From contig JAJFUS010000032.1 of the NCBI GenBank assembly GCA_021372295.1, positions 1 through 64,000 on the forward strand: a stretch of DNA of 64,000 nucleotides, in the 5' to 3' direction. Position numbers and translations under genes: made by a program. Origin of the DNA: a bacterium. GTDB lineage: Bacteria; Armatimonadota; UBA5829. The notes below the pieces were generated by a model. The model saw only the letters and a program-made list of their open reading frames with translations, was not told the DNA's origin and did no database searches. Each line of letters begins with the position of its first letter. Position 1 is the first letter of the stretch. Below, one piece after another: positions 1-64,000 of this stretch.

Positions 1-821
1 GGTAATCAGCACAGGTAACTGAAGTATAACATATTACGCACCGCTTAACAATAACAGACTACAACTTCAACCAATCGGTCAACTTGCGGATTGCACTATT
101 CAATACACCAAGTGGTCTGCATGATTTTTTACAATATACAAGCTCTCGTTTGTGCCGCATTGTCGGCGCAAAATTCTTCTGCATGCACTGAGATTTTTAT
201 TAGCAGCTTTTTCAGAGGAATGTTTAGAATAACTAGCGTAGAGGTATATAACTGGGTATTAGCATGTATTTTCAATCAACTGTTTCGCTAATATTTTTGT
301 GGCAAGCGTCCGATAAATACAATGCAGAGCATGGCAAAACCACTGGTTTAGCTGCGAAAAACTGGGCGATTTTGCGCTCAAAAATGTGTTTTCGTTTCGT
401 ATGCACGCGGTTTTGGCATTAATCTTGCTGAATAGTTCTAATGAGAAAGAAGTAATTAAAAAAATTACAGAGGATGGTGGTGGAGCTTTGTCGTAATAGA
501 CAATGTAACACTCCGCGAGTTCCGCTGGCGGAATTCTTCTTCGATTTGCGGTTAGCCGCATTAGTTCGCGACCCCGGATGCGTTGTCAGGGGATGATAGT
601 CGGTCTGCTGTCATGGTGGGCTTGGGTTTGACAGGGACGTTTTGAAGTTGATGCTGGCAGGATGAACACTATGGTTTGGGGCTGGTTGCAGGACCGGCTA
701 ATTGGCGGGCAGGCAGCGATAATTAAGCTGGACACACTATGTGTCGGCGATGACAGGCCGGAGACGGTAGTTTAGTCAATGATTCCTGTTATGAGGTAGT
801 AGTGAGGAAGGAGGCTTGTCG
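1..821. other. Non-coding, AT-rich region before the sigma factor gene
   Basis: No convincing gene is visible in these 821 bases. The short open frames have no family resemblance and no ribosome binding site. Small inverted repeats occur at 518-535 (arms around TTCCGC/GCGGAA), 547-560 (TGCGG/CCGCA) and 731-745 (GACACA/TGTGTC), so the right part could be a structured leader of the sigma factor mRNA. A TTGACA lies at 628-633 but has no good -10 partner. Base composition looks more AT-rich than in the following genes. Confidence 0.5.
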
Positions 822-1715
822 ATGAGCAGTGATTTGCTCGAGTTGACAGAGCCCGAAACAGAAGAAGCGCTGCCCGAAGCTTCTGACGTAGGCGATTCGA
901 TGGATATGTACCTCACTCGAATCGGCCGATGGCCCCTTTTAGGGGCGGATGAAGAACGCGATCTGGCAAGAAAAGCAAAAACCGGGAACGATCTCGCCAA
1001 GCGTAAGCTCGTCGAGAGTAACCTCAAGCTCGTGGTCAGCGTGGCTAAGGTGTATTCCCGTTCAGGATTGCCATTGCCGGATCTAATTCAAGAGGGCAAT
1101 ATAGGCCTAATCAAGGCAGTGGATTCCTTCGATCCGGAGAAGGGATTCAGGTTCAGCACCTATGCGGTCGCATGGATTCGACAGGCCATCACAAGAGCCA
1201 TCGAACGCCAGGGACGCGCTATCAGGGTGCCGAGCTATGTAGTTCAGTCTATCAGGAAGCTCCACAAGGTCGAGTCGTCTTTCGCAAGCGAGTTCGGAAG
1301 AGAGCCGACCGTGGAGGAGCTGTGTGAGCAAACGCAATTGCCAAGGGAGAAATTGCTGCGTTTGCTTGAGGCGTCGGAGGCACTCGTTTCGCTGGACGAG
1401 GGAATTAAAGACGATAATAACACATCGCTTCTCGAACGGCTCAACGACGCTCATGCGTCAAATCCTGAGGATGATGCTCTGCATAAGGAAGGGCTCGAAG
1501 TTCTGAACCAACTTATGTCCTGGCTCAGTCCCCAGGAAAAGCTGATAATCGAAAAGCGATTCGGGCTGGCAGACGGGATGACCTCTACTCTACAAGAGAT
1601 AGGCGTCCAGCTCAACATCACCAGAGAGCGCGTCAGACAACTTGAGGCGAGAGCCTTAAAAAAGATGCGCACCGCGGTGACAAGGAACTGGCTGGAGACC
1701 TACTTTGAAACCTGA
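822..1715 (+). CDS. RNA polymerase sigma-70 factor, RpoD-like group
   Basis: This 297-residue protein directs RNA polymerase to promoters. Region 1.2 is seen near the N-terminus (DSMDMYLTRIGRWPLL), region 2 in the middle (GFRFSTYAVAWIRQAITRAI), then region 3, and a C-terminal region 4 helix-turn-helix ending ITRERVRQLEARALKKMR. Region 1.1 is absent and the length is short for a primary sigma factor, so it could be a group 2 or 3 factor; the sequence alone does not decide. ATG 822 is chosen because AAGGAGG (808-814) lies 7 bases upstream, whereas TTG 816 would be too close. The LuxR-type gene follows closely and may share its mRNA. Confidence 0.92.
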   Translation: MSSDLLELTEPETEEALPEASDVGDSMDMYLTRIGRWPLLGADEERDLARKAKTGNDLAKRKLVESNLKLVVSVAKVYSRSGLPLPDLIQEGNIGLIKAVDSFDPEKGFRFSTYAVAWIRQAITRAIERQGRAIRVPSYVVQSIRKLHKVESSFASEFGREPTVEELCEQTQLPREKLLRLLEASEALVSLDEGIKDDNNTSLLERLNDAHASNPEDDALHKEGLEVLNQLMSWLSPQEKLIIEKRFGLADGMTSTLQEIGVQLNITRERVRQLEARALKKMRTAVTRNWLETYFET

Positions 1716-1733
1716 GAGGGAGGCATGGAAGGC

Positions 1734-1985
1734 ATGGAGAGCACCGAGCGAATGGTGGTCAGTAGTACCGCCGAGGTGGATGAACTGGCTCGGCTTACGG
1801 ACAGAGAACGCGAGATTCTCAAGCTGATTTTCGACGGAAAGTGCTCGAACGAAGTTGCTCACACATTAGAAGTGAGCAAAAGAACAGTGGATTTCCACCT
1901 GGCAAAAGCATATTCCAAGCTGGGGGTATCCAATAGGTTTCAGGCCTTTAAGAGGGCCGTGGAACTCGGAATAGTTGTAGCTTAG
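1734..1985 (+). CDS. Stand-alone LuxR/GerE-type helix-turn-helix protein
   Basis: An 83-residue protein made almost entirely of a LuxR C-terminal DNA-binding domain: LTDREREILKLIFDGKCSNE, then VSKRTVDFHLAKAYSKLG. There is no receiver or ligand domain, so it is either a constitutive regulator or partnered with another protein. ATG 1734 is preferred because GGGAGG (1718-1723) is 10 bases upstream; ATG 1725 sits only one base after it. It follows the sigma factor gene by under 20 bases, which suggests a joint transcription-control unit. Confidence 0.85.
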   Translation: MESTERMVVSSTAEVDELARLTDREREILKLIFDGKCSNEVAHTLEVSKRTVDFHLAKAYSKLGVSNRFQAFKRAVELGIVVA

Positions 1986-1993
1986 ATGTAAAA

Positions 1994-2023
1994 CAAGCCA
2001 GTCGACGCATGTCGGTTGGCTTG
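1994..2023 (+). terminator. Hairpin after the LuxR-type gene
   Basis: A 13-bp stem (CAAGCCAGTCGAC pairing with GTCGGTTGGCTTG, two G-T pairs) closes a GCAT loop 8 bases after the stop codon. The following sequence is CTTTGTAATTG, so the T-tract is weak. It probably ends the sigma-LuxR transcript. Confidence 0.55.
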
Positions 2024-2142
2024 CTTTGTAATTGCTCGGCAATATCTGGTAGATCATCCGTCATTGCAAGATGTAAGATACATGCTTGTGTAAGTGAACT
2101 CTTGCGTCGCAGGATTCGTCATATTCAAAGGGCGTTGGTTTG

Positions 2143-2151
2143 TGTTAGAAT
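2143..2151 (+). promoter_or_regulatory. Extended -10 promoter element of the CHAT gene
   Basis: TGTTAGAAT is an extended -10 (TGn plus TAGAAT) 25 bases before the GTG start. No good -35 is visible at 17-18 bases. The same nine bases recur upstream of the ricT-like gene (29241-29249). Confidence 0.4.
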
Positions 2152-2176
2152 CTTGTATGGTATCGCTTAAGGATGG

Positions 2177-5100
2177 GTGGTCTTGCTCAAGGGAATAGCA
2201 AAAACTGTCGGGACGGCTGTCCTGATTACAATTTTTTCTGCGGGCGCATCCCTTTCTCAGATTGCTGCCGACAAAACCAGGATCATGGCGCAGCTTGCTC
2301 AAGCGACCAAGACCCAGTTTTCCGTACGCGTGTCCTCATCGGTTAAGTCCAACCACGACCAGACAGCTCAAATTGCGCTTGACCTGATTGTTTACAGATG
2401 GCTAGTGCGCTCATCGGATATGCCTTTGGATGTCGCCAATATTCAGAGCATCATCCCGGCGCTTACAAAAGAAATCGGCGACCCGACGATCATCTGGGCA
2501 ATGCAGATATTCTCTCCTGTCGAAAGAAATGCCGGAACGATCACCCTGCCGCCGACAAACGACGAACGAGTGCCCCTCTTGTCCGACCTGCAAAGAGAGT
2601 ATCGGACGGCTGTCGATTATAAGGAATCACATCCCGTCGAGGCTGTCAATTCACTAAAAGAACTCGTCACGATATGTCAGAAGCTCCACCTGGATTTGTC
2701 GGAAGCGATTATCTGCAAAGAACTCGGCGATCACTATCTCTACGACATGGCTCTATATCGGCAGGCAGACAAATGTTACAGCGGCGCGCGCTGGACTTTC
2801 CCGGCATACAACTGCGTGCAGTCCGCCGCCATCCTTTATGACGATTACGGCACGCTGAATGTTGAGACCGAGCTATATACCTCCGCAGCCGAATACTATA
2901 TACTGGCAGCTCAACAATGGCTGTCGCTGGCAAGCCAAGACTCCAGCGAATTTCGCTATCGAGACAGGGCGGGTCAGGAATTCATGAAGGCAGGAGAAGC
3001 ATTCAGGGCAGCCGGGCAACCGGACAAAGCGCTCGATATTATGACCACCTACGGACTCTACCAATTACGAACGTGGGCTTATGCTGCAAAGTCTTACCCG
3101 GTTTTGATTACGAATCTGATAACCGTTGCGCAGCTCTATCTGGAGCGTGGCAACATACCACGAGCCCTGGGCCTCTTGCAGGAAGCAAAAAACGCAAGCC
3201 TTATCAACAATGACGCGCTGCTGACCGCACGAACTTACAGCACTTTGTCGGAAGTATATGCCGCAGCCCATCAGACGAACTATTCCACAGAAGCAAAACA
3301 CAAACGCGAACAAGTTCTGCGTGAAGCAGCCTCAAAAGGCGAAGCGGCAATTCTAAAACTCGAAAAATCACCATCCGCAGTCGAATCGACGCGCATGCCG
3401 CTTTACGCAAAAGCTGAAAAAGGAGCATCGGCATATTCAGCTCTTGGCGACCCGCAAAAGTGTGCGGACTTATGGCAAAGGATCGCTGCGGCATATTCAA
3501 AGGCCGGAATGTCCGATAAGATGATATCCTCAATGCGCGTATGGGCATCCGTGTTGGATGAGCAGGAAAAGCCTCAGCGCTCGCTGGAGATCAGGCGGGA
3601 CGCCGCAATGGAAGCCATCAAGGCCGGTAAAAAGACTCTGGCCGCCGATATAGTTCAGGATATGGTTCAAGCGTTTATCGACATCGGAGACCTGCAGAAC
3701 GCCGTTGAAGGCTTTACCGAGCTCGTCCCGATCATTGAAGCATCGGGGAATGTGCGCGGAGCCACGCGTGTGCTTGAGGCAAGGGGCATTCTTCTGGCAA
3801 AAAACCGACACTTTGATGAAGCCATCAGAGACCTGCAGGATGCTCGAATCAGATATATGTCACAAGTCGGCGACTTATGGTCGGCGAGCAACGTCTCACT
3901 GGAGCTTGCCGCGGCGCAGAAGTCGGCGGGACGTGCCGATGAGGCTCGAAATACTCTAAAGGCTGGAATCGACGAAATCGAATCTCGGTCACAAAGCGAA
4001 AATCTCGATCCGACCATCAACTTCAAACGAAGCCAGCTGGTCATGAATCTCTATGCGGAACTCGCAACGGCGTACGTTCGCGTCAACATGTCACCCGATG
4101 CCGAAGAACAGCTCAGAAAAGCAAAACGGTACTCCTGGCTGCCGGATCTCATAAATCAGCTGAAAGCCGACCGCAATCCGTTCGTTTCAAAGTTCGCGAA
4201 GAGCTTTGACATTATGGGCGGCAACACGATACCCGGTGAGACCAATACCCTCAGCGGCGAGCGTCTGCTGGCCCAGAACTGGTCAGCATATATTCAAACC
4301 TGCTGGATGCTCAGCGCACAGCATTCTTCGGCATATAAATGCCTGCCCGTAAACCCACTGGACTTGTACACAATGCGCGCCTCGCTGCCAAAATTGGGGT
4401 CAATTGTGGAGTATATGGTTACGGATACGTCCACTTACGTGTTCGTCTGCAAATATGACAAGCCTATATGCAGGGAAATCGCGGCTTCGCGGCAGGACGT
4501 CGAAAAACTGGTGTCGGAACTACGCAAATCGCTCAAGGACAACGAGGAAAGCCAGAACGCGGGCGTGCCGGTTCCACCTATATACGACTGGCAAGGCTCA
4601 GCGTTCACGGACATCAGCAAGCCTCTGGCCGAACTATACAACCTGCTGATAACACCGATCAAGCCCGACATTGAGACCGCGCAGATGCTATATTTCGCGC
4701 TGCCCAGCGAACTCTCGGGGTTGCCGATGCACGCTCTCATCAAACCGGGCAGCGATGAAACTCCCAAGTTCCTGATCAACGAATACGGGGTAAGTTATCT
4801 GGCGGAAGGAATGCTGGACAATCTAGTCGACGGCGCATCGGACGCGAATTCAGGCACGGAAAGACTTGCGATATTTGCTGACCCACAAAATAATCTGCCC
4901 GGCGCGCAGGAAGAGGCCAAGGCGATCAAGACCATCTACCTGAATAGCCAGTGGTATGTCGGAAAAAACGCCACTGCAGCGAGCTTTCTGGCCGAGTGCG
5001 AGAAAGCAGGCATAATACACGTAGCAGCGCATCATCGGACTGACCTCAATCCGGCGAAATTCGAGCTTATGCTTGCACCGCAGGGACAATCAGACGGCAG

Positions 5101-5440
5101 CATCACAATGGAGGAGCTTTCGACCATAGCGAACCCGCATTTGGATCTAGTGGTGCTTTCGGCATGTGACTCGATTGCGTCGTCCGACCCGATATCTTCT
5201 GGGACGTCGCGTGCGGCGGAAGTGTTCTCAATGGTGGGAGCGAAATCAATTCTGGGCGGATTGTGGAAGGTATCGGACGAAGCTGCGACTAAAGTAATGA
5301 GTGAGTTCTATCGAAATCTGAGCAAGGGCGAGTCGAAAACGCAGGCGTTGAGGAGTGCGCAGTTGGCCACAATTCAACAAAAGCAGTTCGCGCACCCGTT
5401 CTATTGGGCGTGCTTCGCGTTATATGGCAGTCCCTGGTAA
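2177..5440 (+). CDS. Exported TPR-CHAT domain protein (caspase-fold peptidase)
   Basis: This 1087-residue protein starts with a hydrophobic signal-like segment (residues about 8-28), continues with a long all-helical TPR-type region (about 100-680) and ends in a CHAT domain (about 740-1087). The CHAT His-Cys dyad is intact: His952 in HVAAHH and Cys997 in VVLSACDS. CHAT domains are caspase/separase-related peptidases. The signal-like N-terminus predicts action outside the cytoplasm. GTG 2177 follows AAGGATGG. The sigma-like gene starts 4 bases after its stop and an anti-sigma-like gene follows, so the three probably form one operon. By analogy with other TPR-CHAT proteases that control sigma factors, I infer that it cleaves a partner encoded next door; no substrate is shown by the sequence. 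Confidence 0.9.
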   Translation: MVLLKGIAKTVGTAVLITIFSAGASLSQIAADKTRIMAQLAQATKTQFSVRVSSSVKSNHDQTAQIALDLIVYRWLVRSSDMPLDVANIQSIIPALTKEIGDPTIIWAMQIFSPVERNAGTITLPPTNDERVPLLSDLQREYRTAVDYKESHPVEAVNSLKELVTICQKLHLDLSEAIICKELGDHYLYDMALYRQADKCYSGARWTFPAYNCVQSAAILYDDYGTLNVETELYTSAAEYYILAAQQWLSLASQDSSEFRYRDRAGQEFMKAGEAFRAAGQPDKALDIMTTYGLYQLRTWAYAAKSYPVLITNLITVAQLYLERGNIPRALGLLQEAKNASLINNDALLTARTYSTLSEVYAAAHQTNYSTEAKHKREQVLREAASKGEAAILKLEKSPSAVESTRMPLYAKAEKGASAYSALGDPQKCADLWQRIAAAYSKAGMSDKMISSMRVWASVLDEQEKPQRSLEIRRDAAMEAIKAGKKTLAADIVQDMVQAFIDIGDLQNAVEGFTELVPIIEASGNVRGATRVLEARGILLAKNRHFDEAIRDLQDARIRYMSQVGDLWSASNVSLELAAAQKSAGRADEARNTLKAGIDEIESRSQSENLDPTINFKRSQLVMNLYAELATAYVRVNMSPDAEEQLRKAKRYSWLPDLINQLKADRNPFVSKFAKSFDIMGGNTIPGETNTLSGERLLAQNWSAYIQTCWMLSAQHSSAYKCLPVNPLDLYTMRASLPKLGSIVEYMVTDTSTYVFVCKYDKPICREIAASRQDVEKLVSELRKSLKDNEESQNAGVPVPPIYDWQGSAFTDISKPLAELYNLLITPIKPDIETAQMLYFALPSELSGLPMHALIKPGSDETPKFLINEYGVSYLAEGMLDNLVDGASDANSGTERLAIFADPQNNLPGAQEEAKAIKTIYLNSQWYVGKNATAASFLAECEKAGIIHVAAHHRTDLNPAKFELMLAPQGQSDGSITMEELSTIANPHLDLVVLSACDSIASSDPISSGTSRAAEVFSMVGAKSILGGLWKVSDEAATKVMSEFYRNLSKGESKTQALRSAQLATIQQKQFAHPFYWACFALYGSPW

Positions 5441-5444
5441 CATT

Positions 5445-6503
5445 ATGGATACACAAAGCCTTCTTGAGGCATATTTAAACTCGCCTGGAAGCGCCGGCGA
5501 CAAATACTGGGAAGACCTCTCCGACGCGGTGAGTACGCTTGTGCACAGGTTTGTCAGCAAGAGGGAAGTTGGTGATATCGAGGACTTCGAGGAAGACTGC
5601 ATTCTCGCCATTTGGACTAAGATAAGCGCCCTAAAGACGAAAGAATCCGACGGCACAATCGACAACATCGAGGCGTTCGTTCGACGCGCCGTACATAACA
5701 GATACTGCGACGCAATCCGTCGAAAACGGCCGACATGGTATAATCTCAAGCTGGAACTGTTGGAAATCTTCTCAGGAAAAGCTAATATCGGCGGCTTCGC
5801 GCTGTGGCAGAACCCCGACACCGGGTCGCGATTGTGCGGCTTCGCGGACTGGGAAGGATCGTCCAAGCAGACGAACGCGAAGTGCCGCGAGATATTGGAC
5901 AACCACATAAACTTCCGTAACAAATTTCTTCGCAACCAGGACCCTCATGAACTGCCGACTTATGAACTTGCGGCTGCAATCTTCGACTACTGCCGGGGGC
6001 CTGTTGAAATTGATGCTCTGACAAGCTGCATGGCCGACCTCACACAGATACGCACGGCCGATCCTCTGTCGATTGACGCTCAGCCAGAAGGTGATGACGA
6101 CGCTGGATCTCCAATTGAGTGGCTGATCTCGCCGGATGTGGAAGTCGAGAAGCAAGTCGTCGATTCTGGATGGTTCAGTCACGTTATCGACTGGTTCTGG
6201 CAGGAGTTCGTACAGCTTTCCATCAAACAGCGCAAGGCTCTGTTATATGGAATGTCAGGCGATCAGGTTATGGCGCTGGCGGCGGCGGTCGGGATGAAAG
6301 AAGTCGCAAAATCGCTGGAAATGAACACCCATCAACTTGCGTCTCTAATAAGTAAGCTGCCGATACCCGACGCGCTTACCGCAGATGAACTTGGAATTCA
6401 GGCCAGGGCGGTGCCCAGTGTCAGGTTTAAGGCGTGGGGCAGAATCAGACGCCGGACAAAGAAATCTGCGCTCTCTCTTGACGAAGAGCAGGCGCTGGCG
6501 TAA
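5445..6503 (+). CDS. Divergent ECF-like sigma factor
   Basis: A 352-residue protein. Residues about 40-95 look like sigma region 2 (DFEEDCILAIWTKI, then VRRAVHNRYCDAIRRKRP), matching the way ECF factors place an RNA-polymerase-binding helix before a basic DNA-binding helix. Near the C-terminus LSIKQRKALLYG and VAKSLEMNTHQLASLISKL resemble a region 4 helix-turn-helix. The roughly 170-residue linker is far longer than in typical ECF factors and matches no domain I recognise. ATG 5445 lies 4 bases after the CHAT stop, suggesting translational coupling. The next gene encodes a zinc-finger membrane protein of anti-sigma type, which supports the sigma assignment. Confidence 0.75.
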   Translation: MDTQSLLEAYLNSPGSAGDKYWEDLSDAVSTLVHRFVSKREVGDIEDFEEDCILAIWTKISALKTKESDGTIDNIEAFVRRAVHNRYCDAIRRKRPTWYNLKLELLEIFSGKANIGGFALWQNPDTGSRLCGFADWEGSSKQTNAKCREILDNHINFRNKFLRNQDPHELPTYELAAAIFDYCRGPVEIDALTSCMADLTQIRTADPLSIDAQPEGDDDAGSPIEWLISPDVEVEKQVVDSGWFSHVIDWFWQEFVQLSIKQRKALLYGMSGDQVMALAAAVGMKEVAKSLEMNTHQLASLISKLPIPDALTADELGIQARAVPSVRFKAWGRIRRRTKKSALSLDEEQALA

Positions 6504-6589
6504 CCCGGCAAAGATGACAGTTTTTTCAAGCCGATTAATTACGTTGGCAACATTGAGTCGAGCAATGCGTCTTACTTGATTGTAGGTAT

Positions 6590-7912
6590 ATGACGATGAA
6601 ATGCGTGGATAAGACCGAACTCAAAAAGTATATAGAAGGCAAGTTGGATGCCGCAAGGCTCGTCGAGATTGACGAACACCTTTGCGCGTGTCCTGAGTGC
6701 AGGGACGCTCTGAGCAGCCTGCCGTCACTTCGACGCGCCGGTATCGATTTGGGCGCGTCGCTGCTTGGGTTCGAGGATTGTCCTGAATATGATGACATTT
6801 CGGCTTTTGCGGACGGTGCTCTACCCGTCGATCAGATGGCGCTTATACGGTCGCACATAAACTCTTGCGAGTCGTGTTTTGCTGATGTTGAGCGCATCCG
6901 GGAGATGAGGTCTCACGCAGCGCTTCGCGAAAAGATTGAGGTTCGGCCGATGGCAGGTCGACAATACGCCTCGCAGGGGTTTGGCCTGTGGAAGCGCGTA
7001 TTCGCGGGAGTTGCGGGGGCTGCTGCGATAGCCGGGGTGGCCGTTGTGATAGGTTCGTTTAACACAGCGCCCGAAAAACCGGCAATGATGGCCAGCAAGC
7101 CTCCCATAGCCGCAAAAATCGAACCGGCCGCGCCCGTTGCTGTGCCTGAGCCATTAAAGCCAAAGAACAGTGTCGTCGCTCAAAACCAGCCTGCTGTCAC
7201 GCATAATCCAGTAAAAGTTGCGTCGAACACTGGAAAAGTCATTCTTAGAGACGGCTCGTACCGGGTGATCGAACGAAACGGCCGGCTGGCGTTGTCAGGC
7301 AATAAAGAAACTTCGGCAAAAACCGCGCTCGAAGCTCGGGTAGCCGCGTCTATCGAAGAAAAGCTGCGCACCGGCAAGATCGCGCCAACAAAGCCAGTTC
7401 AAATGGCAATGGCAAATGTTCGGTTGCGAGGCGACGATGATTATACTCCTCCTCCGACGGCCCCAAAGATTATCAGTCCGTCTGGCAAGATCTTGCTGAG
7501 TGATACTCCGAGACTTACGTGGTCGAAAGTCGATATGGCGAGGTCGTATCGGGTCAGAGTTTACGACGCGCAATTTCAGCTGGTGGCCGAAGAGACGACC
7601 GTCAAGCCCGCTATCGTGTTGAGCAAAGCCCTGCACAGAGGCGAGAAATATACTTGGCGCGTGGGTGTAAGGTTCGGCGAGAACGACTCCTGGGCTGAGT
7701 CTGCGCCATCTGGGTTTAATGTGCTTTCCGCTGAGGACTACTCCTCAATTCAGAAAGTAAAGAGAGCGCTTCCGGGTTCTCATATCGCTCTGGGGACAAC
7801 GTATGAATCGCTGGGACTATATGAGGAAGCGCAGCAGGAGTATCGCGCTCTGAGACGCGCTAACCGAGAATCCTCTCTTGCGAAGAAGATGCTTTACAAC
7901 TGCAAGCCTTAG
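6590..7912 (+). CDS. Membrane anti-sigma-like protein with two zf-HC2 fingers
   Basis: A 440-residue protein. Two HxxxCxxC zinc-binding motifs of the anti-sigma (zf-HC2/ZAS) type are visible: His30/Cys34/Cys37 and His89/Cys93/Cys96. A single membrane segment (about 133-157) follows, then a Pro/Ala/Lys-rich linker, a fibronectin-III-like domain (about 285-380, PRLTWSKVDMARSYRVRVYD) and one TPR-like hairpin at the end. The predicted topology puts the zinc fingers in the cytoplasm, where they could bind the sigma factor encoded upstream, and the long C-terminal part outside, where the exported CHAT protease could reach it. The stop codon overlaps that of the convergent MFS gene by four bases. 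Confidence 0.82.
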   Translation: MTMKCVDKTELKKYIEGKLDAARLVEIDEHLCACPECRDALSSLPSLRRAGIDLGASLLGFEDCPEYDDISAFADGALPVDQMALIRSHINSCESCFADVERIREMRSHAALREKIEVRPMAGRQYASQGFGLWKRVFAGVAGAAAIAGVAVVIGSFNTAPEKPAMMASKPPIAAKIEPAAPVAVPEPLKPKNSVVAQNQPAVTHNPVKVASNTGKVILRDGSYRVIERNGRLALSGNKETSAKTALEARVAASIEEKLRTGKIAPTKPVQMAMANVRLRGDDDYTPPPTAPKIISPSGKILLSDTPRLTWSKVDMARSYRVRVYDAQFQLVAEETTVKPAIVLSKALHRGEKYTWRVGVRFGENDSWAESAPSGFNVLSAEDYSSIQKVKRALPGSHIALGTTYESLGLYEEAQQEYRALRRANRESSLAKKMLYNCKP

Positions 7913-9078
7913 GCGTCCCGCCACCTGGCGATCAGCAGTTTGAATGTAATTGCGCCAAAAAGCAGGATTATTCCCACAAGCAGGAAAATCGAGCGTAAGC
8001 CGAACATGCTGCTGATCCGACCGGCGGCAAGCGGAGCTACAAACCCGCCTAATGTGCCTGCTGACTGCTGTATGCCATAAGCTCGTCCTCGAAAACTCTC
8101 GTCCACTTCCACACAGGTGAGCGCCGCTGTGCCCGGCTGCACGGATGCCATCCAGATTCCTGTCACAAAATATAAGAGGGCAAAGACCCAAACGCTATGC
8201 GCAAGCGCCAAAACCGCGGCGCAAAACCCACCGCCCGCAAGGCCAAGCAGAACAATGCGCTCGAACCCGACTCTCTCGCCAAGTCTCGTCCACATGTGCG
8301 CGCTAAGGACAAAAGCCACTGCCGGAAGCGCGTAAATAATCCCAACAAGCCATTCGGCAGTGCTCATCTCGCCGAGGTATAAAGTAAGATACGGGTTAAT
8401 CGCATTACTGAAAATCCATGCGAAGAATATACCCGCCAATATCGCAAGCTGCACAGGAGAACGCAGCGCAATCAGGAAATCCTGAGCCAGACTGGTTTTC
8501 TCCACATCACGCGGCTTATTCGGCTCCTGCACCAGCCACCAAACGAGTAAAGTCGAAATCAACACTGCGAATCCCGAAACCAGCATAGCGCCGCGATAGC
8601 CAACCAATACTCCGAGAAGTCCTCCCAGCGCAGGGCCAACTATCAGTCCCGCAGCGGACGCAGCCTGCGCTGTGGCAACCGAACGTGGAGCGTATTCGCT
8701 GGGAGTGTTCGTGGCAATCAAGGTAACCGAACCTGGGATGAAACCCGTCAGTGCGCCGTTCAAAAATCGCAGCAAAGCCAACTGCCACGGGGCATTGCAC
8801 ACGCTCATCGCGAAGTAGATGCCCATAAGGCAAAATCCAGCTCTGATGACCATTACCTTTCGACCGTAATTGTCACCGAGCTTGCCCCAGAATGGTTGAG
8901 CAGCTATGCTGGAGATTGACTGCAGAGCAAACACTATGCTGACCCATGCGTAAAGGCTTTTGCCGACGCCCATCTGCTTGAGGAAAAGCGGAAGGAACGG
9001 AATTATCTGATTCCAACTTGCGGCAGCTAGGAAAATCGTAAGAGACAAAACACAAAGATTGCGCCGGTAGTATGGCAT
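7909..9078 (-). CDS. Major facilitator superfamily transporter
   Basis: A 389-residue membrane protein with about 12 hydrophobic segments. The MFS motif A is present between the second and third segments (GKLGDNYGRKVMV). Overall it resembles drug/H+ antiporters of the TetA/MdtG type, with residues such as GPALGGLLG matching the antiporter motif C. The substrate cannot be read from the sequence. ATG 9078 has GGGAG about 11 bases upstream. It is separated from priA by 59 bases containing a perfect inverted repeat and could be expressed separately. Confidence 0.88.
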   Translation of the reverse strand: MPYYRRNLCVLSLTIFLAAASWNQIIPFLPLFLKQMGVGKSLYAWVSIVFALQSISSIAAQPFWGKLGDNYGRKVMVIRAGFCLMGIYFAMSVCNAPWQLALLRFLNGALTGFIPGSVTLIATNTPSEYAPRSVATAQAASAAGLIVGPALGGLLGVLVGYRGAMLVSGFAVLISTLLVWWLVQEPNKPRDVEKTSLAQDFLIALRSPVQLAILAGIFFAWIFSNAINPYLTLYLGEMSTAEWLVGIIYALPAVAFVLSAHMWTRLGERVGFERIVLLGLAGGGFCAAVLALAHSVWVFALLYFVTGIWMASVQPGTAALTCVEVDESFRGRAYGIQQSAGTLGGFVAPLAAGRISSMFGLRSIFLLVGIILLFGAITFKLLIARWRDA

Positions 9079-9104
9079 TGCTGAAACAGGTCTCCCAAGA
9101 TCGC

Positions 9105-9126
9105 GACTAGATGATATGCTCTAGTC
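9105..9126. repeat. Perfect 7-bp inverted repeat between priA and the MFS gene
   Basis: GACTAGA and TCTAGTC flank an 8-base spacer. It lies upstream of the MFS start and downstream of the priA stop, without a T-tract on either side, so an operator is as likely as a terminator. Confidence 0.4.
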
Positions 9127-9137
9127 TACCACAAACG

Positions 9138-11543
9138 CTAAAGCATGGAAATCGGGTCGACATCCACCATAATCTGCCTGCGCAGAGTTGGGTTGCGGTC
9201 GAATGTCATTCGCAGGAGGTCGAGCATCTTGCTCCGGTCAAGCGAACGCAGAACTATATGCCACCGATATTCGCCGCGCAGCTTTGAAAGCACAGCCGGA
9301 ATCGGGCCTTTTATCTCGACACCCATGCGCTCAGCCATACGCGCCGATTTAAGCTCGGCAAGGAGTCGTTCGAGCCTGTTTTTCGCCTCGCGGTCGTCCT
9401 GATCGCGCGATAGAATATTCACCAGCGACCCAAACGGCGGATAGTCCAACTCTCGCCGGTTTTCCAGTTCGATCTCGTAAAATGCGGGATAGTCGTGAGT
9501 GACGGCGCACTTGATGGCGTATTGTTCAGGGTCGAACGTCTGGATCACGACCTCACCCGGTCTTACTCCCCTGCCCGACCGCCCCGCCACCTGCGAAACC
9601 AGCTGAAATGTGCGCTCGGAAGCACGGAAATCGGGCAAATTCAGCGAAGTATCCGCGCTAATGATCCCGACAAGGGTCACATTGGGAAAATCCAGCCCTT
9701 TGGCGATCATCTGAGTGCCGACGAGTATATCGGCCTCGCCTGACCTGAACGTCGCCAGGATCGAACCATGAGAGCCTTTGCGGGAAGTTGTGTCACGATC
9801 CATTCTCAACACGCGTGCGGTCGGAAATGCCTTTTTGACCTCTTCCTCAACACGCTCGGTTCCAATTCCGAATCTGCCGATCTTAATGCTGTCGCACTTC
9901 GGGCATTTGTCCGGGGCTGGCATCTCGTAATCGCAGTGGTGGCAGCTCAACTTTTTCGCAGCGCTGTGGAACTTCAGCGAGACTGCGCAGTTCGGGCATC
10001 GCTCCACATAGCCACAATCACGGCATAGCAGGAATGTCGAATAAGCGCGACGGTTTTGGAATAGAATGACCTGCTCACCGCGCGATAAACGGTCTTTGAT
10101 GGCCTCCTCAAGACGAGTGCTGAATATGGTGAGTTTGCCTTTGGAATATTCCTCGCGCAGGTCGGCGATGTGCACGGTCGGCATCGGGCGGTTTTCTATC
10201 CGGCTGGACATGGTTATCATTCTGTAGCGCTTGTCGTTCGCGAGTGTAAAACTCTCGATGCTCGGGGTAGCGCTGCCGAGCACAAGCGCCGCACCGGCGC
10301 GCCTGGCTCTCTCGATAGCGACATCTCTGCCGTTGTAGCGCGGAGGAGTGTCCTGCTTGTAGCTGGATTCGTGCTCTTCATCAACAATCACCAACCCAAC
10401 ATTTTCAAGCGGCGCGAATACTGCCGACCGAGCGCCAAGCACAACTCTCGCCTCGCCGGACTCAATACGCACCCACTCATCGAACCGCTCCCCCGCCGAC
10501 AGAGCGCTGTGCAGCATGGCCACAAGATCGCCGAACCGGCTCTTGAAGATATTCATGACCTGCGTGGTAAGTGCAATCTCGGGAAGCAGTACCAGGCTCG
10601 TGCGACCCAATTCGAGCGCTCGCTCTATGCAGCGGAGATATACTTCGGTCTTGCCGCTGGCTGTAACGCCGAAAAGCAAGAATGGGTCGAACTTGCCTGA
10701 ATTGATTGCGCGAGTGATTTCGCTGACGGCTGCCTGCTGCTCGACGCTGAGTTTGACCTTGGTCTGCTTGATCCTTGAGAATGCGGGCGCACGCCGGAAG
10801 ACCATATCGACGCGTTCCAAGCAGCCTTTCTTTTCCAGCGCGGCAATTATGGCTGTCGACGCGCCATAGCGCTGCGTGAGTTCGACAATCGTAATGTCTT
10901 TGCCCAGGCCCCGAATAATATCAAGCAAAGCGGCCTGCTTCTTCGTAAGCGCAGAGTGCTCCTCCCCACTAATCCTCACCCCGCGCAGGACTCGAGGCTT
11001 ACCGCTCGGAGGCATGAGACGCCATTCGCGCCTGATCGCGCACTTTTTCTCCAGTTGTCGGATAGTGCGTTGTATGGACGATTTTTCGCCGTCGGCATAA
11101 AGGCTCTCGACAGTCGGATAGTCTTCAAGAGACTCGATCTTCTGCAGGAGTCGGGTTTCGAGAGGAGTCAGACTAGCGTGGGTTTCGGCGGAAGCAAGCG
11201 GAATCACACGCGCTTCCACATGGCACTGCATCACTCCCGGCAGCATTGCGCCGACAACCCTAGGAAGCGGGCACATATACTGCTCAGAAATCCAGCGCGC
11301 CAGCCCGAGCATGTCTTCCGACAAGTGCAGCGGGCTGTCTATGTCGGCGATTATCGGGCGGGTGCTCTCAACGGCGGGAATCTCCTCAAGCCCGATAACA
11401 TAGCCGACGGCCTGACGAGAACCGAGCGGAACCAGCACACAAGTGCCGATACCAACGCGCCCCGTCAGGCCGTCGGGAATTTCGTAAGTCAGAGAGTCCA
11501 GCGGGCTGGTCGCACCGATGTCCACCAGAACCCTTGCATACAA
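9138..11543 (-). CDS. priA: Primosomal protein N' (replication restart helicase PriA)
   Basis: An 801-residue protein of normal PriA length. It reloads the replisome at stalled forks. Visible are the N-terminal 3'-end-binding domain (YARVLVDIGATSPLDSLTYE), the helicase Walker A (GVTASGKTEVY), the DEEH box, and eight zinc-binding cysteines in paired CxxC motifs (CRDCGYVERCPNC, CHHCDYEMPAPDKCPKC). The TTG start at 11543 follows the metK stop directly and has AGGA 6 bases upstream inside metK, so translation is probably coupled to metK. Confidence 0.96.
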   Translation of the reverse strand: MYARVLVDIGATSPLDSLTYEIPDGLTGRVGIGTCVLVPLGSRQAVGYVIGLEEIPAVESTRPIIADIDSPLHLSEDMLGLARWISEQYMCPLPRVVGAMLPGVMQCHVEARVIPLASAETHASLTPLETRLLQKIESLEDYPTVESLYADGEKSSIQRTIRQLEKKCAIRREWRLMPPSGKPRVLRGVRISGEEHSALTKKQAALLDIIRGLGKDITIVELTQRYGASTAIIAALEKKGCLERVDMVFRRAPAFSRIKQTKVKLSVEQQAAVSEITRAINSGKFDPFLLFGVTASGKTEVYLRCIERALELGRTSLVLLPEIALTTQVMNIFKSRFGDLVAMLHSALSAGERFDEWVRIESGEARVVLGARSAVFAPLENVGLVIVDEEHESSYKQDTPPRYNGRDVAIERARRAGAALVLGSATPSIESFTLANDKRYRMITMSSRIENRPMPTVHIADLREEYSKGKLTIFSTRLEEAIKDRLSRGEQVILFQNRRAYSTFLLCRDCGYVERCPNCAVSLKFHSAAKKLSCHHCDYEMPAPDKCPKCDSIKIGRFGIGTERVEEEVKKAFPTARVLRMDRDTTSRKGSHGSILATFRSGEADILVGTQMIAKGLDFPNVTLVGIISADTSLNLPDFRASERTFQLVSQVAGRSGRGVRPGEVVIQTFDPEQYAIKCAVTHDYPAFYEIELENRRELDYPPFGSLVNILSRDQDDREAKNRLERLLAELKSARMAERMGVEIKGPIPAVLSKLRGEYRWHIVLRSLDRSKMLDLLRMTFDRNPTLRRQIMVDVDPISML

Positions 11544-12692
11544 CTAAATTCCTGCCTCTTTCCTCAAAATGTCTGCCATATCCGTATCTTCCCACGGCAC
11601 ATCCAGATCCGTGCGTCCGAAGTGACCATAGGCGGCAGTCTGCTTGTATATCGGCCTCCTGAGATCAAGCTTGTCGATAATTCCTCGAGGAGTCAGATCG
11701 AAATACTTCCAGACGAGTTCGGAAATCTTGTCTTCGGGAATGGCGTTCGTGCGCCATGTGTCGACCATAATCCCCATCGGCTCGGCCTTGCCTATAGCAT
11801 AAGCCACTTCAATTTCGCATCTCTTCGCAAGCCCCGCCGCGACAATATTCTTCGCCACGTAGCGCATCATATAAGCAGCCGAGCGATCTACCTTGGTCGG
11901 ATCCTTGCCTGAAAACGCGCCACCGCCATGCTTTGCCATGCCACCGTAAGTGTCGACGATGATCTTGCGGCCCGTCAGCCCCGTATCGCCCTGCGGCCCG
12001 CCCACGGAGAACGCGCCGGTCGGGTTGACGAAATACTCTGTCTTGTCGTCGAACATACCCTCGGGCAGTATCGGCTTGATGACGTGCTCAATCATGTCGG
12101 CGCGGATCGTAGTTTGAGGAATATTGGGCTGGTGCTGGGTCGATACAACGACCTTATCTATGCGCACCGGCCTGCCACCCTCGTACTGCACGGTCACCTG
12201 AGTCTTGCCGTCCGGGCGAAGATAGCCGATTTCGCCATCCTTGCGAACAGCCGCGAGGCGCCTGGCCATTTTGTGCGCGAGCATTATCGGCATAGGCATA
12301 AGCTCTGGAGTCTCGTCACAGGCAAAGCCAAACATCATACCCTGATCGCCAGCGCCACCGGTATCCACACCCATTGCAATATCAGGCGACTGCGACTGTA
12401 TTGCCGTGAGCACACCGCAGGTCTGGAAGTCGAACCCATACTTAGCACGAGAGTAACCCACCTGCTCGACTGTCCGGCGAACTACATCGGGAATCTCAAC
12501 GTAGGCACGAGTGGTAATCTCACCGGCAACTATCACCATACCGGTCGTAAGCAGCGATTCACACGCAACTCTTCCCGTGGGATCCTGCTCCAAAATAGCA
12601 TCCAATACGGCGTCAGAAATCTGATCGGCCATTTTGTCCGGGTGTCCCTCGGTAACCGACTCAGAGGTAAACATGTGCGATTGGGAACTCAA
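11544..12692 (-). CDS. metK: S-adenosylmethionine synthetase
   Basis: MetK makes S-adenosylmethionine from methionine and ATP. The 382-residue protein has the N-terminal signature [13 protein letters not shown], the GAGDQG motif and the [19 protein letters not shown] motif of the active site. The start is TTG 12692: TGGAGG lies 7 bases upstream, and the TTG overlaps the coaBC stop as TTGA, a coupling arrangement. The next in-frame ATG (12674) has no ribosome binding site. Confidence 0.95.
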
Positions 12693-13939
12693 GATAATGC
12701 CTCCATGAAATGATTCTTTACATAATCGAGAATCGCGTTTGCAACTTCCCGCTTCGACATCCGCGGCCACTCGATCTTCTCACCTGTCCGCGAGAACAGA
12801 GTAACCTGGTTTGTATCGCTGCCGAACACATCGCTGCCGGGAGAGACGTCATTGGCGACAATCAGATCCAGGTTCTTTTTTTCAAGTTTAATCTTGGCGT
12901 ACTCCTCGATTTTTTCCGTTTCGGCAGCAAAACCGACCAGCACCATTCTGCCTTTCATTTGACCGACCTCTTCCAGAATATCGTCGGCCCTGTCCAGCTC
13001 AAGAGTCCATTTTTCAGATTTTTTCACCTTCTGATCGCGGACTTGCGCTGGAGTGAAGTCAGCGGGCGCGGCAGCCGAAACCATCACATTTACATCTTTG
13101 ATGCGTGTGATAACTGCATCATGCATTTCATGCACTGTGGTTACATTTATGACCTCTACACCCTCAGGAGCAGGCAAATCGGTGGGGCCGCTGACAAGCG
13201 TCACGCAGGCACCTCTTTTCGCTGCCATCTCGGCTATGGCATATCCCATCTTGCCGGACGAACGATTGGTGATAAAGCGCACCGGGTCAATCGGCTCTTG
13301 AGTCGGCCCGGCTGTCACCAGAACATTTAATCTGGCATAATCGCGCCGACCGCCGATCAAAACTTCTTCAACCCGTTGGATGATCTTGTCAGGATCGAGC
13401 AACCGGCCAATACCCTCATTGCCGCACGCGAGCCTGCCAATTTCCGGTTCCAGGATAATATATTCGTGCTGCCGGAGGCGGTCTACGTTAGCGACCACAA
13501 TCGGGTTCGTGTACATGTTCACGTTCATCGCCGGAGCTATGATCACCGGACATCTCACAACCAGCGCCATCGTGGAAAGCATGTCGTCAGCCAGGCCGTT
13601 GGCCATCTTGCCAATAATATTTGCCGTTGCGGGTGCAATCAACAGCAAATCCGCGCTTTCGGGCAAGGATACGTGCTCGATTTCGGATTTGGTGGGCAAC
13701 TCAAAAAGCCCGGTGATGACAGGGTTCTTGGTGAGAGACCAAAACGTCGCCGGAGCCACCAATTGCATGGCATGCTGAGTCATTACAACGTGCACATCGG
13801 CTCCTCGCTGCACCAGCGCGCTTGCCAGATAAGCCGCCTTATACGCGGCTATTCCGCCGGTCACGCCAAGGATGATCCTTTTGCCGTTAAGCGGGCCATT
13901 GCACACGTTATTATTGTTTGATTCTACAGTGTTCGGCAA
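12689..13939 (-). CDS. coaBC: Phosphopantothenoylcysteine decarboxylase/synthase
   Basis: A bifunctional coenzyme A biosynthesis enzyme (416 residues). The N-terminal flavoprotein decarboxylase half shows [12 protein letters not shown] and the PAMNVNMY motif; the C-terminal synthase half shows [20 protein letters not shown] and AAPADFTP. The TTG start at 13939 overlaps the end of gmk by 29 bases and has AAGG about 8 bases upstream; GTG 13906 is an alternative without a clear ribosome binding site. It lies in a gmk-coaBC-metK-priA run. Confidence 0.94.
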
Positions 13940-14504
13940 TTATTACCGCCTTAAGCTCCTCCGCCGTCTTGGCCAGAGAGTCGTTTTCTATCAGGTATTC
14001 GTAGTGCGGGATCTGGTCGAGTTCCCTGCGCGCGTTCAACAGGCGTTTTGTAACGTCGTCCTCGGACTCAGTGCATCGCCCGCGCAGTCTATTCTCAAGT
14101 TCTTCTAAAGACGGTGGAGCCAGGAAGATCATCACCGCCGATGGCACTATCTTCTTGATTGCGATACCGCCCTGAACGTCTACACTCAGAACAAAGTCCA
14201 CGCCATCTCTTAGTCCATCTTCCACCCAGGCAGGAGTGCCATACATATTGCCATGAACGTGCGCATATTCAAGAAATTCGCCACGCTCGGCACGCGCGCG
14301 GAACTCGTCTACGGATATGAAAGTGTAATCGACACCGTCAACTTCGCCGTTTCGAGGCTTTCTTGTAGTCGTTGTGACACATCTGCGGAAATTCGGGTAC
14401 ATCTTCTCCAACTCGGCCAGAACAGTGTCCTTGCCTACACCCGAGGGACCCGACAGAATTATAAGCAGTCCCCAGTCTCGAATATACTTATCCCATGTCC
14501 GCAT
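13911..14504 (-). CDS. gmk: Guanylate kinase
   Basis: Converts GMP and ATP to GDP and ADP. The 197-residue protein carries the P-loop SGPSGVGKDT, the GMP-binding TTTTRKPRNGEVDGVDYTF motif and the lid arginines. ATG 14504 is chosen because GAGGAG is just upstream; ATG 14516 has none. The rpoZ gene often found between gmk and coaBC in other bacteria is absent, since the two genes overlap. Confidence 0.95.
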   Translation of the reverse strand: MRTWDKYIRDWGLLIILSGPSGVGKDTVLAELEKMYPNFRRCVTTTTRKPRNGEVDGVDYTFISVDEFRARAERGEFLEYAHVHGNMYGTPAWVEDGLRDGVDFVLSVDVQGGIAIKKIVPSAVMIFLAPPSLEELENRLRGRCTESEDDVTKRLLNARRELDQIPHYEYLIENDSLAKTAEELKAVIIAEHCRIKQ

Positions 14505-14612
14505 GCAACTCCTCATCCGGCGAGCGGCATCATAACCCGCGCTTTAGAATTCCACCAGAGTATAGCACGCAGCCTGATCGGTGTCAACGACTTTCATGAG
14601 GAATTGGAGTGT

Positions 14613-16001
14613 TCAAACAGCCACGAGTCTGTCCGCGTAAGGAAGCAGCACCTCTACTGGCTGAGCTATGGAGTCGATCTCGAATGCGGGGTCTGTATTT
14701 GTAAACAAATCAATCTCAATCGGCGCGTCTTTTGGCAGATCCGCACTCGTTATGATTCGCACGGTAGGCTGCTTTGGATGCGCGTTGCTGCCCGCGACCA
14801 CCACGGCATAGTCGCCTTTTTTCAGACGAACCAGAGAGCCAAGCGGATAAAGCCTCGCCCGGGCAGCAAACCTCGCCATAAGCTGACGGTCATACTGCCC
14901 CGGAGCCTCGTAGAGCATCCATGCGATAGCCTGCTGAGCCGTCCACCGCTCTCTATACGGCCGCTCGGTAGTCAGGGCGTCGTACGTGTCCACTATCGCG
15001 ACAAGCCTGCTCAGCAGATGCGGTCTGTGCGTCATCGAAACGGCGGGATAACCGCTGCCGTCCGAACGCACATGGTGTTCCAGCGCTATTGTCGAAGCCA
15101 GCGCAGGCAGGTCGGGCAGACCAGCAAGCGCCCTTGCTCCCTCCGCCGGATGACGTCTGATCTGCTGCCACTCTTCTTCGGTCAACTTACCGGGTTTTCG
15201 GACTATATCCGGGTTCACAAACACCTTACCCACATCATGCAGGAGCGCCGAAATACCGAGTTCCAAGGTGGACGCGGCATCCAAACCCAAGTCCTTGCTC
15301 AAAACCATCGAGAGTATGCAGACATTGACGCTGTGCTCAGACAGATAATGATCGTAACTGCGGATGCCTGTGAGCGCGAGGAGAGCGCTGTCGTCCTTTA
15401 TGAGGCTGTGGAGTGACTCCGCCACCACCGCCCTGATCTCAGGCACGGGTATCTGCAGCCCTGACTCGACAGCCTTCATAGCCTGCTCCACAAGCATAAT
15501 CGACTCTTCATATATATCGGCCGGGTCTTTAGCCTCGCGCGATTCGGTGGGAAGAACACCGGAGAATGTTTGTATGTGCGAGATTTGTCGCCTGGTCATC
15601 TCGGAAGAAATTCCGCCGCGAATGGCCAGATTCTCCGGCGACAAGCTCAAAATCTCGGCAAAATCAATCAGTTCGGCCGGCGTAATGCCAGATATGAGCC
15701 TGAGTTCGGTAACTTTGCGCGCGTGCAGAGTCTCGGCGAATGCGGTCAGAGTGCCGGAGCCATCCTCAATGGGAAAACTTTCCAGCGCCAAATACGACTC
15801 ACCAGCAGCGATTGCAAGGGTCGGCTGGATCACAAGCAGTTGCGCCACAGCCTGATGCGCATTTCCGACCATCTCGTCAATAATCGGATGAGAACGCCCG
15901 TACTGCGCGACGCTTCTCGTGCATATACTGATTTTCGAAAGCGCGTCTGCTATGCGGGTATGCATATCATCGGACTGACGATTCGCGTTATCTTGCTGCA
16001 T
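14613..16001 (-). CDS. HD-GYP domain protein, probable cyclic-di-GMP phosphodiesterase
   Basis: A 462-residue cytoplasmic protein. The C-terminal half is an HD-GYP domain: HDVGKVFVNPDIVRKPGKLT carries the HD metal ligands, followed by HHVRSDGSGYP and VDTYDALTTERPYR. HD-GYP domains hydrolyse cyclic-di-GMP. The N-terminal roughly 150 residues are helical and unassigned, and the last 90 may form a small beta domain. ATG 16001 has GGGAG 9 bases upstream. Confidence 0.9.
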   Translation of the reverse strand: MQQDNANRQSDDMHTRIADALSKISICTRSVAQYGRSHPIIDEMVGNAHQAVAQLLVIQPTLAIAAGESYLALESFPIEDGSGTLTAFAETLHARKVTELRLISGITPAELIDFAEILSLSPENLAIRGGISSEMTRRQISHIQTFSGVLPTESREAKDPADIYEESIMLVEQAMKAVESGLQIPVPEIRAVVAESLHSLIKDDSALLALTGIRSYDHYLSEHSVNVCILSMVLSKDLGLDAASTLELGISALLHDVGKVFVNPDIVRKPGKLTEEEWQQIRRHPAEGARALAGLPDLPALASTIALEHHVRSDGSGYPAVSMTHRPHLLSRLVAIVDTYDALTTERPYRERWTAQQAIAWMLYEAPGQYDRQLMARFAARARLYPLGSLVRLKKGDYAVVVAGSNAHPKQPTVRIITSADLPKDAPIEIDLFTNTDPAFEIDSIAQPVEVLLPYADRLVAV

Positions 16002-16066
16002 TCAGGCATCTCCCAAGTCGCAGATCTCCATACTCCATGGGATTATTCCATAGAATGAGAGGCCGG

Positions 16067-16861
16067 TTACAGCATCTTAAGCTGATCGAGTTCGGCAGCC
16101 AGCCTATCGCAGGACTCGTTATAGTAATCCTCGGCGATCTCGAACCCCACAAAAGGCACTCCAAGCCTGCTGCACGCGATCGCACTTGAGCCGATCCCGA
16201 GGAACGGATCGACCACCAGTCTCGCGCGTTCGACGCCATGCAATTTGACGCATCGCGTCGGCAGTTCGATTGGAAATGTGGCAGGGTGCGGACGATCCTT
16301 GGCGCGGCTGTTGATTGTCTCGTACGGGATGAACCATGTATTGCCCCGACAGCGCAAGTCCTGACCCGCGCTCTTCCAACGTCCGATGTTGGTTTTGTCC
16401 TGATACGGCACTCCGACCGCCAGCCTGTCGAGTTCGACTGCGCCATGCTTGGTTAGGTGGAAGATATACTCGTGGCAGTCGTTCAAGAATCGCTGAGAAT
16501 TGACAGGCTTAAAGTGCCCGACAGCGACATCCTGGGTTATGCCCGGATATTGACCGACCTCACTCTTCAAAATCGCGATAGATTTCACCCAGTGGATCAC
16601 ATTTTGCAGCACGAAGTGACCAGTCATTACGTTGAGCAGTTGAAATGGTACGAGAGGGTCTCTAGGTTTGCCGCCCACATTCAGAAACAGCGATCCGCCG
16701 TCGGAAAGCACGCGCTTTGCCTCGACAGCCCACTCGTCCATCCAACTGAGATAATCCTCGCGCGAAAGGGTATCATCGTAGCCGTTATAGCTGATTCCGA
16801 GATTGTACGGCGGCGAGGTGACGACGACATCCACGCTGCCGTCCTTTAGATTCTCGCGCAT
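16067..16861 (-). CDS. Orphan site-specific DNA methyltransferase (start uncertain)
   Basis: An amino-methyltransferase with motif IV TSPPYN near the N-terminus and the SAM-binding motif [11 protein letters not shown] near the C-terminus, a beta-class order. TSPPY often marks N4-cytosine enzymes but is also found in adenine enzymes. The boundaries use the first ATG (16861, 264 residues). The same frame stays open upstream to a TAA at 16961-16963 and encodes a conserved-looking stretch ([12 protein letters not shown]) that matches the usual N-terminus of this family, but holds no ATG, GTG or TTG. An ATT at 16933 with GAGG upstream or an ATC at 16945 with AGGA upstream could be the true start. 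No endonuclease gene is adjacent. Confidence 0.85.
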
Positions 16862-16970
16862 GCCGCGAATGCACTCGCCATGAATGAGACTGATCTCAGA
16901 ACCGCCGCCGGAAAATACGCGTGAATTGGAAATTGCTGCCTCGATGGTCGTGTTCCTATCTTAATCAAAC

Positions 16971-16992
16971 GCCGGGGAGTCCATTCCCCGGC
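16971..16992 (-). terminator. Hairpin after nrdJ
   Basis: A perfect 8-bp GC-rich stem (GCCGGGGA/TCCCCGGC) with a 6-base loop, extended outward by imperfect pairing. On the minus strand it is followed by GTTTGATT. It probably ends the nrdR-nrdJ transcript. Confidence 0.6.
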
Positions 16993-17034
16993 ATTCGATT
17001 AACGTCCGTGTTAATTGCAGTGCATCCTGCAAAC

Positions 17035-19263
17035 CTATCCGCACTTGCTGAATCCACAGAACCTGCAGACCACGCAGCCGGATTCGTGCTCGACGGCGCT
17101 GCCGCAGTCAGGACATGCGCCAACCATTACATCGAGCTTGTCAACGTGCTTCGATATTTCGTCCGAGGAGACGCCTGTATCGCGCTGACTAAGATAATGC
17201 TCGATTGCTATACCAATTGCGTCCGCGCAAGAGAGCACCGAACCACCATTGCCCCAGGCAGGGGTTGGGCAGCGAATGCCCCGCAGATGCTTCTGGATCG
17301 ACTGTGCATCCACTCCGGCACGCAGCGCTAGCGAAATCAGCCTGCCAATAGCTTCGAGCTGACTGCTTGCGCAGCCTCCGGCCTTGCCCATCGCAGTGAA
17401 TACCTCGCAGAGCCCCTCTTCGTCCTCATTTATAGTGACATAAAGGTTGCCGCATCCGGTGTTGATGCGCTCGGTGCAGCCATGAGTGCGATTTGGCCTG
17501 GCTCTTGGGCCTCGCACAATCGCAGCGGATGCGTCGATGGTCTTTTTGTCCTTGCCGGATACGTTCAAGACCTGTGCGTCGCGGCTGCCGTAACGATAGA
17601 TCGTGCAGCCCTTGCAGCCCTCTTTATAAGCGAGTTTATAAACCTCGCGAACGTCTTCGGGAGTTGCTTCTTCGGGGAAGTTCACGGTTTTGGAGACGGC
17701 ATTGTCTGTGAACCGCTGGAACGCCGCCTGCATGCGAATGTGCCAGACCGGCGCGATGTCGAGCGCCGTACCAAACACCCTTTGAACGTCTTCCGGAACC
17801 TCATCCATGCCGCGCACGCCTCCTCGCTCGGCAATCTTGCGCATCAGATCCTCGCTGTAGAATCCCCTCTCCCGCGCCACTCGCTCAAAATATGGGTTGG
17901 CCTCCACAAGCTCGGTTCCGTCCATAACCCGCTTCACATAACTGATCGCAAAGAGCGGCTCGACCCCACTGGAACACGCCGCGATAATGCTCAATGTGCC
18001 GGTAGGAGCGATGGTGGTGACGGTTGCGTTGCGCACTTCCATGCCGTCCTTGCGGTCATATATGCTGCCTTTGAAGTTGGGGAACACGCCGCGCTCTTTG
18101 GCAAGTTCACAAGAAACCTTGCGCCCCTCGTTATGAACAAAGCTCATCACCTGTTCGGCGATCGAAATCCCTTCCTCGGAGTCATAAGGTATTCCAAGCT
18201 GCAACAGCATGTCGGCAAAGCCCATAACTCCAAGACCAATCTTGCGATTGCCGCGCGTCATCTTCGAGATTTCTTCGAGAGGATAACGGTTTACGTCGAT
18301 AACATTATCCAAGAATCTGACTGCAAGTTGGACAGCTCTGCGCAACCTGTCAAAGTCGACTTCGTAATGATCGTCGACCGATTTCAGCATTACCGCGAGG
18401 TTGATCGAACCCAGATTGCACGATTCGTACGGCAGAAGCGGCTGCTCGCCGCATGGATTTGTGCTTTCGATCTCGCCTATGTGCGGAGTCGGGTTGTCGC
18501 GGTTTATTCGGTCGATAAATATGATGCCCGGCTCGCCGTTAGTCCATGCCATGTTAACGATTAGGTCAAAAACTTTAGCAGCGTTGAGCTTTTTGCAAGG
18601 CTTGCCGTCTCGCGGATTGATAAGATCATAGTCCTTGTTCTTTATCGCCGCCTGCATAAACTTTTCGGTAAGGAGCACACTTATATTGAAGTTGGTGAGC
18701 TTCGTGGTATCTTTTTTGCAGGTGATGAAATCGAGAATATCGGGGTGATCGACGCGCAGACAGCCCATATTCGCGCCGCGTCGAGTCCCACCCTGCTTGA
18801 TCGCCTCGGTAGCGGAATTAAAGACCTCCATAAACGAGATCGGACCGCTAGAAACGCCATTGGTAGAACGAACGCAGTCGTGCGCCGGCCTGAGGCGCGA
18901 GAATGAAAAACCCGTTCCACCGCCGCTCTTGTGGATGAGCGCCGTGTTCTTGACGGTCTCGAAAATGCTCTCCATCGAGTCGTCAATCGGCAGCACAAAG
19001 CACGCCGAAAGCTGGCCAAGTTCGCGCCCGGCGTTCATAAGGGTCGGACTGTTGGGAAGAAAATCAAGGTTACTTATAAGTTCATAAAACTCGCCCGCCA
19101 AACCCTCGACATGCTTCTCCGACTTGCCATGGGCAATTTCGGCGTCGGCGATAGCGCGCGCAACACGGCGGAACATCCCATCAACATCTTCGAGAAGGTT
19201 GCCCTCCTCATCTTTTCTCAAATACCTTTTCTCCAGAACGGTAATAGCGTTCTTTGTCAGCAT
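17035..19263 (-). CDS. nrdJ: Class II (adenosylcobalamin-dependent) ribonucleotide reductase
   Basis: Reduces ribonucleotides to deoxyribonucleotides with a B12-generated radical, with or without oxygen. The 742-residue protein shows FLPNSPTLMNAGRELGQLSACFVLP with the active-site cysteine, SGGGTGFSFSRLRP, NPCGEQPLLPYESCNLGSIN and APTGTLSIIA. The C-terminus ends in a zinc-ribbon CPDCG...CRFCGFSKC tail. ATG 19263 has AGGAGG 9 bases upstream. It lies 51 bases after nrdR and is probably in the same, NrdR-controlled, operon. Confidence 0.97.
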   Translation of the reverse strand: MLTKNAITVLEKRYLRKDEEGNLLEDVDGMFRRVARAIADAEIAHGKSEKHVEGLAGEFYELISNLDFLPNSPTLMNAGRELGQLSACFVLPIDDSMESIFETVKNTALIHKSGGGTGFSFSRLRPAHDCVRSTNGVSSGPISFMEVFNSATEAIKQGGTRRGANMGCLRVDHPDILDFITCKKDTTKLTNFNISVLLTEKFMQAAIKNKDYDLINPRDGKPCKKLNAAKVFDLIVNMAWTNGEPGIIFIDRINRDNPTPHIGEIESTNPCGEQPLLPYESCNLGSINLAVMLKSVDDHYEVDFDRLRRAVQLAVRFLDNVIDVNRYPLEEISKMTRGNRKIGLGVMGFADMLLQLGIPYDSEEGISIAEQVMSFVHNEGRKVSCELAKERGVFPNFKGSIYDRKDGMEVRNATVTTIAPTGTLSIIAACSSGVEPLFAISYVKRVMDGTELVEANPYFERVARERGFYSEDLMRKIAERGGVRGMDEVPEDVQRVFGTALDIAPVWHIRMQAAFQRFTDNAVSKTVNFPEEATPEDVREVYKLAYKEGCKGCTIYRYGSRDAQVLNVSGKDKKTIDASAAIVRGPRARPNRTHGCTERINTGCGNLYVTINEDEEGLCEVFTAMGKAGGCASSQLEAIGRLISLALRAGVDAQSIQKHLRGIRCPTPAWGNGGSVLSCADAIGIAIEHYLSQRDTGVSSDEISKHVDKLDVMVGACPDCGSAVEHESGCVVCRFCGFSKCG

Positions 19264-19314
19264 TAACCCCGCCCTCCTAGCGCAAACGGAAATTATTATT
19301 TATAAAACACCCAC

Positions 19315-19800
19315 TTATACGCGCGCAGTTTTCTTAGATGAACGCCGCCGGCTGCCACCCAGCACGTCCAATATATCTCTGAACTGCCCTACGTCCTCGA
19401 ACTGCCTGTAGACCGATGCAAACCTGATATACGCCACCGGATCGATACTTTTAAGCGCCTCCATAACCAACTCGCCGACCCTATCTGATTCAATTTCCAT
19501 TACCCCGGAATCGTATACTTCGCGCTCTATATCGTCGGCAATCGATTCCAGCATATCCATTCCGACAGGCCGCTTCTCGCACGCCACGATCATTCCTTTA
19601 AGAATTTTGTTTCGGTCAAACGGCTCGCGGCGCAAATCTTTTTTGACCACCATCACGCGCAGTTCTTCCACCTCTTCAAAGGTGGTATAGCGCCTGTTGC
19701 AAGCTATGCACTCGCGTCTACGCCTGATTGCATCCCCACCTTTTGCGCTGCGCGAATCTAGAACTTTGTCGTTATGATGGCCACAAAACGGACACTTCAT
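19315..19800 (-). CDS. nrdR: Transcriptional repressor NrdR
   Basis: A 161-residue nucleotide-sensing repressor of ribonucleotide reductase genes. The N-terminal zinc ribbon (CPFCGHHNDKVLDSR ... CIACNRRYTTFE) is followed by the ATP-cone (KDLRREPFDRNKILKGM). The gene directly precedes nrdJ, its expected target. A strong promoter with a NrdR-box-like sequence in its spacer lies at 19838-19866, which suggests autoregulation. Confidence 0.97.
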   Translation of the reverse strand: MKCPFCGHHNDKVLDSRSAKGGDAIRRRRECIACNRRYTTFEEVEELRVMVVKKDLRREPFDRNKILKGMIVACEKRPVGMDMLESIADDIEREVYDSGVMEIESDRVGELVMEALKSIDPVAYIRFASVYRQFEDVGQFRDILDVLGGSRRRSSKKTARV

Positions 19801-19837
19801 GATAAGCCCTCAGCCACTACATCTTGTGGTAAGCTGA

Positions 19838-19866
19838 ATCTTATCACACAATATATGCCCTGTCAA
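19838..19866 (-). promoter_or_regulatory. nrdR promoter with candidate NrdR box
   Basis: On the minus strand TTGACA (19866-19861) and TAAGAT (19843-19838) are 17 bases apart. The spacer holds ATATATTGTGT, matching 11 consecutive positions of the 16-base NrdR box consensus (ACACWATATATWGTGT); the other half is poorly conserved. The position, 38 bases before the nrdR start, is right for repression. Confidence 0.6.
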
Positions 19867-20082
19867 TGAGACATGTAAATTTTTTGCTGGAGAAAAATTC
19901 CCCGCCTGGTGCCAGAACGACTTTCGAGATTCTGATGGCGTATGTAATGAATTTCGCCGCAAAGTTGAGCATGCCTGAATGCCATTTTGCGGCAGTTGTT
20001 GAGGTTTCAGCCACATGGTTTGACATACGTCACCACGGGCCGTGTGTAAGAGGCCATATTGTGCGCGGAGATGCCCGTTATT

Positions 20083-20604
20083 TCAGGCGTTAATCATCTC
20101 CATTGCGACAGAATCCTTCTGCCGAACGCCTTTCAAACGTTCGCCGAACCTGGCAAGCTCCCTAAGCTGTTTGATTTCCTCATCAACGCTGATGGATTCA
20201 ACATCGCGGCGGTCAAGAGCCTGGATTATTTTCTCTGCAACCCGAATCGCACCCAACACAAGGATTTCGTTTTCATATTCGACATAAACGTGAAATCGCC
20301 CCTTGGGATCGACGCGCCAGTTCCATTGAGTCTCTCCCTTCAATGTACCGGAACGGAGCACCTGCCCCTGAAGCTCGATGATGAGGTGCTCGAACAAATG
20401 TGGAATCTCCGTGGCCTGGCATTCCCGGCGAAAGGAAAAGCCATTATCGTTTTCGCAGCGGTGTCGCGCCAAATGGGGGAACAACTTGAAAAGCAGCTTC
20501 GGAATATGAGGCGCATGTCGCGTAGAATAACAATTGGGGTCGGGCATTTCCACCACAAGTTTGACGTGGTTGCTGTCATAGAAGAGAATTTCGACTACCT
20601 TCAA
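20083..20604 (-). CDS. Conserved protein resembling the cyanophycin-synthetase N-terminal domain
   Basis: A 173-residue protein. The segment FRRECQATEIPHLFEHLIIE followed by GETQWNW and YVEYENEILVLGAIRVAEKI resembles the small N-terminal domain found in cyanophycin synthetases and related Mur-ligase-like proteins, but no ATP-grasp or ligase domain is attached. Function is unknown. The TTG start at 20604 has GAGGAG about 9 bases upstream, and a promoter is visible at 20640-20668, so it seems to be transcribed alone or with nrdR. Confidence 0.8.
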   Translation of the reverse strand: MKVVEILFYDSNHVKLVVEMPDPNCYSTRHAPHIPKLLFKLFPHLARHRCENDNGFSFRRECQATEIPHLFEHLIIELQGQVLRSGTLKGETQWNWRVDPKGRFHVYVEYENEILVLGAIRVAEKIIQALDRRDVESISVDEEIKQLRELARFGERLKGVRQKDSVAMEMINA

Positions 20605-20639
20605 CTTCCGTATCTCCTCACAACTCTTTAGGTAGTCTC

Positions 20640-20668
20640 ATTCTATCACGGTAATACACGGTTGTAAA
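20640..20668 (-). promoter_or_regulatory. Promoter of the 20083-20604 gene
   Basis: On the minus strand TTTACA (20668-20663) and TAGAAT (20645-20640) are 17 bases apart, and TG one base before the -10 gives an extended element. The start codon follows 36 bases later. Confidence 0.55.
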
Positions 20669-20737
20669 GCGACAGGCATGAAATTGTCGTCAGTATTAAC
20701 ACTGTCAACAATAAGCTCTGCCGCAACACCCAACAGT

Positions 20738-20770
20738 GGCGGTTCTTGTTAGTATATAACAAGAACCGCC
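20738..20770 (-). terminator. 13-bp perfect hairpin downstream of the STN-domain gene
   Basis: GGCGGTTCTTGTT and AACAAGAACCGCC pair perfectly around a 7-base loop. There is no T-tract on the minus side. It lies 31 bases after the stop of the STN-domain gene, next to a second palindrome (20781-20799). Confidence 0.5.
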
Positions 20771-20780
20771 TGAACGCTTG

Positions 20781-20799
20781 ACAACAATGTCATTGTTGT
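20781..20799. repeat. 19-base palindrome next to a stop codon
   Basis: ACAACAATG-T-CATTGTTGT is perfectly symmetrical and ends one base from the stop codon of the STN-domain gene. It may act with the neighbouring hairpin in mRNA 3'-end protection. Confidence 0.45.
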
Positions 20800-20800
20800 G

Positions 20801-21562
20801 TCAGTAACCGTAACCGGAAAAATACGGACGCGATGTTATCACTTGTATTGTACGGAAAAATCTCTCTAGGTCAGGCCCAACCCATCCCGGCACCGGCGGC
20901 ACAGGCCCGAATGTCAGGATAGACTGGCCAAATCCACCCAGCACAGTTGCCCCTCCGCACCCGCCAAGAATGCCCAAATTGCCGAACCGGTAAAAGTTCG
21001 GAGGGTAACCGTAATAACCCGGATTGTAGCTGGGTTGACCATAAAAGACGGGAGCATGCTGGTTAACAACCACTTGTTGGGATGGCGCCGCTGGGCCACT
21101 CGCGACTTCGGCGGGCTGCGCAGACTGAGCCATCTGCTGATTCGCTTGAACCGCCTGCTGCTGGGACGGATACGGCACAGACTTCGCAGGAACAGAATGC
21201 CTCGGACTGCCCTGCACCACGATATTTGTCGATGATCTGGATATTGTCTGAGACGACTTGATAGTGTACACGCCGTCCATAACAGTGTATGTAAACTCCG
21301 CGGCGCTTGCAAACGCTTTCAGAGCTTCCTCAAATGTAATCCCCTTGAGTTTCAGCTCAACAATCTTCCCTGAAACACCGGGAGCGATAGTATATTTATA
21401 ACCCGACCCGGCAAACAACGCCGAGATTCCTTCTTCGACAGTCACATTCTTGAGGTCAAGATCTACCAGCGCCGACTTTCCTCTAAACGGTGCCCCAAAA
21501 GCAACCGCAATTGCCGAAAGTATCACCACCGATACCAACAAGGCCACGCAAACACTTCTCAT
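20801..21562 (-). CDS. Secreted STN-domain (secretin N-domain-like) protein
   Basis: A 253-residue exported protein. A signal peptide (VALLVSVVILSAIAVAFG) is followed by an STN/secretin-N-type domain (about 27-95: VDLDLKNVTVEEGISALFAG, VVELKLKGITFEEALKAFAS-like repeat pattern). The rest is a Gln/Ala/Pro-rich linker and a Gly/Tyr/Pro-rich tail. No secretin pore domain is attached, so it may be a periplasmic adaptor. ATG 21562 has GAGGTG 6 bases upstream; the TTG at 21598 would put 12 charged residues before the signal peptide. Confidence 0.82.
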   Translation of the reverse strand: MRSVCVALLVSVVILSAIAVAFGAPFRGKSALVDLDLKNVTVEEGISALFAGSGYKYTIAPGVSGKIVELKLKGITFEEALKAFASAAEFTYTVMDGVYTIKSSQTISRSSTNIVVQGSPRHSVPAKSVPYPSQQQAVQANQQMAQSAQPAEVASGPAAPSQQVVVNQHAPVFYGQPSYNPGYYGYPPNFYRFGNLGILGGCGGATVLGGFGQSILTFGPVPPVPGWVGPDLERFFRTIQVITSRPYFSGYGY

Positions 21563-21647
21563 ATTGTGCACCTCATTCCGACCCGGAATAAAGATCAATG
21601 GCAGTTACATGAGAAGTATACCCGGAGTTTGCGGTATCAAGCACAGA

Positions 21648-21722
21648 ATTTAATATTTGACAACGCAATGCTTAATATATACAAAATAACGTTGCACCTG
21701 CGCATTGTGTCAAATATTAAAT
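21648..21722. repeat. 75-bp inverted repeat between the LytM gene and the STN-domain gene
   Basis: Perfect 15-base arms (ATTTAATATTTGACA at 21648-21662 and its complement at 21708-21722) continue inward, after a 3-base bulge, with CAATGC/GCATTG. The right arm touches the stop codon of the upstream LytM-factor gene. It may end that transcript or bind a regulator; TTGACA sits inside each arm, in opposite directions. Confidence 0.6.
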
Positions 21723-22874
21723 CTAAAATGGATTCACAGGAGTGCCGTTGACACGCTTTTCAAAGTGGACATGCGGGCCGGTAGAGTATCCGGTGCTGCC
21801 TGACTTGGCGATGACCTGACCCTTTGAAACATTCTGACCGGACTTTACAAGCAGTCTGGAGTTATGGCCGTAGAGCGTGGATACTCCACCGCCGTGGTCG
21901 ATAACAACCGCGTAGCCGTACGCACCCATCCATCCGGCCATAATGACTTCACCTGCCGCTGCCGAGTGAACCGCAGTGCCTGAGCGCACTCCGATATCAA
22001 CGCCGGTATGCAGCTTATACACTTTAGTGATAGGATGCACTCGATAACCGAACGGGCATGTAATTCTACCGCCGCACGGCATCGAAAGACCGCCCTTGAA
22101 CGCTTTGGCGTATCTCGCCCTGCCTCTTGATGATCGCTGAAAACTTCTGATCCGATTCTCAATTTCTCGTGACTTTGCTTCGAGTTCGTCCAAAGCGTTT
22201 TGCATAAGATTTTTATCGTGCTCGATGCTGTCAAGCGCTTGCTGCTGAGTATCGGCAAGGACTGCAATCTTATTCCGCTGAAGTTCCAGACGCGCTCCAA
22301 GTGAGCCTATTTCGTTGACCTTTTGCTGTTGGTGAGCCTTGTCTTTTTCGATGGCGGCCTTATCTTCGCGGATTTGCTTAATGAGCGAAGCGTCAGAATC
22401 AAGAATACGCTGGAGATAGTATGCGCGAGTAAGAAACGACCACATATTCGCCGCACCAAGCACGACGTTTACATAATCCAGACCCTCGCCCTCGTAAATA
22501 TCAACAACGCGGTTTTGGAGTAGACTTTCGCGCCTATCGAGCTGCTTTTGGGTGCGTTCGAGCCTCGCAATGGTTGCTTTTAGATCAGTTGTGGCATCCA
22601 TCAGCTTGAGTTTGTTCTTCGACAGAATCGTTTGAGCGCTGGCAAGATCGCGCTGTGTAGAGTAAAGCTCGCCGGTAGCAGTGCGCCTCTCGCCTTCTTT
22701 CTTTCTCAACTCTTTTCTGTAGAATCTAATCTTCTTTTCGACTGAGCGAAGGTCGTTATTAAGCTTAGACTTATTCTTTGCAGCGCAAAAACCCGATACA
22801 CCCAGCGCCAACACGACTATAAGGGCCAGCGGTATCGCCGTGAATCTGGTTATTTTGGATAATCTGTTTAGCAA
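21723..22874 (-). CDS. EnvC-type coiled-coil LytM (peptidase M23) factor
   Basis: A 383-residue protein with an N-terminal signal/anchor (about 10-32), a long coiled coil (about 35-255) and a C-terminal LytM/M23 domain. The M23 zinc ligands are present (HTGVD and HVHFEK), so unlike Escherichia coli EnvC it may itself be an active endopeptidase. It immediately follows ftsX, and FtsEX is known to drive such coiled-coil hydrolase factors at the division site. The TTG start at 22874 has AAGGA 7 bases upstream, inside ftsX. Confidence 0.92.
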   Translation of the reverse strand: MLNRLSKITRFTAIPLALIVVLALGVSGFCAAKNKSKLNNDLRSVEKKIRFYRKELRKKEGERRTATGELYSTQRDLASAQTILSKNKLKLMDATTDLKATIARLERTQKQLDRRESLLQNRVVDIYEGEGLDYVNVVLGAANMWSFLTRAYYLQRILDSDASLIKQIREDKAAIEKDKAHQQQKVNEIGSLGARLELQRNKIAVLADTQQQALDSIEHDKNLMQNALDELEAKSREIENRIRSFQRSSRGRARYAKAFKGGLSMPCGGRITCPFGYRVHPITKVYKLHTGVDIGVRSGTAVHSAAAGEVIMAGWMGAYGYAVVIDHGGGVSTLYGHNSRLLVKSGQNVSKGQVIAKSGSTGYSTGPHVHFEKRVNGTPVNPF

Positions 22875-22877
22875 GTA

Positions 22878-23756
22878 TCAGTCCTTAAGGAATCGTCTGA
22901 TCGACACAAAGCTGCCAGCCGCGCCGATTGCAGCGCCCAGCGCTATCAAGCAAAACGCCAGCGCAAAGGGCTGCAGCCCGCTGGAAATTTGCCCAAGCAT
23001 CGGCGTAACTTTCTGAGCGGCATGCGCTATATAGGTCGACCCGATGCGCAGCAGGCACCACGCGACTATCGCGCCCGCAATACCGAACGCTATACCCTCA
23101 AGCACCAACGGTATGCGGATAAACTCGTTTGTCGCGCCGACAAGCTGCATTATTCTAATCTCGCGACGCCGAGCGTAAAGTGTCAGCCTGATCGCGTTAC
23201 TGATAATGAACGCAGTCGTCACCAGAAGCATAATCACGCCCGCTATGCTGATGACTTTCACCACCTGCGCCACCGCCATCACCCTGCCGAAAGTCTCCCG
23301 GCCTTCGCGCACGGCGTCGATCCCGCCCATAGACCGGATTCGACTGGCAATAACCGACAACCTCTCGGGATCGGAAACTTTTACGTCCATAGCATAGGGA
23401 AGTACGTTGGTCGGCAATCCGGCGGAGTCTATATCAGGATGCAGGGTCTTAAATTCTCGCCACTCTTTGTCACGATCCCGAACTTCCACGCTGCCGACAC
23501 CCAGCATCTTGCGAATTCTCCCGGCGGCGTCATCAGTCATTTTCCGGTCGGCGTCATTATGCATAAACACGGCGATCTGGAACTGGCCTATCTGAGCAGT
23601 GGCGAAGTTGTTTGCGCCAAGCGCCGCCAATATGAACGCGCCCAATACCCCAAGCGACAACGCGATTGTCGATATGGACGCAAACGCCATCAGGCCATTG
23701 CGCAATATCCCGGTGAATGCCTCTTGTATTACAAACTCGATGTGTCTAAGATTCAC
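22878..23756 (-). CDS. ftsX: Cell division ABC transporter permease FtsX
   Basis: A 292-residue membrane protein with one N-terminal membrane segment, an extracytoplasmic domain (about 60-165) and three C-terminal segments, the FtsX layout. LYARRREIRIMQLVGATNEFIR is the typical FtsX/MacB cytoplasmic motif. GTG 23756 is chosen because the protein then begins NLRHIEFVIQEAF as in the family; it overlaps ftsE by 11 bases. It works with FtsE and the LytM factor encoded next. Confidence 0.95.
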   Translation of the reverse strand: MNLRHIEFVIQEAFTGILRNGLMAFASISTIALSLGVLGAFILAALGANNFATAQIGQFQIAVFMHNDADRKMTDDAAGRIRKMLGVGSVEVRDRDKEWREFKTLHPDIDSAGLPTNVLPYAMDVKVSDPERLSVIASRIRSMGGIDAVREGRETFGRVMAVAQVVKVISIAGVIMLLVTTAFIISNAIRLTLYARRREIRIMQLVGATNEFIRIPLVLEGIAFGIAGAIVAWCLLRIGSTYIAHAAQKVTPMLGQISSGLQPFALAFCLIALGAAIGAAGSFVSIRRFLKD

Positions 23757-24435
23757 TGTGTTGATACATTCCCTTATTAACGTCGCGCACAAGCGATCCC
23801 GATTCAAGCTGGATAACTCGTTTCTTCATTCTATCCACGATTTGACTATCGTGAGTGGCGGCGAGTACCGTCGTGCCGCGAATGTTGATCTGTTCCAGCA
23901 ACTGCATGATCTCCCATGAAGTGCCGGGGTCAAGGTTGCCAGTGGGTTCGTCGGCAATGAGGATTGTCGGGTGATTGATAAGTGCGCGGGCGATTGCCGC
24001 TCTCTGCTGCTCGCCGCCGGACATCTGGTTCGGAAATGAATCGCAGCGATGGGTCAGCCCGACAAGTTCCAGCACATCGCCGATCCTGCGCCTGATGTCT
24101 CTTGGGTTGACCCCAATCACTTTCAGCGCGAAAGCCAGGTTCTCCCAGACGTTTTTCTGTGGGAGCAGCTTGAAATCCTGGAAGACAATCCCCAACTTGC
24201 GGCGAAGAAACGGAACTTGTGAAGAATCCAACTGTGTAACGTCCTGATCATCGACGATAACGCTGCCCCTGGTCGGAAGAATCTCCCGATACAGCAGCTT
24301 CAGGAAAGTCGACTTCCCACTTCCAGTAGACCCTACGACAAAAACAAATTCGCCCTTGGATATTGATATGCCGATATCCTTGAGCGCCAGAACGCCGTTG
24401 GGATACTCGACTGAAACACTTTGTAAATTTATCAT
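23746..24435 (-). CDS. ftsE: Cell division ATP-binding protein FtsE
   Basis: A 229-residue ABC ATPase. Walker A (GSTGSGKST), signature (MSGGEQQRAAIARAL) and Walker B (ILIADEPTGNLD) are intact. ATG 24435 gives the usual MINL start. No Shine-Dalgarno sequence precedes it, and a consensus promoter ends 10 bases upstream, so the mRNA is probably leaderless or nearly so. It heads the ftsE-ftsX-LytM operon and is divergent from lptF. Confidence 0.95.
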   Translation of the reverse strand: MINLQSVSVEYPNGVLALKDIGISISKGEFVFVVGSTGSGKSTFLKLLYREILPTRGSVIVDDQDVTQLDSSQVPFLRRKLGIVFQDFKLLPQKNVWENLAFALKVIGVNPRDIRRRIGDVLELVGLTHRCDSFPNQMSGGEQQRAAIARALINHPTILIADEPTGNLDPGTSWEIMQLLEQINIRGTTVLAATHDSQIVDRMKKRVIQLESGSLVRDVNKGMYQHSES

Positions 24436-24445
24436 ATCAACCACA

Positions 24446-24474
24446 ATTATACTTTATGCCCCGATCCGATGCAA
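24446..24474 (-). promoter_or_regulatory. ftsE promoter
   Basis: On the minus strand TTGCAT (24474-24469) and a perfect TATAAT (24451-24446) are 17 bases apart. Transcription should begin only a few bases before the ATG at 24435. Confidence 0.6.
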
Positions 24475-24475
24475 C

Positions 24476-24504
24476 TTGGGATAACAGTGTAGTTGTGCTA
24501 TAAT
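24476..24504 (+). promoter_or_regulatory. lptF promoter
   Basis: TTGGGA (24476-24481) and a perfect TATAAT (24499-24504) are 17 bases apart. It lies one base from the divergent ftsE promoter. The expected 5' leader before ATG 24521 is about 10 bases. Confidence 0.6.
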
Positions 24505-24520
24505 CGAATCGAGCACGATA

Positions 24521-25600
24521 ATGAAAACCTTAGATAAATACGTCGCCAAAGAGATGATGGTTCCGTTTATAGCCGGCTTTGCGGTCGTGCTGATACTTCT
24601 TATCGGCAACATCATTTATAATAGCATAGACCTGATAGTAAGCAGAATCCAGCAGTGGCCGGATTTGCTTTACTATATAATCCTGCAAACGCCTTACTGG
24701 GTGATGCTGGCGCTGCCCGCAGGCGCGTTGTTCGGATGTACACTTGCGGTAAGCAGACTCGCCCGCGATAGCGAGATCACTATGATGCGCATGGCGGGAA
24801 TAAGCGTTCGGCGAATATTCCTACCTGTGTTTATTGTGGGCGCGCTCACCAGCATAGTCGCGTTTGTGTTTCAGGAAAGAGTCACAGTGTGGACCCAGCG
24901 CGAAAGCGTCAAGGTGCTCAAAAGAATATATCTCGCGCCAGGAGCGATTCCAATTCAAGCGAAAGTCTTCTTCCGCGCAGAACAATATTACTTCTATGTC
25001 GATCGCATCGAACGCAGCCACGGCAAAGTTACGCTTACCGACCTGATGATCTACGAACCTCCAATCGGCAGAGGGTTCCCCACCCTTATTACCGCCAAAT
25101 CGTCCATCGAAGAAGACCATGTCTGGTATCTCCGCGACTGCACCATATATCGCGTCAACCAAAACGGAGACCCTGAACTCATCGGCCATCCAAGAAAGAT
25201 GAAGCTCGATCTGCGCCGGGCCGTCACCGATTACTTCACTCAGGAGCAGAAAGTCCCAGAAGCGATGTCCATCGCCGAACTCAAGAATGAGATGAACAAA
25301 CTCAAGGAAAGTGGGCACAAATCGGACTCATACCAGCTCGAATACGGCTACAAACTCGCAATTCCGTTGAGTTCGCTGGTGCTGCTGTTCTGCGTTGCGC
25401 CGTTAAGCCTGAGGTTCGGAAGAGGCGGCGGCTTTATGGGCGTGCTGATCGGCATAGTGGTGCTGTTCTTTTACTGGAATGTGATCCTGTTCAGTCGAGT
25501 GCTTGGCAAAACAGGCGGTTTGCCGCCGGGATTGGCTGGCTGGAGCGAGGTCATAATATTTACCGCACTCGGAATATACCTCATGTGGAAGGTGGAATAG
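24521..25600 (+). CDS. LptF/LptG-family lipopolysaccharide export permease
   Basis: A 359-residue YjgP/YjgQ-family protein: three N-terminal and three C-terminal membrane segments around a periplasmic beta-jellyroll. It begins MKTLDKYVAKEMMVPFIAGF, as is typical. In the Lpt system the permease extracts lipopolysaccharide from the inner membrane with LptB. Only one permease gene is seen here. It precedes a gene with an OstA-type domain, supporting an outer-membrane lipid transport role. Confidence 0.92.
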   Translation: MKTLDKYVAKEMMVPFIAGFAVVLILLIGNIIYNSIDLIVSRIQQWPDLLYYIILQTPYWVMLALPAGALFGCTLAVSRLARDSEITMMRMAGISVRRIFLPVFIVGALTSIVAFVFQERVTVWTQRESVKVLKRIYLAPGAIPIQAKVFFRAEQYYFYVDRIERSHGKVTLTDLMIYEPPIGRGFPTLITAKSSIEEDHVWYLRDCTIYRVNQNGDPELIGHPRKMKLDLRRAVTDYFTQEQKVPEAMSIAELKNEMNKLKESGHKSDSYQLEYGYKLAIPLSSLVLLFCVAPLSLRFGRGGGFMGVLIGIVVLFFYWNVILFSRVLGKTGGLPPGLAGWSEVIIFTALGIYLMWKVE

Positions 25601-25664
25601 GCCTGCAAGCATAATAATCCTATAGGCGACATGCCTGTACGAATGCGAAGGGGTTTTTCTGCGA

Positions 25665-28061
25665 ATGCGGGCTGCGAGTTGGTTAATAGCTCTTGTTTGG
25701 GTAATTGTACCGGCGGCATGCGCGTTCGCCGAAGATACACCGTGGCCTCCTCTGCCGGTTGTTTCAATTGAACCGGGGTTTGAATACCCTTCGCCATTTC
25801 CTCAACTCACCCCGCCGCCGCCGATTGTCGGGATGCCCAGCCAGGTAGTGCCGTCGCCTATAGCGCCATCGGAAACGCCGTCGGGCTATATTGCGCCGTG
25901 TGAGCAGGAACTCGTCTTTCAAGCGCCGCCGGGTAATTTCGTCAATGTGCAGCACGCCGACCATTCCAGAACCACGTTCGACGAAGAAGGCAGACCCGCG
26001 CTGACAATAGCGCATGGACACATCACAATACTGTATCATGAGTACGTAGTGAACGCGGATGATGGGACGGTCGATTACCAGACCGGCATCGCCACATTCT
26101 GCGGAAATGTGGTTTTTAACACCGGCAATCAGAAAGTGCTCGGCGACCAGGCCAGCCTGAATCTTCGCACGGGCAGATGGGTCGTCCACACCGCCGCTTC
26201 AACAATAAACCCTAAATATACAAACGGCAATCTGAAAGCGCCCGTCTTCGCCAATGCCCCACTTATTGACGGCGTAAAGCGCCAGTCGATGTTTCTAAAC
26301 TCCAGCGAGGTCACGACTTGCAACCTGGAGCATCGGCACTACGAACTCGTGTCGAAGTCGGTCTCAATATATCCCGGCAGGAGAATCATACTCCGCGACG
26401 CCAGTTTCTACGCTCTCGGCAAGAGAATCATCACATTCCGCAGGCTTGTATTTCCCCTGCGCGAAGTAATGAACAACACCCAACTGATCCCGAAGATCGG
26501 CCAGACCAACGAAGAAGGCATCTTCGCCAAGTTCGCCTATCCGTTATGGGCAGGTGCGGCGCAGTCGGGTATTTTTCTGCTTGACCTTATGAGCAAGAAG
26601 GGTGTAGGAACCGGCCTTAAAAACAATTACACCATCGGCAATGGAACCGGCACGCTGCAAGCGTATACTCTGTCGGATCAAAATACAAACCTGCGCACAA
26701 ACACCGGAACCCTGGAACACATGCAGACTTTCGGCAACGTGAAGTTCGGCTTGTCGTCATCTTTGCGGTCGAACAGTTATCTCTACGCATCCGACAGCCT
26801 CACTTTCAAAAACAAAGCCACGTTCACGCACTCGACCGACACAACGGACTCATCGTTAGTGTTCGGCTACAACGAAAACAAGACCACATCCTCCACGGCG
26901 ACCACCACCGGAACCCTCAAACAGACGCTGCACTTGGGCAAAGACGCAGTGCTGGAAGGCCTGTTTGACTATCTCGCATATTCCGGCAGCACCAACCGGG
27001 CGCGGTTGTCGTCAAATTTGTCGTTCACAAAAAAAGAGGATAAGTTCGACTGGAGCATTACCGCGGCCAAGTTGACCGATCTCAGCGACGAAGCATTCGT
27101 AAGCAGCGGAAAATTCTCCGGCATAGAAAAGCTGCCCGAACTTGCGCTGACGTCAGACAGCGCAAAACTCGGCAAAACGCTGCCGTTTGGGATTCCTCTA
27201 AAGTTAAGGTTCGCTTATGGGCACTATAACGAGTTGACCAGCACTACCAATCTGATGCGAACATATCTGGAACTCAACACGCCGGTGCAAACGCACTGCG
27301 TCACCAATACCTGGCAACTGCAGTCAGGCGGCGGCTTCAGGCAATACGCGTACAGCGACGAGACGGCTCAATATACTTTCGACGCCAGCGCACAGCTCAA
27401 AAAGCAGCTTACAACCGAGTCGAATTTCGCACTTACATATCGTTATCAGAACCCGCGGGGATATTCGCCGTTCCGGTTCGACTCATTGAGTGACTACAAC
27501 ATCATCAACGCATCGCTCAACCTCAAGAGCGGCGCAAAAAACTCATTCAGCCTGATCGGCGGCTATAACTTCATCCAGCACTCGGCCCCATGGCAAAGCA
27601 CCACAGTAAGATGGTCAGTGCAGGCATCCAAAAACCTGCTGTTCTACACAGCGACCGGCTATAACTTCAACACATCCAAGTGGAAAGCGCTCATCAATCA
27701 GGTGAGAATACGATCCGACAACGATTCATTCAAACTCGACCTGGGAACCCGCTACGACACCACAGAAAATCAGCTTTCCAGCATAAAAGGCGTTATAGAC
27801 ACAAAACTCGGGAGTAAATATCACTTTCAGGCAAACGCCGGGTACGACGGACTCAATAACGAGTTCGATTACCTGAACTTCAAACTCACTCGCGACCTGC
27901 ACTGCTGGGAAGCGTCGCTGGTATATACGGATCAGACCGGGTTCTATGAAGACAAAGGACTTAGACTGTACTTGCGAATCAAGGCTTTCCCATTCTTCGA
28001 CGACTTCGGCACGGGAACATTCGGCCAGGCTCTGGACACCAGCGTCGGAGAGGTATACTGA
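25665..28061 (+). CDS. LptD-like outer-membrane assembly protein
   Basis: A 798-residue protein with a signal peptide (about 5-22), a Pro-rich segment, an OstA/LptA-type jellyroll (about 105-205: VVNADDGTVDYQTGIATFCG) and a long region of alternating polar and hydrophobic residues typical of an outer-membrane beta-barrel. It is best explained as the outer-membrane partner of the permease encoded just upstream. Similarity to well-studied LptD proteins is weak by eye, so function rests on the domain order and context. Confidence 0.82.
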   Translation: MRAASWLIALVWVIVPAACAFAEDTPWPPLPVVSIEPGFEYPSPFPQLTPPPPIVGMPSQVVPSPIAPSETPSGYIAPCEQELVFQAPPGNFVNVQHADHSRTTFDEEGRPALTIAHGHITILYHEYVVNADDGTVDYQTGIATFCGNVVFNTGNQKVLGDQASLNLRTGRWVVHTAASTINPKYTNGNLKAPVFANAPLIDGVKRQSMFLNSSEVTTCNLEHRHYELVSKSVSIYPGRRIILRDASFYALGKRIITFRRLVFPLREVMNNTQLIPKIGQTNEEGIFAKFAYPLWAGAAQSGIFLLDLMSKKGVGTGLKNNYTIGNGTGTLQAYTLSDQNTNLRTNTGTLEHMQTFGNVKFGLSSSLRSNSYLYASDSLTFKNKATFTHSTDTTDSSLVFGYNENKTTSSTATTTGTLKQTLHLGKDAVLEGLFDYLAYSGSTNRARLSSNLSFTKKEDKFDWSITAAKLTDLSDEAFVSSGKFSGIEKLPELALTSDSAKLGKTLPFGIPLKLRFAYGHYNELTSTTNLMRTYLELNTPVQTHCVTNTWQLQSGGGFRQYAYSDETAQYTFDASAQLKKQLTTESNFALTYRYQNPRGYSPFRFDSLSDYNIINASLNLKSGAKNSFSLIGGYNFIQHSAPWQSTTVRWSVQASKNLLFYTATGYNFNTSKWKALINQVRIRSDNDSFKLDLGTRYDTTENQLSSIKGVIDTKLGSKYHFQANAGYDGLNNEFDYLNFKLTRDLHCWEASLVYTDQTGFYEDKGLRLYLRIKAFPFFDDFGTGTFGQALDTSVGEVY

Positions 28062-28105
28062 ATGTGTGACATAGCCGACTATACTTGGGAATGCGCGTGA
28101 GCCCG

Positions 28106-28134
28106 TTGACAGCCGGTCTCCGACGGCCTATGAT
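28106..28134 (+). promoter_or_regulatory. aroF promoter
   Basis: TTGACA (28106-28111) and TATGAT (28129-28134) are 17 bases apart, 33 bases before the start codon. Confidence 0.65.
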
Positions 28135-28166
28135 GTTACTATAACAGATGGCCGCCGGAGTACTAA

Positions 28167-29198
28167 ATGATTGTCGCAATGAATGCAGATGCCTCGCGAT
28201 CTGATATCGAGGCTGTAATTGACCGAATATCGACTTACGACCTGAAAGCGCAAAGCATGCCGGGTGGCGAACGCACCGCTGTCGGCATTGTCAGCGCCAT
28301 TCCTCCTGATCTTCGCGATGCTCTCACTGTTACATTGCAGGGAATGCCGGGAGTCGATCATGTAACACAGGTCACAAGGGCATACAAGCGTGCCTCGCGA
28401 GAATTTCATCCCACAGATACGATTGTGACTGTCAAAGGTGTGTCTGTCGGCGGAAGAGAAGTCATAGTTGCTGCCGGCCCATGCGCGATTGAGAGCCGGG
28501 AACAATTGATGGCGGCGGCTGAGGTCGTAAAAGCCAACGGCGGCAAGATATTGCGAGGCGGAGCATTCAAACCAAGGACCTCACCTTATGCGTTTCAGGG
28601 ACTCGGGCTGGAAGGTCTGAAGTTGCTCAAGGAAGCAGGCGAGGCTACGGGATTGGTCACGGTGACCGAGGTGATGGACGACCACGACCTCGACGCTATA
28701 ATCGAGCATGCAGACATTCTTCAGATTGGCGCTCGCAATATGCAGAATTATCCGCTGCTGACGGCTGTCGGTAAGTCGAAGCACCCGGTTATCATTAAGC
28801 GCGGCCCAAGCGCGACAATCGACGAATGGCTTCTGGCGGCGGAGTATGTTCTGGCGCAGGGCAACGGCAATGCGATCTTGTGCGAGCGCGGCGTGCATCC
28901 CCTGGATCGCCAGCACACGCGCTATACTCTCGATCTTTCGGCAGTGCCGGTCGCAAAAGCTCTCTCGCATTTGCCGGTGATTGTCGACCCGTCGCATGCA
29001 TGTGGAAACTGGCGTTATGTTTCGGCCATGAGCAAGGCAGCAATTTCGGCAGGCGCAGACGGTCTGCTTGTGGAAATTCATCCCAATCCCGGATCCGCCT
29101 TATGCGACGGCGCGCAATCGCTTAGTCTGGACTCATTCCGCACACTGATGGGCGAGCTTGGCACAGTGGCTGATGCGGTGGATAGGTGCTTGGATTAA
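28167..29198 (+). CDS. aroF: 3-deoxy-7-phosphoheptulonate (DAHP) synthase, type I-beta
   Basis: First enzyme of the shikimate pathway. The 343-residue protein has an N-terminal ferredoxin-like regulatory domain (about 1-70) and a TIM-barrel catalytic domain with AAGPCAIES, GGAFKPRTSPYAFQGLG, QIGARNMQNY and DPSHACG. This layout is that of the Thermotoga-type enzyme, whose N-domain mediates feedback inhibition by aromatic amino acids. GGAG lies 7 bases before ATG 28167. Confidence 0.96.
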   Translation: MIVAMNADASRSDIEAVIDRISTYDLKAQSMPGGERTAVGIVSAIPPDLRDALTVTLQGMPGVDHVTQVTRAYKRASREFHPTDTIVTVKGVSVGGREVIVAAGPCAIESREQLMAAAEVVKANGGKILRGGAFKPRTSPYAFQGLGLEGLKLLKEAGEATGLVTVTEVMDDHDLDAIIEHADILQIGARNMQNYPLLTAVGKSKHPVIIKRGPSATIDEWLLAAEYVLAQGNGNAILCERGVHPLDRQHTRYTLDLSAVPVAKALSHLPVIVDPSHACGNWRYVSAMSKAAISAGADGLLVEIHPNPGSALCDGAQSLSLDSFRTLMGELGTVADAVDRCLD

Positions 29199-29219
29199 GA
29201 CTACGCTGCCGCCGGGCAT

Positions 29220-29249
29220 TTGCTGCCCATTGCCGGGATATGTTAGAAT
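29220..29249 (+). promoter_or_regulatory. Promoter of the ricT-like gene
   Basis: TTGCTG (29220-29225) and TAGAAT (29244-29249) are 18 bases apart, with TG one base before the -10. Confidence 0.45.
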
Positions 29250-29339
29250 TGGAGTAAGAAAAGGCGCAATAAAGAATTCGTGTTTTAATTACTAAACTTC
29301 GTGCCGGCTGCGCCGGGTTAGATAAGAGGATATATCAAT

Positions 29340-30509
29340 ATGCCACTTGTTGTGGGTGTCACTTTCAGAAAAGTTGGCAAAGTCTACTATTTCGACCCAG
29401 GTGAGCTTCCGCTCAACGAGGGCGATTTTGTTATAGCCGAGACCGCCAGAGGCGTAGAATTTGGCGAGGTGGTTCTCGAACCGCGCGAAATATCTGAAGA
29501 AGAATTGGTGGCGCCGCTTAAAAAAGTGGTGCGTGTGGCTACGGGCGACGATCTTCAGCGCGAGGCATCTAATCGTGACAGAGAAAAGCACGCCTACGAA
29601 GTCTGCGAGCGCAAAATAGCCGAACACGGCCTGCCGATGAAGCTTCTGGAAGCAGAGTATGCGTTCGACGGCTCTCAGGTGACATTTTCATTCTCCGCCG
29701 ATGGCAGGATCGATTTCCGCGAACTTGTGAAAGATGTTGCGGGCGCGCTCAAGACGAAAGTCCAGCTCCACCAGATCGGCGTTCGCGACGAAGCCAAATT
29801 GGTCGGAGGCTACGGCGGCTGTGGACGATCGCTTTGCTGTGCGACGTTCCTGAGCAACTTCGAGCCGATCTCGATGAAGATGGCCAAAGATCAGAGCCTT
29901 TTCCTAAACCCCGCGAAATTTTCCGGCGTCTGCGGAAAACTGATGTGCTGCCTGCGATACGAGCACGAACACTATAAGCTCTCGCAAAAGCAGTTGCCCG
30001 CCGTCGGAGCCATTTTAATGCTTGAGGACGGCAAAAAAGCAAAAGTGGTCGACGTCAACGTAATCTCCAATGTAATCTCCGTCGAGACCGAGGAAGGAGT
30101 CCAACTCCACATTCACGCCGGACAGATCAAACTGGAAGGGTTGTGCCGCCGCCATGGAATCGGCTGCAATATGGCTGAAAAAAATTGTCAGCGTCTGGTA
30201 GTCGGCGACTCGGTCTGTTCCGTACCCGACAACGATGAAGACTCGGATGATGAAATAGTTGAAGAACTGTTGAAGTCCGACCCTGAGGCAGTGAGCCTGC
30301 TGGACGAGATTGTTGAATCCGATTCAAGTCAAGGCGGAGTGACATTCCGCACGCCGCGCCAAGCGCCTTCGCATGTTGACAGCGAAAAGCCTCGCACAGA
30401 AGAAAAACGTGGTAATGGCAACGGTGCGGATCGCTCAAGGCACAGAAATAGAAACAATCGAAACAATAACCGGCACAACAAGCGCGAAGACGCGGAGGAT
30501 GCCTCATAG
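29340..30509 (+). CDS. PSP1 domain protein, RicT (YaaT)-like
   Basis: A 389-residue cytoplasmic protein. Residues about 1-270 are the PSP1/RicT core with its cysteine motifs (GGYGGCGRSLCCATFL, CGKLMCCLRYEHE). In Bacillus the RicT-RicF-RicA complex carries iron-sulfur clusters and stimulates RNase Y mRNA processing. The C-terminal 80 residues are acidic then basic and disordered (RNRNNRNNNRHNKRED). The FmdB-like zinc ribbon gene follows two bases after the stop. Confidence 0.93.
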   Translation: MPLVVGVTFRKVGKVYYFDPGELPLNEGDFVIAETARGVEFGEVVLEPREISEEELVAPLKKVVRVATGDDLQREASNRDREKHAYEVCERKIAEHGLPMKLLEAEYAFDGSQVTFSFSADGRIDFRELVKDVAGALKTKVQLHQIGVRDEAKLVGGYGGCGRSLCCATFLSNFEPISMKMAKDQSLFLNPAKFSGVCGKLMCCLRYEHEHYKLSQKQLPAVGAILMLEDGKKAKVVDVNVISNVISVETEEGVQLHIHAGQIKLEGLCRRHGIGCNMAEKNCQRLVVGDSVCSVPDNDEDSDDEIVEELLKSDPEAVSLLDEIVESDSSQGGVTFRTPRQAPSHVDSEKPRTEEKRGNGNGADRSRHRNRNNRNNNRHNKREDAEDAS

Positions 30510-30511
30510 AT

Positions 30512-30736
30512 ATGCCTATCTACGAGTTTAAATGCAAAGCCTGCGAAGGGCGTTTTGAGCTTTTGATAAGTCTGAGCCGCGTAAATGAGGCCATGTGCCC
30601 GGTCTGCGGCTCGAACGACGTAAAGCGACTCATGTCTACATTTGCCGCGCATGTAAGCGGGCACTCATCGTCTCATAGCAGCAACTGTGCGGGCTGCGCG
30701 TCAGGCCACTGTGGGTCGTGCGGCTGCGGACACTAA
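30512..30736 (+). CDS. FmdB-family zinc ribbon protein
   Basis: A 74-residue protein beginning MPIYEFKCKACEGRFE with a second CPVCG pair, the FmdB/CxxC zinc-ribbon family often called a putative regulatory protein. The tail is rich in His, Ser, Gly and Cys (SNCAGCASGHCGSCGCGH), which suggests additional metal binding. It is coupled to the ricT-like gene. Its stop overlaps that of the convergent pfkB gene by four bases. Confidence 0.9.
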   Translation: MPIYEFKCKACEGRFELLISLSRVNEAMCPVCGSNDVKRLMSTFAAHVSGHSSSHSSNCAGCASGHCGSCGCGH

Positions 30737-31683
30737 TCGTTTTTCGCGGCTGGTTCGGTAATAGTTACCTTGACCTCTGAGATCAGCCTATCTACATCTT
30801 CTTTACTGCCGATATCCACGCCGTTGCTCATCGCGGTCGCCGCGCCCGCGGCACATCCGGCCTTGAGCGCATCCTGTATAGTCTTGCCGCTTTCCAAAGC
30901 CCACAGAATTCCGGCTGTCAGCGAATCGCCTGAGCCGATTGTGCTTACAACCTTTACTGCCGGCGTGGCAGCGTAATAGATCACTTTTTCGTAGCAGGCA
31001 ACAGCTCCCTGTTTGCCCAACGAGATTATGACCAGTTCAATTCCGCGCTCCGCAAGACTCAGCGCCCCACGAGCTACATCCGCAATACTCTCAAACTGGA
31101 CACCCAGCAGCCGTTCGGCTTCATCTCTGTTCGGTTTAATCATAAACGGTTTGGCCTTAAGGCCTTCGACCAATGCCTCGCCGTCCGCGTCGAGCACGCT
31201 TTTCGCTCCGCCTGCCTGGGCAATCTCGATCATCACTCGATAAACATCCTGATTGACCCCTGTCGGCACACTTCCGCCAAACACCATATACTTGCTGCGG
31301 CGAGAAACATCTTTGACTTTCTCCAGCATCGCGACCAGTTCCTTGTGTTCAATTGGACCGCCGCGTTCGTTGAAAGTCGTGGCCGGAACGTTAGCCGACT
31401 CCTCCACGGCTACACATGTGCGGGTCGGACGGTCGGTCTGTACGTAATCCAGAGCAACTCCCGCCTTTTCGACAACCATCTTAATGAAATCGCCCGTGTC
31501 GCCGCCCAAAAATGCAAGCGCGGCGGTCTCCACGCCCAGCCTCTGCAGCATGCGAGAGCAGTTGATACCCTTGCCGCCAGCATCTGTTTCGACGTTTGTG
31601 ACCCGATTTGTGTCGTTTGGCGCAAGCTTTGATATGTAGATAGTCTTATCAAGCGCCGGATTGAGCGTAACGGTAGAAATCAT
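30733..31683 (-). CDS. 1-phosphofructokinase-family (PfkB) sugar kinase
   Basis: A 316-residue PfkB kinase. The start TVTLNPALDKTIYI and the ATP/active-site signature GSGDSLTAGILWALE are typical of 1-phosphofructokinase/tagatose-6-phosphate kinase. It lies directly after a class II fructose-bisphosphate aldolase gene, so phosphorylation of a fructose phosphate in the same pathway is likely. ATG 31683 has GAGGGA 9 bases upstream. Confidence 0.92.
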   Translation of the reverse strand: MISTVTLNPALDKTIYISKLAPNDTNRVTNVETDAGGKGINCSRMLQRLGVETAALAFLGGDTGDFIKMVVEKAGVALDYVQTDRPTRTCVAVEESANVPATTFNERGGPIEHKELVAMLEKVKDVSRRSKYMVFGGSVPTGVNQDVYRVMIEIAQAGGAKSVLDADGEALVEGLKAKPFMIKPNRDEAERLLGVQFESIADVARGALSLAERGIELVIISLGKQGAVACYEKVIYYAATPAVKVVSTIGSGDSLTAGILWALESGKTIQDALKAGCAAGAATAMSNGVDIGSKEDVDRLISEVKVTITEPAAKND

Positions 31684-31724
31684 GTGTAGATGTCCCTCTT
31701 TGGTGGAAAGCACAATGGCACAAA

Positions 31725-31759
31725 TGGAGAGCCGAGAAAGTTTAACTCTCGACTCTCCA
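31725..31759 (-). terminator. Hairpin between fba and the pfkB-family gene
   Basis: A 12-bp stem with one mismatch (TGGAGAG...CTCTCCA outer, CGAGA/TCTCG inner) and a 9-base loop, followed on the minus strand by TTTGTG. It may attenuate read-through from fba or stabilise its mRNA. Confidence 0.5.
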
Positions 31760-31772
31760 TCACATTCTTATA

Positions 31773-32723
31773 CTATTTCTTCAGCGCGGCGCGTACTTCG
31801 TCAAGGTGTCCTGCTGAACCGAGAAGCTCATTGCGGCTGGCGATGAACTTCGCATACTCTTCCATGAACACTTTGCCCATCGGTCTGAAGTCGAAGACTT
31901 CGGGCTTGTCACGGAAGAATTCGCGGTAGACTCTCGTCCAGACGAGCCGGCCGTCGGTGTCGATATTGATCTTGCACACGCCGAGTTTTGCGGCAGGCAG
32001 GTACTGGTTGGCATCCACGCCCTTCGCGCCCTTCAGCGCGCCGCCGGCGGCATTGATCCGCGCTACTTCGTCCTGCGGAACGGAAGACGATCCGTGCAGC
32101 ACCAACGGATAGCCGGGGACGAGCTTCTGAATCGCTTCGACGACTTCAAAGTGCAGACCCTGGCCGCCGCTGAACTTGAACGCGCCGTGGCTTGTGCCGA
32201 TGGCACAGGCGAGGCTGTCGCAGCCGGAGCGTTTGATGAACTCGGCGGCCTGATTGGGATCGGTCAGGTGAGCCTGATCTTCGGAGACGCTGATGTCTTC
32301 TTCAACTCCACCGAGCTGGCCGAGTTCGGCCTCGACGCTGATGCCCTTGGCATGAGCCTTGTCCACGACTCTCTTGGTGATCGCGATGTTCTCGTCGAAA
32401 GATTCGTGGCTGGCGTCGATCATAACGGAAGAGTAGAACCCGCTGTCGATGCAGTCATAACAGGTGGCCTCGTCGCCATGGTCAAGATGGACTGCGAAAA
32501 CCGCGTCTGGGAAGATTTGGTCGGCGGCGCGGATTATGCCCTCGAGCATGAGCTTGTTCGTGTAAGCGCGTGCGCCCTTGGAAATCTGGATAATGAACGG
32601 CGCTTTGCTGTCCATGTTGCCCTTGAAAAGACCCATAGTCTGTTCGGCGTTGTTGATATTGTAAGCGCCGAGAGCGTACTTGCCGTAGGCCTGCTCAAAG
32701 AGTTGCTTGGTTGTTACGATCAT
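31773..32723 (-). CDS. fba: Class II fructose-bisphosphate aldolase
   Basis: Cleaves fructose 1,6-bisphosphate in glycolysis or makes it in gluconeogenesis. The 316-residue protein has the zinc-binding VHLDHGDEATCYDCIDSGF segment, MIDASHESFDEN, GTSHGAFKF and VLHGSSSVP. ATG 32723 has AAGGGG 6 bases upstream. It precedes a PfkB kinase gene. Confidence 0.95.
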   Translation of the reverse strand: MIVTTKQLFEQAYGKYALGAYNINNAEQTMGLFKGNMDSKAPFIIQISKGARAYTNKLMLEGIIRAADQIFPDAVFAVHLDHGDEATCYDCIDSGFYSSVMIDASHESFDENIAITKRVVDKAHAKGISVEAELGQLGGVEEDISVSEDQAHLTDPNQAAEFIKRSGCDSLACAIGTSHGAFKFSGGQGLHFEVVEAIQKLVPGYPLVLHGSSSVPQDEVARINAAGGALKGAKGVDANQYLPAAKLGVCKINIDTDGRLVWTRVYREFFRDKPEVFDFRPMGKVFMEEYAKFIASRNELLGSAGHLDEVRAALKK

Positions 32724-32778
32724 TGTTTTCCCCTTATTTTTGCGGCGGGCAAATCCCCGCCAGACATTCCGTACACCA

Positions 32779-32809
32779 AAAACCGCCATCCCGGTTTTTC
32801 CGGGACGGC
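32779..32809 (-). terminator. Intrinsic terminator after hpf
   Basis: A 10-bp GC-rich stem with one mismatch (GCCATCCCGG/CCGGGACGGC) and a 5-base loop. On the minus strand it is followed by GGTTTTTGG. It separates hpf from fba. Confidence 0.65.
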
Positions 32810-32889
32810 AGTTGCGCCTGATAGCGCGAATCTAAAATCACCAGCCTCGCCCCCGAAAGAGAGGGCCGGGTATTAATGCGCAAAATAAC

Positions 32890-33456
32890 CTAGAGCGGCT
32901 CGATCAGGCCGTAGTCACCGTCGTCTCTCTTATACACGACATTGACATCCTCAGTCTCGGCATTTCTGAACACGAAGAAACTATGATGTAAAAGCTCCAT
33001 CTGTTGAGCCGCCTCGTCGGGAGTCATCGGTTTCATTGCGAACCGCTTTGTGCGAACCACGGAAGGCACTTCTTCCATTTCTTCGCCTTCGGAGCCTTCC
33101 GGCCCGAGCGATTCAGTCATGATCCCGGCTCGAATAATCTCTTTTTCTCTGGGGCCTTCGTCAACAGTCTTGCCGTAAAGCTTGCCCTTAAACTTTCTGA
33201 CACGAGACTCCAACTTATCCACAACCTGGTCTATGGAACCGTACATATCGGTGCCGCGGCGCTCTTCACCCCGAAGGAGAACTCCATCTCCTTCAATTTG
33301 AACCTCAACAACGTGCATACCGCGCTGCACACTCAAAGTGACAACAGCTTCCTTAAGGTCATGGAAATACTTCTCAAGCTTTGGAAGCTTCTTTTCAACA
33401 TATCCCTTAAGGGCGTCTGTGACCTCAAAGTTCTTGCCCTTAACATTAATCAGCAT
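32890..33456 (-). CDS. hpf: Long-form ribosome hibernation promoting factor
   Basis: A 188-residue protein. The N-terminal S30AE domain (about 1-100) is followed by an acidic linker and a C-terminal dimerisation domain (about 130-188: MTPDEAAQQMELLHHSFFVF). The long form dimerises 70S ribosomes into inactive 100S particles in resting cells. ATG 33456 has AAGGAG 11 bases upstream, and a promoter is visible at 33501-33530. Confidence 0.95.
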   Translation of the reverse strand: MLINVKGKNFEVTDALKGYVEKKLPKLEKYFHDLKEAVVTLSVQRGMHVVEVQIEGDGVLLRGEERRGTDMYGSIDQVVDKLESRVRKFKGKLYGKTVDEGPREKEIIRAGIMTESLGPEGSEGEEMEEVPSVVRTKRFAMKPMTPDEAAQQMELLHHSFFVFRNAETEDVNVVYKRDDGDYGLIEPL

Positions 33457-33500
33457 TACGCGTAATGCTCCTTTCGCACACCCATTTTGCGAGCTTCAAA

Positions 33501-33530
33501 AGTCTATCATATTCCAAGGCCGGCTGTCAA
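33501..33530 (-). promoter_or_regulatory. hpf promoter
   Basis: On the minus strand TTGACA (33530-33525) and TAGACT (33506-33501) are 18 bases apart, 45 bases before the start codon. Confidence 0.45.
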
Positions 33531-33619
33531 CGAAAAGCGTCTGGTCTCTATGGTTTGCGTCACGTCAGGATGAGGGAAAATCCTGCCGTAAGAGGTCGCG
33601 CAATTGCGCCTGGCCGCTA

Positions 33620-33648
33620 TTGCCGCAAATGCTCGAATACAGTATACT
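33620..33648 (+). promoter_or_regulatory. Promoter of the hydrogenase operon
   Basis: TTGCCG (33620-33625) and TATACT (33643-33648) are 17 bases apart. The first gene starts 75 bases after the -10. Confidence 0.5.
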
Positions 33649-33722
33649 GAGCGCAGAACAAATATTCACATTTACGTGATTTCCTCCGAGAGAGGGAATG
33701 AAACTGAGGACGATCAATAATA

Positions 33723-34061
33723 ATGAAACCCACAGCAATGTTGGACAATCTGAAGAAGAAAAGACCGCCTCGCAAAGAGGGGCGATACAGGGTTCGCGTC
33801 GGTATGGCGACATGCGGCATATCGGCAGGCGCTGACAAAGTGCACGACGCATTCCTGAGAGCCATTGAGGACGCGGGAATCGACAATGTAGACGTAATTC
33901 CGACGGGATGCGTAGGCCGCTGCGATTTGGAGCCGATGGCGGAAGTGACTCGAGGCGAGGAACCGCCGGTACTGTATATCCGGCTGAACGCGGACAAAGT
34001 TAAGAGAATCGTGGACGAGCACCTGGTAAATGACCGGGTGGTAAGCGAATACGAGGATTAG
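33723..34061 (+). CDS. Thioredoxin-like [2Fe-2S] ferredoxin
   Basis: A 112-residue protein with the four cysteines of thioredoxin-like [2Fe-2S] ferredoxins: one in MATCGISAG and the others in PTGCVGRCDLEP, with the fourth position apparently replaced or contributed differently (only three cysteines are seen). It heads the hydrogenase operon and probably carries electrons between the NADH-binding subunit and the hydrogenase. The fold is the same as the N-terminal domain of the next protein. Confidence 0.85.
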   Translation: MKPTAMLDNLKKKRPPRKEGRYRVRVGMATCGISAGADKVHDAFLRAIEDAGIDNVDVIPTGCVGRCDLEPMAEVTRGEEPPVLYIRLNADKVKRIVDEHLVNDRVVSEYED

Positions 34062-34153
34062 AGTTTACCTTATAATGTAATGTGCGGATGACTGAGCGCT
34101 CACGAGTCTGGACTCATAGCTCTCCACTCTCATCTGTCTTCAAAGGAGCGAGC

Positions 34154-35938
34154 ATGAAGCGTAAGATAGTCGTTTGTTCGGGAACGGCGTGCCTAGATCC
34201 GGGCGGAAAGAAGATCGAACCGGAGCTAAACCGCATCCTTAAGGAAAAAAACGCGCAGGAACTGGCCGAAATAGAAGAAGCCGTATCTTATGGGCTGTGC
34301 GGAAATTGCCCAATGATTGTGGTCGAGCCGGACGGCGTATATTACGAAAAAATGGACGCGGCCAAGCTGGAACGCATCGTCGACGAGCATATCATCGGCG
34401 GAAAGCCTGTCGACGAGCTCATGGCGAAGGAGCCTGTGGACTCGTCTCATATACGCATGCTCGGCAGCGCGGACTTCTTCGGCAAGCAGCTTCGGATCAC
34501 CCTGCGCAACTGCGGCGTGATCGACCCTGAGTCGTTCGATGACTATCTTGCCATGCGCGGCTATGAGGCTCTCGCAAGCGTGCTCGAAAACATGACGCCC
34601 GAGCAGGTGATCGACGAAGTAACCAAATCGGGGCTTCGCGGTCGAGGCGGAGCCGGTTATCCGACAGGTCTCAAGTGGAAACAGGCAACTGAATTTGAAG
34701 CCGAAAAGCGATTTGTGATCTGCAACGCCGATGAGGGCGACCCCGGCGCGTTTATGGACCGCAGCGCAATTGAGGGCGACCCGTTTTGCCTACTTGAGGG
34801 AATGACAATCGGCGGGTACGCGGTCGGCGCGACCCACGGCTATGTATACCTGCGCGCGGAGTATCCCCTTGCTATCAAACGGCTGCAATATGCAATCGAC
34901 GAAGCTCGAAAGCGCGGCCTGCTGGGCAAGAATATATTCGGGACGGATTTCAGCTTCGATATAGATATAAGACTGGGCGCCGGAGCTTATGTGTGCGGGG
35001 AAGAGACGGCGCTTATCGCGTCGATCGAAGGTCGGCGAGGGATGCCCCGTCCAAGACCGCCCTACCCTGCCGAGTCCGGCCTCTGGGGGTTCCCTACCCT
35101 GATTAATAACGTCGAGACATGGGCAAACGTCCCCGCGGTGATCTTGAACGGCGCGGAATGGTTCGCCAAACTCGGCACTGATAAGAGTAAGGGCACGAAA
35201 GTCTTCGCGCTTGCCGGTAAGATCAAGAATACGGGTCTGGTGGAAGTGCCGATGGGCACCACCCTGCGCGAAATCATCTACGACATCGGCGGCGGCATAA
35301 GGGACAATAAAAAGTTCAAGGCAGTGCAGACCGGCGGGCCGTCGGGCGGATGCATCCCAGAGCAATATCTGGACACGCCTGTCGATTACGAGTCGTTGAT
35401 GAAAGCCGGCTCGATTATGGGGTCGGGCGGAATGATCGTGATGGACGAGAACACGTGTATGGTGGACGTCGCGAAGTTCTTCCTTACGTTCACAGAGGAT
35501 GAAAGCTGCGGCAAATGCACGCCGTGCCGCGAGGGCACAAAGCGCCTCCTGGAAATTCTCACTCGCATCACCGAAGGCAATGGCGTCCCGGAGGATTTGG
35601 AGAAGCTCGAATATCTCGGAAAGACCGTGAAACGGGCGTCGCTGTGCGGGCTTGGTCAATCGGCCCCCAACCCAATTCTCTCAACGCTCCAAAACTTCCG
35701 CGAAGAATACGAGGCTCATATATACGAGAAGCGCTGTCCCGCCGGAGTATGCTCGGCGCTCTTGAACTATTATGTCGATCCGGAGAAGTGCGTCGGATGC
35801 ACCCTGTGCGCGAAGGTGTGCCCGGTGAAATGTATTTCCGGCGCGCCGAAGGAGACGCACGTGATCGACACGAATATATGCATTAAGTGCGGCGAGTGTA
35901 AGAAGAAGTGTCCGGTGAAGGCGATTTATCGGAAGTGA
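34154..35938 (+). CDS. hydB: NADH-binding subunit of a trimeric [FeFe] hydrogenase (HydB/NuoF-like)
   Basis: A 594-residue protein with, in order, a thioredoxin-like [2Fe-2S] domain (about 1-90), the NuoF flavin/NADH fold (about 130-390: [30 protein letters not shown]), an SLBB domain, a [4Fe-4S] domain ([16 protein letters not shown]) and a C-terminal pair of [4Fe-4S] ferredoxin motifs ([30 protein letters not shown]). This is the HydB layout of electron-bifurcating and NAD-dependent [FeFe] hydrogenases. ATG 34154 has AAGGAG 6 bases upstream. Confidence 0.95.
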
Positions 35939-35956
35939 AAAACAGGAGGAACCGAA

Positions 35957-37030
35957 TTGTTTCGCAGTATTGTTAGATTTGCAATTGTAACGGCAGTATT
36001 GACAATGGCTCTGGGGTGCGCGGTGTATGCGCAGGATTCCGAGATAACCGTACTCTCACCCAGAAAGTATCAGGTCTTTCAGAGACAAGGGCGATATGAG
36101 GGATACGTACTTGTGAGCGGATCGGTTATTCCCGATTGCGACAGACTGGAAGTGCGCATTACAGGTAAATCTCTCAAAGGCGAACTGCCTGGAAAATGGC
36201 AGGCATTGCCGCTGGTCGCCAGGACGAAAGGGTTTGCATCGCGCATAGCTGTCGTGCCGGGCGGATGGTATAAGCTGGAGCTTCGCGCCACGAAAAATGG
36301 CAGGTTTATGGCTCAGGAATTCGTAGAGAATATTGGCGTGGGCGAGGTTTTCGTCGGAGCCGGGCAGTCCAACTCCACCAACTATGGGCAGTTCCAAACA
36401 AAGCAGACATCTGGAATGGTGTCGTCGTTCAACGGAACCGCATGGAGAATCGCCGACGACCCGCAGTGGGGAGTGCACGACAACAGTGGAGGCGGCAGCT
36501 TCTGGCCGTCATTCGGCGACGCGATGTATGCGAAGTATCATGTGCCGATTGGGGTAGCTACAACCGGTCACGGCGGCACAAGCACGACACAGTGGCAGCC
36601 CGATGCGCCGGACGGCTTGTTCCCATGGATGATGACTCGCATATATCAGCTTGGACCGTTGGGGTTCCGCGCGGTGCTGTGGCATCAGGGTGAGGGTGAT
36701 GCTCAAATGCCCACTGAAGAATATGTCACGAAGTTGAGCACAGTCATAAATCGATCCAAGGCCGACGCCGGTTGGGATTTCCCATGGTTTGTGGCATGGG
36801 CTTCGTATCATAATGCAGAGCATCCCTCATGGCCACTGGTGCGTGCTGCGCAGAAAGAGCTTTGGGATACCGGCGTTGCGCTCGAAGGCCCTGACACTGA
36901 TACTCTTACCGCCGAATATCGAGACTATGACGGCAACGGCATTCACTTCAACCCCAAAGGGCTAAAGGTTCACGGAGAGATGTGGGCTGAGAAAGTGGGC
37001 GCTTATTTGGATGCGGTGCTGGGAAAATAG
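35957..37030 (+). CDS. Secreted SGNH-type (sialate O-acetylesterase-like) esterase
   Basis: A 357-residue exported protein. A signal peptide (IVTAVLTMALGCAVYA) is followed by an Ig-like N-terminal domain and an SGNH hydrolase: block I serine in GAGQSNS, WHQGEGD as the block III/V-like motif of carbohydrate acetylesterases, and the catalytic Asp/His region GNGIHFNPKG. Likely substrates are acetylated polysaccharides. The TTG start at 35957 has AGGAGGA 6 bases upstream. It sits between hydB and hydA, where no functional link is obvious. Confidence 0.88.
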   Translation: MFRSIVRFAIVTAVLTMALGCAVYAQDSEITVLSPRKYQVFQRQGRYEGYVLVSGSVIPDCDRLEVRITGKSLKGELPGKWQALPLVARTKGFASRIAVVPGGWYKLELRATKNGRFMAQEFVENIGVGEVFVGAGQSNSTNYGQFQTKQTSGMVSSFNGTAWRIADDPQWGVHDNSGGGSFWPSFGDAMYAKYHVPIGVATTGHGGTSTTQWQPDAPDGLFPWMMTRIYQLGPLGFRAVLWHQGEGDAQMPTEEYVTKLSTVINRSKADAGWDFPWFVAWASYHNAEHPSWPLVRAAQKELWDTGVALEGPDTDTLTAEYRDYDGNGIHFNPKGLKVHGEMWAEKVGAYLDAVLGK

Positions 37031-37043
37031 TGGAGAGCTGAGA

Positions 37044-37499
37044 GTGGAAAGTGGAGAGCAAGCGGCTGTGCGCAGGCATCGTCGAAAAGTCATCGCCGGA
37101 GCTATACTGGTTCCTGTAGCGGTTGTCCAGGTGTTGCGATTGACATGCTCAATCATTTGGCCTAGCGTTAATATACGGAGTCATAAAGCACTCCCAATAG
37201 TGTTTGCTGCATCAATCATAATAGGCCTGATCGACATTGCTCTCACATCATACTCCGGCTATTATGCCGCTCGATATACTCGATGGGGTGTGAGAGCGTC
37301 GCTTTGGGTGGGATTGGCAATTGGAGCCATCTGGGTACCTACGGAACTGATCTGTTCAACTGGAACCCATGGTGTAGACCGGTTTATCAGCCAATTCCGC
37401 CCCGCTGGTTGGGCATTTTCGGGATTGATGTCTATATTACACGCATCGACACTTGCGGTGGTTGGCGGATTGGTAGCACTGGCACAGCCGAAACCGTAA
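37044..37499 (+). CDS. Small membrane protein of unknown function
   Basis: About 151 residues with four hydrophobic segments (beginning at VIAGAILVPVAVVQVL, LPIVFAASIIIGLIDIAL, RASLWVGLAIGAIWV and ILHASTLAVVGGLVAL). I do not recognise the family. The start is uncertain: GTG 37044 has GGAG 8 bases upstream, while the frame is open back to ATG 37011 inside the esterase gene. It ends 19 bases before hydA, so it is probably cotranscribed. Confidence 0.65.
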   Translation: MESGEQAAVRRHRRKVIAGAILVPVAVVQVLRLTCSIIWPSVNIRSHKALPIVFAASIIIGLIDIALTSYSGYYAARYTRWGVRASLWVGLAIGAIWVPTELICSTGTHGVDRFISQFRPAGWAFSGLMSILHASTLAVVGGLVALAQPKP

Positions 37500-37518
37500 C
37501 TCCGCTCAAGGAGTAAAC

Positions 37519-39330
37519 ATGACAACAAAAGCACCGACAAAAACAATAACGCTCACAATCGACAACCAGCAGGTCTCCGTGCCTGAGGGAACGACCGTAA
37601 TGCAGGCGGCGGAAAAGCTCGCCATTCGCATCCCACGGCTGTGTTATCACCCCCGGTTGCACTTGGAAGGATCGTGCCGGGTGTGCCTGGTGGAGATCGA
37701 GGGGTTCTCCAGGCCGATGGCGTCATGCACGCATCCGGTAAGCGAGGGAATGGTAGTTCATACCAACACGCCCGAGATTCGGGAAACGCGCAAGACGATC
37801 ATTGAGCTTTTAATCGCCAATCACCCGATGGACTGCCAGACCTGCGAGCGCGACGGCAACTGTGAGCTTCAATACCTCGCGTATTCGTCAGGCGTCCGTG
37901 ACAGGCATTATGAGGGCGAAAAAAAGCATTATGAGAAGGATTTGTCCTCGCCATCGGTGATCCGCGACCCGGATAAGTGCATTTTATGCGGCCGGTGCGT
38001 GCGAATTTGCGCCGAAGTGCAGGGCGTGTCGGCGCTGGGTTACATCAATCGCGGGTTCAAGACGGTCGTCACCCCGGCGTATAACGCGCCATTCACTGAG
38101 AGCGTGTGCGTAACGTGCGGTCAGTGCATCAACGTCTGTCCGGTGGCCTCGTTCCTTGAGAAGGACTACACAAAGGATGTCATCAGGGCTATCGAAGACC
38201 CCAACAAGCACGTGATCGTGCAAATTGCGCCGAGTGTGCGGGCATCAATCGGCGAGGGGTTCAATCAACCTCCTGGAATTCCAATGACAGGCAAGGCTGT
38301 CGCCGCGCTAAGAAGACTTGGGTTCGACGAAGTCTTCGACACGCAGATGGGAGCCGACCTTACCATTATGGAAGAGACGGCGGAATTCGTGAAGCGCTAC
38401 AAAGAGGGCGGCCCGCTGCCACTTATCACGAGCTGCTCATCCGCATGGATGAAGTTTGCTGAACATTTCTATCCCGATCTTATACCGAACATCTCCACGG
38501 CGAAGTCACCGATGAGCATGCTCGGCACCATGGCGAAGACTTACTATGCCCAGAAGAAAGGCATTCCGGTCGAGAAGATATTTAATGTCGGCGCAATGTG
38601 CTGCACGGCCAAGAAGTTCGAAGCGGCTCGGCCCGAGCAAAGGCTGGACATCGACGGCGAACTGGTTCCGTCTATCGACCGCGTAATTACCACTCGCGAG
38701 CTAGTATGGATGATTAAAAACGCCGGACTCGACTTCATGCGGCTTCCCGACGAGGACTTTGACCCCGTATTGGGGATGTCCACCGGCGCGGGAGCGCTTT
38801 TTGGCGCGACCGGCGGCTTGGCCGAGGCTGTGTATCGAACGGCATACTGGATGATTTCTGGCAAAGATTTGGAGCAGGTCGTAGTCGACGAAGTGAGAAG
38901 CGTCGCCGACGGAGTCAAACTCTGGGTAGCGAAAATCGGTGACATCAAGCTCAATTTCGGGGTCGCTCACGGGCTCACCAACGCGCATACGCTCCTTAGA
39001 ATGGTGCAGCGCGGCGAGGGCGATTTCCACTTTATCGAGATTATGGGATGCCCGGGCGGATGCATCGGCGGAGGCGGCCAGCCGTACGCGAGAGCAGGCG
39101 AAGGCATACCTCTGGACATCGAAAACCTCAAAAAACGCGCCGAGGCGCTGCGTTCAATCGACGCCGGAAAGAAGCTCAAATGTTCTTATGAGAACCCGGA
39201 TGTTGTCCAACTATACAAAGAATACTTAGACAAACCTATGAGTGAAATGGCGCACAAACTCCTGCACACCAGTTACAAACCCAGGCTGCCGCATGGGGTC
39301 TGGAACCCGGATGTGCTCAGGGCGGATTAG
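37519..39330 (+). CDS. hydA: [FeFe] hydrogenase catalytic subunit (HydA)
   Basis: A 603-residue protein with an N-terminal plant-type [2Fe-2S] domain (CYHPRLHLEGSCRVCLVE), a His-ligated cluster motif (HPMDCQTCERDGNCELQ), two [4Fe-4S] ferredoxin motifs (CILCGRCVRIC, CVTCGQCINVCPV) and the H-cluster domain. The H-cluster motifs are L1 TSCSSAW (residues 304-310), L2 MCCTAKKFEA (from 360) and L3 IMGCPGGC (Cys511, Cys515). L1 and L2 differ from the usual TSCCPxW and MPCxxKxxE. The short C-terminal tail lacks extra clusters. With HydB and HydC it should couple H2 to NAD(H), possibly with ferredoxin bifurcation. Confidence 0.95.
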   Translation: MTTKAPTKTITLTIDNQQVSVPEGTTVMQAAEKLAIRIPRLCYHPRLHLEGSCRVCLVEIEGFSRPMASCTHPVSEGMVVHTNTPEIRETRKTIIELLIANHPMDCQTCERDGNCELQYLAYSSGVRDRHYEGEKKHYEKDLSSPSVIRDPDKCILCGRCVRICAEVQGVSALGYINRGFKTVVTPAYNAPFTESVCVTCGQCINVCPVASFLEKDYTKDVIRAIEDPNKHVIVQIAPSVRASIGEGFNQPPGIPMTGKAVAALRRLGFDEVFDTQMGADLTIMEETAEFVKRYKEGGPLPLITSCSSAWMKFAEHFYPDLIPNISTAKSPMSMLGTMAKTYYAQKKGIPVEKIFNVGAMCCTAKKFEAARPEQRLDIDGELVPSIDRVITTRELVWMIKNAGLDFMRLPDEDFDPVLGMSTGAGALFGATGGLAEAVYRTAYWMISGKDLEQVVVDEVRSVADGVKLWVAKIGDIKLNFGVAHGLTNAHTLLRMVQRGEGDFHFIEIMGCPGGCIGGGGQPYARAGEGIPLDIENLKKRAEALRSIDAGKKLKCSYENPDVVQLYKEYLDKPMSEMAHKLLHTSYKPRLPHGVWNPDVLRAD

Positions 39331-39340
39331 GGGAATAAAA

Positions 39341-39838
39341 ATGGAATGCACTTGCCGCGACGACAATCTTTGTGAGTTAACGGAGTATATCAAGGGAGTT
39401 TTCAACCCTGAGCATCCGCAATCGGCGCTCATCGCGATACTGCATCACGCTCAAGGGATGTACGGCTATCTGAGCAGAGACGTGATGGAGCACATCGCGC
39501 AAGTGACCGAAGTCCCGGCGGCTGAGATATACGGCGTCGCAACTTTTTACAGCTTCTTCAAGCATACTCCACAGGGCAAGCATCAAATCCACGTATGTAT
39601 GGGCACGGCCTGCTACATCCGGGGCGGCGCAAAACTGTTGGAAACACTCGAAGACATGCTTAACATCAAGCCCGGCGAGACCACCGAGGACATGCTTTTC
39701 ACCCTCGGTGAAACGCGGTGCATCGGAGCGTGCGGTCTCGCGCCTGTTATGATGATTGACGATAAGGTCTACGGCCGCGTGGAACCCGAACAGTTAAAGG
39801 GAATTCTGGACGAATATCGGACGGAAATGCAAGCCTAG
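39341..39838 (+). CDS. hydC: NuoE-like [2Fe-2S] subunit of the hydrogenase (HydC)
   Basis: A 165-residue NuoE-type protein: N-terminal helical bundle (about 10-80) and thioredoxin-like [2Fe-2S] domain with ligands in CMGTACYIRGG and CIGACGLAP. It passes electrons between the HydB flavin and HydA. ATG 39341 follows AGGGGA by 6-7 bases and sits 10 bases after hydA. No maturation genes (hydE, hydF, hydG) are in this window. Confidence 0.94.
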   Translation: MECTCRDDNLCELTEYIKGVFNPEHPQSALIAILHHAQGMYGYLSRDVMEHIAQVTEVPAAEIYGVATFYSFFKHTPQGKHQIHVCMGTACYIRGGAKLLETLEDMLNIKPGETTEDMLFTLGETRCIGACGLAPVMMIDDKVYGRVEPEQLKGILDEYRTEMQA

Positions 39839-39908
39839 GAGTCAACTCCCGCCACCTTGGGTATAACCCTCTGTCCAACAGACACACCAATCTCTACGAG
39901 GTGAACCA

Positions 39909-40460
39909 ATGGCCAGAGTTGCGAGGGAAATGGTTGAAAAGGCAGGAGTAAATGTCGATCAGATTGTTGAATTGCTCGTTAAGAACGCAGGAGCCGAACT
40001 TACAACCTACTACTATTACACGATCCTCAGGGCAAACCTTATCGGTCTTAGCGGCGAGACGGTGAAGGAAATCGCTGAGGTAGCGCGCATTGAGGACAGG
40101 AATCATTTCGAAGCGATCGTGCCACGAATATATGAGCTCGGCGGCAAATTGCCTGACGACATGAAGGCTTTCCACGATCAGTCAGCTTGCCCACCTGCAA
40201 GCATTCCGACAGACCCGGCGGACGTCAACGCTATACTGCATGTCCTGGTGGAAGCCGAGCGCTGTGCAGTGCGAGGCTACACCCATATATGCAACCTGAC
40301 GGCAGGCAAAGATCATCGCACGTACGACTTATCCCTAGCGATCTTAAACGAAGAGATAGAGCATGAGTCGTGGTTCTCAGAGTTCCTCGGCGAGGGACCG
40401 TCGGGACACTTTATGCGAAAGGGAGAGACGTCACCGTTTGTCGGCAAGTTTCTAAGATAA
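39909..40460 (+). CDS. Ferritin-like/DpsL-type protein
   Basis: A 183-residue four-helix protein. Possible di-iron ligands are Glu and His in AGAELTTYYYY, EDRNHFE, EAERCAVRGYTHIC and NEEIEHESWFSEFL. Two cysteines (SACPP and AERCAVRG) are placed as in DpsL/ferritin-like proteins with a bacterioferritin-type centre. Likely role: iron storage and peroxide removal, which fits protection of the oxygen-sensitive hydrogenase encoded upstream. ATG 39909 has GAGGTG 6 bases upstream. Confidence 0.85.
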   Translation: MARVAREMVEKAGVNVDQIVELLVKNAGAELTTYYYYTILRANLIGLSGETVKEIAEVARIEDRNHFEAIVPRIYELGGKLPDDMKAFHDQSACPPASIPTDPADVNAILHVLVEAERCAVRGYTHICNLTAGKDHRTYDLSLAILNEEIEHESWFSEFLGEGPSGHFMRKGETSPFVGKFLR

Positions 40461-40467
40461 ATAACAG

Positions 40468-40493
40468 TGGTGGCAATCCTCGGACTGCCACCA
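40468..40493 (+). terminator. Hairpin after the ferritin-like gene
   Basis: An 8-bp stem (TGGTGGCA/TGCCACCA) with a 10-base loop starts 8 bases after the stop. It is followed by A residues rather than T, so it is not a classical terminator. Confidence 0.35.
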
Positions 40494-40513
40494 AAAAACC
40501 TCCAATTCCCCCA

Positions 40514-40542
40514 TTGACAACCAGCCAAACACACGCTATTAT
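40514..40542 (+). promoter_or_regulatory. Promoter of the DUF3795 gene
   Basis: A perfect TTGACA (40514-40519) and TATTAT (40537-40542) are 17 bases apart, 60 bases before the GTG start. Confidence 0.7.
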
Positions 40543-40546
40543 ACTG

Positions 40547-40562
40547 GTGTAAGTTTTTACAC
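40547..40562. promoter_or_regulatory. Operator-like palindrome at the DUF3795 transcription start
   Basis: GTGTAA and TTACAC flank GTTT, a 6-4-6 inverted repeat just after the -10 element, where a repressor would block initiation. The regulator is not identified. Confidence 0.5.
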
Positions 40563-40601
40563 GCCACCAATAAGTCATTCACTCGGAGGAAAAAATCTAT
40601 C

Positions 40602-40949
40602 GTGGACAACAAACTCATAGGCGCATGCGGGCTCGTGTGCAGCGAGTGCGAGGGCTACAAAGCCACGCAAGCAAATGATCCTGATGCAATCGCCAAAATC
40701 GCAGCCGACTGGAGCAAACAGTTCGGAGCCGACATCAAACCCGAAAGTGTGCAGTGTGACGGCTGCATGACCGCAAGCGACCGCAAGTGTGGCCACTGCG
40801 CTGAGTGCGAAATTCGCGCGTGTGTGATAAGTCGAGGGCTGCCCAATTGCGCTCACTGTGAAGACTACGGCTGTGAGACAATATCCAACTTCTTGAAGAT
40901 GGCTCCGTGCGCGGAAAAATCGTTAAGCGAAATCAGGGCTGGTATGTAA
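40602..40949 (+). CDS. DUF3795 cysteine-rich protein
   Basis: A 115-residue cytoplasmic protein with 14 cysteines. It starts with the DUF3795 signature ACGLVCSECEGYKAT and continues with CDGCM, CGHCAECEIRAC and CAHCEDYGC. The family is common in anaerobes and probably binds metal; its function is unknown. The GTG start has GGAGG about 11 bases upstream. It has its own strong promoter with an operator-like palindrome. Confidence 0.88.
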   Translation: MDNKLIGACGLVCSECEGYKATQANDPDAIAKIAADWSKQFGADIKPESVQCDGCMTASDRKCGHCAECEIRACVISRGLPNCAHCEDYGCETISNFLKMAPCAEKSLSEIRAGM

Positions 40950-41124
40950 GGAATCGAGATCTACTCGTCGATGTTGCCGCGCTCGGCTTGACGTTCCTGC
41001 TGACGCTCGATTTTTCGTCGGCGTTTATGCTGGGACTTCTTGTCGGACTCGTGCGGCCCGGCTTTAAGGAAGTGTGCCTTTTGCGCGAAAATCGACTTTC
41101 CGGGAATCCTTCGACGCATAAATG

Positions 41125-41583
41125 TCACCTTTTCGCTATCACATCGAGCCGCTGGAGTATATCTATGGCGAACTTATCGGCTTTAGTCTGTTTGTACCTG
41201 CCGTTTCGTCCCTCGATATGATCTAGATAGTGCGAAAACTCGTGCAGGAAAATCGCAAGCAGCAGGTCTTCGGGAGTATTAAACTTTTCCACGCGCATTT
41301 TCTGATAGATTATAGTCTGGCCGCGGCTGTCGATCTTGCGCTTGTAGTCAGACGTCTTAAACTGCACCTGCACAGGATAGCGATTTGACCTGTTGATCCG
41401 CAGGCGAATCAGCTTACCGTGCCTGCGGGTCGGAGTCATGCGATAGTACGTGCCCGAGATATACCGACCAGACCCCGCCGGGCTGTACTTGATCTCTACC
41501 AGGAGGCCATCTGTCGGGTAGCCCATAACTGCTTCGCTCAAGGCCGTGGAAATACAAAATTTGGTGTTGTTCTCGATAATCAT
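41125..41583 (-). CDS. Putative zinc metalloprotease with HExxH motif
   Basis: A 152-residue protein. The C-terminal segment LAIFLHEFSHYLDHIEG carries HExxH (HEFSH), and a downstream TKADKFAIDIL supplies a possible third ligand, as in gluzincin or SprT-like mini-proteases. The N-terminal half is probably a beta-rich domain. ATG 41583 overlaps the stop of the membrane protein gene (ATGA), so the two are translationally coupled and may work together. Confidence 0.75.
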   Translation of the reverse strand: MIIENNTKFCISTALSEAVMGYPTDGLLVEIKYSPAGSGRYISGTYYRMTPTRRHGKLIRLRINRSNRYPVQVQFKTSDYKRKIDSRGQTIIYQKMRVEKFNTPEDLLLAIFLHEFSHYLDHIEGRNGRYKQTKADKFAIDILQRLDVIAKR

Positions 41584-42839
41584 ACCGGTGGAAAACCTGT
41601 GCGGCTGGAAACGTAACGCCTGTTGGTTAGATACGCTCCGATAAACGCCATAACAAACACTCCAAAACACGTGGCAAGCATAGTAGTATCATAATGAAGA
41701 CCGATGGACACGCTCGATGCGGCGCTGAAATGACCTGTGGTAACTATCGATTTCCATGCCACCGCGCATACGAACATCGTAAACCACAGATATGCTGCAT
41801 AGACAATTACTATACGAATGGCAGTTGGCAGCGAGCCATCACGAGACCCCCATCGAACCGCTAGCGCTCCAGACCCAAGCGCCAGCAACGCAATCAAAGC
41901 GGCCCCGGCGTACACAAATCCTGGAAAAGTCTTTACTTTGTCCTCGCCGCGATAGCGAATCTTCATTCCTTTATATAAATTGAGTGAGGCTGAGACAGGC
42001 CGTTTTTCGGCGCCTCCGAGCCCCATATCGGATTCAACCGACGCGCGAAGTGTGGCCCCATTAATCAGCCCGTACGCGATACCCGCCACAGACGGCTGCA
42101 ACTCTACAATACCACGCCCAGCAGGTCCTTCCGGGTTGCGCGGCCCTGTCTTTGAGATCAGCCACATCTGCGCAGCAACGGCAATCATCAGTTGAATAAT
42201 GATTGCAAACGGTACGATCGACTTCCCACAGACCCACCAACGACTGAAAACCGATCCCCTGCCGACCCGACATGCCGCAAAGTGACTGCCTATGTATGCA
42301 AAAATCACACCAAACAAACCTGCTGCAATGAACGTGCTTAATGGACGAGGATGTAGGTCGAAGCTTGGCGGCGCGAACTCAAATCCACCAGCGGACGGCA
42401 GAGCGCCGCTATCAATCGGCGCGGAAAACCATCTCGAAAGCCCCGCCAGTATCGCCGCGTAAAACACAGTGCCCAGCAGAGCCGCAAATATCACGCCAAA
42501 CCGGCTTGCGCCCGAGCGCAGCCGTCCCGACGCATAGCCGGACACAAATAGAGCGAAAGCAGGAATAAAAGCCCATACGGTGAGCGGGAGAAGCACCTGC
42601 GCCGACACTTTCGCGCCGCCGACCCCTCCTGCCCCGACAAGAAGGGCGTGCTGAATCGCACACAAATTCAGGCCGGCACGAGCAAATGCATCAGCGCCAT
42701 ACTTCAATGACGTTCCGGGACTGGTGACATTAGCAATCCCCATCCCTATCAGGAGGAAACACAAGCCATATCCAACAACTAACGCGACAATTGTTCCATA
42801 AATAGCCGCAATGAACAGGTTGACAGGTTTATTGTCCAC
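41580..42839 (-). CDS. Polytopic membrane protein of unknown function
   Basis: About 419 residues with roughly nine hydrophobic segments, for example LFIAAIYGTIVALVVGYGLC and the run after DKVKTFPGFVYAGA. A soluble loop of about 70 residues lies between the sixth and seventh segments. I do not recognise the family. GTG 42839 is chosen because AGGTGG lies 4 bases upstream; GTG 42866 has no ribosome binding site. It is coupled to the metalloprotease-like gene. Confidence 0.7.
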   Translation of the reverse strand: MDNKPVNLFIAAIYGTIVALVVGYGLCFLLIGMGIANVTSPGTSLKYGADAFARAGLNLCAIQHALLVGAGGVGGAKVSAQVLLPLTVWAFIPAFALFVSGYASGRLRSGASRFGVIFAALLGTVFYAAILAGLSRWFSAPIDSGALPSAGGFEFAPPSFDLHPRPLSTFIAAGLFGVIFAYIGSHFAACRVGRGSVFSRWWVCGKSIVPFAIIIQLMIAVAAQMWLISKTGPRNPEGPAGRGIVELQPSVAGIAYGLINGATLRASVESDMGLGGAEKRPVSASLNLYKGMKIRYRGEDKVKTFPGFVYAGAALIALLALGSGALAVRWGSRDGSLPTAIRIVIVYAAYLWFTMFVCAVAWKSIVTTGHFSAASSVSIGLHYDTTMLATCFGVFVMAFIGAYLTNRRYVSSRTGFPPV

Positions 42840-43024
42840 TTCACCACCTGCTGTAACACACCCCACGCGCGCAAAATAGACCCGGCATCCTGCCAGGCCG
42901 GAAAGCCATCACAAAACACCAATGGCTGAGCGCGTCGCACCTGAAAATCAGCTTATATACATGCCGACTAATATCCTTCTTGTCTGTGACAAAAATATTT
43001 TTTTAATCCACGATCAGGCGTCAT

Positions 43025-43903
43025 CTATTTGAACCTGGTTACCGATATTTTTACGTCCACATTTGCGCAGACAGTCGTAGGATTGTCACTTTGGCTGACG
43101 GCCATCGGCAAATTAATGCTGATTATGCCATTGGTTATGCCGCTCCCAGTCAATACTTTTCCCAACACCGGCGCAAAGCAGAAGTCGGCGGTTCCTTTCA
43201 GGTTCACGCTCCCAGTCAACGACTGCAGCACCTGTGCCTGTTCACCTTGCATATTCCCGGCGACGGCACGCAGAACTTGAGCCAAGTCCATTGTCCCGCT
43301 ATAATTCTGCTTTATTCGGGCAGCGCTCTGGTCCCATAACTGTTCTTCCGACGAAGCGAGAGTGGAATTAATGGAAATGCTGCCCCCTCCATACAACATC
43401 GAATACGAAGACTGCCAACTCGATCCGACATCAACAGGATCGGACGGAAATATCACATTTTGACCTGCCTGGCCGAATATTTTGGAGAGATTGGCTCCAA
43501 CATTCCCGCTGTTGCCCTCAGAGGTCTCCGCCGCCTCGATACTAGAGACTTGACCCAGCTTGGAGATGGTCACTTTTACTTTCGAGTCGGGTATCGACGA
43601 TGCCTGCGAAGACAAACTTCCGGTCGTTTGAGCGTCTTTTGTTGTAATTTCGACCACAGCCGACCCATCGTCCATCACTTCGATAGTCTTCTGCAGCATA
43701 GTCGACTTAACCGTCATATTGATTCGCGGAATAGTCATGCTCGCCGCCCCCACACCTTGAACGGTTATATCGGTTGCAACCTTGTATTTATCCACCTCAC
43801 CCTTCGTAAATTTATACTCCAGTTTGATTGGTTCCGCCTGAGCATGCGACATTATACATACGGCTGCAACTACAAACAAGACCGGCAAAACTTTTCGTTT
43901 CAT
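43025..43903 (-). CDS. Secreted DUF6263-like protein
   Basis: A 292-residue exported protein with a signal peptide (VLPVLFVVAAVCIMSHAQA). It is beta-rich and contains LEYKFTKGEVDKYKV near the N-terminus and GSSWQSSYSM in the middle, the pattern of a family of uncharacterised periplasmic or surface proteins (DUF6263-like). Function is unknown. ATG 43903 has GGAGG 6 bases upstream. Confidence 0.8.
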   Translation of the reverse strand: MKRKVLPVLFVVAAVCIMSHAQAEPIKLEYKFTKGEVDKYKVATDITVQGVGAASMTIPRINMTVKSTMLQKTIEVMDDGSAVVEITTKDAQTTGSLSSQASSIPDSKVKVTISKLGQVSSIEAAETSEGNSGNVGANLSKIFGQAGQNVIFPSDPVDVGSSWQSSYSMLYGGGSISINSTLASSEEQLWDQSAARIKQNYSGTMDLAQVLRAVAGNMQGEQAQVLQSLTGSVNLKGTADFCFAPVLGKVLTGSGITNGIISINLPMAVSQSDNPTTVCANVDVKISVTRFK

Positions 43904-44083
43904 TATATTCCTCCAGGATCGGGGCGCTTTTCGCTATATTCACAACAAACCAGCACGAGCGACCCGTATACCTAATAAAACTTGCCTTATTATAAACGTT
44001 GGTTTTGGGAAAGTAAAATAAGCATTCAAGCAGGTATATTTGTTTCAATATCGAATCTCTGTGTTAGTGGGAATGATTAATTA

Positions 44084-44106
44084 CGCGCTTTCAAAGCGCG
44101 GGGAGG
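44084..44106 (+). promoter_or_regulatory. Hairpin abutting the pspA ribosome binding site
   Basis: CGCGCTT and AAGCGCG (44084-44090, 44094-44100) pair around TCA, and GGGAGG follows at 44101-44106. A stem this close to the Shine-Dalgarno sequence could influence translation. Confidence 0.4.
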
Positions 44107-44112
44107 ATGCAC

Positions 44113-44931
44113 ATGTTCGGTAGAATTTGGCGGTATCTGAAAGCGCTGCTTCTTGGAAAACTGGACGAACTGGAAAATCCCGAAATCCTGCTCCAGGAAG
44201 CCGCCAGAGAAATGCGGGAGAACCTCGCCGCAAATCGACAGCGCGCGGTCACCGCTATCACGCAAAAAAACAATCTCAAGGCGCTTCTCGACGAACAGGA
44301 AAAACGCGTCGCGCAATTGCAGGCTCAAGCCGAAATGGCCGTAAAAAACGGCGATCGTGACTTAGCGCGAAGGGTTCTACGCGAAAAGATGACTTTTGAA
44401 GAGACAATCGAGTCCACTCGCGCAAGCTATGAACAGGCCATACAGGCATCTGAAGCGATCAAGGTCGCGATCCGACGCCAGGAAGAGACCGTCAGACAGC
44501 GCACTGCCGAAGCTCTCGCGAAAAAAGCTCAATGGAAACAGGCTCAGATACAAATCGAGATCGACAAAGCGTTGAACGGCCTGACATTCGAGGCAGAGTC
44601 GTCGGCATGGGAACGCGCGGGCGAGAAAATTCGCACGGCGCAGTCCGAAGCCGCCGCCAGAGCTGAACTCTCGCAGGCAAGCATTCAAGCCAAGATCGCC
44701 GGACTCCAGGACGACACCGTAGATGCTCAAGCTGAAAAGGCTCTCGAAGAGCTCGAACAAAAAATGACCGCGCCGGCCGCTGTCGAACAGCCTCAAACCG
44801 TGAATGCCGGGCAAGGCGGCGAAGTCAGCGACGTAGAAAAAGAACTTGCCGAACTCGAAGCGAAGCTGGGCGCGTCCGGCGAACAGCAACCCGTCACCGA
44901 ATCGGGACAGACCGAGCAAAAGACGGAATAA
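44113..44931 (+). CDS. pspA: PspA/IM30 (ESCRT-III-like) membrane-stress protein
   Basis: A 272-residue, almost entirely helical protein. The amphipathic start FGRIWRYLKALLLGKLDELE and the segment NPEILLQEAAREMRENL identify PspA/IM30. These proteins assemble on damaged inner membranes. ATG 44113 is preferred: GGAGG lies 6 bases upstream. The acidic C-terminal 60 residues are low-complexity. It heads a three-gene operon with a membrane coiled-coil protein and a J-like protein. Confidence 0.94.
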   Translation: MFGRIWRYLKALLLGKLDELENPEILLQEAAREMRENLAANRQRAVTAITQKNNLKALLDEQEKRVAQLQAQAEMAVKNGDRDLARRVLREKMTFEETIESTRASYEQAIQASEAIKVAIRRQEETVRQRTAEALAKKAQWKQAQIQIEIDKALNGLTFEAESSAWERAGEKIRTAQSEAAARAELSQASIQAKIAGLQDDTVDAQAEKALEELEQKMTAPAAVEQPQTVNAGQGGEVSDVEKELAELEAKLGASGEQQPVTESGQTEQKTE

Positions 44932-45756
44932 ATGACTCATTCGCAGTGGCACAACTTCGGTATTGTGGTGAAACGCGCGCTCAAAATGCCGTTTTCGATT
45001 ATATTGATAAGCGTAAGCGCGCTTTTCGCACTGATTATGCACGACTTGCTGGGGCTGTTCGTCCTTTGCGGATCGATGGCGGCAGTAGCCGCGTACTCGC
45101 TTGTCAAACTCCAGGACGAGCAGTTCATAAGGATGGCGATCCGTGAGGACGCAGACAGACGTCGCGCTCAGGACACCATAGCTCGCACATTTCGCATTGA
45201 GGAGCTTGATGTGGAAAGCCGCGTGCGTATGAAAACCATAGTCAAACTGCAAAATGAGATCGCCGAGGACGTTGCGGACTCCCCCATTGACGAAAACGCC
45301 GCCGGACTTGCCGACACGGTGGCACAGACTGAGAGTTTGGTCGATCGCGCGCTGGCAATGGCTCAACAAAATCGCGAGCTTCAGCGATTCCTCGCTAAAA
45401 CCGACGCGGGCGCAATCGAAGCTCGAATTCACAGCATCCAGACAAGGCTTGAGTCCGAAACCGACCCGGCCAGACAGTCCGAAATTCAGATTGCGCTGAA
45501 GGCAAAGCGTCAGGAACTGGAAGATTATCGCGCCATCGAACAGGCCGGAGTGCGAATAATGGATCAATTGGAGAGCATAGAATGCTCGTTCGCGAGCCTG
45601 CGCGCCAGGCTGGTTCTGGTCAAGTCTACTGACATCAAAGACTGGATGTCGGCAAACGAGGAACTCAGGGTCGAACTCGGCGGGCTCAACTCGTCCGTAG
45701 ACACGCTGGAACAAACCATCAACGATGTCCTGTTGATCGGCAGGCAGGGCACGTGA
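44932..45756 (+). CDS. Membrane-anchored coiled-coil protein of the psp operon
   Basis: A 274-residue protein. Two hydrophobic segments near the N-terminus (MPFSIILISVSALFALIM, LLGLFVLCGSMAAVAAY) are followed by a cytoplasmic coiled-coil region of about 200 residues. I know no family name. It starts directly after the pspA stop, so it is very likely a PspA partner or anchor. Confidence 0.82.
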   Translation: MTHSQWHNFGIVVKRALKMPFSIILISVSALFALIMHDLLGLFVLCGSMAAVAAYSLVKLQDEQFIRMAIREDADRRRAQDTIARTFRIEELDVESRVRMKTIVKLQNEIAEDVADSPIDENAAGLADTVAQTESLVDRALAMAQQNRELQRFLAKTDAGAIEARIHSIQTRLESETDPARQSEIQIALKAKRQELEDYRAIEQAGVRIMDQLESIECSFASLRARLVLVKSTDIKDWMSANEELRVELGGLNSSVDTLEQTINDVLLIGRQGT

Positions 45757-45760
45757 GATA

Positions 45761-46147
45761 ATGGGAATTCTAAGACGCATATCACTGATTATTCGGGGAC
45801 TGGCCGCCGGACAAACAGAACGTTTGGACGAAATCGCACGCGACGAATTATCCTCCGTTGCGCCCACCCAAACGCCAGTCATCAAGAAACCTGTCACTCT
45901 ACAGCCGATGATTGCGCATCTTGCCGCGGATTATAGAACGCTCGGCGTCGAACCCGATGCGGACCTGGACGCGGTCGAAACGGCATGGCGAGCGCTTGCG
46001 TCAAGAGCCGACCCTAAGCGCTTCCCAGCAGGCTCCGACGAAGAAAAAAGAGCGGCGGCCATACTTGACTCAATCAATGAGGCGTACGCCCGAATTAGAG
46101 AAGAACTGAACCCAACTGAAGGCCGTTTCGGGCGATTGGAATTATAA
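45761..46147 (+). CDS. J-domain-like protein of the psp operon
   Basis: A 128-residue protein. Residues about 55-125 resemble a DnaJ domain (DYRTLGVEPDADLDAVETAW, then DSINEAYARIRE), but the HPD loop needed to stimulate DnaK reads ADPKRF, so it lacks the histidine. It may be an adaptor rather than a co-chaperone. It begins 5 bases after the upstream stop and closes the pspA operon. Confidence 0.78.
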   Translation: MGILRRISLIIRGLAAGQTERLDEIARDELSSVAPTQTPVIKKPVTLQPMIAHLAADYRTLGVEPDADLDAVETAWRALASRADPKRFPAGSDEEKRAAAILDSINEAYARIREELNPTEGRFGRLEL

Positions 46148-46167
46148 ATGTTCTCAGCCGTACGTCA

Positions 46168-46203
46168 CCAGAGGCCCTCAGCGCTTAACGCCGGGGCCTC
46201 TGG
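46168..46203 (+). terminator. Hairpin after the psp operon
   Basis: A perfect 10-bp GC-rich stem (CCAGAGGCCC/GGGCCTCTGG) with a 16-base loop, 21 bases after the last stop. No T-tract follows. The likely role is transcript end or 3' protection. Confidence 0.5.
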
Positions 46204-46282
46204 CAGGATGACTTGGGCGAGTCGATATCTGTTTACCCTTGCCTGCCAGAGTCTAAACAAGCTGAATCAAAAATATTTGCAA

Positions 46283-46483
46283 TCTGATGGTTTCACCCTC
46301 AGACTCCCAACCAAGGGCCTCCGCCCTTGGAACCCGCTGGGGCCGCGGGCCCCAGACCCCTAATGCAGATTTATATGTTCCCTTAAGGGAACATATAAAT
46401 CTGAGTCAGAAGGTCCAGGAAACCTGGTTTCCTGGCAGAGTCCAGAGACAGAGTCTCTGGCGGGGTTTGGGGCGGAGCCTCAA
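46283..46483 (+). repeat. Seven-hairpin 201-bp repeat, copy A
   Basis: This copy aligns without gaps to 61974-62174. Seven inverted repeats occur in a row: 46283-46303, 46311-46330, 46337-46355, the central 38-bp perfect palindrome 46366-46403, 46415-46435, 46442-46460 and 46467-46483. About 147 of the 163 flanking bases match copy B by hand count. The central palindrome shares only its core (TCCC, four A/T, GGGA) and scattered positions with copy B. It fills most of the 361-base gap between the psp operon and the helicase gene. No gene lies in it. Confidence 0.9.
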
Positions 46484-46508
46484 GATTAGTTTTGGAGAAA
46501 CTTCAATT

Positions 46509-48785
46509 ATGGAATCTGCCGCATTCCTGGATTCTATACGCGCCTCCAAGGAGTACCGCGGGCAGGTTGCGCACGTCGAAGCCATTCCCGCCAGGGCCGC
46601 CGCCTGGCGAGATATCGAGCCGCCGGTTTCCGGCAGAACCGCCGACGCCCTCGACCGCCTCGGCGTAACCCGTTTCTATATCCACCAGGCCGACTCCATC
46701 GAAGCCGTGCGGCGCGGCGAGCATGTGGTCGTAGTAACCGCCACCGCCAGTGGCAAGACTCTATGCTATAACGTGCCGGTGATGGAGTCGCTGGAGGCCG
46801 ATCCAAAATCTCGCGCGCTGTATATTTACCCGACCAAAGCTCTCGCGCAGGATCAACTCGGCAAGCTCAGGCAATTCGGTCTGGCGAGCATCAAGGCCGC
46901 GACTTATGACGGCGACACCCCCCGCAAAGACCGGCCATTTGTGAAGAGCACAGCAAATATCGTCCTCACAAACCCCGACATGCTACACTGCGGCATATTG
47001 CCCTATCACTCAACGTGGTCTGAGCTGTTTCGCAATCTCAAGTTCATCGTAATCGACGAAGTTCACATGTATCGCGGGGTCTTCGGCGCGCATGTGGCGA
47101 ACGTGATAAGACGGCTTCGGCGAATCGCGAAATATTACGGCTCCGATCCCCAGTTTGTGTGCGCATCGGCGACTGTAAGCGATCCCCACGGCCTCGTAAA
47201 AGATCTCACAGGCATCGACGCCCGGGTAATCGACGACGACGGCTCGCCATCTGGCCCGAAGTCGTTCGTGTTCTGGAACCCGCCGTATATCGCGGGCAAG
47301 GACGAACGCCGCAGCGCCAACTCCGAGGCGGTAAACCTGCTGACGAAGATGGTACAGTCAGGCATTCGCACAATTGTCTTCACCAAAGCTCGAAAGACCG
47401 CCGAACTGATACTTAGATACGCGAAAACGGCTCTAAAGGACGAAAAGTCGCCGCTTGCAGACAAAATCATGGCCTATCGAGCGGGATACAGGCCCGCTGA
47501 ACGACGCGATATCGAGCAAAGGCTCTTCTCGGGCGACCTGATGGGTGTCACATCGACGAGCGCGCTAGAGGTCGGCGTGGACATAGGCGGGCTGGACGCG
47601 GTGGTGATGGTCGGCTATCCGGGCACGGTCGCGAGCACCTGGCAGCAGGCTGGCCGAGCGGGTCGAGGGCTTAAAGGTTCGATGGCAGTGCTCATCGGCC
47701 TGGACAACCCCATCGACCAGTATATTATGCGCAATCCCGACTATTTTTTCTCGCACGAACACGAACGCGCAATTGTCGACTCGCAGAACCCGTATATACT
47801 CGCCGATCACCTGCTCTGCGCAGCTTACGAGATTCCTATCGACAAGAACGAAGTCGAGGATCTTTTCGGCGAACGCGCATGGGACTTACTCGGAACGCTC
47901 GGCGATTTGGGTCAGCTTCAATACAGACGCAGGTGGTATTGGACAGGCTCCACATATCCCGCCGCCGACGTAAACATCCGCTCCGCCGGAGGCAGTTACA
48001 GCATAGTCTCGATTGAAAAGGGCGGCGCTCTGCTGGGGACGGTCGATGGTTCGAGCGCATTCGACACGGTTCACCCCGGCGCGGTCTATTTGCATTCTGG
48101 CGAAAGCTATGTCGTAACAAAGCTCGACATCGACGAGCAAGTGGCCTATGTCGAGAAGAGCGAGGTAAACTATTACACAACTCCCGGTGATCAGACTCGA
48201 ATTTGCGTGGAAAACGAACTGGAATCGCGCGCACTCTCCGACACACCCGTGACCCCGATCAGCTTTGGCGAGGTGACTGTCGCCAACCGGGTCACGCATT
48301 ACTGGCGCAAGAAGCTTTTCAGCGACGAAGTGATTGAAAAACGTCCTCTCGACCTGCCTGAAATCGAGCTCAGAACGGAAGCCGTCTGGATCACGATGCC
48401 CGACGAAGTGACAAACAAACTCATAGGCCGCGCCTTCGATCTAGCCGGAACGATCCACGCAATCGAGCACGCGGCAATCGGTCTGCTTCCGCTGATTGCG
48501 TTATGCGACCGTCAGGACATCGGCGGAGTGTCTCATCCCGATCATCCCGATACCGACGGCAAACCAGTAATCTTCATCTACGACGGCCATGCGGGCGGCG
48601 TGGGCCTGGCGCGCGCCGCGTACAATCAAATCGAGGATCTTCTCTCCGCCACTCTCACAACAATTCGCGACTGCCCGTGCGATGACGGCTGCCCATCATG
48701 CATCCAGTCGCCCAAATGCGGCAACAATAACGAGCCTCTGGATAAAGCGGGAGCGGTGTTCGCCCTAACCGAGATGATTGGCTAG
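46509..48785 (+). CDS. DEAD/DEAH-box helicase of the MrfA/YprA family
   Basis: A 758-residue superfamily 2 helicase. Visible are the Q-like region, Walker A (ATASGKT), DEVH box, ASAT motif III, the C-terminal helicase lobe (TSALEVGVDIGGLDAVV, QQAGRAGR) and a C-terminal DUF1998-type zinc-binding cluster (CPCDDGCPSCIQSPKCGNNN). MrfA of Bacillus helps repair mitomycin-type DNA damage. ATG 46509 has GGAG 11 bases upstream; the frame is open further left only because repeat copy A has no stop in it. Confidence 0.93.
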   Translation: MESAAFLDSIRASKEYRGQVAHVEAIPARAAAWRDIEPPVSGRTADALDRLGVTRFYIHQADSIEAVRRGEHVVVVTATASGKTLCYNVPVMESLEADPKSRALYIYPTKALAQDQLGKLRQFGLASIKAATYDGDTPRKDRPFVKSTANIVLTNPDMLHCGILPYHSTWSELFRNLKFIVIDEVHMYRGVFGAHVANVIRRLRRIAKYYGSDPQFVCASATVSDPHGLVKDLTGIDARVIDDDGSPSGPKSFVFWNPPYIAGKDERRSANSEAVNLLTKMVQSGIRTIVFTKARKTAELILRYAKTALKDEKSPLADKIMAYRAGYRPAERRDIEQRLFSGDLMGVTSTSALEVGVDIGGLDAVVMVGYPGTVASTWQQAGRAGRGLKGSMAVLIGLDNPIDQYIMRNPDYFFSHEHERAIVDSQNPYILADHLLCAAYEIPIDKNEVEDLFGERAWDLLGTLGDLGQLQYRRRWYWTGSTYPAADVNIRSAGGSYSIVSIEKGGALLGTVDGSSAFDTVHPGAVYLHSGESYVVTKLDIDEQVAYVEKSEVNYYTTPGDQTRICVENELESRALSDTPVTPISFGEVTVANRVTHYWRKKLFSDEVIEKRPLDLPEIELRTEAVWITMPDEVTNKLIGRAFDLAGTIHAIEHAAIGLLPLIALCDRQDIGGVSHPDHPDTDGKPVIFIYDGHAGGVGLARAAYNQIEDLLSATLTTIRDCPCDDGCPSCIQSPKCGNNNEPLDKAGAVFALTEMIG

Positions 48786-48833
48786 ATTTTGTCAGGTTGT
48801 GTGGTCTGTAATTCTTTGCATCGCCCGCACATG

Positions 48834-48862
48834 TTGATTTTCCAAGCGATAATAATTATCAT
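48834..48862 (+). promoter_or_regulatory. Porin promoter overlapped by a Fur-type operator
   Basis: TTGATT (48834-48839) and TATCAT (48857-48862) are 17 bases apart. The 15-mer CGATAATAATTATCA (48847-48861) matches the Fur 7-1-7 inverted repeat (TGATAATnATTATCA) in all positions but the first and covers the spacer and -10. Confidence 0.55.
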
Positions 48863-48869
48863 TAGGCAT

Positions 48870-49135
48870 TCTAATGCTGAGGCCGCTAGTCGATAACACA
48901 CTGTTGGAAAATAAGTCTAAACTGAGACTTACCACAACCGATAATCATTGTGTAAGTGTCTTTTTAGACGAAAGGGAGGCGGACTGATCGGGTTGGTTGC
49001 TTGCCTCGGAGGAAACTTGGACACTCCGTAAATGCTGCCGACAGATAAGGTCCTCACATTAAGGAGGTGCCCACAACCGTAACATAAATGAATCGGCAAT
49101 GGATATGCATCTACAGTATTCTATGGAGGAGTAAA
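48870..49135 (+). other. Long structured leader upstream of the porin gene
   Basis: About 266 bases separate the predicted transcription start from the TTG start. Two competing structures are visible: AAGTCT/AGACTT (48913-48930) versus GTCTAAA/TTTAGAC (48915-48921, 48963-48969) enclosing ACTTAC/GTAAGT. Further stems are GAGGC/GCCTC (48976-49007) and CGGAG/CTCCG (49007-49028). AAGGAGGTG occurs at 49063-49071 without a nearby start codon. I cannot match it to a known riboswitch. Confidence 0.4.
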
Positions 49136-50224
49136 TTGAAAAGGTATTTAATTGGAGTAATACTTGTATCTCTATTGATGAGCATGGCTGCGGTTTCCGC
49201 GACGGCCCAGGCCATCCAAAATGTCGAACTGCACGGATACATGCAGAACAGGTTCTATGCCCCGGAGTCGGGAAACATGAGAATCGTGGCGGAGCGGATT
49301 TCCATTTCCGCCAGGGCTACGGTTAACGAGACCTCAACCGCCTATGTGGAGATATACCATCACCCGTATATCACAGCGGCCGAACCGGCTGAACAGTATC
49401 GCACTTACGTCGAGAGCGCGTATTACGACATGCCTCTGGGCGCAGGTAGATTAAGATTCGGCAAAGGCAGACAGCTCAACTTCGGTATCGTACCGACGGC
49501 CACCAACAGAAAAACCACTCAGTACGGCATCGTCCCTGAAACGTTCACCAAAGACCGGATCGTCGGTGCGCAATATACGCGGAAGTCGGGAATCTTCGAT
49601 GGCGGTATTTCCCTCTATACCGATACGTCGCTTGGAACCTCCAATATCGGCGACTATCCCAGCGTGGACGCAGCCGATGTAGTCAAGCACTATGTGGACA
49701 AGGATATTCCGTCCAACCTGAGCGGCGAGATGGCCGCGAGTATCCGGTTCGGTATCTCCAAGCCCTGCTTCCAGGCGCATATATCCGGCGCGACCGGCCA
49801 GCTTAACGAAACCGATATAGCCACACTCAACGGTGTATACGGTCTTGCAAGCACGGATGACGCTCACAACAAGTACGGCGCAGACGCGACCTACGCCCAT
49901 GGCAATTTTGTTGCTCAGGCTGAGTACTATGTCGGCAATTTCAGCTTCCTGAAGATCACCGGCTACAACCTGCTCGTTGGTTACACATTGCCCAAGCAGC
50001 AGCGCATAACTCTAAGATACAATGCGCTCGATAACGATCGGGCTGCAGTGGCGGGCCAGACACAGACCTACGACACTCAGCAGTGGATCCTCGGATTCGT
50101 TCAGCCTATTGCAAAAAACGTATGGGCTGAGTTCCAGTACGAGAAGAACTCCGCCGACGTTCCGGCAGGCTCGCCGGAGCCCAGTAACGATCTGCTCTTC
50201 GTAGAGTTGTTCACGGGCTTCTAA
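49136..50224 (+). CDS. Outer-membrane porin-like beta-barrel
   Basis: A 362-residue protein with a signal peptide (YLIGVILVSLLMSMAAVSATAQA) and alternating polar/hydrophobic strands typical of 16-stranded porins, beginning VELHGYMQNRFYAP and ending ELFTGF with a C-terminal aromatic residue as in outer-membrane proteins. The TTG start at 49136 has GGAGG 6 bases upstream; ATG 49088 would add a non-signal extension. A Fur-type operator upstream suggests that it imports a metal complex or is repressed by iron. Confidence 0.85.
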   Translation: MKRYLIGVILVSLLMSMAAVSATAQAIQNVELHGYMQNRFYAPESGNMRIVAERISISARATVNETSTAYVEIYHHPYITAAEPAEQYRTYVESAYYDMPLGAGRLRFGKGRQLNFGIVPTATNRKTTQYGIVPETFTKDRIVGAQYTRKSGIFDGGISLYTDTSLGTSNIGDYPSVDAADVVKHYVDKDIPSNLSGEMAASIRFGISKPCFQAHISGATGQLNETDIATLNGVYGLASTDDAHNKYGADATYAHGNFVAQAEYYVGNFSFLKITGYNLLVGYTLPKQQRITLRYNALDNDRAAVAGQTQTYDTQQWILGFVQPIAKNVWAEFQYEKNSADVPAGSPEPSNDLLFVELFTGF

Positions 50225-50268
50225 ATAGCACTGACATTTCAAGGCTTGTATCTGAAACACGGATAATC

Positions 50269-50306
50269 CAAGGGGCTGCATAATGATTTATGCGGCCCCT
50301 TGTTTT
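50269..50306 (+). terminator. Strong intrinsic terminator after the porin gene
   Basis: A 15-bp stem (CAAGGGGCTGCATAA against TTATGCGGCCCCTTG, one T-G pair) with a TGAT loop is followed by TTTTGTCT. Confidence 0.85.
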
Positions 50307-50332
50307 GTCTGTGCCACTTATGGGCAAACACA

Positions 50333-50361
50333 TTGACAGCGCATATCACCTGTCTTATACT
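50333..50361 (+). promoter_or_regulatory. Promoter of the metallophosphatase-cytochrome gene
   Basis: A perfect TTGACA (50333-50338) and TATACT (50356-50361) are 17 bases apart, 51 bases before the TTG start. Confidence 0.7.
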
Positions 50362-50412
50362 TAGGGTTGGTGTCTTCATTTTCCAATTCCTTTCAAAACG
50401 GGAGGCTGTCCG

Positions 50413-51744
50413 TTGAGACGTTCACATATAGTCGTTGCGGTTCTGTGCGCGAGTGCAATGTTTGCAGTCGGCCTGGCTGCTGTCGGAATCAACGCCGGTG
50501 AGCAGAAGAAGTCTATCCGAGTCATCTATTCCAATGACCTTATAGGCTACACCGAGCCGTGCGGTTGCGGCGGCCATTATGAGGGCGGCTTGCCAAGACG
50601 AGCCACTGAGATGTCGATCCTGGTCAAGGAAAACCCAAATATCGTGGTTGTAGACAGCGGAAACCTCTCCAATACGCCTGAAAAGCTGGATGTCATCACA
50701 ACGGTTATGTCTCAGCTGAATTACGATGCAATAGGAATGGGTGCCAGCGATATACGCCTGGGCAAAGACTTCTTGAATGAGACTGCGGCCAAAAAGTTGG
50801 TCGTCCTCGATGCTTCACCCGCAGCAAAAGAAACCACCAAGCCTTACGTCATAAAAGTGGTTGACGGCGTGAAAGTCGGCATCATATCGTTCGGCTTCGT
50901 GCCGGAAAAACAAGACCAATTAGCGCTCAGGAAATCGCTTTACGGCACATATAAGAAGGCTCGGGACGAGTCCGACATACTCATCGTCCTGGATCAGTCC
51001 GACACGATCAATAAGGAATGGATCGAGCGAAACGGCCCAAGGTTCGGCGCGCCTGATCTCGTAGTCGGCGGCGTGCAGAAGATGGGAATGACCCAGCCGG
51101 ATGTAGTCGGGAAAACGTATATATGCCCCACGTCGTATCAGGGCAAGTATCTGGGAGTAGCCGATGTCGAGTTCGTCAAAGGTCATGACGCGAAGATAGA
51201 CGTCCGCAAGATTTTCCTTGAAAAGGCTATACCGGAAGACGAAGCCGTGCTAAAGATGGTCAAGGGCGAACGCGAACATGCCGTAAAAACCTCCAGCAGG
51301 CAGCTGGTCGCGCCCAAGGCCGGCAAGAATATAATTGCTTCAGGGTCATCAGCGGGAGACGGCGACAAAAAGCCCTACTATCCTCCGCAACTGTGCAGAA
51401 CTTGCCACCTCAAAGAATACGAAGATTGGGCAAAAACTGGTCACGCGAATGCCATCAAGACGCTTGTCGACGCCAAACGCACAGTGCCCGAATGCCTCAC
51501 CTGCCATACGGAAATGTTTCGCAGGCTTGGACAGTGGGCATCCTCAGCGGACGGCATCGGCGGCGTGGAGTGCGCTTCATGTCATGCCAATTCGCTGCCT
51601 CACGGGTTGGAACGTACAAATGTGAAGCAGAAAACGAAAGTAAACCCTGCTTTATGTCTGGATTGCCATACCAAGGACAAGAGTCCCGAATATGACGAGG
51701 ACTTGTATTTCCCTATGACGACTCACGGCGCATCAGACGACTAA
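50413..51744 (+). CDS. Exported metallophosphatase-like/multihaem cytochrome c fusion
   Basis: A 443-residue exported protein (signal peptide about 5-26). The N-terminal 280 residues resemble the 5'-nucleotidase/metallophosphatase fold (SNDLIGYTEPCGCGGHYEGG, VVDSGNLSN, IGMGASD), though the usual metal-ligand pattern is incomplete. The C-terminal part has four CxxCH haem c sites (CRTCH, CLTCH, CASCH, CLDCH). It may move electrons in the periplasm. The TTG start at 50413 has GGAGG 7 bases upstream. Confidence 0.88.
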   Translation: MRRSHIVVAVLCASAMFAVGLAAVGINAGEQKKSIRVIYSNDLIGYTEPCGCGGHYEGGLPRRATEMSILVKENPNIVVVDSGNLSNTPEKLDVITTVMSQLNYDAIGMGASDIRLGKDFLNETAAKKLVVLDASPAAKETTKPYVIKVVDGVKVGIISFGFVPEKQDQLALRKSLYGTYKKARDESDILIVLDQSDTINKEWIERNGPRFGAPDLVVGGVQKMGMTQPDVVGKTYICPTSYQGKYLGVADVEFVKGHDAKIDVRKIFLEKAIPEDEAVLKMVKGEREHAVKTSSRQLVAPKAGKNIIASGSSAGDGDKKPYYPPQLCRTCHLKEYEDWAKTGHANAIKTLVDAKRTVPECLTCHTEMFRRLGQWASSADGIGGVECASCHANSLPHGLERTNVKQKTKVNPALCLDCHTKDKSPEYDEDLYFPMTTHGASDD

Positions 51745-51826
51745 AGGAACATTACAGCTCTGTTACCGTCTAACAAGAGGTGTTTCAACTGCCGATAATT
51801 ACGGATAGAGCACGTGATAACTAAAC

Positions 51827-51849
51827 GTTGAGAGATCTGGACTCTCAAC
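51827..51849 (+). terminator. Hairpin between the cytochrome and NlpC/P60 genes
   Basis: A perfect 8-bp stem (GTTGAGAG/CTCTCAAC) with a 7-base loop and more CTCTC repeats after it. It belongs to the GAGAG-rich hairpins also seen at 31725 and near 34100 and 37031. Confidence 0.4.
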
Positions 51850-51880
51850 TCTCAGCTATTTTCGATGGAGACCACCCGGT

Positions 51881-52702
51881 TTGATTCGCATTACTAGTTT
51901 AACTTTTACAGCAATACTTGCACTTATATGGTCATGTTCGACTTTATGCATGGCCGACACTCTCACACTGAGTCTGGAAAGTCCCACACTAGGAACTTCG
52001 AGCAAACAGCAACCCACTTCTAGCCAAGCGAAGAAAACCGTCAAGCAGACCACCGTTAAAGTGGGCCGGGTAGGTACGGTGTGTGTGTCTTCCGCTGCTA
52101 TATATCACGCAAAATCTGCGTCGGCAGCAAAATATGCCATGGTAAAATCCGACACTCCTCTCGCTATAGTCAAGGAAGAGGGTGAATGGTACGGCGTGTT
52201 GATGTCCAATGGCCAGATCGGCTGGATCAAGGCATTCAACGTCAAAGAAACGGGTTATGATCTTATCGCCAAGAAACCTTTTGATCGCGGCGAGGGCACG
52301 TCGAGAGGCTCTCAGACAACACGAACGGGCATATCGTGGCTCGATGACCTGGTTCGCACCGCATCGCAAACATCGGTTGCGCGATATCTCTACGGCGGCA
52401 CTAACCCCTCGACAGGAATGGATTGTTCGGCGTTTGTGCGTATGGTCTTTGGACAGTATAACGTCAAGCTCCCAAGAACCGCACGCGAGCAGGCGCTCGT
52501 AGGGCAGACGGTGCCCTTCGACCAACTCCAGCCCGGCGACAGGCTTTATTTCTCCTGCCGAAAATCATATATAGACCATTGCGGAATCTATACAGGCAAT
52601 GGTAACTTCGTTCACTGTTCGGCCACGCGCAACGGCGTAGGTATCGACAGCCTCGCATCCGACTTCTTCTGGCGCAGCCTCGTGGTCGCAAAACGCTCCT
52701 GA
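51881..52702 (+). CDS. Secreted NlpC/P60 peptidoglycan endopeptidase with SH3 domain
   Basis: A 273-residue exported protein: signal peptide (about 5-25), Ser/Thr/Lys-rich linker, SH3b domain (about 65-120) and NlpC/P60 domain (about 155-270). The catalytic cysteine is in GMDCSAF and histidines in IDHCGIYTG and NFVHCSA. It should cut peptide bonds in peptidoglycan. The TTG start at 51881 has GGAG 10 bases upstream. Confidence 0.92.
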   Translation: MIRITSLTFTAILALIWSCSTLCMADTLTLSLESPTLGTSSKQQPTSSQAKKTVKQTTVKVGRVGTVCVSSAAIYHAKSASAAKYAMVKSDTPLAIVKEEGEWYGVLMSNGQIGWIKAFNVKETGYDLIAKKPFDRGEGTSRGSQTTRTGISWLDDLVRTASQTSVARYLYGGTNPSTGMDCSAFVRMVFGQYNVKLPRTAREQALVGQTVPFDQLQPGDRLYFSCRKSYIDHCGIYTGNGNFVHCSATRNGVGIDSLASDFFWRSLVVAKRS

Positions 52703-52812
52703 TAAATTCGCCTGCAAGATTGAAGCTTTCTCACTGATGGGTAAAGATTTGCGGAACGATCCGTGATTCGGCACGTCCAATCAACAGATTGGAACAAGGG
52801 AGGATGCATTCA

Positions 52813-53385
52813 ATGCGAACTAAAATTTTGATTGTTGTGCTTGTGATTGCGCTGGTTGTAACAGCTGGCCTTGTAATGGCCCAGGGGATGAAAGGCGGAA
52901 AGAAGGCAGCAGGCGGCGGATGCGGAATGGGGCTCGGTATGGGGTTTGGCCCGAAAATCATGAAGGAACTCAACCTCACCTCGGATCAGAGGCAGCAAAT
53001 GAAGACACTTCGCACCGAGTTTATGACGAGCACCCAGGCTGCGCGCGATCAGATGCAGACCAAAGCGCAGGAACTGGCTCAGCTCTGGGCGCAAGATGCG
53101 GGCGCAAGCCAGCTCAAGGCCAAACTTGCTGAGATTGACACTCTCAGAGCAGAAATCCGGGATGCCGGGGTTGATTTTGCCCTCAAGGCTCGAACCCTGC
53201 TTACCGAGGAACAGAGAACTAAGCTCCAGGAGATGATCAAGAGCACTCCCGGATGCGGAGCCGGCCTTTGCGGCGGACTCGGTATGGGCTGTGGACTGGG
53301 CATGGGCGATGGCACAGGCCCTGCCGCTGCGGCCGGAACGTGCCCTATGATGAACACTTCCCCTGCGGATGACGACTCTGAATAA
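52813..53385 (+). CDS. Spy/CpxP-like periplasmic protein
   Basis: A 190-residue exported protein with a signal peptide (ILIVVLVIALVVTAGLVMA), a helical Spy/CpxP core with two LTxxQ-type motifs (LTSDQRQQMKTL, LTEEQRTKLQEM) and Gly/Met/Cys-rich ends (GGGCGMGLGMGFG; GCGAGLCGGLGMGCGLGMG) that could bind copper or other soft metals. ATG 52813 has GGGAGG 9 bases upstream. Related proteins sense metals or protect envelope proteins. Confidence 0.85.
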   Translation: MRTKILIVVLVIALVVTAGLVMAQGMKGGKKAAGGGCGMGLGMGFGPKIMKELNLTSDQRQQMKTLRTEFMTSTQAARDQMQTKAQELAQLWAQDAGASQLKAKLAEIDTLRAEIRDAGVDFALKARTLLTEEQRTKLQEMIKSTPGCGAGLCGGLGMGCGLGMGDGTGPAAAAGTCPMMNTSPADDDSE

Positions 53386-53398
53386 GTTTGATTAAGTG

Positions 53399-53428
53399 TG
53401 AGGGATCTGCTGAACAGCAGATTCCTCA
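53399..53428. terminator. Bidirectional hairpin between the Spy-like gene and tilS
   Basis: A 13-bp stem with one G-T pair (TGAGGGATCTGCT/AGCAGATTCCTCA) and a GAAC loop lies between the convergent genes. Confidence 0.6.
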
Positions 53429-53438
53429 TTGCTTACCC

Positions 53439-54794
53439 TCAGTGAACGATAAGACGCACAGCTTGAAGTGTATCTGCCCCTATCTTCCCAGCTTCCGAAC
53501 TGACGATCTCAGCCACCCACAATATCTTCTCATCGTCCGCTATTACAATGGCTCGCGCCCTATCACCTTTTGGAATTTTCTTGTCTACGAAAACGTCCTG
53601 CAGTTTCTTGCTCGCATTCATGCCAAACGGAGCAATCCTATCTCCATTCTGCAGATTTCTGGCGTGGAGTTGCCCACTGATAGACCTCACGTCGATCAAC
53701 ACCTCATCTGGAAGAAGTTTGCGAACCTCCGGTTTGGTGACGACCTCGGCCTCGATCATACGGTCGACCTCGGCTATTGAAGTAATTCCAGGCACATTCA
53801 ACGCGATGTCAAACGGCTCAATTACAACATCTTCCCGCTTCACATCAATCCTGAACTCGTTCTCACTCCTCCGCGCGTAGATTCGCCCTGTTGTAAGCGT
53901 GATCGTGAAATCCTCGTCACCTTGCAACGCATCCAGAATACGATCCACTTGCTCAAGAGAAATATCCTTCAAATCGCCCTTGGCGCGTTCGATTTCTGAC
54001 CGCACAATCTGTCTTTGAATAGCAATCGGAAGGCTTTTAAGCAGACCTGCGTCCATCGAGCCGCGATATGTCACACCCAACCGCGCTTTTGCAGCGGCAA
54101 GCGACATAAAGTCGCTCGCATCGGACGCAATATCGGCAAGACGCGTCAAGGCGGAGCGAATTTCAGGATTATAGCTCGATTCCAGCATGGGCAGCAGTTC
54201 GTAACGGATTCTATTACGCGAGTAGGCAATGTCCATATTTGTCTCGTCCACCCGGAACGGGAGTTTGTTTTCGGCAATATAGGCTTCGATTTCTTTGCGC
54301 GAAGTATCCAGCAGAGGACGGACAATCTCGCCGCGCACAAGTCGAATCGACCCAAGACCATCGATCCCGGCGCCCCTTATGAGGTTAAGCAGCACAGACT
54401 CAGCACGGTCGTCGGCGTTATGCCCGACAGCGATCTTCGACGCGCCCACCTTTGTCGCAGTATCGCGCAAAAACTTATACCGCACTACCCTCGCTGTATC
54501 TTCCAAACAAGTATGAGACTCAGCCTGCAGAGTCGGAACATCTATACGCGATATAGTGCAGGCAAGCCCAAGATTATACGCAAATTCCTTAACAAAACAC
54601 TCGTCCATGTCAGAGGCTTCGCCGCGGATTCCGTGATTGAGATGTGCAACGTGTAGCTCAATTCCAAGTTCGTGGGAGCGTGTATGAAGCGCATGAAGCA
54701 GCGCGACCGAATCCGGCCCGCCGGACACCGCGACGATGACCACGTCTCCGGCGTCAAACATGTGATGGCGTTTTGCAGATGAGAGGATGTCCAT
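53439..54794 (-). CDS. tilS: tRNA(Ile)-lysidine synthetase
   Basis: Modifies the CAU anticodon wobble cytidine of isoleucine tRNA to lysidine. The 451-residue protein has the PP-loop VAVSGGPDSVALLHAL, the HLNHGIRGEASD motif, AVGHNADDRAES, and the C-terminal TilS domain (NGDRIAPFGMNASKKLQDVF). ATG 54794 has GGGAG 8 bases upstream. It lies 19 bases downstream of the proposed homoserine kinase gene. Confidence 0.95.
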   Translation of the reverse strand: MDILSSAKRHHMFDAGDVVIVAVSGGPDSVALLHALHTRSHELGIELHVAHLNHGIRGEASDMDECFVKEFAYNLGLACTISRIDVPTLQAESHTCLEDTARVVRYKFLRDTATKVGASKIAVGHNADDRAESVLLNLIRGAGIDGLGSIRLVRGEIVRPLLDTSRKEIEAYIAENKLPFRVDETNMDIAYSRNRIRYELLPMLESSYNPEIRSALTRLADIASDASDFMSLAAAKARLGVTYRGSMDAGLLKSLPIAIQRQIVRSEIERAKGDLKDISLEQVDRILDALQGDEDFTITLTTGRIYARRSENEFRIDVKREDVVIEPFDIALNVPGITSIAEVDRMIEAEVVTKPEVRKLLPDEVLIDVRSISGQLHARNLQNGDRIAPFGMNASKKLQDVFVDKKIPKGDRARAIVIADDEKILWVAEIVSSEAGKIGADTLQAVRLIVH

Positions 54795-54813
54795 GTCGGG
54801 TTCTCCCTCTCGG

Positions 54814-56001
54814 TTACTCGTTGAGAAGCATCCTCATGAGGTCCGGTGTATGCTCAACAACCAGTCGAGTCTCCGGCACCGCTCGTTCATCGAACGGCAG
54901 GTTGTTCTTCTCGGGCTTTGACGAATCAAAGAGAATGAACGGCACTTTGCCTGCCGCGTGTGAACCCGTCGCAATTGGAGTGAGATGATCCGGCATGAGC
55001 AAAATCCGCACGTCTGCGCCCAACTTCTTCGCGCCACTTAGTATTGTGCCCAGCACTTTCTCGTCGCACTCCTGAATGGCCTCGATTTTCTTGTCGATGC
55101 TCTTCTCGTGACCAGCCTCGTCGGGCGCTTCGACATGCGTCCACACGAAGTCGTATTTCGCCAGCGCATCCACGGCATATTGCCCTTTACCGAGGTAGTT
55201 GGTGTCAATATATCCGGTTGCGCCAGGCACGTCGTAAACCTTAAGTCCGACCATCCGCCCTAAGCCCTTAATAAGATCGACAGCCGCGACCACGGCGCCA
55301 GCCATTCCAAACTGCTTCGCGAAACTCGGAATTGCGGGTGGCTTGCTCTCGCCCCAGAACCATATCATGTTCGCCGGCAGATAACCATCGTCCTTGCGAC
55401 GCCGGTTAATCGGGTGATTGTCCAGAATCTCGAAAGAGTCGAGTATGAGCTGTCGCAATTTCTGATCGCCATCGCCCTCAGGTAGATAATCTGTTATAGA
55501 TTCGCCGTGAAACTTATACGGAGCTGCACAATGAACATCAGCCGAACCGCCATGCCAAACCATGATATGCCTGTAACTCACGCCCGGATAAAACTTGATG
55601 ACGTTCGTGGAGAGCTTCTCGTCGATGACGGCAATAAGTTCACGGGCTTCGTCCGTACCGATGTGCCCCGCGCTGGAGTCGATCATATTCGTGCCGTCAG
55701 TAGAAACCAGGTTCGTTCTGAAGACAGCATCGCTGGTCTCCATCGGAATTTCAAGGCTGGCCGCCTCAATTGCGCCGCGTCCCGTATAATATTGCCTCGG
55801 GTCATAGCCCAGAATGCCCATATTGGCGACATCGCTGCCCGGATACATCCCAGCGGGGCTCGTCAGCGCAGCCCCCACCCTGCCCATGCTCGCGAGTTCG
55901 TCCATATATGGCTTTTTTGCCACTTGCATCGGAGTCTTGCCGTCAAGCTCCGCAAGCGGTTCGTCGGCCATTCCATCGAATACGATCAGTAAATGCTTCA
56001 T
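54814..56001 (-). CDS. ApgM-family phosphoglycerate mutase-like protein, proposed homoserine kinase
   Basis: A 395-residue alkaline-phosphatase-superfamily protein of the cofactor-independent phosphoglycerate mutase (ApgM) type: IVFDGMADEPLAELDGKTPM, GSDVANMGILGYDP and HVEAPDEAGHEKS carry the metal-binding residues. A clade of this family, found beside threonine genes in bacteria without ThrB, has been proposed as the homoserine kinase. Here it lies in a hom-thrC cluster without a thrB, so that role is likely; phosphoglycerate mutase is the alternative. Confidence 0.88.
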   Translation of the reverse strand: MKHLLIVFDGMADEPLAELDGKTPMQVAKKPYMDELASMGRVGAALTSPAGMYPGSDVANMGILGYDPRQYYTGRGAIEAASLEIPMETSDAVFRTNLVSTDGTNMIDSSAGHIGTDEARELIAVIDEKLSTNVIKFYPGVSYRHIMVWHGGSADVHCAAPYKFHGESITDYLPEGDGDQKLRQLILDSFEILDNHPINRRRKDDGYLPANMIWFWGESKPPAIPSFAKQFGMAGAVVAAVDLIKGLGRMVGLKVYDVPGATGYIDTNYLGKGQYAVDALAKYDFVWTHVEAPDEAGHEKSIDKKIEAIQECDEKVLGTILSGAKKLGADVRILLMPDHLTPIATGSHAAGKVPFILFDSSKPEKNNLPFDERAVPETRLVVEHTPDLMRMLLNE

Positions 56002-56006
56002 TTTAG

Positions 56007-56939
56007 TTACAGTTCTTTTCTTGCAATTCTTCGATACGCCTCTCGATACTTCTCGGCAGTCTTCTCGACGATATCATCAGGCAGTTCCGGTCCCGGATAC
56101 GTCTGATCCCAATCGAGAGTCAACAGATAATCGCGCACAAACTGCTTGTCAAAACTCGGCTGGCTCTTGCCGGGAGTATATAGCTGGGCGTCCCAGAACC
56201 GCGACGAATCCGGCGTAAGCACTTCGTCGATCAATATGAGCCGGCCATCCAATACGCCGAACTCGAACTTGGTGTCGCAGATAATAATCCCGCGGCCTGC
56301 CGCATATTCCGACGCCAGCTTATACACACCCAACGACGCGGCTTCGAGCTGCTTTCCAAGCTCATCTCCGACAATCTCGCAGGCGCGCTCTGCGCTGATA
56401 TTGATGTCGTGCCCCTCGGATTCCTTGGTGGACGGTGTAAACACAGGCTCAGGCATCTTCTGCGATTCGACCATATCCCCCGGCAGATTCACTCCATGCA
56501 GCACAATCGAGCCGCCATTGCCGGACGCTACCCGCATCGCCGAATACTCTTTCCACGCCGACCCGGCCAAATAGCCACGCACGACGCACTCAATAGGAGT
56601 CGGCGCGGCCTTGACGGTAATCATGGATCGTCCGTCGAGCACCTCGCGGTAATCCTCAGGATTTTCCACTCCAGCCTTGCCGATCCGCGCCAGAATGTCG
56701 TCTATACCGGCCGAAATCAAGTGGTTCTCGATCAAATCCTTCGTGAAGTCGAACCAGAACAGCGACATCTGCGTAAGCACTTTGCCCTTATCGGGGATGC
56801 CGGTCGGCAAAACGACATCAAACGCCGACAGCCTGTCGCTGGCAATCATCAGCAGCGAGTCACCAAGGTCGTATATGTCGCGAACCTTGCCCGTCGCGTG
56901 CTTTTTGAGGCCCTTTATGTCGGTCGAGGTCACAATCAT
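56007..56939 (-). CDS. purC: SAICAR synthetase
   Basis: Purine biosynthesis enzyme joining CAIR with aspartate. The 310-residue protein has GKVRDIYDLGDSLLMIASDR, KAAPTPIECVVRGYLAGSAW and DTKFEFGVLDGRLILIDEVL. It is of the longer eukaryote-like/Gram-positive subtype. ATG 56939 overlaps the thrC stop (ATGA), so it is translationally coupled to threonine synthesis for no obvious biochemical reason. Confidence 0.96.
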   Translation of the reverse strand: MIVTSTDIKGLKKHATGKVRDIYDLGDSLLMIASDRLSAFDVVLPTGIPDKGKVLTQMSLFWFDFTKDLIENHLISAGIDDILARIGKAGVENPEDYREVLDGRSMITVKAAPTPIECVVRGYLAGSAWKEYSAMRVASGNGGSIVLHGVNLPGDMVESQKMPEPVFTPSTKESEGHDINISAERACEIVGDELGKQLEAASLGVYKLASEYAAGRGIIICDTKFEFGVLDGRLILIDEVLTPDSSRFWDAQLYTPGKSQPSFDKQFVRDYLLTLDWDQTYPGPELPDDIVEKTAEKYREAYRRIARKEL

Positions 56940-58018
56940 ATCAGCTTCATCTCCCTGGCGACTGCATCGATATCGGCAGGCAGCTCAATGAACGGCGGAC
57001 ATATCTCAATCGCACGCTTGGGATCCTTGAGACCGTGGCCTGTGAGTATGCAAACGATCTCACACTTCTCCGTAAAGAAGCCCTCTTTCGCCTTTTTGAT
57101 GATCCCCGCAACTGACGCAGCCGACGCCGGTTCGCAGAACACGCCTTCGGTGGACGCGAGCAGCTTTTGTGCCTCGGTGATCTCTTCGTCTGTAACCTTC
57201 TCGATCGATCCACCCGATTCATCACGCGCGGCCTCTGCAAATTTCCAGCTCGCCGGGTTGCCGATGCGGATTGCGGTCGCGATGGTCTCAGGGTTAGGAA
57301 TCGGATGGCCTTCGACAATCGGCGCGGACTTCGCGGCCTGGAACCCGAGCATCTTCGGCAATCTGTCTATAATTCCCGCCTCGCGATACGCCTTATAACC
57401 TGCCCAGTAAGCCGTGATGTTGCCAGCATTGCCTACCGGAATCGCGTGATAGGTCGGCGGATGCCCGAGGTCATCACAAATCTCAAATGCGCCGGTCTTC
57501 TGACCCTCGATGCGATACGGATTAAGCGAGTTCACCAAGGTGATCGGATACTTGTTTGTAATGTCCTTGACGATATTCAGGGCATCGTCGAAGTTGCCAT
57601 CGATGGCAATCACTTTCGCGCCATGCATCATCGACTGCGACACCTTCCCCAACGCGACCTCGCCCTTAGGCAAAATCACCGCGCAGACCAGTCCAGCCCT
57701 CGCCGAATATGCGGCGGCGGCAGCGGCGGTGTTGCCTGTCGACGCGCAGATGGTAGCCTTGCTTCCAGCTTCGACGGCCTTGCTGATGGCCATTGTCATA
57801 CCGCGGTCTTTGAAACTGCCGGTAGGGTTCATTCCCTCGAATTTGACGTACATCGTGATCTTGTCGCTGATCTGCGAGGCCAGTCGATCCACTCGCACGA
57901 GCGGCGTGTAGCCCTCCAGCAGCGACACGATGGGTGTCGACTCCGTCAGCGGCAGAAATTCGCGGTATCTTTCTATCAGCGGCAGTCGCTTAAAGCAAGC
58001 CGTTCTCTGGTTTGTCAT
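56936..58018 (-). CDS. thrC: Threonine synthase
   Basis: A 360-residue PLP enzyme converting phosphohomoserine to threonine. The PLP lysine is in NPTGSFKDRGM; STGNTAAAAAAY and PVGNAGNITAYWAGY form the cofactor phosphate-binding loops. ATG 58018 has GGAG 7 bases upstream. It has its own promoter, separating it from the restriction genes upstream. Confidence 0.96.
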   Translation of the reverse strand: MTNQRTACFKRLPLIERYREFLPLTESTPIVSLLEGYTPLVRVDRLASQISDKITMYVKFEGMNPTGSFKDRGMTMAISKAVEAGSKATICASTGNTAAAAAAYSARAGLVCAVILPKGEVALGKVSQSMMHGAKVIAIDGNFDDALNIVKDITNKYPITLVNSLNPYRIEGQKTGAFEICDDLGHPPTYHAIPVGNAGNITAYWAGYKAYREAGIIDRLPKMLGFQAAKSAPIVEGHPIPNPETIATAIRIGNPASWKFAEAARDESGGSIEKVTDEEITEAQKLLASTEGVFCEPASAASVAGIIKKAKEGFFTEKCEIVCILTGHGLKDPKRAIEICPPFIELPADIDAVAREMKLI

Positions 58019-58075
58019 GTTAATACTCCATGCATCTATGTGCCAAAGGCAGATTATAATATTTCTGCGCCTAGA

Positions 58076-58104
58076 TTATACTGTATTAGGTAATTCTGAG
58101 CAAT
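58076..58104 (-). promoter_or_regulatory. thrC promoter
   Basis: On the minus strand TTGCTC (58104-58099) and a perfect TATAAT (58081-58076) are 17 bases apart. A second TATAAT at 58059-58054 lacks a -35. Confidence 0.55.
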
Positions 58105-58157
58105 AGGCGAGAAACCTTACATCCTTGTTACCAGGTATCAGAGCACGTATAGGCGTA

Positions 58158-59069
58158 TTAGATGTGCTTCCAAATATCTTCACGCAACAAAACGTCAAAA
58201 TTGGTGATGTGTTCTTTTAGTATCGAATCATCAAGCATATTCGGACGAAGATCAATATAATAAACACCATCCAGCGGATTCAACTTTACAGTATATCCCT
58301 TAAAATGTCCTGCGAGAAAGGTGCTGTTGATACCGAATTCATTGACTTTCTTGGTTTTCTTTCTTTGCACATCGTGTAGAAAAACCGCAATATGAGGTAT
58401 GCAGGTATCTGTCAATTTGCAGTAAAGAAACTTATCCACAAAGATTTTGTCGACACGATCCTTTGAAGTTGTTTTTACCGACCCGATCATTTTTATCTCT
58501 TCATCGTTTCCCTTTATAATCAGGTCGTGCTGGTAGGTCATGTTAAATGCGGTGTGGTTTTCCACTTTGACGGGGACACTGACACTGCCGGACGTGCAGT
58601 TCAGTCCAATGTCTCTTATAATCAAGCGTACCAGACACTCAAATAAATCTCCGTTGATTTTCCTCGCAACATTAGGTTCAACACCATTGGCTGTTCCAGC
58701 ATCCAATGCAAAACCAATTGACTGCTGCAATGTATAGACAGAGTTGTTGATTATGGCCTTGTTTTCAACCAGTGCATCGCCCTGACACTCTTTCAGATGG
58801 GCAAGGATGGCAATGAATTGCCTGTAGGCAGATTCCGCGCTGTTCAAATCATAGAGCAATTTGGAATTGAATGGACGTGTTACTTTAAATCCAGCATCCG
58901 CATTGAATTGGTAGAACCTATAATCATGATCATTCTGAGCAATAATCTCAGCTTGTTTGCTTGACTCTACATATTCAAAAAATTTAAGCGAAAAATCAAC
59001 ATAGTCCAACAAACTCTGAAATGCTTCCTTGTTTGCCGCAATAGATGTTAATGTTTTCAGATTATTCAA
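58158..59069 (-). CDS. Probable type II restriction endonuclease
   Basis: A 303-residue protein with a PD-(D/E)xK-like nuclease core: acidic residue in NGDLFECLVRLI, Asp in QHDLIIKG, and GSVKTTSKDRVDKIFVDKF supplying the lysine and following helix. It lies directly after a DNA methyltransferase gene, the usual restriction-modification arrangement. The TTG start overlaps (TTGA) the stop of the extended methyltransferase frame. Base composition is clearly more AT-rich than in neighbouring genes, suggesting acquisition. Confidence 0.78.
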   Translation of the reverse strand: MNNLKTLTSIAANKEAFQSLLDYVDFSLKFFEYVESSKQAEIIAQNDHDYRFYQFNADAGFKVTRPFNSKLLYDLNSAESAYRQFIAILAHLKECQGDALVENKAIINNSVYTLQQSIGFALDAGTANGVEPNVARKINGDLFECLVRLIIRDIGLNCTSGSVSVPVKVENHTAFNMTYQHDLIIKGNDEEIKMIGSVKTTSKDRVDKIFVDKFLYCKLTDTCIPHIAVFLHDVQRKKTKKVNEFGINSTFLAGHFKGYTVKLNPLDGVYYIDLRPNMLDDSILKEHITNFDVLLREDIWKHI

Positions 59070-59176
59070 CGTATGCTCTTACGCCTTTCCTCTGTTCCAC
59101 GGTCATACCAGAACCATTCCTCGTCAGACATGTGCTTGGTAGATTCAATTCTTTTTATAGCTATTTCATTGTAACT
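59066..59176 (-). pseudogene. Detached C-terminal end of the methyltransferase gene
   Basis: After the TAA at 59179-59177 the same frame encodes SYNEIAIKRIESTKHMSDEE and a further 17 residues to TGA 59068-59066. SYNEIAIKRI after GCELD matches the usual C-terminal motif of these methyltransferases (compare Y.EIA.KRI). The TGA overlaps the endonuclease TTG. The intact gene therefore probably spanned 59066-60004. Confidence 0.7.
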
Positions 59177-60004
59177 TTAATCAAGCTCGCAGCCAAGCCA
59201 TCTTCTGCCAGACTGTTCAGCCACAACAAGTGTTGTTCCCGATCCACTAAATGGATCAAGTATAATATCGCCCTTGTTCGAGGAAGCAAAAATCAATCTT
59301 CGAAGTAATTCTTCCGGTTTTTGTGTGGGATGTGGTGTACTCTCATACGAACCATTACACGTAGTTGGAATCTCGATGACATCTTTTGGCTTCGCTCCCA
59401 TAGGATGCGGCAGCCAATTATCGTGTTTCCCGTTGTCGTTTCCCTTACCGTATTGGCTAGTCTCAGCCTGTGGATGCACCGGATACTTTAGAGTATGAGC
59501 GCTATATGGCACACGAATATAATCTATATTCATGACGAAATTTCTCGACTTACGAAGATGAAGGATGCTCTCATGGGATCGTCCAAAATCATTCCCCAGA
59601 CATGCCTTATTCTTGTAATGCCATACCAGCCATCTGCATCCCTGGAAGAATTCGGATGCCGGCAGTTTCAGGTCTGCAAGAATTTCAGAAAAGCCACACA
59701 CATAGAGCGTACCGGTTGGTTTGAGTAATCGCGATACTTCTCTGATCCAGTTGATTGACCATTCTACATAAGCTTTCTGTGACTCGAATGTATCCCATTC
59801 AGCTTTCTTAATATTATATGGGGGATCGGCAAAAACTAGATCGATTGATTTGCTTGGAATCGACTTTAGCCATTCCGCACAATCTCCACAATACAACCTG
59901 CCATTAGGATGATTGTAGTGGCAGAACAACTTCTCGTTATTATCGTTTTTCTGAACACTACCCGTTGTAGGTATATCCAGATCAAGAAGTCTGTTAACCA
60001 CCAC
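59177..60004 (-). CDS. DNA adenine methyltransferase, truncated by an in-frame stop
   Basis: A 275-residue beta-class amino-methyltransferase. Motif IV is FADPPYNIK, and motif I (ILDPFSGSGTT) lies near the C-terminus, followed by RRWLGCELD and a TAA. Family members continue with a helix (Y..IA..R), which is found after the stop in the same frame (59066-59176). Either the gene is mutated, the stop is read through, or the shortened enzyme works. It pairs with the endonuclease gene downstream. AT-rich compared with hom and thrC. Confidence 0.88.
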   Translation of the reverse strand: MVVNRLLDLDIPTTGSVQKNDNNEKLFCHYNHPNGRLYCGDCAEWLKSIPSKSIDLVFADPPYNIKKAEWDTFESQKAYVEWSINWIREVSRLLKPTGTLYVCGFSEILADLKLPASEFFQGCRWLVWHYKNKACLGNDFGRSHESILHLRKSRNFVMNIDYIRVPYSAHTLKYPVHPQAETSQYGKGNDNGKHDNWLPHPMGAKPKDVIEIPTTCNGSYESTPHPTQKPEELLRRLIFASSNKGDIILDPFSGSGTTLVVAEQSGRRWLGCELD

Positions 60005-60078
60005 AGCCTTACACCAATCTCCACATTAATACTTGATTGCGATCGTCAATACAGATTTTGAGAATGGAGAACCCGTAA

Positions 60079-61365
60079 TCATTCTTCGACCCGAATCCGG
60101 TTGCCGATACCCGTAACGACCGGCAGCGCGCGGATCGCGTCGAGCGCATTTCTCATATCGACTTCGGCAGCCTCGTGAGTGAGCCACACAATCTCGGCTT
60201 TCCCATCGTCGCGAACCTTCTGAATCACCGATTCGATGCTCACATCGTGATCCGCAAATTCAGTGGCTATAGTCGCAAGCACTCTGGGTCTGTCCTCGGC
60301 CACAATCCGAACATAGTTCTTGCAAGCCACACTCTCCATGCCCAGCATCTCACGGTTGTCGTAACACGTGCACTGGATGCGAGACGTCGAACCGAAGTTG
60401 ATATTTCGCGCGATGTCGATCACATCGCCCACGACAGCGCTTCCAGCCGCCAGCGAGCCTGCGCCAGGACCAGAGAACATAACCTCGCCAACCGCGCTGC
60501 CCTTGACCCAGATGCCGTTCATTACGCCGTTGACGTTCGCCAACGGATGGCTCTTAGGCACAAACGCGGGGTGCACTCTTGCGAGCATTCCGTCATCCGC
60601 CCGCTTCGCAATGGCCAGCAGCTTGATAACATATCCAAGCTCGTCAGCATATTTCATGTCATCGGCAGAAATGTTGGTAATGCCTTCGTGATAGACTTTC
60701 GAGGCATCCATCCGGCTCGTAAACGCGATGGAGGCGAGGATCGAAATCTTATACGCGGCGTCATAGCCCTCGACGTCCGCCGTCGGGTCGGCCTCTGCGT
60801 AACCTTTGGCCTGAGCGTCCTTGAGCACATCCGCGAAGTCCAGACCCTCTTGCCGCATCTTCGTGAGGATGAAGTTGGTGGTGCCGTTCACGATTCCTTT
60901 TATCTCAAGTATCTCATTACCCGCGAGGCACGCCTTAAGCGGCCTAATGATCGGAATACCGCCGCCCACGCTTGCCTCAAACATAAAGTCCAGACCCAAC
61001 TCAGCGGCCTTGGGCAGAATGTCGGAGCCATGTTTGGCAATAAGTTCCTTGTTTGCCGTCGCGACGTGTTTGCCGTTATCCAGCGAACGAATGATAAAGT
61101 CCTTCGCGGGCCTCACTCCACCTATAGTCTCGACCACGATGTCAATCTCGGGGTCGTTTATGATCTCGTTTGCGTCGGTTGTGAGGACGGACTTGTCTAT
61201 ATCGACCGGCCGCGGCGTGGTAATATCGAGGTCAGCGATGCGCTTGACCCGCAGCTTCGACCCCACTTTTCGATCGATCGACTCCTGATTATCGACCAGT
61301 ATCTTGACAGCCCCCACTCCGACTATTCCAAAACCAATTACACCGACATTGATTATATCTTTCAA
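60079..61365 (-). CDS. hom: Homoserine dehydrogenase with ACT domain
   Basis: Reduces aspartate semialdehyde to homoserine. The 428-residue protein has a Rossmann start (VGVIGFGIVGVGAVKIL), GIVNGTTNFILTKM, AYAEADPTADVEGYDAAYK-type substrate motif and a C-terminal ACT domain (about 350-428) for threonine feedback. TTG 61365 has GAGGAG 9 bases upstream; TTG 61371 is too close. It is coupled to accB and separated from thrC by the restriction-modification pair. Confidence 0.95.
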   Translation of the reverse strand: MKDIINVGVIGFGIVGVGAVKILVDNQESIDRKVGSKLRVKRIADLDITTPRPVDIDKSVLTTDANEIINDPEIDIVVETIGGVRPAKDFIIRSLDNGKHVATANKELIAKHGSDILPKAAELGLDFMFEASVGGGIPIIRPLKACLAGNEILEIKGIVNGTTNFILTKMRQEGLDFADVLKDAQAKGYAEADPTADVEGYDAAYKISILASIAFTSRMDASKVYHEGITNISADDMKYADELGYVIKLLAIAKRADDGMLARVHPAFVPKSHPLANVNGVMNGIWVKGSAVGEVMFSGPGAGSLAAGSAVVGDVIDIARNINFGSTSRIQCTCYDNREMLGMESVACKNYVRIVAEDRPRVLATIATEFADHDVSIESVIQKVRDDGKAEIVWLTHEAAEVDMRNALDAIRALPVVTGIGNRIRVEE

Positions 61366-61371
61366 GGCCAA

Positions 61372-61857
61372 CTACTCCTCGCCGACTCTCACTCTAAACA
61401 ACACATCCCCTTCGTGAACCAGCTTGCCGTTCACTCCAGGGATATCTATGATCTCCCCGGCAATCTCACTTGGTATTGGGCTAAAGACTTTCATCGCCTC
61501 GATCAACCCAACCTCCGAGCCGACTTCTATATGGTCGCCGACCTCCACGAAGTTAGGCGCATCGGGCGACGGCGCTCTATAGAAAACCCCAACAAGCGGA
61601 GCCACTATTTCGACGACGTTTCCCTCAAACTCAGGTTCGGCCGCTTCTATATATTCCTCATATTCTTCGGAAATCTCAGGTAATGGTTCAGCCGACGCTC
61701 CCGCGTGCACGACCACCGGGGCCGCATGCCGCGACGAGCGCCCCTTAACCGTAATCGAGAGGTCGTCCGAATCGACCGTCAACTCTTCGAGATGGTGCGA
61801 TTCGACCAGCTCAACCAGCTTTTTGACCTGCGCTACGTCTATCTCAAGTTTGTCCAA
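61372..61857 (-). CDS. accB: Biotin carboxyl carrier protein of acetyl-CoA carboxylase
   Basis: A 161-residue carrier for the first step of fatty acid synthesis. The biotinylated lysine is in the motif EAMKVFS, preceded by the conserved APLVGVFYRAPSPDAPNFVE. The TTG start at 61857 has AGGGGG 6 bases upstream. No accC follows; hom does, which is unusual. A promoter and a leader hairpin lie upstream. Confidence 0.95.
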   Translation of the reverse strand: MDKLEIDVAQVKKLVELVESHHLEELTVDSDDLSITVKGRSSRHAAPVVVHAGASAEPLPEISEEYEEYIEAAEPEFEGNVVEIVAPLVGVFYRAPSPDAPNFVEVGDHIEVGSEVGLIEAMKVFSPIPSEIAGEIIDIPGVNGKLVHEGDVLFRVRVGEE

Positions 61858-61877
61858 CCCAGACCCCCTATTAATAG

Positions 61878-61900
61878 AAGGACAGAACCAGTCTGTCCTT
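61878..61900 (-). promoter_or_regulatory. Hairpin in the accB leader
   Basis: A perfect 9-bp stem (AAGGACAGA/TCTGTCCTT) with a 5-base loop lies between the promoter and the ribosome binding site of accB. It may adjust translation or mRNA stability. Confidence 0.4.
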
Positions 61901-61907
61901 CAGCAGT

Positions 61908-61937
61908 ATAATAGCATCCGGCTTCGCGGAGTGTCAA
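61908..61937 (-). promoter_or_regulatory. accB-hom promoter
   Basis: On the minus strand a perfect TTGACA (61937-61932) and TATTAT (61913-61908) are 18 bases apart, 51 bases before the start codon. Confidence 0.65.
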
Positions 61938-61973
61938 CTCTTTCAATGTAAGCGTTTAGTTCTACGAGAATTA

Positions 61974-62174
61974 TCTGAGGGTTTCACCCTCAGACTCCTG
62001 ACCAAGGGCCTCCACCCTTGGATCCCGCTGGGGCCGCGAGCCCCAGACCACTATATCGAAATTGATTTATCCCATATGGGATAAATCAATTTCGGGACAG
62101 AAGGTCCAGGAAACCGGGTTTCCTGGCAGAGTCCAGAGACAGAGTCTCTGGCAGGGTTTGGGGCGGAGCCCCAA
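61974..62174 (+). repeat. Seven-hairpin 201-bp repeat, copy B
   Basis: Exactly the length of copy A (46283-46483), with hairpins at the same offsets: 61974-61994, 62002-62021, 62028-62046, central 38-bp perfect palindrome 62057-62094, 62106-62126, 62133-62151 and 62158-62174. The central palindrome differs from copy A at nine positions per arm, all compensated. It lies between divergent accB and ftsY, and no gene is seen within it. The rest of the 61858-62283 gap holds the accB leader and promoter on the left and the ftsY leader on the right. Confidence 0.9.
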
Positions 62175-62283
62175 GAAATCCCCGTAAGACTGACACTTTA
62201 CAATGAAAACCCCCGGCGGTATACTTGAATGTGCAAGCGGCGCATACGCAGCGTCGCTTGAATTATGTGTGCACGGAGGCGCT

Positions 62284-63168
62284 ATGCGTCTGTTTAAAGG
62301 TATATTCGGTAAAGTCGATCAACTGCTCACCGGGCGGCGTCCAGTGGATGACGAGCTCTTTGACGAACTCGAAGAGCTTCTCATTCAGGCCGACCTGAGC
62401 ATTCACACCACCACAAAGCTGGTAAACGCCCTCAGAGACGCCTCCCGCAAAGATAAACTGCGCGAATCTGAGCAGATCAAGGATAAGCTCAAAAGCCTGC
62501 TTATCGAGATACTTGCCGAGGGCGACGGCCATGGCATAAGCATCCCGGCCGACACCCCGGCGGTGTATTTGTTCGTAGGCGTGAACGGCGTCGGCAAGAC
62601 CACCACCATCGCCAAACTCGCAAACCGATTCAAGAGCCAGGGCAAGCGAGTAGTCCTTTCGGCAGCCGATACTTTCAGGGCGGCGGCAATCGACCAACTC
62701 GAAATCTGGGCAAATCGTCTTGGTGTCGAGATCATCAAACACCAGCCCGGCGCAGACCCCGCCGCGGTAGTCTTCGATTCGATCCAGGCCGCAATTGCCC
62801 GCAAGGCCGATGTTGTTATCGTTGATACGGCAGGTCGTCTTCACACAAAAACGAATTTAATGGAAGAATTAAAGAAAGTCGGTCGGATCGTGCAGAAGGC
62901 TCTTGGCCGCGACGCCGATGAGACCCTGCTCGTTCTCGACGCGACTACCGGCCAGAACGCGGTCACTCAGGCCAGAGAATTTATGAGTATCGTGCCGCTG
63001 ACTGGCATAGCGCTCGCGAAAATCGACGGCACAGCCAAAGGCGGCATAATCGTCACCATCAAGGACGAACTTGGGCTGCCCATTAAGCTGGCGGGTTCCG
63101 GCGAGAAGCCCGAAGATCTGGAGGACTTCAGTCCGCAGGCGTTTGTGGAGGCGCTTTTTGATGACTAA
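62284..63168 (+). CDS. ftsY: Signal recognition particle receptor FtsY
   Basis: A 294-residue SRP GTPase without the long acidic A-domain of Escherichia coli FtsY. The NG domain shows [47 protein letters not shown] and [14 protein letters not shown] [10 protein letters not shown]. It targets ribosomes making membrane proteins to the membrane. ATG 62284 has GGAGG 4 bases upstream; the earlier ATG 62203 would add residues with no family resemblance. Confidence 0.96.
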
Positions 63169-63895
63169 CGTTGAGTCCCGGCCATTCTTAAGCGTGATTA
63201 TTCCGGCATATAACGAGCAAGACCGCATCACCTCGACGCTGGGCAAGGTCGAGGCATATCTGGACGGCTTCGGCAAATCGTTTGAACTTATTATTGTGGA
63301 CGACGGCAGCGCCGACAACACGCTGGAATCCGTGCGATCCGGCAGTCGAGCCGACACATCAACGCGCATCGTGACTTATCAGCCGAACCGGGGCAAAGGA
63401 TACGCCGTCAGGCAAGGAGTGTTTGCCGCGCGAGGCGAGTATATCGCATTTACCGACGCAGATCTCTCCGCTCCCATCGACCAACTCACCAAGCTCTTTG
63501 ATGCGCTTGCGGAAGGTTATGACGTAGCCATCGGCTCACGAGCGGCGAAAGGAGCCGAAATTCCCATCCACCAGCCATTTTATCGCGAGTTCGGTGGCAA
63601 GGCTCTCAACAGAATCATACAGATTCTAGCCATTCCGGGTATCAAGGACACTCAATGCGGGTTCAAACTCTTCACAGGGAACGCGGCGAGAGAGATATTC
63701 TCAATGTGCTTCCTGAACGGATGGGGGTTCGACATCGAGGTTCTCTATCTTGCGCGGAAATTGGGCTACAGCATAGCCGAGGTTCCAGTGAAATGGAGTC
63801 ATGTTGAAGGCTCGAAGATCCATCCGTTCCAAGCCGCGCTGCGAGTAATCGCGGACATGATCGCGATGCGCTGCCACCATTATCCAAAGAAATAA
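63161..63895 (+). CDS. Family 2 glycosyltransferase, dolichyl/polyprenyl-phosphate glucosyltransferase-like
   Basis: A 244-residue GT-A glycosyltransferase. FLSVIIPAYNEQDRI, VDDGSADNT and the DxD-like TDADLS are seen, with CGFKLF and W.FDIEVL as in dolichyl-phosphate beta-glucosyltransferase relatives. There are no membrane segments. It would transfer a sugar to a polyprenyl phosphate carrier. ATG 63161 overlaps the ftsY stop by 8 bases and has GGAGG 9 bases upstream, so it is coupled to ftsY. Confidence 0.9.
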   Translation: MTNVESRPFLSVIIPAYNEQDRITSTLGKVEAYLDGFGKSFELIIVDDGSADNTLESVRSGSRADTSTRIVTYQPNRGKGYAVRQGVFAARGEYIAFTDADLSAPIDQLTKLFDALAEGYDVAIGSRAAKGAEIPIHQPFYREFGGKALNRIIQILAIPGIKDTQCGFKLFTGNAAREIFSMCFLNGWGFDIEVLYLARKLGYSIAEVPVKWSHVEGSKIHPFQAALRVIADMIAMRCHHYPKK

Positions 63896-63900
63896 CCTGC

Positions 63901-64000
63901 CTATTGCCTGATAAAAATCGGCTGAGAAGCTATATGGAGTTCTCGAAAGCCACTGAGAGGCTTGTATATCTCCACCCGAACATAGCCTTCACTGCCCTTA
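63901..64000 (-). CDS. C-terminal end of an incomplete gene at the window edge
   Basis: The minus strand is open from the window edge to a TAG at 63903-63901 and encodes about 32 residues (GSEGYVRVEIYKP ... SQPIFIRQ). This resembles the C-terminal beta-sandwich end of PHP-type metal-dependent phosphoesterases (pattern YVRVE.Y ... S.PIFI), but too little is present to name it. Confidence 0.5.
   Translation of the reverse strand, partial: KGSEGYVRVEIYKPLSGFRELHIASQPIFIRQ

Follow-up and report, generated by a model that had tools for sequence, protein, structure and literature searches.

A hairpin array at two places in the window

The window, by which we mean the whole stretch of 64,000 nucleotides analysed, belongs to a draft genome of 2.65 Mb in 56 contigs (G000); the relatives used for comparison are labelled G001 to G004 (same genus) and G035 (distant, same phylum). 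There are two copies of a hairpin array in the window (Table 1). Copy 1 sits between two genes of the + strand, 45761-46147 and 46509-48785, the second of which encodes an MrfA/HRQ1-like helicase. The helicase frame is open back into copy 1 (46287-48785), with an alternative ATG within hairpin h1, and the Pfam domains of the helicase all lie in the part after 46509. Copy 2 is placed between a biotin carboxyl carrier gene and ftsY, which are divergent. A gene for an N6/N4 DNA methylase (PF01555) is located near copy 2, at 59177-60004 on the - strand.

The original prediction, made from the window, described a repeat of seven hairpins in which the central palindrome differs between the copies yet stays symmetric, and the measurements agree with it. 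Both copies are 201 bases long and align without gaps, all seven hairpins are found in each, and the flanks of the central palindrome are identical at 148 of 163 positions (about 147 had been estimated). The central 38-mer (h4, the core) is a perfect palindrome with 19-bp arms in each copy; the arms differ between the copies at 9 of 19 positions with every change compensated, so that 20 of the 38 bases are equal. The two cores are the longest perfect inverted repeats in the window in a scan that allowed loops of 0 or 3-6 bases. The hairpin-5 pattern, with up to three mismatches, occurs at two places in the whole window, where 0.16 are expected, and these are the two copies. RNA folding of the copies gives z = -8.35 and -8.59, with 0 of 200 shuffles as good. 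A perfect inverted repeat at 20738-20770 (14-bp arms, 5-base loop) is unrelated to the family.

Table 1. Parts of the two array copies, with positions in the window
Feature	Position	Strand	Basis or remark
Copy 1 h1	46283..46303	+	Sequence; one arm mismatch here; pairs in most family members
Copy 1 h2	46311..46330	+	8-bp arms, loop CTCC
Copy 1 h3	46337..46355	+	8-bp arms
Copy 1 central palindrome h4 (core)	46366..46403	+	Perfect 19-bp arms
Copy 1 h5	46415..46435	+	Homologue of h3 on the inverted side; both-orientation alignment
Copy 1 h6	46442..46460	+	Homologue of h2; both-orientation alignment
Copy 1 h7	46467..46483	+	Homologue of h1; both-orientation alignment
Copy 2 left terminal repeat, diverged type I	61949..61973 (limits approximate)	+	Left versus right flank comparison
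Copy 2 h1	61974..61994	+	9-bp arms
Copy 2 h2	62002..62021	+	Hairpin scan
Copy 2 h3	62028..62046	+	Hairpin scan
Copy 2 central palindrome h4 (core)	62057..62094	+	Perfect 19-bp arms
Copy 2 h5	62106..62126	+	Hairpin scan
Copy 2 h6	62133..62151	+	Hairpin scan
Copy 2 h7	62158..62174	+	Hairpin scan
Copy 2 right terminal repeat, diverged type I	62175..62201 (limits approximate)	-	Flank comparison

The plan of the element is three hairpins, a central palindrome and three inverted homologous hairpins. In MAFFT alignments the copies align column by column in both orientations, and the left arm, h1-h2-h3, looks homologous to the right arm, h5-h6-h7, once the latter is reverse-complemented. Homology in this inverted sense makes the element a palindrome built of palindromes about a central one. 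The array is approximately 200 bp long, or approximately 255 bp with the type II ends described below, and is non-coding (1 of 106 copies lies within a called ORF).

Copy number in the genome and the genus

A 29-base hairpin-5 pattern with up to three mismatches matches G000 at 114 places, 57 on each strand, and the reversed control at none. The array is thus not confined to the pair in the window, a point on which the original prediction depended. Of 157 first-look candidates in G000, 40 were scored, and all 40 are array copies, some of them partial. Allowing up to four substitutions, we extracted 106 copies (with 100 of the 114 pattern places listed), of which at least one, C20_62932, is degenerate; they are spread over 31 of the 56 contigs. 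Three contig ends in G000 (C13:131, C31:131 and C45:61) have an element edge and a right flank in common, which looks as though a single site had been duplicated in assembly.

Hairpin-5 matches number 0, 3, 4 and 5 in the other genomes of the genus, and there are none in eight further genomes of the family. When the whole 201-mer was used, 5 of 61 genomes matched, namely G000, three congeners and G035; there was no match in the plasmid and phage collections. The counts in the relatives are probably too low because their contigs break inside the repeats. A burst of copies in G000 (114 versus 0, 3, 4 and 5) was considered, and it is weakened for the same reason.

G000 is a 56-contig draft and some of its contigs start or stop within elements, which could speak for an assembly artefact or a chance repeat. 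However, the copies lie on 31 contigs with differing flanks, they recur at orthologous sites of other assemblies, and there are similar arrays in named genomes that include isolates such as Acidiphilium rubrum. These contig, ortholog and isolate data refute the artefact reading, to which we give practically no credence.

Position and orientation relative to genes

The 106 copies are located between tandem genes (49), convergent genes (24) or divergent genes (17), at the edges of stretches (15) or inside an ORF (1). The nearest gene 3' end is a median of 9 bp away and lies within 60 bp for 85 of 105 copies. In tandem contexts 39 of 49 copies point the opposite way to the genes (p=4e-5). The h7 edge is turned toward gene 3' ends in the ratio 62:23 and the h1 edge in the ratio 31:52 (Fisher p=5e-6). 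The original prediction placed the copies on the + strand before a gene. This holds for both window copies but not as a general rule, given the 39 of 49 tandem copies that run against the genes, and the + strand orientation of copy 1 is the minority one. The gene caller was crude, taking the farthest start codon, and misread the context of window copy 1. The orientation bias is the best argument for a role at the level of the transcript, as neutral transposition does not explain it.

Symmetry of the core and of the other hairpins

Two of the 106 copies are cut by contig ends and the cores of the other 104 were examined. A score of at least 9 over 17 pairs was reached by 96 cores, 74 of which are perfect; the remaining 8 copies are without a scorable core, which is deleted, rearranged or shifted. 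In the 96 cores 1602 of 1631 cells are Watson-Crick pairs, 13 are G.T, 9 are A.C and 7 are other. Decay of the central palindrome without compensation, on which the original prediction would have foundered, is not seen. If the + strand acted as an RNA, G.U would be tolerated more readily than A.C. The ratio of G.T to A.C is 13:9 (p=0.52), with no strand bias of the wobble pairs, so the core is without an RNA-type wobble signature.

When the arms are placed in a common register (n=91), 73 are perfect and there are 30 distinct sequences, and 20 of the 29 edges of a minimum spanning tree represent a single paired change. On the short edges of the tree 20 paired changes are transitions and 22 are transversions, and the departures in a single arm comprise 15 transitions and 5 transversions (Fisher p=0.057, on related sequences). 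No wobble intermediate exists for a paired transversion.

The other six hairpins were counted in 95 copies, after windows without an acceptable stem had been dropped (h1, 15; h2, 7; h3, 25; h5, 2; h6, 11; h7, 10), and 91-98% of their cells pair. The mismatches are 46 A.C and no G.T in h3 and 16 G.T and 3 A.C in h6, which point to opposite strands; each imbalance may be one inherited variant. Exact inversions of the loop on an unchanged stem occur in h1 (1 of 60) and h2 (1 of 51), and none was seen in h6 (0 of 60) or h7 (0 of 58). Six one-base loop cases among 83 in h5 are ambiguous. Inverted loops also occur in h1 of copy C43:13762 and, save for one base, in the core of L035 relative to L033 and L044 in G003.

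Template switching between the arms of an inverted repeat equalises the arms and inverts the spacer, as described in the portions of PMC8604942 and PMC8794818 used here. In the same portions, bacterial template switching favoured transversions (PMC8604942) and its part in maintaining short RNA stems is termed circumstantial (PMC8794818). The paired transversions, the lack of wobble bias and the loop inversions are therefore footprints of DNA template switching rather than of selection on RNA. These footprints are indirect, and inversions could also come from recombination between the arms; copying from arm to arm is nevertheless the most economical account of the symmetry. In outline this bears out the original suggestion of a mechanism that preserves symmetry and not sequence.

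Selection on folding has to be weighed against this account. The array could be a structured RNA or a 3' mRNA element, such as a BIME-like stabiliser or bidirectional terminator, whose hairpins are kept by folding selection and which has spread as a useful module. The closeness of the 3' ends (median 9 bp, 85 of 105 within 60 bp), the edge bias (62:23 for h7 versus 31:52 for h1, p=5e-6), the pairing of the stems (91-98%) and the folding z of about -8.4 all argue for it. However, the core is without a preference for G.U (13 G.T, 9 A.C) and compensated transversions are as frequent as transitions. At the Rfam gathering score there was no match in the window and only a tRNA in 20 loci, and on the h7-to-h1 strand the T run of a Rho-independent terminator (at least 5 T) occurs in just 2 of 103 arrays. 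The position itself says little, as inverted repeats in general are enriched downstream of bacterial stop codons, according to the part of PMC13155455 drawn on here. We regard a structured RNA or 3' mRNA element as improbable, though worth serious thought. As to the original suggestion of a structured RNA, the proximity to 3' ends with its orientation bias would fit such a role, but the core covariation carries no RNA signature. A replication signal, which had also been suggested, is a poor fit to 114 dispersed copies.

Turnover of the core at orthologous sites

Three orthologous sites were found. The copy at C45:68469 in G000 and that at C13:20363 in G004 have both neighbours in common and lie 3 and approximately 9 bases past the same stop codon. 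Window copy 61974 and a copy on C102 of G002 have one flank in common, the leader of the biotin carboxyl carrier gene, the G002 contig starting at the element. Copies on C9 of G003 and C20 of G004 have both flanks in common. Within every pair the linkers have hardly changed, and h5 or h6 is either identical or differs mostly by compensated pairs. The core differs in each pair yet is palindromic, in some with a mismatch or a one-base bulge. In the relatives, 14 of 15 loci gave a core; none of the 14 arms is in the G000 set and 8 are perfect. Different palindromic cores at the same sites show that the core is renewed with its symmetry kept, either at the site itself or through copying from one site to another. 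The core sub-families travel with the adjoining linkers.

In one orthologous pair, L032 and L044, the outer hairpins are swapped, as an inversion between the arms would yield. Extra long hairpins are located between or inside the array hairpins in relatives (L033 right of the core, L052 and L047/L051) and represent a second family nested in the first. The two flanks of L037 (G004 C69) are found at two element sites of G000, C45:10945 and C6:34527, as would be expected had the chromosome been rearranged through recombination between elements.

It could be argued that copying from arm to arm is unneeded and that every replacement concerns a whole core module and comes about when dispersed copies recombine or undergo gene conversion with one another. 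This fits the joint movement of core sub-families and adjoining linkers, the absence of all 14 relatives' arms from the G000 set, the different cores between kept linkers at the three orthologous sites and the flanks of one G004 copy at two G000 element sites. However, it explains neither the exact loop inversions nor how new sub-families could be symmetric from the start (the perfect arms have 30 distinct sequences, and 20 of 29 edges are a single paired change). We therefore think it unlikely that exchange of modules is the whole account.

Terminal repeats, target duplications and a candidate mobiliser

Many copies have a further inverted repeat of approximately 25-30 bases outside the array, which is of one of three types (I, II and III). 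All 22 copies that could be typed on both sides agree (I-I, 10; II-II, 9; III-III, 3), whereas with the right flanks permuted a mean of 4.7 agree and 22 was never reached in 2000 runs. A further 27 of the 106 copies are typed on one side and 57 on neither; the left flank was unplaceable in 22 copies and the right flank in 15. Typing by chance occurs in 8 of 175 shuffled flanks. Window copy 2 has diverged type I repeats, and flank comparison gave no recognisable terminal repeat for copy 1.

Type II ends (core GGGTGYRTGTCA) are bordered by 9-bp direct repeats. Among 18 distinct end pairs, a count that keeps every pair although the longer pairs probably include a few matched by chance, 10 have at least 7 of 9 bases repeated and 5 have 9 of 9. 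When type II ends were mixed between elements, 2 of 306 pairs had at least 7 of 9. Of the 13 pairs that bear an array, 6 have at least 7 of 9 and 4 have 9 of 9. With all end types together, duplications in 10 of 77 copies are hardly above chance (control mean 3.9, maximum 9), and a loose duplication test was noisy (12 of 167 pairs at 7 of 9 or more). The duplication evidence concerns type II and does not extend to end types I and III or to the two copies in the window. Three sequences of 134-212 bp in relatives (L298 in G001, L313 and L315 in G004) have type II ends, 7 to 9 of 9 bases duplicated and unrelated interiors.

The type II core end sequence also bounds a repeated insertion sequence in G004, which is present only as contig ends with its interior unassembled. 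Contig ends recur in G004 approximately 125 bases from GGGTGCRTGTCA (L303, L305, L307, L309, L311, L319 and L322-L327), and they mark both ends of this insertion sequence. Over its final 33 codons it matches the C-terminus of NF033572, an ISKra4-family transposase model (positions 401-421 of 422, E 0.01), weakly, at 15 bits against a model cut-off of 205; Pfam gave no family for this C-terminal piece. Members of the ISKra4 family have GGG ends and a 9-bp duplication, and the GGGTGYRTGTCA ends and 9-bp repeats of type II fit these features. Type II copies have their ends in common with an insertion sequence of a sister species that is perhaps ISKra4-like. A search for a complete transposase with the ends of the element found none; the ISKra4 model matched in 0 of the 5 genomes of the genus, and PF00872 matched fragments only (two in G000, two in G004 and one in G001).

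The original prediction had listed a mobile palindromic element among its possibilities, and this is the one that the data favour, with 114 matches, agreement of the terminal repeats in 22 of 22 copies and 9-bp target duplications for one type. Type II copies appear to be MITE-like, and copies of the other types and both window copies would be so by extension.

A REP, REPIN or BIME system moved by a Y1 (RAYT) transposase would also form a palindrome mosaic near gene ends in high copy number, and Y1 transposases (PF01797) are found in four of the five genomes of the genus. However, G000, which is richest in copies, has no PF01797 match. GTAG occurs in 15 and CGTC in 23 of 103 arrays, anywhere on either strand, so there is no fixed tag. 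Y1 transposases are not known to make target duplications such as the 9-bp ones of type II. We consider such a system very improbable here. In the portions of PMC2817692 and PMC3733652 used here, REP, BIME and REPIN sequences are likewise high-copy palindrome mosaics with inverted pairs near gene ends, and their palindromes are also preserved through complementary changes. In contrast with that description, the present arrays have no Y1 in their richest genome, no fixed GTAG/CGTC tag and 9-bp type II duplications, and they are far longer and nested about a core with 19-bp arms.

Related arrays beyond the genus

An exact pattern of h3 plus its spacers (25 fixed bases, gap 0-8) was found in at least 120 stretches of named genomes. 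Among the matches listed most are from Rhodospirillales/Acetobacteraceae, and others are from Ruminococcaceae, Armatimonadetes, Nitrospirae and Candidatus Zipacnadia. Whole-genome counts in 12 of these gave 1 to 304 matches, the 304 in one Rhodospirillales genome, with 0 in each control. A long palindrome follows 34 of 115 h3-pattern sites and 0 of 115 shuffles, 22 sites too near an end having been dropped; most sites are without a central palindrome by that test. In the phylum of the window the half-array motif has a patchy distribution, occurring in 15 of 291 genomes; the reversed control matched once. There are thus hairpin strings of the same design in other phyla, whether by descent, transfer or convergence. 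The hairpin-spacer module of Rhodospirillales, Ruminococcaceae, Armatimonadetes and Nitrospirae has no description in the open-access literature searched and no Rfam match in the window and 20 loci.

At L155 (approximately 2940-3060; Ruminococcaceae RUG12962) four GC hairpins stand in tandem as a half-array; their spacers are ACCCCGC-like, and a mirrored second half was not seen. In G035, at L034, L038 and L042, a long palindrome unrelated in sequence comes after two GC hairpins, like a half-array with a core of its own.

Discussion

Copy number, architecture, matching terminal repeats, the 9-bp duplications of type II and the near-total symmetry of the arms are matters of observation. The best explanation of the whole, and in our judgement a moderately probable one, is a non-coding nested-palindrome MITE that is moved in trans and whose arms are kept equal by DNA template switching. 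The element would spread by means of a transposase supplied in trans, which for one type of terminal repeat is perhaps ISKra4-like, and the copies without recognisable ends (57 of 106) would spread likewise. One arm would act as the template for the other, so that a mutation would be erased or mirrored in one step. Copying between dispersed copies would give each species its own cores. Different cores are observed at the same site in sister species, as is closeness to gene 3' ends with a bias of orientation; position and orientation would reflect which insertions are nearly harmless, or useful, when they form the 3' end of an mRNA. Evidence against this explanation is that no complete transposase with these ends was found, that 57 of 106 copies have no recognised ends, that duplications overall are weak and that the orientation is biased. 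The unbalanced mismatches of h3 and h6, the absence of inverted loops in h6 and h7 and the p of 0.057 for the transition/transversion contrast also count against it. The mobile reading is well supported for copies with type II ends and extends by analogy to the rest.

Bacterial MITEs such as QMITE2 of Coxiella burnetii and Chunjie of Geobacter are alike in being short and non-coding with terminal inverted repeats, and the portion of PMC10969869 used here also describes direct repeats of 7-9 bp (QMITE2), stem-loop transcripts, a transposase supplied elsewhere and diversity of size and sequence. The present family differs from the MITEs in that portion in its hairpins, which are stacked in a fixed order and mirrored on the two sides of a core that stays palindromic while its sequence turns over. 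It also differs in having one body within at least three kinds of terminal repeat, or none recognised, and a hairpin module in other phyla. Template-switch mutations at quasi-palindromes, as presented in the parts used of PMC8794818 and PMC8604942, resemble the changes seen here in that compensated changes are made in one step, arms are equalised and spacers are inverted. They are, however, a mutational process and not an element, and here that process would act over a whole dispersed family.

Other systems are also built of hairpins. The double-hairpin elements of fungal mitochondrial DNA are mobile hairpin units with compensated stems, but they have two hairpins and are found in organelles. 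In integron attC sites, which have R-box core sites and work with an integrase, the structure is kept rather than the sequence.

Taken together, this is a MITE-like family with an unusual nested-palindrome body, in which the symmetry of the core is inherited and its sequence is not. A broader proposal, which we put forward tentatively as possible rather than probable, is that there are onion-like palindromic mobile elements across phyla. In these the symmetry would be inherited while template switching rewrites the arms, cores would turn over between species at a fixed site yet stay perfect palindromes, and arrays would be kept as bidirectional gene 3' ends. The family offers more than 100 natural replicates in one genome, together with orthologous sites, in which selection on structure can be set against one-step copying of arms as the source of hairpin compensation. 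The hairpin-spacer module is common to several phyla and lies near the 3' ends of many genes.
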